From the NCBI GenBank assembly GCA_027424065.1, contig DAIBYH010000005.1, positions 1 to 17,449 on the forward strand: a stretch of 17,449 nucleotides of DNA. The letters are read 5' to 3'. A program made the position numbers and the translations under genes. The DNA is from Candidatus Parcubacteria bacterium. GTDB lineage: Bacteria; Patescibacteriota; Minisyncoccia; UBA6257; 2-01-FULL-56-20. The notes below the pieces were generated by a model. It had not been told where the DNA came from. It saw only the letters and a program-made list of their open reading frames with translations, and did not search any database. The first letter of the stretch is position 1. Each line of letters starts with the position of its first letter. Shown here one piece after another: positions 1 to 17,449 of this stretch.

Positions 1-1
1 C

Positions 2-1282
2 GCGCCAAATCCTGAGTGTGCATCAGGCCGCGCAGTGCTCGGCGATGAACCGCCCATGGGTCGGCATGGCCGCGACCGCCCGCTGGATGATGGTGCGGAG
101 GCTAACCATGAACTCGTCGAGTCGGCCCGAATCCAGCGCATCCGCCAGCGGAAGGGCCAGCAGCCCAAAGCACGACCGCAAAAACCCCATAACCAGAAAC
201 CGCAGCACCGGAAACGCGACGCCATCGATCTGATCCTTGATCGGTTCCCGGCAAGCGACGTCCGGATCGTAAGCCGCGATTTCAACCTCCGGGTCAAAGC
301 GGCATCCTGCGGCATCACCGCCGAGGACTACCAGCACGACAAGGCCGTGAAGTCCGAGGACGAGATCTACTCCGGCCTGATCACCATTCCGATCGCCTCC
401 CGAAACTTCCAGGAGTTCGCCCAACTGCTCTGCAAGAGCGCCCCGGGCGGAATAACACCTGAGGAGATCGACGGCCTCGCGGCGATCCCGAAGCTGATCC
501 CGAACCAATGCTGCGTTTTTCAAACGGACGAGAAGCAGAGCATCCTCGCGATCTTCAAAGATAACGATGATGCGCCGCGACTCGTCCATGTCCCGAAACC
601 GCGCCAGCAGAACGGACGCGGCATCGCACCCCGGAACATCGGCCAGGCGTTCGCGCTCGCCATGCTCCGCGATCCCAGCATCACGCTCGTCACGCTCTCA
701 GGGATCGCCGGCAGCGGTAAAACGCTGATGGCGCTCCTCGCAGGGATCGAGGCGGTCACTTCCGACGGCAGCCCCCAGGAGAACCTCCTGATCTACCGCC
801 CCAACGCGGAGATCGGGGAACGCATGGGATTCCTTCCGGGATCGATCGATGAAAAGTTCGAGCCCTGGAAGATCCCTGTCATCGACTCGCTGGAACTTCT
901 GTCCCGCGGCACCGAACTGGTGGCGCCGGGCACGAAGGCCCAGAAGCAGTTCAAGGTGAAAGACCTCCTCGGCTCGAAGATCAGCATTGAGCCGATCAAC
1001 TACATCCAGGGGCGCTCGCTCCACGGAAAGTACGTCATCGTGGACGAGACCCAGAACCTCCGCCCGAGCGACGTTACGGCGATCATCACCCGCGTGGGAA
1101 AAGGCACCAAGATCGTCCTCACGGGCGACGTCAAACAGATCGCGAACGACTACCTGGACACGGCAAGCAACGGGCTCACCCATGTCATCCAGAACATGCG
1201 CGGGGAACGCCTGTTCGGCCACATCACCCTGTGGGAATCCGAACGGTCGGAACTCGCCGAGCTCGCGGCAAAACGGTTGTGA
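2..1282 (+). CDS. PhoH-family ATPase with partial PIN domain (5' end cut by window)
   Basis: The frame is open to the left edge, so the true start lies outside; the first possible internal start is a GTG at 35. Numbered from that GTG, the Walker A motif GIAGSGKT is residues 223-230 and the Walker B-like YVIVDETQN is 333-341. The text between and after them (RPNAEIGERMGFLPG, NYIQGRSLHG, VLTGDVKQI, LFGHITLWESERSELAELA) follows the PhoH/YlaK family closely. Before it, DVRIVSRDFNLRVKAASCGI followed by AEDY matches the last strand and helix of the PIN nuclease domain of PIN-PhoH proteins. The stretch before that (about residues 25-65, rich in R, K, Q, H and P) does not resemble the usual PIN core, so this part may be divergent. 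The family role is an ATP-dependent RNA-acting enzyme, possibly helicase plus RNase; the cellular role is unclear. The usual DEAQN is DETQN here. ATPase identity is certain; the N-terminal half is less so. Confidence 0.9.
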   Translation, partial: APNPECASGRAVLGDEPPMGRHGRDRPLDDGAEANHELVESARIQRIRQRKGQQPKARPQKPHNQKPQHRKRDAIDLILDRFPASDVRIVSRDFNLRVKAASCGITAEDYQHDKAVKSEDEIYSGLITIPIASRNFQEFAQLLCKSAPGGITPEEIDGLAAIPKLIPNQCCVFQTDEKQSILAIFKDNDDAPRLVHVPKPRQQNGRGIAPRNIGQAFALAMLRDPSITLVTLSGIAGSGKTLMALLAGIEAVTSDGSPQENLLIYRPNAEIGERMGFLPGSIDEKFEPWKIPVIDSLELLSRGTELVAPGTKAQKQFKVKDLLGSKISIEPINYIQGRSLHGKYVIVDETQNLRPSDVTAIITRVGKGTKIVLTGDVKQIANDYLDTASNGLTHVIQNMRGERLFGHITLWESERSELAELAAKRL

Positions 1283-1307
1283 ACCTGCATTTTTGAAAGA
1301 CCTGAAA

Positions 1308-1335
1308 GGGCTCCGCATTGCGCGGAGCCCTTTTT
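1308..1335 (+). terminator. Intrinsic terminator after the PhoH gene
   Basis: A nine-base-pair stem GGGCTCCGC / GCGGAGCCC (1308-1316 / 1322-1330) with a five-base loop is followed by TTTTT. Three A's precede the stem, so on the minus strand it has only a short T-run and would be a weaker stop for mraY, which converges from the right. Confidence 0.85.
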
Positions 1336-1368
1336 CTTGCCGTCGTATCGGGACCCGATTCCGATGGA

Positions 1369-2421
1369 TCAGATGACGCGAGCGACGAAAAAGATCACGA
1401 GGCCGAGCGCAGAGAAGACCGCGGACACGATCCAGAAGCGCATCGTCACCTGGGACTCCGGCCAACCGAGCGCCTCGAAGTGATGGTGTATCGGCGCCGA
1501 CCGGAACACCTTCTTGTGGCGGATCCTCTTGGACGCGATCTGAATAATGACCGAGAGCGATTCGATCACGAGAATGACGGCGAAGAACGGGAGGAGGAGC
1601 GCCGTATTCGTAAGCATGGCCACGACGCCGATCGTAATGCCGAGCGACATGGAGCCGGTATCCCCCATCATGAACTTTGCCGGATAGATGTTGTTCCAGA
1701 GGAACGCGAGGAGCGCGCCGATCATGACGCCGCAGAATGCCGCGAGATCGTAGCGGTGCAGCGCAAAGGAAACGGCAACGAGCGCGAGGAACGTGAAGAG
1801 CGACACGCCGCCGAGAAGTCCGTCCAGGCCGTCGGTCTCGTTCGCCGAGAACGCTGATGCGAAAACGATGAAAATGAAAATGGGAATGTACCACAGCCCG
1901 ATATGGATGTCGCCGAAGAACGGAATATTCAGGGTGTCCCAGCCGAGCCGGAAGTAGAACCACCATGCGCCGATGAGCGCGAGCGCAACGTAGACGACCG
2001 ACTTGTAGCGGATCTTGAGCCCGCCGCCCGATGCGCCGCCGATGCGCAGCACGCCGAACCAGTCATCCACGAAACCGAGGATCGCCGCGATGGTCATGGC
2101 CGCAAGCGGCAGGTAGGTCTCGGGGCGGCTGATGAAATTGAAATAATGCCAGATCCCGTCAAAGAGAGCCCCCATGACGCCGAAAAAGAGCGCGAGGATC
2201 AGAACGGTCCCCCAGATAATGACGCCGGCCGCGGTCGGCACGCCTTCCTTGTTCTTGTGGAACTGATGGAAGACCGGCGCGGCGGCAGCTTCGCGCAGAT
2301 GCTTGCCGAATCGGTATTTCTTGAGAACGCGGAACCACGCCGGCGTGATGGCAAGAGCGACCAGGAACGAGATGGTGGTCAGGATGATGACGCGTACGGT
2401 TTCAGTTGAGATGGGATTCAT
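1369..2421 (-). CDS. mraY: Phospho-N-acetylmuramoyl-pentapeptide transferase MraY
   Basis: A 350-residue polytopic membrane enzyme that transfers phospho-MurNAc-pentapeptide from UDP to undecaprenyl phosphate, giving lipid I, the first membrane step of peptidoglycan synthesis. Family marks are all present: DD at 119-120 (LGFVDDWFG), NETDGLDG at 194-201, the PAKFMMGDTGS block with D254, and the IHHHFE histidine cluster at 311-316. About ten hydrophobic segments span the protein, and the length is normal. Its ATG overlaps the TGA of the upstream carboxypeptidase gene as ATGA, with no Shine-Dalgarno site, so translation is probably coupled. It is the last gene of the scpA-scpB-dacA-mraY block. 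Confidence 0.95.
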   Translation of the reverse strand: MNPISTETVRVIILTTISFLVALAITPAWFRVLKKYRFGKHLREAAAAPVFHQFHKNKEGVPTAAGVIIWGTVLILALFFGVMGALFDGIWHYFNFISRPETYLPLAAMTIAAILGFVDDWFGVLRIGGASGGGLKIRYKSVVYVALALIGAWWFYFRLGWDTLNIPFFGDIHIGLWYIPIFIFIVFASAFSANETDGLDGLLGGVSLFTFLALVAVSFALHRYDLAAFCGVMIGALLAFLWNNIYPAKFMMGDTGSMSLGITIGVVAMLTNTALLLPFFAVILVIESLSVIIQIASKRIRHKKVFRSAPIHHHFEALGWPESQVTMRFWIVSAVFSALGLVIFFVARVI

Positions 2422-3494
2422 GAAGTGAAGTTGGCGGTGAACCAGTGATACAGTTGTTCCATGGTGATGAAGCGCGACCAGTCGGTGGTGCCGAAGATGA
2501 CGACAAGGACCGGATGCCCGTTGTCCGAGAAGATGGACAGCAGGTTCCCGTCCGCCTGATCAGTATACCCTGTTTTGCCGCCGAGGAAATCCTGCTCTCC
2601 GGCAAACTGGTTGATGCTGCGCACCGTAACGGTGGTGCCGGAGTTCAGTTCGGTGACGGTCGTGACCGGCGTCCGCGTGATCGCAAGAAGCTGCGGATAA
2701 TCCGCGGAGATCTTCTGCATCAGCAGGATCAGGTCCTCCGGCGTTGACTGATCCCCTTCCGCGAGGCCGGAGGGATCAACGTAATGCGTATGCGTCATGC
2801 CCCAGGCCGCCGCGCGTGCATTCATTGCTGCAATGAACTGGCTCCGGCCATAGGTCGCGGCAAGAGCCTCCGCGGCGACATTGGATGACGGCATGAGGAG
2901 AAAATGCAAAAGATCCTCCACCGTGTAGATATCCCCCACGCGGAGCTGCTTCTCCTCAGGATAGGCGTCGAACTCCGCGGGCGTGATGGTCACCTTCTCT
3001 GAAAGATTCAGATTGTCGAAGACCAGGGTTGCGGTCATAAGCTTCGTAAGCGAAGCAAGCGGCCAGCGGCTCGCGGAATCCTTCCCCATCATGACGGCGC
3101 CGGTCGAAAGATCCGCGATCAAAGCTTCTCTGACCGCCACGTCCGGCGGCGGCACCGAACCGACGTGCGTAAAGGAGGAGTTTGCCACCGGTCCGAGCGG
3201 AGCCACGTAGATCGTATCCGTAGCGGCCGCCACGGGTGACCCGCCGGCGATCGCGCCGGCGCTCGCCGAGCCGCTCTGCGCCGGGGCCGCCGGAGACGAC
3301 GTTGCGGATCCGCCGACATTCACGAGCGAGAGCGCAGGAAGCACGAACTGCGGAATGCTGCTGCTCGCAATCGGAGAAGTTCCCGTTGCATCGCTCATGG
3401 CGATCGAATAGAGGCGCGGATACGCCCAGCGCGACAGAAGAGCAACGACCACGATCGCACAAGCAAACGCTATTTTTGCGGAATAGTTCTTCAT
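2418..3494 (-). CDS. dacA: D-alanyl-D-alanine carboxypeptidase (peptidase S11, DacA/PBP5 type)
   Basis: A serine DD-peptidase that trims the terminal D-Ala of peptidoglycan stem peptides outside the membrane. From the ATG at 3494 the protein has 358 residues. Residues 6-24 form a signal anchor, followed by a low-complexity Ala/Ser/Pro linker (about 60-100). The catalytic motifs are SLTK (148-151, nucleophile Ser148), SSN (203-205) and KTG (307-309). A GTG at 3530 would add 12 residues (MAAAGKGTLFIK); I prefer the ATG because the added residues precede an already complete signal anchor. The gene lies 48 bases after scpB and overlaps mraY by four bases. The family call is firm; the exact gene name is by similarity only. 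Confidence 0.9.
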   Translation of the reverse strand: MKNYSAKIAFACAIVVVALLSRWAYPRLYSIAMSDATGTSPIASSSIPQFVLPALSLVNVGGSATSSPAAPAQSGSASAGAIAGGSPVAAATDTIYVAPLGPVANSSFTHVGSVPPPDVAVREALIADLSTGAVMMGKDSASRWPLASLTKLMTATLVFDNLNLSEKVTITPAEFDAYPEEKQLRVGDIYTVEDLLHFLLMPSSNVAAEALAATYGRSQFIAAMNARAAAWGMTHTHYVDPSGLAEGDQSTPEDLILLMQKISADYPQLLAITRTPVTTVTELNSGTTVTVRSINQFAGEQDFLGGKTGYTDQADGNLLSIFSDNGHPVLVVIFGTTDWSRFITMEQLYHWFTANFTS

Positions 3495-3542
3495 CTTAAT
3501 AAAAAGGGTTCCCTTCCCGGCCGCAGCCACGAAAAAAGGACC

Positions 3543-4145
3543 CTACGCCTGCGACGGAACAGCTCCGGGCGCCGGTCCCTCGCTCGTCGCGGGCGCTTCG
3601 GCGCCCGACGACTCAAAAACCTTCAACAGTTCCTGGAATTTTTCGAAATCGGGAAGGTCTTCCTTCTGTTGTATACCCAAATGCTTCATCGCGTCAAAAG
3701 TGAGGCGGTACAGCGGATTTGATGCGCGCTCCGGGTCGGGAAAACGCTCCACGAGGCCCCGGATCGCAAGACTCCGCAAGATCATGGACGAGTTCACGCC
3801 GCGCAGATATTCGATGCGCGTCCGGGAAATGGGACCGAGATAGGCAACGATGGAAAGCGTCTCCAGGCTCGCGGGCGAAAGATCTTCGGTCAGCTCTTCT
3901 TTTACGAACCCCTCAAGGATCGGATTCCATTCCGGCTTTGTCGCGAGCTGGACCTTTTCGCGGTCAGCGATGATCTCGAGGCCGCGGCCCGGCTCTGCGA
4001 GGCGCGCGGAGAGTTCCCGAACCAACCCTTCGGCGTCCTCCTTCGAGACGCCAAGAACCGACGCGACCTTCTGGTATGCAATCGGTTCGCCATGGATGAA
4101 AAGCAGCGCTTCCAGGGCCGCGATATTCTTGTCGTGATCAGGCAT
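3543..4145 (-). CDS. scpB: Segregation and condensation protein ScpB
   Basis: A 200-residue partner of ScpA and SMC in the condensin-like complex that compacts and helps segregate the chromosome. The N-terminal winged-helix text (ALEALLFIHGEPIAYQKVA) and the second winged helix (SLETLSIVAYLGPISRTRIEYLRGVNSS) are typical of the family. The C-terminal tail after about residue 180 is Ala/Pro/Glu-rich and probably disordered. The start ATG overlaps the end of scpA by eight bases and has no visible Shine-Dalgarno site, which suggests coupled translation. No smc gene is in the window. Confidence 0.94.
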   Translation of the reverse strand: MPDHDKNIAALEALLFIHGEPIAYQKVASVLGVSKEDAEGLVRELSARLAEPGRGLEIIADREKVQLATKPEWNPILEGFVKEELTEDLSPASLETLSIVAYLGPISRTRIEYLRGVNSSMILRSLAIRGLVERFPDPERASNPLYRLTFDAMKHLGIQQKEDLPDFEKFQELLKVFESSGAEAPATSEGPAPGAVPSQA

Positions 4146-4926
4146 GGGTTTCCGTTTCGTTCGAGGCGGTACGCTTTTCGACCATTATATCAGAAAAGAC
4201 GTCTTCCTGCCGTATCCGCACGCGCTCGTCGCGGGCAAGATAGAGCACCGCGAGGAATAAAAGAATGGTGTCGGCGCGGGAAGCATCCGCGGAGCGCGGC
4301 GAGATCCGCAGATTTCCCTCCTGCTCGATCCGCGACGTCACCTCTGCGATCTTTTCCTCAAGCGTTACGATCTTTTCCCGGATCGTCTGGGTTTCAAGTT
4401 CGTAGGTCTTGATGGACTCAAGGATCCGGTCCAGCGATCCGGCAAGGGCCGCTGCCGATACATTGCTCCCGGGATAGAAAATGGCTCCCGCAGCGCGGCT
4501 GCGCCCCGCAAGATACGGACGGCTGTAGGCGCGGTGGCTCTCCCGCCACAGTCTCGCAATGACCCGAAGCGCCGGACGCAGCGAACGGTAGATCTTGAGC
4601 CGGTCTTCCAGGTCGCGGATCTCGGCCTCCTCTTCCTCGTCGAGCATGAGTCCCGGCAGGAGAATCTTCGATTTTAGAAAGATGAGCTTGCTCGCCACGA
4701 CGATGAAGTCCGCCAACATGCGGAGATCCTCCCGGAACGCGGCAGCAAGGCCTTCGGCCTCTCCGCCGCCCTGCGCCACGGCCTTCATCTTCTCCACGTA
4801 CCGGAGAAAATCCTCAGTGACCTCCGCCATGCTCACCTCGCTCACGTCCATCTTCTGCGCCTCGATGAGCTCGAGCAGTTTCTCGAGCGGGCCCGTGAAC
4901 TTTTCCGTTTGCAGTTCGTACGCCAT
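4138..4926 (-). CDS. scpA: Segregation and condensation protein ScpA (kleisin)
   Basis: A 262-residue kleisin that bridges SMC heads and binds ScpB. It begins MAYELQTEKFTGPLEKLLEL, the standard ScpA opening; FTGPLEKLLELIEAQKMDVSEVSMAEVTEDFL forms the N-terminal SMC-neck-binding helices, and the C-terminal winged helix ends around FLAVLYLARDERVRIRQEDVFSDI. The frame stays open far upstream over the antisense of dnaX, but homology starts exactly at the ATG at 4926. It is the first gene of a four-gene minus-strand block and lies divergent from dnaX with a 93-base gap. Confidence 0.93.
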   Translation of the reverse strand: MAYELQTEKFTGPLEKLLELIEAQKMDVSEVSMAEVTEDFLRYVEKMKAVAQGGGEAEGLAAAFREDLRMLADFIVVASKLIFLKSKILLPGLMLDEEEEAEIRDLEDRLKIYRSLRPALRVIARLWRESHRAYSRPYLAGRSRAAGAIFYPGSNVSAAALAGSLDRILESIKTYELETQTIREKIVTLEEKIAEVTSRIEQEGNLRISPRSADASRADTILLFLAVLYLARDERVRIRQEDVFSDIMVEKRTASNETETHA

Positions 4927-4942
4927 GGTAAAGCTTATCCGT

Positions 4943-4948
4943 ATCATA
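4943..4948 (-). promoter_or_regulatory. Candidate -10 box for the scpA block
   Basis: On the minus strand TATGAT lies 16 bases before the scpA ATG, in the 93-base gap to divergent dnaX. I see no good -35. A 5' leader of only about ten bases would follow. Confidence 0.4.
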
Positions 4949-4984
4949 CCCGAAAGCCGTGCCGCCCGCGACCCCTCTGGCCGA

Positions 4985-5013
4985 TGGACTAATTTCCCCG
5001 GCAGCTCTAAAAT
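4985..5013 (+). promoter_or_regulatory. Candidate dnaX promoter, predicted leaderless
   Basis: TGGACT (4985-4990, four of six matches to TTGACA), a 17-base spacer, then TAAAAT (5008-5013). The ATG follows only six bases after the -10, so the expected transcript start falls at or next to the start codon. There is no Shine-Dalgarno site. Confidence 0.5.
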
Positions 5014-5019
5014 CTCAGT

Positions 5020-6138
5020 ATGGCACAGGCCCTCTACCGCAAATACCGCTCCAAGAAACTGGAGGATCTCCTGGAACAGGAGACGACGGTCCATATTCTC
5101 AAAAACGCCGCAAAGAACGGCCGTCTCGGGCAAGCCTATATATTTTACGGGCCCCGCGGCACGGGAAAGACCTCGACCGCCCGCCTCCTTGCCAAGCTGT
5201 TGAACTGCGAAAAGCGCCGCACCGATCCTGAATTCGCGAAACTCGGCGAACCCTGCAATGCCTGCGCCGCATGCCGTGAAGTGGACGCGCAGAATTCCTT
5301 CGATGTCATGGAGATCGACGCCGCCTCCAATCGCGGCATCGATGAGATCCGCAATCTGAAGGAGAGCATCCGCACCGCTCCGGCATCCGGCGGGTCCAAG
5401 GTCTACATCATCGATGAAGCGCACATGCTCACCGGCGCAGCATGGAATGCGCTCCTTAAAACCCTGGAAGAACCGCCGCGGCATGCCGTCATCGTTCTTG
5501 CAACGACGGAATATGAAAAACTTCCGCCAACCATCACTTCCCGCGCGCAGCGATTCGCCTTCAAAAAAGTTTCCAAGGGTGCGATCGTTAAAAAGCTTTC
5601 GGAAGAAGCGAAGGCCGAGCGCATCAAGATCGAAGAACCCGCGCTCGAGCTCATTGCCGCAATCGCGGAAGGCAGCGTCCGCGATGCGGAATCCCTCCTG
5701 GACCAGATCTCCTCGCTCGGCGGATCCATCACGCTCGCGGACGTCGAACGCATCACGGGCCGCACCGGCCTTGCGAAGGTCGCTTCGCTCGCGGAACTTA
5801 TCGTCCACGGCGACCTCGCGGGATCCATCGCCGCGCTCTCGGCGCTTGCGGACGAGGGCGGCAATCCGGTTCAATTTACGAAAGACCTCATTCACTACCT
5901 CCGCAGAATGCTCTCCCTAAAGCTCAATCCCGGACTTGCGGCCGCATTTGAACGCGACCTTACCAAAGAAGAGGTTGCGTCCCTCAAAAAGATCTCCGAC
6001 GGCGCGGACGCCGCCTTCCTCATCGCCCTCGAAAAAGCACTGATCCGCGCTTATTCGGAAATGCGCTATTCCCCTTTCGCCGCGATCCCGCTCGAGATCG
6101 CACTCGCCGAAATGCTTGCGCCGCGCGCAGCATCGTAA
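5020..6138 (+). CDS. dnaX: DNA polymerase III clamp-loader subunit DnaX (gamma-like, tau-less)
   Basis: The 372-residue AAA+ motor subunit of the clamp loader. Walker A is GPRGTGKT (44-51); the zinc-binding cysteines are C63, C79, C82 and C85; Walker B is YIIDEAH (129-135); LATTE is the sensor-1 block; and SRAQRF (174-179) is the SRC-like motif with arginine finger R175 kept and the usual Cys changed to Ala. The chain ends after the domain III collar (AEMLAPRAAS), so it lacks the tau-specific C-terminal domains that bind helicase and polymerase in E. coli. It heads a three-gene plus-strand run with gaps of five and six bases to the next genes. Confidence 0.95.
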   Translation: MAQALYRKYRSKKLEDLLEQETTVHILKNAAKNGRLGQAYIFYGPRGTGKTSTARLLAKLLNCEKRRTDPEFAKLGEPCNACAACREVDAQNSFDVMEIDAASNRGIDEIRNLKESIRTAPASGGSKVYIIDEAHMLTGAAWNALLKTLEEPPRHAVIVLATTEYEKLPPTITSRAQRFAFKKVSKGAIVKKLSEEAKAERIKIEEPALELIAAIAEGSVRDAESLLDQISSLGGSITLADVERITGRTGLAKVASLAELIVHGDLAGSIAALSALADEGGNPVQFTKDLIHYLRRMLSLKLNPGLAAAFERDLTKEEVASLKKISDGADAAFLIALEKALIRAYSEMRYSPFAAIPLEIALAEMLAPRAAS

Positions 6139-6143
6139 TCGCC

Positions 6144-6572
6144 ATGCCCCACAGCCGCCGCCCCGACCAGGAACGGAAGATCATCGACTGGATCATCGCC
6201 GGTCTCGGCATTCTGCTTGCGCTTCTTCTCTTCGTTCTCCTTTTGCAATATGAATCTTTGCGGCAGGACGAGGCGATCCGTGCGCGGACAGAATGGTTCG
6301 TGAACGCATTCCGCGACCGGACCGGATCCGCGACCGCCAGCGCCGCGACGATCCAGAGCTGGATGACCTTCGACTACCTCGATCGCGCATTCGGCCTTCC
6401 GCAAACCTATCTGCAGGAACGGCTCGCCATCACCGACCCGCGCTATCCGAAACTGACCATCGGCGAATTCGCCGAGGATAATCATGCCGCGGCATCGTCG
6501 ACGCTCAACGCGGTCCGCGCGGCGGTCGAAGCGTACCTGTCCGCTCCCCCGTCCGCCGCATCGTCCACCTGA
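6144..6572 (+). CDS. Hypothetical single-TM protein
   Basis: I do not recognise this 142-residue protein. A basic N-terminus (PHSRRPDQERK) precedes one transmembrane segment (about 14-34, rich in Leu, Ile and Val), so the soluble part is probably outside the cytoplasm. That part holds a conserved-looking helical stretch (SWMTFDYLDRAFGLPQTYLQ, then a region ending RYPKLTIGEFAED), followed by an Ala/Ser/Pro-rich tail. It sits five bases after dnaX and six bases before the DedA gene, without Shine-Dalgarno sites, so it is probably co-transcribed with both. The middle region could be a small helical interaction domain; function is unknown. Confidence 0.75.
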   Translation: MPHSRRPDQERKIIDWIIAGLGILLALLLFVLLLQYESLRQDEAIRARTEWFVNAFRDRTGSATASAATIQSWMTFDYLDRAFGLPQTYLQERLAITDPRYPKLTIGEFAEDNHAAASSTLNAVRAAVEAYLSAPPSAASST

Positions 6573-6578
6573 GCCGCC

Positions 6579-7196
6579 ATGAGCATCCTTTCCGCGCTCC
6601 TCACCTGGCTGCTGCTCTATAAATACGTCGCCCTGTTCGCCATCGTCTATGCCGGATCGGCGCTCCTTCCGCTGCCGGTGAACGCGGCGCTCCTCGCAGT
6701 CGGCGCCTTCTCGGGCGAACACTATTTCAACTTCTGGATATCGCTTGTCGTCGCGGTCGCCGCAAACTGCGCCGGCGACCTCACGGCATACCTTGTCACG
6801 CGCCACTGGGGCGAAAAGGTGACGCATGCGCTCCGCCTGGACCGGTTCCGTTTCTTCGGCTATCTCGGCGAAGAGCTCCGGAACGATGCCGCGATCACCG
6901 TCTTCCTGACCCGCCAGGCCGGATATCTGAGCAACATCTCCAATTTCCTCGCCGGACTCGTCGAAGTTCCCTTTCTGACCTTTTTCTTTTTCGATCTCGT
7001 GGGAAATCTCGTGGAGCCGCCGACGGCCCTCACGATCGGCTACGTCTTCGGAAGTTATTGGAGCAATTTTTCACTCCCCTTCGACGTCGCAACCGGCATC
7101 ATTGCCGTCGCTGTCATCATCTTCGTCCTTGCCCGCATTTCCCGAAGCATCGCCCGAAAATACGATCCGCCGCAGAGCGGCGCCGGACAAAGCTAG
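6579..7196 (+). CDS. DedA/VTT-domain membrane protein
   Basis: A 205-residue integral membrane protein of the DedA/SNARE-associated (VTT) family, whose characterised members act as lipid scramblases or flippases, including for undecaprenyl phosphate. Family text includes the early SALLPLPVNAALLAVGAF segment, VAANCAGDLTAYLVTRHWGE, and the FLTRQAGYLSNISNFLAG block with the conserved Arg before the re-entrant loop, then FFFFDLVGNLVEPPTALTIGYVFG. Five to six hydrophobic segments are visible. It is the last gene of the dnaX run; its TAG overlaps the TAG of convergent folD in the four bases CTAG. Confidence 0.85.
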   Translation: MSILSALLTWLLLYKYVALFAIVYAGSALLPLPVNAALLAVGAFSGEHYFNFWISLVVAVAANCAGDLTAYLVTRHWGEKVTHALRLDRFRFFGYLGEELRNDAAITVFLTRQAGYLSNISNFLAGLVEVPFLTFFFFDLVGNLVEPPTALTIGYVFGSYWSNFSLPFDVATGIIAVAVIIFVLARISRSIARKYDPPQSGAGQS

Positions 7197-8017
7197 GCGT
7201 TCAAGCGGTAGAAATTCTCGAAAAGCTTCGCCACGAGGATCGGCCCGGTTCCGCCGGGCGTCGGCGTATACCAGCTGCCCGCACGGGTGCGCATGCCGCC
7301 GTCCGCGAGCGTCCGGACATCAAAGTCGCCGGAATATTTTCCGTCGATCGTCCCGTAGCCGAAATCAATGACGCCCACTTTTTCCTTCAAAAGATCCGGG
7401 GAAACGAGTCCCGCGCGGCCCGTACCGAGGACCACGATATCGGCATGGCACAGCAGGCCGATATCGCTCGTCCGGCGCAAAAGGATCGTCTGTTTTGCGC
7501 GGCGCATGATCCAATTCGCGATCGGCCGCCCCACGAGGAGCCCGAGACCGACGATGGCGACGGCATGTTCCGCCGGAACGATCCGGCGCTCCGCGAAGAT
7601 CTCTTCCATGACGCCGACCGCCGGCGGCAGCACGGCGCTCCGGCCGACATAGAACGAACCGAGCGCGCGCTCGCCGAGAACATCCACGTCCTTCTCGGGC
7701 GGCACCGCATTCAGGATGTAGTGAGGATTCAGATGATCGGGCAGCGGCAGCTGCACGATGACGCCGCCGCAGGTTTTATGCTCGGCGATCTTTCCGACCT
7801 CCCGCCGCAGCTCGTCATTCTTGATGGTTACGGGAAAACGGTAGAGGCGGAAATCCACACCGAGTTGGCGCGCGATCTTCTCCTTCTGCGCGAGAAAACT
7901 GACCGAGCTCGCATCATCGCCCACGAGCACGGCGCCGAAGAACTTCTTCGGAACCGGAAGCGGGGCGAGACGGCCGAGGATCGCCGCCGCGATCTTTTTT
8001 CCATCCAGTATTTCCAT
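7193..8017 (-). CDS. folD: Bifunctional methylenetetrahydrofolate dehydrogenase/cyclohydrolase FolD
   Basis: A 274-residue cytosolic enzyme interconverting 5,10-methylene-, methenyl- and 10-formyl-tetrahydrofolate with NADP. Visible signatures: the catalytic Lys in SFLAQKEKIARQLG (K45), GGVIVQLPLP (84-93), PPEKDVDVLG, the dinucleotide-binding VGLGLLVGRP, and near the end PTPGGTGPILVAKLFEN. The Tyr that normally lies four residues before the catalytic Lys (Tyr50 in E. coli) is Phe41 here. The protein is slightly shorter than usual. The ATG at 8017 is supported by homology (MEILDGKKIA) and by a -10 box six bases upstream. It is downstream of panD but separated from it by a strong terminator, so it is an independent unit. 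With glyA it forms the one-carbon folate step. Confidence 0.94.
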   Translation of the reverse strand: MEILDGKKIAAAILGRLAPLPVPKKFFGAVLVGDDASSVSFLAQKEKIARQLGVDFRLYRFPVTIKNDELRREVGKIAEHKTCGGVIVQLPLPDHLNPHYILNAVPPEKDVDVLGERALGSFYVGRSAVLPPAVGVMEEIFAERRIVPAEHAVAIVGLGLLVGRPIANWIMRRAKQTILLRRTSDIGLLCHADIVVLGTGRAGLVSPDLLKEKVGVIDFGYGTIDGKYSGDFDVRTLADGGMRTRAGSWYTPTPGGTGPILVAKLFENFYRLNA

Positions 8018-8023
8018 GGTTCC

Positions 8024-8029
8024 ATTGTA
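8024..8029 (-). promoter_or_regulatory. Candidate folD -10 box, predicted leaderless
   Basis: On the minus strand TACAAT is followed by six bases (GGAACC) and the folD ATG. The -35 would fall on the T-run of the panD terminator (TTTTCT), a weak match. There is no Shine-Dalgarno site. Confidence 0.5.
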
Positions 8030-8045
8030 ACACTCCGGAAACGGC

Positions 8046-8087
8046 AAGAAAAAGCCGCCCGGCAGGATGAATTCCTGTTCGGGCGGC
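8046..8087 (-). terminator. Intrinsic terminator after panD
   Basis: On the minus strand an eight-base-pair stem GCCGCCCG / CGGGCGGC (8080-8087 / 8054-8061) with an inner CAGGA / TCCTG pairing around ATTCA is followed by TTTTTCTT. It separates panD from folD. Confidence 0.85.
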
Positions 8088-8113
8088 AAGGGGGTTGGGG
8101 CGCGTCGCGCGGG

Positions 8114-8503
8114 TCAGCGGGACGTGCCGTGTGGGATGGCGGAATGGCGCTTCACTTCGGTCACCCTGTTCGCCTTATCAACGAACACGACGACCGGGTT
8201 CAGGTTCTTCATTTCCGACGGCTCGAGCCATACCTCCGCGAGAATGATGATCTCATCTCCCGGCTGGAAGTGGCGGGCAGGCGGTCCGTTCAGACAGATG
8301 TCGCCGTTGCCGCGCTCGCCCGCCATGATGTATGTGCGCCAGAAGACGCCGTTGCTCCGGTTCGTGATGTTCACGTACTGGAACGGCACCATACCGGCGG
8401 CATCGAGCAGATCCTGATCGATCGTGATGGAACCGACGTAATTCAGGTCCGCCTGCGTCACCGTGGCGCGGTGGATCTTTGCCATACATGCTTCAATCAG
8501 CAT
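8114..8503 (-). CDS. panD: Aspartate 1-decarboxylase PanD
   Basis: A 129-residue pyruvoyl enzyme converting L-aspartate to beta-alanine for pantothenate and CoA. Starting at the ATG at 8503, numbering coincides with the E. coli protein: Lys9, the self-cleavage site Gly24-Ser25 (YVGSITIDQD), Thr57-Tyr58 (RTY) and Asn72 (LNG) all fall at the expected positions. The frame is open further upstream, but this start is backed by homology and by AAGGAG six bases before it, the clearest Shine-Dalgarno site in the window. It has its own promoter and a strong terminator, and no other pantothenate gene is nearby. Confidence 0.95.
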   Translation of the reverse strand: MLIEACMAKIHRATVTQADLNYVGSITIDQDLLDAAGMVPFQYVNITNRSNGVFWRTYIMAGERGNGDICLNGPPARHFQPGDEIIILAEVWLEPSEMKNLNPVVVFVDKANRVTEVKRHSAIPHGTSR

Positions 8504-8509
8504 GCGCTT

Positions 8510-8515
8510 CTCCTT
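8510..8515 (-). promoter_or_regulatory. panD: Shine-Dalgarno site of panD
   Basis: AAGGAG on the minus strand, six bases before the ATG at 8503. It fixes this start over the longer open frame and contrasts with the SD-less starts of most other genes here. Confidence 0.8.
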
Positions 8516-8540
8516 CTGACCCCAGTAGGGATCTGAAGAT

Positions 8541-8569
8541 ATTATGACACGAAAAATATATTTATGCAA
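8541..8569 (-). promoter_or_regulatory. Candidate panD promoter
   Basis: On the minus strand TTGCAT (8564-8569), a 17-base A/T-rich spacer and CATAAT (8541-8546). It leaves a leader of about 30 bases that carries the AAGGAG site. Confidence 0.5.
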
Positions 8570-8570
8570 G

Positions 8571-8656
8571 TCCCTCAGGCGCTCCTCCCTTTCAAGGGAG
8601 GAATTAGAGGAGGGTTTGACCCCTCCCTTTCGAGGGAGGGGGGGTCAGGGGAGGGA
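8571..8656. repeat. Composite palindromic repeat, copy A (upstream of DUF559 gene)
   Basis: Outer arms TCCCTC (8571-8576) and GAGGGA (8651-8656) enclose two hairpins. The first is TCCTCCCTT / AAGGGAGGA (8583-8591 / 8594-8602), followed by ATTAGAGGAGGG. The second is CCCCTCCCT / AGGGAGGGG (8620-8628 / 8633-8641) with a TTCG loop. It is a more degenerate relative of the units at 9136-9211 and 11421-11501. The strands are strongly pyrimidine/purine-biased. Confidence 0.85.
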
Positions 8657-8696
8657 AAGCAAGTGGGGGGTTATAAAAATTTAATGATCCGGCGGC

Positions 8697-8702
8697 TATG
8701 AT
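8697..8702 (+). promoter_or_regulatory. Candidate -10 box for the DUF559 gene
   Basis: TATGAT lies 14 bases before the ATG at 8717, downstream of repeat copy A and of an A/T-rich patch (8671-8684). I see no clear -35. Confidence 0.35.
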
Positions 8703-8716
8703 GACGACATCGGACC

Positions 8717-9085
8717 ATGGCCCATATTTTCAATCCACGATCATCAAGGTCAAAGCGAAAATACCTCCGCGCCGAAAGCACCCTCCCCGAACAACGACTG
8801 TGGTCGCGATTACGGGCGCGCCAGATCAATGGTTATAAATTTCGCCGCCAATTCGGCGTAGGAAATTTTATTTTGGATTTCTATTGTCCAAAACGGAAGC
8901 TCGCGATCGAGGTTGATGGAGATTCGCATGTAGGAAAAGAAAACGAACGATACGACGAACTGCGCGAAAAATATCTTGCGCAATACGGCATTCATTGCTT
9001 ACGATTTACGAACCATGAAATTATGGAAAATCTCGACGGTGTCGCGCAGAACATCTGGAATTTTTTAACGGATGACCCCTCCTGA
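8717..9085 (+). CDS. DUF559 endonuclease-like protein (Vsr/PD-(D/E)XK fold)
   Basis: A 122-residue single-domain protein of the DUF559 family, related in fold to very-short-patch-repair and other restriction-like endonucleases. Visible marks: STLPEQRLWSRLRARQINGYKFRRQ (E25 and the helix with W29), then FILDFYC (D54), KLAIEVDGDSH (E65, D67, H71), which together form the D...ExD-type metal site, and a C-terminal helix-strand ending CLRFTNHEIMENL. No partner methylase or specificity gene adjoins it. The codons are more A/T-rich than those of its neighbours. The last codons (Pro, Ser, TGA) lie inside the first bases of repeat copy B1 (9074-9123), and copy A lies upstream. Nuclease activity is inferred from the fold family; biological role is unknown. 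Confidence 0.88.
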   Translation: MAHIFNPRSSRSKRKYLRAESTLPEQRLWSRLRARQINGYKFRRQFGVGNFILDFYCPKRKLAIEVDGDSHVGKENERYDELREKYLAQYGIHCLRFTNHEIMENLDGVAQNIWNFLTDDPS

Positions 9086-9123
9086 CCTCCCCCCACTTCG
9101 CCGTAGCGGCTTCGCGGGGCGAG
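9074..9123. repeat. Composite repeat, partial copy B1 (contains DUF559 stop codon)
   Basis: Begins with GACCCCTCCTGACCTCCCC (9074-9092), identical to the left arm of copy B2. Its hairpin partner GGGGCGAG (9116-9123) is separated by a loop of about 23 bases carrying the small palindrome GCCGTAGCGGC instead of a tetraloop. The right half of the unit is missing. The TGA of the DUF559 gene is at 9083-9085. Confidence 0.8.
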
Positions 9124-9135
9124 CCCTTAGAAAAA

Positions 9136-9211
9136 CCCCTCCTGACCTCCCCTTGGAAAAGGGGAGGAATTTATTTCCTCCTACCTTTCAAGGTAGGAGT
9201 TAGAGGAGGGG
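9136..9211. repeat. Composite palindromic repeat, full copy B2
   Basis: A 76-bp unit with outer arms CCCCTCCT and AGGAGGGG and two inner hairpins. The left one is CCTCCCCTT / AAGGGGAGG with a GGAA loop; the right one is TCCTACCTT / AAGGTAGGA. It aligns almost base for base with the reverse complement of 11421-11501. On the minus strand the outer stem is followed by TTTTT (9131-9135), so it can act as the intrinsic terminator of glyA, whose stop is at 9226. Confidence 0.9.
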
Positions 9212-9225
9212 AAATGAGCGGGGGT

Positions 9226-10479
9226 TTATGCCTCGATGCCGGGAACCGGGAACTTGAGCGCGAACTCCCGGACGCGGCCGCGCACCTCCGCGAGCTTTGC
9301 ATCGTCGTTCCGATGCGCGAGCGCGTCATCCATGAGGTCGGCAACGGTCTGCATATCGCTTTCCTTGCAACCGCGCGTCGTGAGCGCCGGCGTTCCCAGG
9401 CGGATACCCGACGGATCCATCGGTTTCCGCGCATCGAACGGGATCATGTTCTTATTGATGGAGATGCCGGTCCGCTCCAGGGCTTTCTCCCCTTCCTTGC
9501 CGGTGATCTCCTTGCTGCCGAAAAGGTCCACCAGCATGAGATGATTGTCCGTGCCTCCGGAAACCACGCGATATCCCTTTTTCTGCAATGCGTCCGCGAG
9601 CGCACGGGCATTCGCGATCACCTGCGCGGAATAGGTTTGGAACTCTGGCCGAAGCGCCTCGCCGTAGGCAACCGCCTTCGCGGCGATGATGTGTTCGTGC
9701 GGACCGCCCTGGACGCCCGGAAAGACCGCCTTATCAATGGCCGACGCGAACTGCTCTTTGCACATGATCATGGCGCCCCGCGGACCACGCAGGGTCTTGT
9801 GCGTCGTCGTAGAGACCACATCGCAGAACGGGACGGGGTTTTCAAGCTGCTTTCCGGCAATAAGCCCTGCAATGTGGGCAATATCGGCAAAGAGATAGGC
9901 GCCAACCTTGTCGGCGATGGCGCGGAACCGTTTCCAATCAAATGACCGGGAGTACGCCGAGAATCCCGCAAGGATCATCCGCGGCCGCTCGCGCAGCGCG
10001 ATGGCCTCCACTTCGTCCATGTCGATCGTTTCCGTTTCCTTCCCCACGAAGTACGGCGCGATCGTGTAGAGCTTGCCCGAAAAGTTCAGCGGATGGCCGT
10101 GCGACAAATGGCCGCCCTGGTCCAGCGAAAATCCGAGCACCTTGTCCCCCGGCTGAAGCAGCGCCATATACACCGCGAGATTCGCCGGCGAACCGGAGAG
10201 CGGCTGGACGTTCACGTGCTCCGCGCCGAAAAGTTCCTGGGCGCGGCGGATGGCGAGATTCTCCACCTCATCGATCACCTCATTGCCGCCGTAATACCGC
10301 TTGCCGGGATAGCCCTCGCTGTATTTGTTCGTGAGCACCGATCCCATGGCCTCCAGCACGGCGCGCGAAACATAGTTCTCGCTCGCGATCAGTTCGATGC
10401 CTTCCCGCTCACGCGCCTCTTCCCGCTTCAGGATCTCATAGACCGCGGGATCCTCTTTTGCTACGTTCGGATAGTTCAT
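9226..10479 (-). CDS. glyA: Serine hydroxymethyltransferase GlyA
   Basis: A 417-residue PLP enzyme converting serine and tetrahydrofolate to glycine and 5,10-methylene-THF in the cytosol. Family text runs throughout: ELIASENYVSRAVLEAMGS, TNKYSEGYPGKRYYGGNEVID, NVQPLSGSPANLAVY, FADIAHIAGLIAG, and the PLP lysine in TTTHKTLRGPRGAM. GGTDNHLMLVDL and RLGTPALTTRG follow in the C-terminal domain. The start is the ATG at 10479 (MNYPNVAKEDP) by homology, although the frame remains open upstream. Length is normal. It is monocistronic, with repeat B2 as the likely terminator, and lies divergent from dcd across a MITE-like element. Confidence 0.96.
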   Translation of the reverse strand: MNYPNVAKEDPAVYEILKREEAREREGIELIASENYVSRAVLEAMGSVLTNKYSEGYPGKRYYGGNEVIDEVENLAIRRAQELFGAEHVNVQPLSGSPANLAVYMALLQPGDKVLGFSLDQGGHLSHGHPLNFSGKLYTIAPYFVGKETETIDMDEVEAIALRERPRMILAGFSAYSRSFDWKRFRAIADKVGAYLFADIAHIAGLIAGKQLENPVPFCDVVSTTTHKTLRGPRGAMIMCKEQFASAIDKAVFPGVQGGPHEHIIAAKAVAYGEALRPEFQTYSAQVIANARALADALQKKGYRVVSGGTDNHLMLVDLFGSKEITGKEGEKALERTGISINKNMIPFDARKPMDPSGIRLGTPALTTRGCKESDMQTVADLMDDALAHRNDDAKLAEVRGRVREFALKFPVPGIEA

Positions 10480-10499
10480 GGGTCGGTTGGAATGTCTCC

Positions 10500-10507
10500 A
10501 TTGTATA
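10500..10507 (-). promoter_or_regulatory. Candidate glyA -10 box
   Basis: The minus strand reads TATACAAT, giving TATACA or TACAAT, about 20 bases before the glyA ATG. There is no good -35 and no Shine-Dalgarno site at a useful distance. It lies just outside the MITE-like element. Confidence 0.4.
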
Positions 10508-10536
10508 CCTCTTCCGGGAAAACCGGAAAGGGTGCG

Positions 10537-10808
10537 AGAACCTATCCAAAAACTGTTCCGTCCGCGTTGTGGGCCATGGGCCGTGAGCGCAAGGCGCAAG
10601 GGAAAGACAGTAGCCCAAGCTACGGCTTCCCCGAAGCAACGCAGCGATCGTGGATCATGGCCCACAACCCTCCGGGATCCGGCTCCTTTCGGCAAACGCA
10701 TCGTTCCTGCGGGAGTCATCGTGCCCACGGGCACGCCTCCTCCCTGGCGCCTCGCGCTTGCCGAAAGGGGCCGGGATCGCGGACTGGAATAGTTTTTGGA
10801 TAGGTTCT
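10537..10808. mobile_element. MITE-like element with long terminal inverted repeats and two internal hairpins
   Basis: The ends AGAACCTATCCAAAAACT (10537-10554) and AGTTTTTGGATAGGTTCT (10791-10808) are perfect 18-bp inverted repeats. The match continues inward to about 30 bp with one mismatch and one indel. Inside, GTTGTGGGCCATG / CATGGCCCACAAC (10566-10578 / 10656-10668) form one hairpin whose tip is GTAGC-CCAA-GCTAC. A second pairs 10676-10699 with 10754-10778 and carries GTGCCC-AC-GGGCAC inside. I see no plausible protein and no clear target-site duplication. It fills most of the 341-base glyA-dcd gap, and its right end abuts the -10 box of dcd. Confidence 0.8.
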
Positions 10809-10813
10809 ATAAT
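10808..10813 (+). promoter_or_regulatory. dcd -10 box, predicted leaderless
   Basis: Perfect TATAAT, seven bases before the ATG at 10821; its first base is the last base of the MITE-like element. The best -35 candidate (TGGAAT, 10785-10790, 17-base spacer) would lie inside the element. No Shine-Dalgarno site. Confidence 0.6.
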
Positions 10814-10820
10814 GCCACCT

Positions 10821-11411
10821 ATGATCCTCTCTGACCGCGACATTAAAAAGGCATTAAAGGACGGGCGCATCACGATCGATCCCCTTTTTCCCCATGCCGT
10901 TCAGCCGGCTTCCGTAGATCTGCATCTCGGCGCTGATTTCCTCGTTTTCCGGACGGAGGAATCCATCGCCATTGATCCGAAAGAATCCATCGATCACATG
11001 ATGGACAGCGTGACGATCAACCCGAAACGGAACTTCATCATCCATCCCGGAGAGTTCGCACTCGGCATCACGTACGAGGTCGTCGGCGTCGCCGATGATA
11101 TCGTGGGGCGCCTGGAAGGAAAATCGTCCCTTGGCCGCATCGGCCTCATCATCCACGCCACGGCAGGATATCTGGACCCGGGCAACCGGCTCAAGATGAC
11201 GCTGGAGCTTCACAACATATCCCCGCTCCCGATCCAGCTCTACTACAAAATGCCCATCGCACAGCTCTCTTTCACGCCGCTCACGACCGCCGCGGAAAAT
11301 CCGTACGGCAAAAAGAAGCTCGGCAGCAAATATTACGGCGCCATGAAACCGCAGGCGTCCCAGTATTGGAAGAACTTCAAGAAGAACAACGACTGGATGA
11401 AGTTCGGCTGA
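10821..11411 (+). CDS. dcd: dCTP deaminase (Dcd family)
   Basis: A 196-residue trimeric enzyme of the dCTP deaminase/dUTPase superfamily, making dUTP from dCTP for dTMP synthesis. It opens MILSDRDIKKAL, with QPASVDLHLG (28-37), GRLEGKSSLGR (nucleotide-binding Ser/Arg block, 96-106), HATAGYLDPG (112-121) and the catalytic Glu in LELHN (E129). The usual GFxG after DPG is GNRL here. A bifunctional dCTP deaminase/dUTPase cannot be excluded from sequence alone. An ATG at 10812 (MPPM...) overlaps the -10 box, so I chose 10821. The frame is also open far upstream through the MITE-like element, without homology. Confidence 0.93.
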   Translation: MILSDRDIKKALKDGRITIDPLFPHAVQPASVDLHLGADFLVFRTEESIAIDPKESIDHMMDSVTINPKRNFIIHPGEFALGITYEVVGVADDIVGRLEGKSSLGRIGLIIHATAGYLDPGNRLKMTLELHNISPLPIQLYYKMPIAQLSFTPLTTAAENPYGKKKLGSKYYGAMKPQASQYWKNFKKNNDWMKFG

Positions 11412-11420
11412 GAATAAAAA

Positions 11421-11501
11421 GACCCCTCCTCTGACTCCTCCCTCGAAAGGGAGGAGGAGTTAAACTCCTTCCCCTTATCTAAGGGGAGGTCAGGAGGGGT
11501 C
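11421..11501. repeat. Composite palindromic repeat, full copy C
   Basis: Outer arms GACCCCTCCT (11421-11430) and AGGAGGGGTC (11492-11501) enclose CTCCTCCCT-CGAA-AGGGAGGAG and CCCCTTA-TC-TAAGGGG hairpins. In reverse complement it aligns with copy B2 over the whole unit. A's precede the left arm (11416-11420), so on the minus strand the outer stem is followed by TTTTTATT and can terminate the pil operon. It fills the gap between the convergent dcd and pil genes. Confidence 0.9.
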
Positions 11502-11518
11502 CTTGCCGGCGTTTTTAA

Positions 11519-11818
11519 CTACGGCGCAATGAAAGGATTCGGCCGGCTGACGGGAACCGGACCCGTTGAGGTCGGTTCACCGATATACTGCTTGAGCGAC
11601 TGGAATTGCGTGCTTCCCGTAAGATTCTGCGGATTGACGGTTGCAACCGGAAGCGCCTCAACGCTCTGGAGCGTACCGGTCGGCAGGATCGTCGCCGACG
11701 GCGGCGCGACGAAAAAGATGTAGTAGATCGCGGCGATGATGATACCGAGGACCACAAGCCAGCCGAAGAATGCAAGGATGCCGGTGTTCTTTTTTTCCGC
11801 TTCAACGATAATGGCCAT
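11519..11818 (-). CDS. Small single-TM protein at the end of the pil operon
   Basis: A 99-residue protein with one transmembrane segment (about 14-36, GILAFFGWLVVLGIIIAAIY) and a short polar, Pro/Thr-rich tail outside the membrane (ILPTGTLQSVEALPV, ending SRPNPFIAP). I do not recognise the family. Its place right after a pilO-like gene (six-base gap) suggests a type IV pilus inner-membrane accessory, in the position often held by PilP, but it lacks a lipoprotein cysteine and the PilP beta domain. No Shine-Dalgarno site; probably the last gene of the operon, ending 18 bases from repeat copy C. Confidence 0.75.
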   Translation of the reverse strand: MAIIVEAEKKNTGILAFFGWLVVLGIIIAAIYYIFFVAPPSATILPTGTLQSVEALPVATVNPQNLTGSTQFQSLKQYIGEPTSTGPVPVSRPNPFIAP

Positions 11819-11824
11819 GGTTGA

Positions 11825-12439
11825 TTATTGCGTTTGGTAATACGTTGCGACCGTTATGCTGTAGTTGAAAATATCGCGGGTCGTGACCGTCTTTCCGGAA
11901 ACCACCGCAGCGCTCCCCTGCTGGAGCGTCACCGCCTGAACATCAAAGATCCGGATATTGGTCTCGAGGTCCTGGAGAAAGCTCTTGAACTGTTCGTAAC
12001 TCCCCGATGCGGCGAGGGTGAACGTAAAAGTGCCGAGGGGCTTCATGAGCTGCGTCGAGGTGGCGCTCGCCGCGGCGGGCAGCTGGGCGACCCGAAGGCG
12101 CGGCGGCGTGGCAGAAATGCTCGTGATCGCGATACCGGTGTTCTCCGCGATGCCCTGGATCTGCGCAAGCGCGCCGGCAACATCTTCGCCGGACGGCATG
12201 GCAAGATTGACGTTCGTGGCGTTCTGCGCATCGTTCTGATAGGCGTTCAGAACGGTCTGCACCTGTTTCACGGTTGCCGTCTGAGTCGTCAGATAGTTCT
12301 GTTCGCCGATCTGCTGCGACTGGAGATTTTTCGCGGCATTATATTCGGGCTGCACGAGATCGAAAAAGGCGACGACCGCCGCAATGAGGAACAGGAAGCC
12401 GAGGAAAGCGCTGAAGAGCCGTTTGGAGCTTTGGTTCAT
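11825..12439 (-). CDS. pilO: PilO-like type IV pilus inner-membrane protein
   Basis: A 204-residue protein with a bitopic layout: TM about 9-29, a coiled-coil-like stretch (about 30-80), then an alpha/beta domain with GEDVAGALAQIQGIAENTGIAI, and LGTFTFTLAASGSYEQFKSFLQDLETNIRIFDVQAV, which is the ferredoxin-like fold text of PilO proteins. PilO pairs with PilN to form the alignment complex linking PilM to the pilus channel. The ATG overlaps the TGA of the preceding gene (ATGA), implying coupled translation. Assignment rests on topology, the C-terminal pattern and position, so it is family level. Confidence 0.82.
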   Translation of the reverse strand: MNQSSKRLFSAFLGFLFLIAAVVAFFDLVQPEYNAAKNLQSQQIGEQNYLTTQTATVKQVQTVLNAYQNDAQNATNVNLAMPSGEDVAGALAQIQGIAENTGIAITSISATPPRLRVAQLPAAASATSTQLMKPLGTFTFTLAASGSYEQFKSFLQDLETNIRIFDVQAVTLQQGSAAVVSGKTVTTRDIFNYSITVATYYQTQ

Positions 12440-13101
12440 GGCGTTGTAGTGGTTGCGGCGGGTGTCGTGCTGGTCGTGGTCGCAGGGAGAGCGGCCGATG
12501 AGGTCGTCGCTGCCGGAACCGCGGCCGGCGCAGCCACCGTGGAGGTTGCACCCTGCCAGGTAAGCAGGCTGGGGCTTGCCGTCAGGACCAGATTGAAGAG
12601 CCATCCGTTCGGCGACTGCGAATACGTAATATTGGAAAGCGATACCGACGTAACATCCGGCGATGCCTCAAAGACGGCGACCTGCTCCGAAATGTCCGCG
12701 GGCGTCTTCGCGATGCCGGCGAGCGTCACCTGGCGGTTCTGCGCGTACGTCATGTTCGTGAAGTAGATGTTCGCCTCGGTATGGTTCTCGAGCCACGTCA
12801 GGAACTGCGAGAAATAAATGTGGTTCTTGACGAGCGACTGCAGATTGCTGATCTGCGAGTAGAAGGTCACGAGGTTCGCCTCCTCGGCGGGCGTAACGGA
12901 TTGCCCGAGCTGGCCCACCTGTTTCTGAAGCGATGCGATCTGGCCGTTCAGGTACGGCTCATAGCCGTAGCGGAGACCGGCGAAGATGGCAAGCACGATG
13001 AGCAGAATGCCGCCGGAAAAAAGAATGACGCCAAACGACCACCCGGGCGTCCGACGGGTTTCCTGGCTCAATTGCTCAACGACCTGCTGGGGAAGCGCCA
13101 T
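12436..13101 (-). CDS. pilN: PilN-like type IV pilus inner-membrane protein
   Basis: A 221-residue bitopic protein: short cytoplasmic N-terminus (MALPQQVVEQLSQETRRTPG), TM about 21-45, a helical linker (IASLQKQVGQLGQ), and a domain with the PilN-type pattern TWLENHTEANIYFTNMTYAQNRQVTLAGIAKTPADISEQVAVFEASPDVTSVSL in short pieces. The tail after about 185 is a Thr/Ala/Pro low-complexity segment. The N-terminus lacks a clear match to the PilM-binding motif of classical PilN. It lies between pilM and the pilO-like gene and has its own strong -10 box. PilN identity is from topology, sequence pattern and gene order. Confidence 0.8.
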   Translation of the reverse strand: MALPQQVVEQLSQETRRTPGWSFGVILFSGGILLIVLAIFAGLRYGYEPYLNGQIASLQKQVGQLGQSVTPAEEANLVTFYSQISNLQSLVKNHIYFSQFLTWLENHTEANIYFTNMTYAQNRQVTLAGIAKTPADISEQVAVFEASPDVTSVSLSNITYSQSPNGWLFNLVLTASPSLLTWQGATSTVAAPAAVPAATTSSAALPATTTSTTPAATTTTP

Positions 13102-13107
13102 ACAATT

Positions 13108-13136
13108 ATTATAGAGGTAAACGTGGAAAGTGAGAA
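13108..13136 (-). promoter_or_regulatory. Promoter of the pilN-pilO segment, predicted leaderless
   Basis: On the minus strand TTCTCA (13131-13136, four of six matches), a 17-base spacer and a perfect TATAAT (13108-13113). The pilN ATG follows after six bases (AATTGT). No Shine-Dalgarno site. Confidence 0.6.
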
Positions 13137-13197
13137 GTTAAAAACTTATGAAAAGAAGATTGTCCGATCCGGCTGCCGCGCTACCATAACGAAGGCC

Positions 13198-14280
13198 CTA
13201 TACCCCTTTCATGCCGAGACCGAGCGCGAGCGGCAGCACGGCGTTCAGCTCGGGGATCAGCGGCTCCATTTCGGGCGGATATGCGAACCGCGTGAACGGG
13301 GCGATCTTCACCGTCGGCAGACCGATCGACCGCTCCACGTAGTTCTCAATGCCAAGAAGATTCGCTCCCCCGCCGGCCAGAACGACGCGCTCCGATTTCC
13401 GCGCAGACGGAAACTGCTGGCCGTACAGGAACTGCGCCTTCTTCACTTCATTCAGTATAACATCCAGGAACGGCAGCATGATAGTGGACAATTCGTAGCT
13501 CGGACCGGTCCCCAGCACGCCGCGCTCCTTCTTCAATTCCTCCGCGCGGAGCGGGTTGATGCTCAAGCTGGACGCGAGCGCCTGCGTGAGGGACGCTCCG
13601 CCGTAATCGCTCTGCGTCGCCCACATCAATCCGCCGTTCTCCAAAAAAATGGAGCTCGTGGAACGGCTGCCGATATCCACGACGAGCGTCGGCGTCGGAT
13701 CGGAACCGAGGATCCGCGTCATGCTCAAGCTCTCTATCTCCAATGCCCGAAGCGTAAGGCCCGCCGATGCGAACATGGACTGGTATTTCTTGATCTGCTC
13801 CTGCGGCACCGAGATCAGAAGTATCTTCTGATGGAAAAATCCCTTCTCGTCGGTGTACTCCGCGACCTTCAGCCAGTCCAGGGCCACTTCCGCGAGCGGC
13901 AGCGGCACGTACTGCTTCGCCTGGTAGACGATCGCCTGCTGGATCTCCTTGGGATCCATGCGCGGGAAATCAAGCACCGACACGAAGGCCGAGAACAAGG
14001 GCAGCGACGCGACGGCATCCTTCGCCTGCGTCCCCATCTCGCGGACCACGGTCTTCAAGAGGTCCACGATCTCCGACTCAAAGATCTTCAAGCTGCTCGT
14101 CTGGAGCGCCTGGTTCTCGCGGGCGAGATAGCCGCTCGATTCCAGAATGCCGTAGTTCAAAAGCTCCGGCCGGTCGCCGGTCGTCTTCACCTCGGCGACC
14201 TTGATGGAGGTCGTGCCGATGTCCACGCCAAGATAGGAAGGAAAAGCCTTCCGTTTCAAAAAATTCAGGGGGTTTTCCAT
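13198..14280 (-). CDS. pilM: Type IV pilus assembly ATPase-like protein PilM
   Basis: A 360-residue actin-fold protein (FtsA/Hsp70-like) of the cytoplasmic side of the pilus alignment complex. The N-terminal phosphate-1 motif is YLGVDIGTTSIKVAEV (about 16-31), the second phosphate loop LVVDIGSRSTSSIFLENG, and the adenosine-binding VVLAGGGANLLGI comes near the C-terminus, with FPRMDPKEIQQAIVYQAKQYVPLPLAE as the PilM-specific 1C-type insertion. Length is normal. It is followed after 96 bases by pilN. The ATG is 12 bases from the divergent comF start, so promoters of the two genes must overlap. Confidence 0.92.
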   Translation of the reverse strand: MENPLNFLKRKAFPSYLGVDIGTTSIKVAEVKTTGDRPELLNYGILESSGYLARENQALQTSSLKIFESEIVDLLKTVVREMGTQAKDAVASLPLFSAFVSVLDFPRMDPKEIQQAIVYQAKQYVPLPLAEVALDWLKVAEYTDEKGFFHQKILLISVPQEQIKKYQSMFASAGLTLRALEIESLSMTRILGSDPTPTLVVDIGSRSTSSIFLENGGLMWATQSDYGGASLTQALASSLSINPLRAEELKKERGVLGTGPSYELSTIMLPFLDVILNEVKKAQFLYGQQFPSARKSERVVLAGGGANLLGIENYVERSIGLPTVKIAPFTRFAYPPEMEPLIPELNAVLPLALGLGMKGV

Positions 14281-14292
14281 AACGATAAAAAG

Positions 14293-15063
14293 ATGCGCAC
14301 CGAAAGGTCTTGGTTACAGTATAGCACGAAAATCGCCCGTACCATCGTGCGCGCGGCGGCGGCGCTGCTCTTTCCTCCCGACTGCGCCGCCTGCGGCGCA
14401 AGGATCGTCCGCGGCGCCGTCTGCGACGCCTGCCGCGCGTCCATCCGGGTCCATCGCCACTTCTTCTGCGCCATCTGCGGCGCACGTTTATCCGCCGAAG
14501 CTTTAGCGAAGGCCGGGTCACCCGCATCCGGCACGGCGAAAACGGCCTGCCATCCCGCTGCGCCGTTCCTGCTCGCCGCCGCGGGATCCTACGGCGACCC
14601 GGCCCTCAAGGCGCTCATCCATGCGCTCAAGTTCCGCGGCCTGCGGGTCGCCGCGGAACCGATCGCGGAGATCATCGCCGCTTATCTTGCGGAAACCGGC
14701 TTTGATCCCGCCGGGTTCATCCTCGTTCCCCTGCCGCTCCACCGCCGCCGGCGCAACCGGCGCGGGTTCAATCAGGCCGAAGAGATCGGCCGGCATCTCG
14801 CGCGGCGGCTCGGCATTGAGCTCCGGACCGACATCCTCGTCCGCACCCGGCACACGAAGCCACAAACGGAGATCCCGGGCGCCGCGCGGCAGCGGAACGT
14901 CGCCTCCTGCTTCGCCGTCCCCCGCTCCGCCGCAGCGGCAGGAAAGGACATCATCATCCTGGACGACGTCGTGACCTCCGGCGCAACGCTCGCCGAAGCG
15001 GCGCGCGCCGTGAAGGCCGCAGGCGCACGGAAGATCGTCGGCCTTGCCGCCGCGAAGGCATGA
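14293..15063 (+). CDS. comF: ComF-family phosphoribosyltransferase-like protein
   Basis: A 256-residue ComF/GntX family protein linked to natural transformation. It has an N-terminal Cys-rich zinc region (LLFPPDCAACG, CDAC, CAICG), then GSYGDPALKALIHALKFRG, LVPLPLHRRRRNRRGFNQAEEI, TKPQTEIPGAARQRNVASCF, and the PRPP-binding loop IIILDDVVTSGATL at the C-terminus. The fourth zinc pair is reduced to one Cys (TACH). An extra stretch after CAICGA (LSAEALAKAGSPASG) is encoded by a palindromic repeat-like DNA (14488-14515), see findings. The start is uncertain: ATG at 14293, or an in-frame GTG at 14347 just before the LLFPP motif. The frame is also open far upstream as antisense of pilM. Confidence 0.88.
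   Translation: MRTERSWLQYSTKIARTIVRAAAALLFPPDCAACGARIVRGAVCDACRASIRVHRHFFCAICGARLSAEALAKAGSPASGTAKTACHPAAPFLLAAAGSYGDPALKALIHALKFRGLRVAAEPIAEIIAAYLAETGFDPAGFILVPLPLHRRRRNRRGFNQAEEIGRHLARRLGIELRTDILVRTRHTKPQTEIPGAARQRNVASCFAVPRSAAAAGKDIIILDDVVTSGATLAEAARAVKAAGARKIVGLAAAKA
14318..14323 (-). promoter_or_regulatory. Extended -10 box of pilM
   Basis: The minus strand reads TGCTATACT, an extended -10 (TGn + TATACT). The ATG of pilM follows 37 bases downstream, so this gene has a short leader, and the box lies inside the 5' end of divergent comF. Confidence 0.5.
14488..14515. repeat. Palindromic repeat-like segment inside comF
   Basis: CCGCCGAAGC-TTTA-GCGAAGGC is an imperfect inverted repeat in frame within comF. 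It encodes AEALAKA between the zinc-ribbon cysteines and the phosphoribosyltransferase core. From memory, very similar segments recur in Parcubacteria genomes; that recollection needs a search. Confidence 0.45.
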
Positions 15064-15076
15064 TCCCTCGCCGCCG

Positions 15077-15085
15077 TGGTATAAT
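15077..15085 (+). promoter_or_regulatory. Extended -10 promoter, predicted leaderless
   Basis: TGGTATAAT, a perfect extended -10 with TATAAT at 15080-15085, is followed by six bases (GGACAC) and the ATG at 15092. It lies just after the comF stop codon. Confidence 0.6.
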
Positions 15086-15091
15086 GGACAC

Positions 15092-15559
15092 ATGGCATCG
15101 TTCACCGTCACCTGGCAGGCACCCGAATTCCAGTACCGCGAGAAGGACGTCTCCTGGTACTGGGTCTCCGTCATCGTCGTGGCGGCCATCATCGCCTTCG
15201 CCATCTGGCAGCGCAATTTCCTTTTCGGCGTATTCATGATCATCGCCGAGATCCTGCTCATCGTCTGGGCGAACGCCGTCCCGAAGGTCTTTGACTTCAC
15301 GCTCTCGGAGAACGGTCTCCGGATCGGCGAGGCGAAGGACTATCGGATCTCCCTCTTTGAGAGCTTCAGCGTGAACCGCCTGAACGACGAATGGACCGAA
15401 CTCTTCTTTACCTTCAAAGCGAAGCTGCGGACCCCCGCGAAGGTCCTGATCCCGACCGAGAAGGTGGATGAGCTCCGGAAGAATCTCCGGCCGATCCTCC
15501 GCGAGATCGACTACGACCCCTCCATCATTGATTCGCTTGAAAAAATCATCGGTTTCTAA
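15092..15559 (+). CDS. Conserved-looking two-TM membrane protein, function unknown
   Basis: A 155-residue protein: a short N-terminal segment (WQAPEFQYREKDVSWYW), two transmembrane helices (about 22-40 and 44-61, split by the loop WQRNF), then a cytoplasmic alpha/beta domain of about 90 residues (FDFTLSENGLRIGEAKDYRI, FESFSVNRLNDEW, FFTFKAKLRTPAKVLIPTEKVDELRKNL). The layout resembles small bacterial PH-like membrane proteins (two TM plus beta domain), but I see no defining motif. The start is set by the extended -10 box six bases upstream; an earlier in-frame ATG (15044) would read through comF's end and the promoter. It is followed by tRNA-Arg. Confidence 0.8.
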   Translation: MASFTVTWQAPEFQYREKDVSWYWVSVIVVAAIIAFAIWQRNFLFGVFMIIAEILLIVWANAVPKVFDFTLSENGLRIGEAKDYRISLFESFSVNRLNDEWTELFFTFKAKLRTPAKVLIPTEKVDELRKNLRPILREIDYDPSIIDSLEKIIGF

Positions 15560-15583
15560 TAAGGTAAGAGGGTTCCAGGCATT

Positions 15584-15655
15584 GCCCTCGTCGTTCAACG
15601 GATAGGACGCAAGATTGCGGATCTTGTAATTGAGGTTCGATTCCTCACGAGGGCA
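15584..15655 (+). tRNA. tRNA-Arg, anticodon GCG
   Basis: A complete cloverleaf: acceptor GCCCTCG / CGAGGGC, D arm GTTC-AACGGATA-GGAC, anticodon arm CAAGA-TTGCGGA-TCTTG, variable TAAT, T arm TGAGG-TTCGATT-CCTCA, discriminator A. The anticodon is GCG (reads CGC/CGU). Arg identity elements A20 in the D loop and C35 are present. The 3' CCA is not encoded (CGTG follows). Most bacteria use ACG, edited to ICG, for this box, so GCG is unusual. A strong hairpin terminator follows. Confidence 0.93.
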
Positions 15656-15660
15656 CGTGT

Positions 15661-15700
15661 AAAAAGAAAAGAGGCCGCGCAAGCGGCTTTTTTTCTTTTT
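15661..15700. terminator. Bidirectional terminator after tRNA-Arg
   Basis: An A-rich arm (15661-15673) and GCCGC, a GCAA loop, GCGGC and a T-rich arm (15688-15700) form an 18-bp hairpin with two G-T pairs and a GNRA loop. A-run and T-run make it usable on both strands. Confidence 0.85.
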
Positions 15701-15864
15701 ACGCTTTCCTGAAGAGGAATCGAATAAAGAGAGGGTCGGTCCCGCCATGGCGGGACCGTGTAGGAAGGCAAGCCCGAAGGGCCGCCGGAAACCGAGAGGT
15801 GTCCGGGGAGCGAGTCCGAGTATTGTCGAGGACGAAGTGACGTTCGCTTCCCTCACGAGGGCAC
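15701..15864. other. Palindrome-bearing segment bounded by tRNA 3'-end copies
   Basis: No protein is credible here. The segment begins near GAGGAATCGAA (15714-15724), an exact inverted copy of the tRNA T-arm TTCGATTCCTC (15636-15646). It holds a perfect 22-bp palindrome (15737-15758, half CGGTCCCGCCA) and a small GCCC-GAA-GGGC hairpin. It ends with a direct copy of the tRNA 3' end (15842-15864). Could be a small integrated element, a decayed attachment site, or a structured RNA. Confidence 0.55.
15842..15864 (+). repeat. Direct repeat of the tRNA-Arg 3' end (att-like)
   Basis: Matches 15635-15656 with one mismatch and one inserted base; the last 14 bases, CCTCACGAGGGCAC, are identical. No 5' tRNA half precedes it, so it is a 3'-end duplication rather than a second tRNA. 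Confidence 0.75.
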
Positions 15865-15883
15865 ATAAACGGACAGCTGTGTA

Positions 15884-16309
15884 TTATAGCCCAAATAATT
15901 CTTTAATTCTCCGCTTAATGCGATGAGAAAGCTTCCGATCCCTTCCATGCCCGATATGTTTCTCGAGTGGTTCATCCTTGAAATAAAGGACCTTGTCTGT
16001 TTTTCTGTCTCGTACGGTCTTGCGATATCGCCCTTTCATATAATCAATAACCTGATCTAGCTTTCTCCATTCTTTCTTTTTGTGATAGAAATCATCTCCA
16101 CTCTTCATCTTGGCAAGCGTTTTCCCGTCTTTATCCTTATGTTTGATACCGATACTTTCATGCGTCTCCATGTTCTCAACAACAAAAACGGAGAAGGCGC
16201 GTTGCATTGACCCGCATCGCAAACAGGGAACCCTGTTGCTCAGTGGCAAATCGGACCGCTCATTCAACACCCCACCGCAGCTTCCGCAACGAACTTCATT
16301 ATCCGCCAT
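15884..16309 (-). CDS. Zinc-ribbon hypothetical protein
   Basis: A 141-residue soluble protein with an N-terminal four-cysteine ribbon: CGSCGG (C8, C11) and PCLRCGS (C29, C32). A central basic domain follows with SGDDFYHKKKEWRKLDQVIDYMKGRYRKTV and DKVLYFKDEPLEKHIGHGRDRK. The text resembles a widespread family of small zinc-ribbon proteins without known function (CGG...ERSDL, SGDD, EPL..H.GHG). Its ATG overlaps the TAA of the PH-domain gene by one base (TAATG), so the two are probably coupled. Codons are more A/T-rich than in the genes left of the tRNA, in line with possible transfer. Confidence 0.8.
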   Translation of the reverse strand: MADNEVRCGSCGGVLNERSDLPLSNRVPCLRCGSMQRAFSVFVVENMETHESIGIKHKDKDGKTLAKMKSGDDFYHKKKEWRKLDQVIDYMKGRYRKTVRDRKTDKVLYFKDEPLEKHIGHGRDRKLSHRIKRRIKELFGL

Positions 16310-16809
16310 TAGGATACTTTTTTACTCGCGATAAAATCCTTGAGCCATTGTGCATCTTCCGCAGTAAGCCACATTCTCCCATCCGGATCGTGCATCGCGT
16401 TCTCGTTCCCCTTCTTCCCGCCGACATTGAACTGGCCCGGTGAGGCAGTCCAGATATTCAGGGTAGCGATACCAAACATACGCCGCATAATGCCACTCAC
16501 AGTACTGGCGTTCTGCGCATTCTGGAACGGGATCGTCATAGAGCGCTTTGTGATGATGCCAGAGTCAATCGTTAGCTTGTCGTCGGCGAGGGAAAAACGA
16601 ATACTATTATAGAGTACCACCTCCCATAAAACACAGACCGCGCCGATAACGACGAAGACCCAGAATACGCCCATCAGCCCTTGTGGATCTATAGCGCCCC
16701 AGAACATCCAAACCAAAACATATATAACAAAGACCTTAAAAAGGACTTTCGCAATCCAATAGGAACGAACCTGGGTCGGCAATTTGAGGGATTGATTGAT
16801 AGGTATCAT
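16309..16809 (-). CDS. Bacterial PH-domain (bPH2/YdbS-like) membrane protein
   Basis: A 166-residue protein with two transmembrane segments (about 21-41 and 45-68) followed by a bacterial PH domain: YNSIRFSLADDKLTIDSG, ITKRSMTIPFQNAQNASTVSGIMRRMFGIATLNIWTASPG. This is the pattern of bPH2 (formerly DUF304, YdbS/YdbT) proteins. A C-terminal piece with WLTAEDAQWLKDFIASKK follows. Function of the family is poorly known (membrane-linked, some stress-linked). It heads a two-gene unit with the zinc-ribbon gene. Confidence 0.88.
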   Translation of the reverse strand: MIPINQSLKLPTQVRSYWIAKVLFKVFVIYVLVWMFWGAIDPQGLMGVFWVFVVIGAVCVLWEVVLYNSIRFSLADDKLTIDSGIITKRSMTIPFQNAQNASTVSGIMRRMFGIATLNIWTASPGQFNVGGKKGNENAMHDPDGRMWLTAEDAQWLKDFIASKKVS

Positions 16810-16815
16810 AAAATT

Positions 16816-16821
16816 GTTATA
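16816..16821 (-). promoter_or_regulatory. -10 box of the PH-domain gene, predicted leaderless
   Basis: On the minus strand TATAAC is followed by six bases (AATTTT) and the ATG at 16809. No convincing -35 or Shine-Dalgarno site. Confidence 0.5.
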
Positions 16822-16915
16822 ACCATTGCGCCGCGATCGGCTTTGGCCATTGCAGTACCTTAATTAAAGCGCAAATTTAACCTATGTCAATGGAACGGGA
16901 AGTTATCTCCAGCGC

Positions 16916-16967
16916 CAACGCCGCCCGCCTTTTCAGCGGGGATCTCGGGATCTAGGATGGATCCCCT
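16916..16967 (-). terminator. Possible hairpins downstream of the pilin-like gene
   Basis: On the minus strand GGGGATC / GATCCCC (with a loop of about 15 bases) and CCCGC-TGAAAAG-GCGGG could form after the stop codon, but no T-run follows. The rest of the gap 16810-16969 holds only the PH-gene promoter. Confidence 0.3.
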
Positions 16968-16969
16968 TG

Positions 16970-17449
16970 CTACCACGCCACCAAACAATAGAGCCCGGTG
17001 GTTCCGCATGTCGTTCCGTTATACCCTCCTGCGGGAACGATCATCCAGTTGAAACCGGATGGCATGGTGGTTGGGGACAATTGCATTGACGCAAAATTGG
17101 TATTTTCCAGTTCGACGCCAAGGACATATTTCGTGCCATCGCTCGCATATCCGTATGTGATCCCTTGAGGCAAACTATTCATCAAGGTTGCGCTATCAAT
17201 CCCGGTCGCCGCAGAAATCACTTTAATGAGATCATTCCAATTCGAAACGCCAGTCGGGTATGCACCCTTAGTGTTGAAATAGAGCTCGAGGGAATTCTGT
17301 ATATTTGCGAGATCCGCGATACGCTGCTCGTCGCTACTCTGTCCCTGCGTTTGCACCTGTTGCACGGGCACTGGAACACTTCCCGATTGCCCTTGCCCCA
17401 CCATCGCCGCCTTCGTGATACTCCACTGGCTGAACCAGGACGGGTTCCC
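16970..17449 (-). CDS. Partial pilin-like/pseudopilin protein (5' end outside window)
   Basis: The frame is open to the right edge, so the N-terminus is missing; the first Met inside is at 17404. Visible are a linker rich in Gln, Ser, Pro and Val (MVGQGQSGSVPVPVQQVQTQ), then DEQRIADLANIQNSLELYFNTKGAYPTGVSNWNDLI, the typical text after the first helix of type IV pilins and type II secretion pseudopilins, and YGYASDGTKYVLGVELEN as the C-terminal beta part. A Cys pair near the end (TTCGTTGLYC) could form the closing disulfide. The residues before the linker (GNPSWFSQWSITKAA) are not a prepilin leader, so this may be a larger protein with a C-terminal pilin-like domain. Confidence 0.75.
   Translation of the reverse strand, partial: GNPSWFSQWSITKAAMVGQGQSGSVPVPVQQVQTQGQSSDEQRIADLANIQNSLELYFNTKGAYPTGVSNWNDLIKVISAATGIDSATLMNSLPQGITYGYASDGTKYVLGVELENTNFASMQLSPTTMPSGFNWMIVPAGGYNGTTCGTTGLYCLVAW

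Follow-up and report, generated by a model that had tools for sequence, protein, structure and literature searches.

The window (the whole 17,449-nt stretch of Candidatus Parcubacteria DNA analyzed) probably carries one copy of a small mobile element, the DUF559 protein of which would recognise, cut and spread its half-repeats. The element would consist of a DUF559 nuclease gene with half-repeats as its borders; a half-repeat comprises a pyrimidine arm, a hairpin with a C/T stem and, between the two, a short gap. The gene-less repeats dispersed in the genome would be its non-autonomous derivatives. The protein would recognise its own folded half-repeat and nick or cut where the gap separates arm and hairpin; the element would then be copied by host repair or replication into a new site or into an allele with a single hairpin. 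That DUF559 performs both cutting and mobilisation we infer from sequence comparisons, and one enzyme may account for the homing-like pattern observed in Xanthomonas as well as for the gene-less copies scattered in genomes.

The gene (ATG at 8717, TGA at 9083-9085), the product of which matches Pfam DUF559 with an E value of 2.6e-32, has as neighbours panD (8114-8569) and glyA (9226-10614), both on the minus strand. Its G+C content is 46.1% vs. 58.7% for the window, in agreement with the sequence-only reading, which had described an A/T-rich gene packaged between repeats, with its stop codon inside one of them. Half-repeats reside indeed on both sides, a complete repeat follows downstream (Table 1), and the 3' end of the gene reads GAT GAC CCC TCC TGA, CCCCTCCTGA (9076-9085) corresponding to the left arm and gap of B1, with the stop in the gap. 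The single upstream copy of that reading is really two right half-repeats, the first recognised through repeat families D3 and D4. The B1 hairpin is broken by another palindrome (9093-9125). As single-stranded DNA, B2 folds into a cloverleaf (-24 kcal/mol; z -5.10, 9135-9214), and the second compact element reaches z -5.46 (11420-11501, minus strand). Three stretches (z -5.10, -5.46 and -3.36) fold better than at least 197 of 200 shuffles; the fold of the upstream half-repeat pair is weaker (z -2.64). The left half is approximately a pyrimidine mirror repeat, and by its sequence could form an intrastrand triplex as described for TM_ECO motifs.

Table 1. Position of the DUF559 gene and of its repeats in the window.
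Feature	Position	Strand	Description
DUF559 (PF04480) single-domain nuclease-like gene, 122 aa	8717..9085	+	Pfam, alignment, model
Right half-repeat 1	8582..8614	+	hairpin CTCCTCCC..GGGAGGA, gap, arm AGGAGGG toward the DUF559 gene
Right half-repeat 2	8620..8655	+	hairpin CCCCTCCC..GGGAGGGG, gap, arm GGGGAGGG
Left half-repeat B1	9076..9134	+	arm CCCCTCC, gap with stop TGA, stem CCTCCCC
Complete gene-less (compact) element B2	9136..9211	+	left half then right half
Second complete compact element	11423..11500	-	intergenic, after dcd; inverted repeats I1-I3, I18

The source genome (533 kb in 83 contigs, 85% complete) has a single PF04480 match, 15 exact CCCCTCCTNNCCTCCCC arms, and 19 sites that fit the left-arm pattern if two mismatches or fewer are allowed; a control with the pattern read backward gave 8 sites, but the arm comes close to being a mirror repeat. 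The repeats exceed what chance would give, as most of the 19 copies have by eye a common layout of about 77 nt; the sequence of the arm-hairpin gap varies among copies.

PF04480 was found in 101 of 379 genomes sampled within the phylum. The phylum set includes 92 loci (L001, L021-L051 and 60 fetched from the upper part of the match list), 90 of which have enough flank; the nine matches that fall within long open frames are dealt with separately. The half-repeat detector was built after inspection of 15 phylum loci, and used unchanged on a holdout of 80 loci from named genomes (77 usable), mostly Pseudomonadota, with Chloroflexi, Nitrospiria, Gastranaerophilales and others. Half-repeats were detected upstream in 69, downstream in 70, on both sides in 60 and on one side or more in 79 of the 90 phylum loci, and in 61, 55, 49 and 67, respectively, of the 77 holdout loci. 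Random positions had half-repeats upstream in 50, downstream in 39 and on both sides in 3 of 2373 cases in the phylum set (54, 38 and 6 of 2111 in the holdout set). Among ORFs of 100 aa or more other than DUF559 in these loci, half-repeats were present at both ends in 1/300 and 1/97 cases, and at one end or more in 31 and 15, respectively. The detector found no half-repeat in 11/90 phylum and 10/77 holdout loci, some having half-repeats with longer loops visible by eye. The enrichment proposed in the sequence-only reading is therefore seen, and its scope is wider than suggested there (Patescibacteria, CCCCTCCTGACCTCCCC sequence), as it extends to other phyla and other repeat sequences. The flanks compared show that gene and repeats co-occur across phyla.

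By adding 19 of 25 strong enterobacterial loci to the 92 phylum and 80 holdout loci, 191 loci were available for comparison (left out were L212 and L227, at contig ends, L220 and L225, the same as L128 and L127, and L231 and L232, interrupted by an inner stop). Most frequent among the nearest arrangements is right half, gene, left half (93/191 loci), with arms directed inward to the gene; no half-repeat was detected in 23/191. Enterobacterial loci usually feature, by eye, the gene followed by a left-right element, the upstream side being repeat-free. Several enterobacterial genes (L213-L232) are preceded by the inverted repeats CTGGAA..TTCCAG or CTGCCAG..CTGGCAG, perhaps an operator; a different hairpin is found upstream of E. 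coli ycjD. In five plasmid loci inspected, repeats are visible next to the gene; no clean gene-less site was found for plasmid loci of Azospirillum and Sinorhizobium. Two identical DUF559 genes are arranged in tandem at L106 (genome G251), 565 nt apart and with matching flanks, likely the result of recombination between flanking repeats. The notion that any PF04480 domain carries repeats was rejected, as half-repeats were found in 0/10 cases at the ORF ends of weak partial matches in other proteins (L052-L056, L058-L060, L062, L064; left out were L057, as its contig is short, and L061, L063 and L065, all three from the repeat-carrying genome G398).

The sequence of the repeats varies with that of the protein. 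In the 168 of 191 loci with a detected half-repeat, mean repeat similarity rises from 0.413 at 30-40% protein identity to 0.862 at 70-80%; the Spearman correlation is 0.24, as high a value being found in 0/300 permutations, shared ancestry of the hosts being retained in this figure. Repeats of one genome (45 pairs) are not more alike than repeats of different genomes (0.456 vs. 0.458). For 31 loci, the closest protein of which resides in a foreign genome, the repeat is nearer to the foreign one in 19, to that of the own paralogue in 9 (p 0.044). These comparisons show that repeat sequence follows protein sequence.

The number of repeats varies with the presence of the gene. Among 61 genomes (the source and its nearest relatives), strong single-domain DUF559 genes are found only in the source genome and in G398, nine more genomes having weak or partial matches only. 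The same two genomes are the only repeat-rich ones, with 15 exact sites in the source, and 1 exact site plus 17 in the backward-read variant in G398, where the gene (L051) lies between complete elements; the remaining relatives have a single site in one genome, and zero in 58. In the enterobacterial family of Enterobacter G436 (198 genomes), at least ten CCCTCNCCCNNNCCCTCNCCC sites are found in 21/25 genomes whose DUF559 match is strong (E of 1e-27 or better) and in 5/172 lacking such a match (p 7.5e-20, kinship ignored); limited to genomes of at least 3 Mb, the figures are 21/25 vs. 5/98 (p 2.8e-15, kinship again ignored). G480, which has a broken gene and 25 sites, was excluded; an inner TGA interrupts 2 of the 25 strong matches. 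The genomes having the gene and no CCCTCNCCCNNNCCCTCNCCC sites (G520, G578, G600 and G621) carry four of the five lowest-scoring among the 25 genes; half-repeats of other sequence are seen by eye on at least one side of the gene in G520, G578 and G621, a looser relative of them in G600. Coincidence of gene and repeats in 2 of 61 genomes, and their association in enterobacteria, match the linked distribution called for by the sequence-only reading, and the genomes compared show that repeat number follows gene presence.

Both gene-less and gene-bearing forms are polymorphic. In the fepB-entC interval, a 186-nt stretch containing a right-left pair is missing from two E. coli alleles (the K-12 allele is covered over at least 80% in 2752/5426 genomes); in the hrpB-mrcB interval, two alleles are likewise devoid of such a pair (96-nt alignment gap, with a ragged right edge). 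In strain War 64 nt are missing inside the hrpB-mrcB pair, and one hairpin is left. A target duplication, TAA, is possible at fepB-entC, none is clear at hrpB-mrcB. The length of the alx-sstT site varies also among the E. coli matches listed.

The nine long open frames containing DUF559 were read separately. Units reside in frame inside threonylcarbamoyl-AMP synthase (L301), MurD (L296) and riboflavin synthase (L302), and, judging by domain order, inside a radical-SAM protein resembling Elp3 (L298). L299 looks similar, but the Pfam domain of the host was not found; in L294, L295, L297 and L300 DUF559 abuts or runs into its neighbour. The MurD loop was aligned in 22 genera of one CPR family (the motif was recognised in 22/25 loci), and is empty in 19, contains a gene-less left-right element in frame in 2 (G234 and G684), and a gene-bearing unit in 1 (G300). 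DUF559 is found at the MurD site also in G696 (a search match, in one 667-aa frame). More matches in open frames of 350-600 aa (G685, G693, G695, G697 and others) may be further in-frame insertions. The alignments show that the gene-bearing unit and the gene-less form occupy the same in-frame MurD site. Short elements, present or absent between relatives, and sharing their ends with a gene-bearing unit, as MITEs do, are therefore found at the E. coli alleles and in the MurD loop.

At one Xanthomonas site, sampled in 35 genomes, 30 of which entered the flank tree, the gene is present in 24/30 and absent in 6/30 loci, a distribution corresponding to at least five changes on the tree. All gene-less alleles with clean anchors (7/7; G668 and G657 are excluded from the tally) keep one hairpin, which is A/T-flanked and resembles an intrinsic terminator; in G673, an eighth gene-less allele, the hairpin is not clear. 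The gene is 99.0% identical in L258 and L276, the right flank 85.7%; conversely, L268 and L270 have flanks 91% and 96% identical, and genes 77.6% identical. Identity of gene and right flank correlate with a Spearman coefficient of 0.46 over 276 pairs, and the gene tree is weakly supported, with 4 of 21 inner branches starred. As judged from these sequences, gene and flank histories differ in places. The left side of the gene in L276 is non-orthologous, the true flank being on another contig, which reflects either a rearrangement or an assembly break at the repeat. Empty and occupied sites, the comparison of which had been recommended in the sequence-only reading, are hence observed for E. coli repeats, the Xanthomonas gene and the MurD loop, and the comparison shows that gene-bearing and gene-less forms are both present or absent between relatives.

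The residues E25, D54, E65, D67 and H71 are invariant in a 63-row DUF559 alignment. The predicted model (pLDDT 84) best matches 3hrl, a relative from Neisseria (TM-score 0.86 by target length), and, as the closest solved fold after it, the homing endonuclease I-Bth0305I (PDB 3r3p; TM-score 0.80 by target length, E 2.2e-5), which we take to be of the 'EDxHD/Vsr-like' type; both are matched by sequence search as well. The match to Vsr is weak (E 0.022), and the protein falls short of the Vsr family (TIGR00632), with 14.7 bits vs. a cut-off of 97.85. YcjD has been listed as a PD-(D/E)XK member, its profile detecting Vsr (PMC1189080, partial text). A role in restriction-modification was rejected: no methylase was noticed among the ORFs of the window, and PADLOC gave partial matches only (DpdF 1.6e-6, mREase_II 2e-5, PDC-S69 and HEase weaker). 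The claim that the gene has no methylase partner hence stands for the ORFs of the window, only four proteins of which were scanned with Pfam. Plasmid cargo was rejected too, the ycjD protein matching 43/72,556 plasmid records, some of them chromosome-sized, as was phage cargo, the window protein matching 3/50,697 phage records.

The likeness to I-Bth0305I, which extends from the fold to gain and loss at one Xanthomonas site, raises the tentative alternative that DUF559 is a homing enzyme, cutting alleles with a single hairpin so that repair copies the gene between hairpins, the repeats being spread otherwise. The hairpin retained in the seven clean Xanthomonas alleles, and the near-identical genes between diverged right flanks in L258 and L276, speak for homing. 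Yet homing leaves unexplained both the repeat numbers tracking the gene and the many different insertion sites, and a deletion could have left the single hairpin, as suggested by the E. coli War allele. DUF559, moreover, was not seen in introns or inteins, and is bounded by dispersed repeats. Some points also weigh against the reading preferred here, mobilisation of the whole element by DUF559: loss to a single hairpin could be due to plain recombination, the two orientations found, arms inward and arms outward, fit no single simple transposition scheme, and clear target duplications were not seen. It is improbable, and already disfavoured, that the hairpins are ordinary terminators or recombination hot spots where DUF559 tends to land or survive. 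The terminator-like hairpin kept in gene-less Xanthomonas alleles agrees with such an origin, but ordinary ORFs are doubly flanked in only 1/300 and 1/97 cases, repeat sequence follows the DUF559 protein, the repeat type is nearly absent from most gene-less genomes, and units within MurD frames bear half-repeats. Least credible is that another enzyme, a RAYT/HUH transposase, spreads the repeats, with DUF559 as passenger or regulator: the RAYT domain, PF01797, has a match in the E. coli control genome, but none was found in the source genome (85% complete), where a RAYT was rejected on this ground, and both repeat sequence and repeat number follow DUF559.

The DUF559 element shares the hallmarks of REP/RAYT systems and REPINs. 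Those listed for RAYTs in the accessible text of Nunvar 2010 (PMC2817692) are flanking inverted palindromes, gene-repeat co-evolution, and abundance tracking the gene; DUF559 genes lie between two inverted palindromic repeats (60/90 and 49/77 loci), and repeats vary with the enzyme in sequence and with the gene in abundance (kinship ignored). The enzymes differ, the REP/RAYT one being an HUH Y1 transposase, DUF559 a PF04480 protein with a PD-(D/E)XK/Vsr-like fold. As the unit encodes PF04480 and no HUH domain (Y1_Tnp, PF01797), the latter being absent from matches in the source genome, the DUF559 element is set outside REP/RAYT. Since RAYT hallmarks recur, and no link between DUF559 and repeats was found in the open-access literature (most subscription papers and bioRxiv fell outside the search), the element is regarded as functionally REP/RAYT-like, with an unrelated enzyme. 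The REP/RAYT-like reading made from the sequence alone gains support from enrichment, linked distribution, and empty and occupied sites; mobilisation itself we infer. DUF559 repeats differ from REPs because made up by arm, gap and hairpin of C/T tracts, and because some units reside in frame inside genes. Compared with the GTAG or CGTC tag at the foot of REP palindromes, the enterobacterial gap is mostly of the TAA/TTA or CGG/CCG type, and that of the source genome is varied. Rickettsia palindromic elements also insert in frame into protein genes, and are likened here by description only; we know of no nuclease gene associated with them.

By sequence, the enterobacterial DUF559-associated repeats are the orphan PIT/TM_ECO motifs, G/C-rich palindromes found in E. 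coli and over 260 genomes, described as intrastrand-triplex motifs and linked to instability (Holder 2015, PMC4666352); in the accessible text of the same paper, neither a mobility gene nor any functional class is described next to them. The repeats fit the published consensus, CCCTCNCCC N3-6 GGGNGAGGG N3 GGGNGAGGG, in its two-block form and, like the motifs, occur as inverted pairs in which one partner has a T-type gap and the other a C-type gap. In Enterobacter G436, the 33 close pairs picked from the sites listed are all left-then-right, and 32/33 combine one T-type and one C-type gap; by coordinates, 4/5 published E. coli pairs are right-then-left. The window variant, with CCCCTCC arms, has the same layout, but not the exact consensus. 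E. coli K-12 carries a DUF559 gene, ycjD, the product of which is 40% identical to that of the window gene, although the PF04480 profile had no match in the E. coli control genome. The end of ycjD leads into a partial repeat; 168 nt past its stop lies TM_ECO no. 9. The locus is covered over at least 80% in 3362/5426 E. coli genomes; a clean empty site was not found, other E. coli having eefRABCD there (PMC12817139, partial text).

It is moderately likely that YcjD-type DUF559 proteins drive minimal elements throughout bacteria, by homing at hairpins, by spread of gene-less copies, including PIT/TM_ECO motifs, and by in-frame insertion, one small PD-(D/E)XK nuclease and two triplex-capable palindromic ends making up the whole. 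Such elements would realise the REP/RAYT lifestyle a second time and by unrelated means, as mobile units able to reside in frame within housekeeping genes such as murD. The widespread DUF559 family would gain a candidate function, and the orphan, instability-linked palindromes a candidate partner gene; ycjD is such a candidate in K-12, and the question is therefore directly testable in a laboratory strain.

Further palindromic sequences reside in the window. The palindrome inside the B1 hairpin (9093-9125), built around AGCGGCTTCGCGGGGCGAGC, belongs to a second family; identical or similar sequences are found next to or within other repeats of the genome, and also in L007, L013 and L014. It is perhaps a nested element. 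A palindrome-rich region of about 270 nt (10537-10808), near the start of glyA and before dcd, contains three inverted repeats (23 nt, 96% complementary; 25 nt, 80%; 21 nt, 90%), and differs from the DUF559 repeats. A tRNA-Arg (GCG) gene is found close to the window end (15584-15656).
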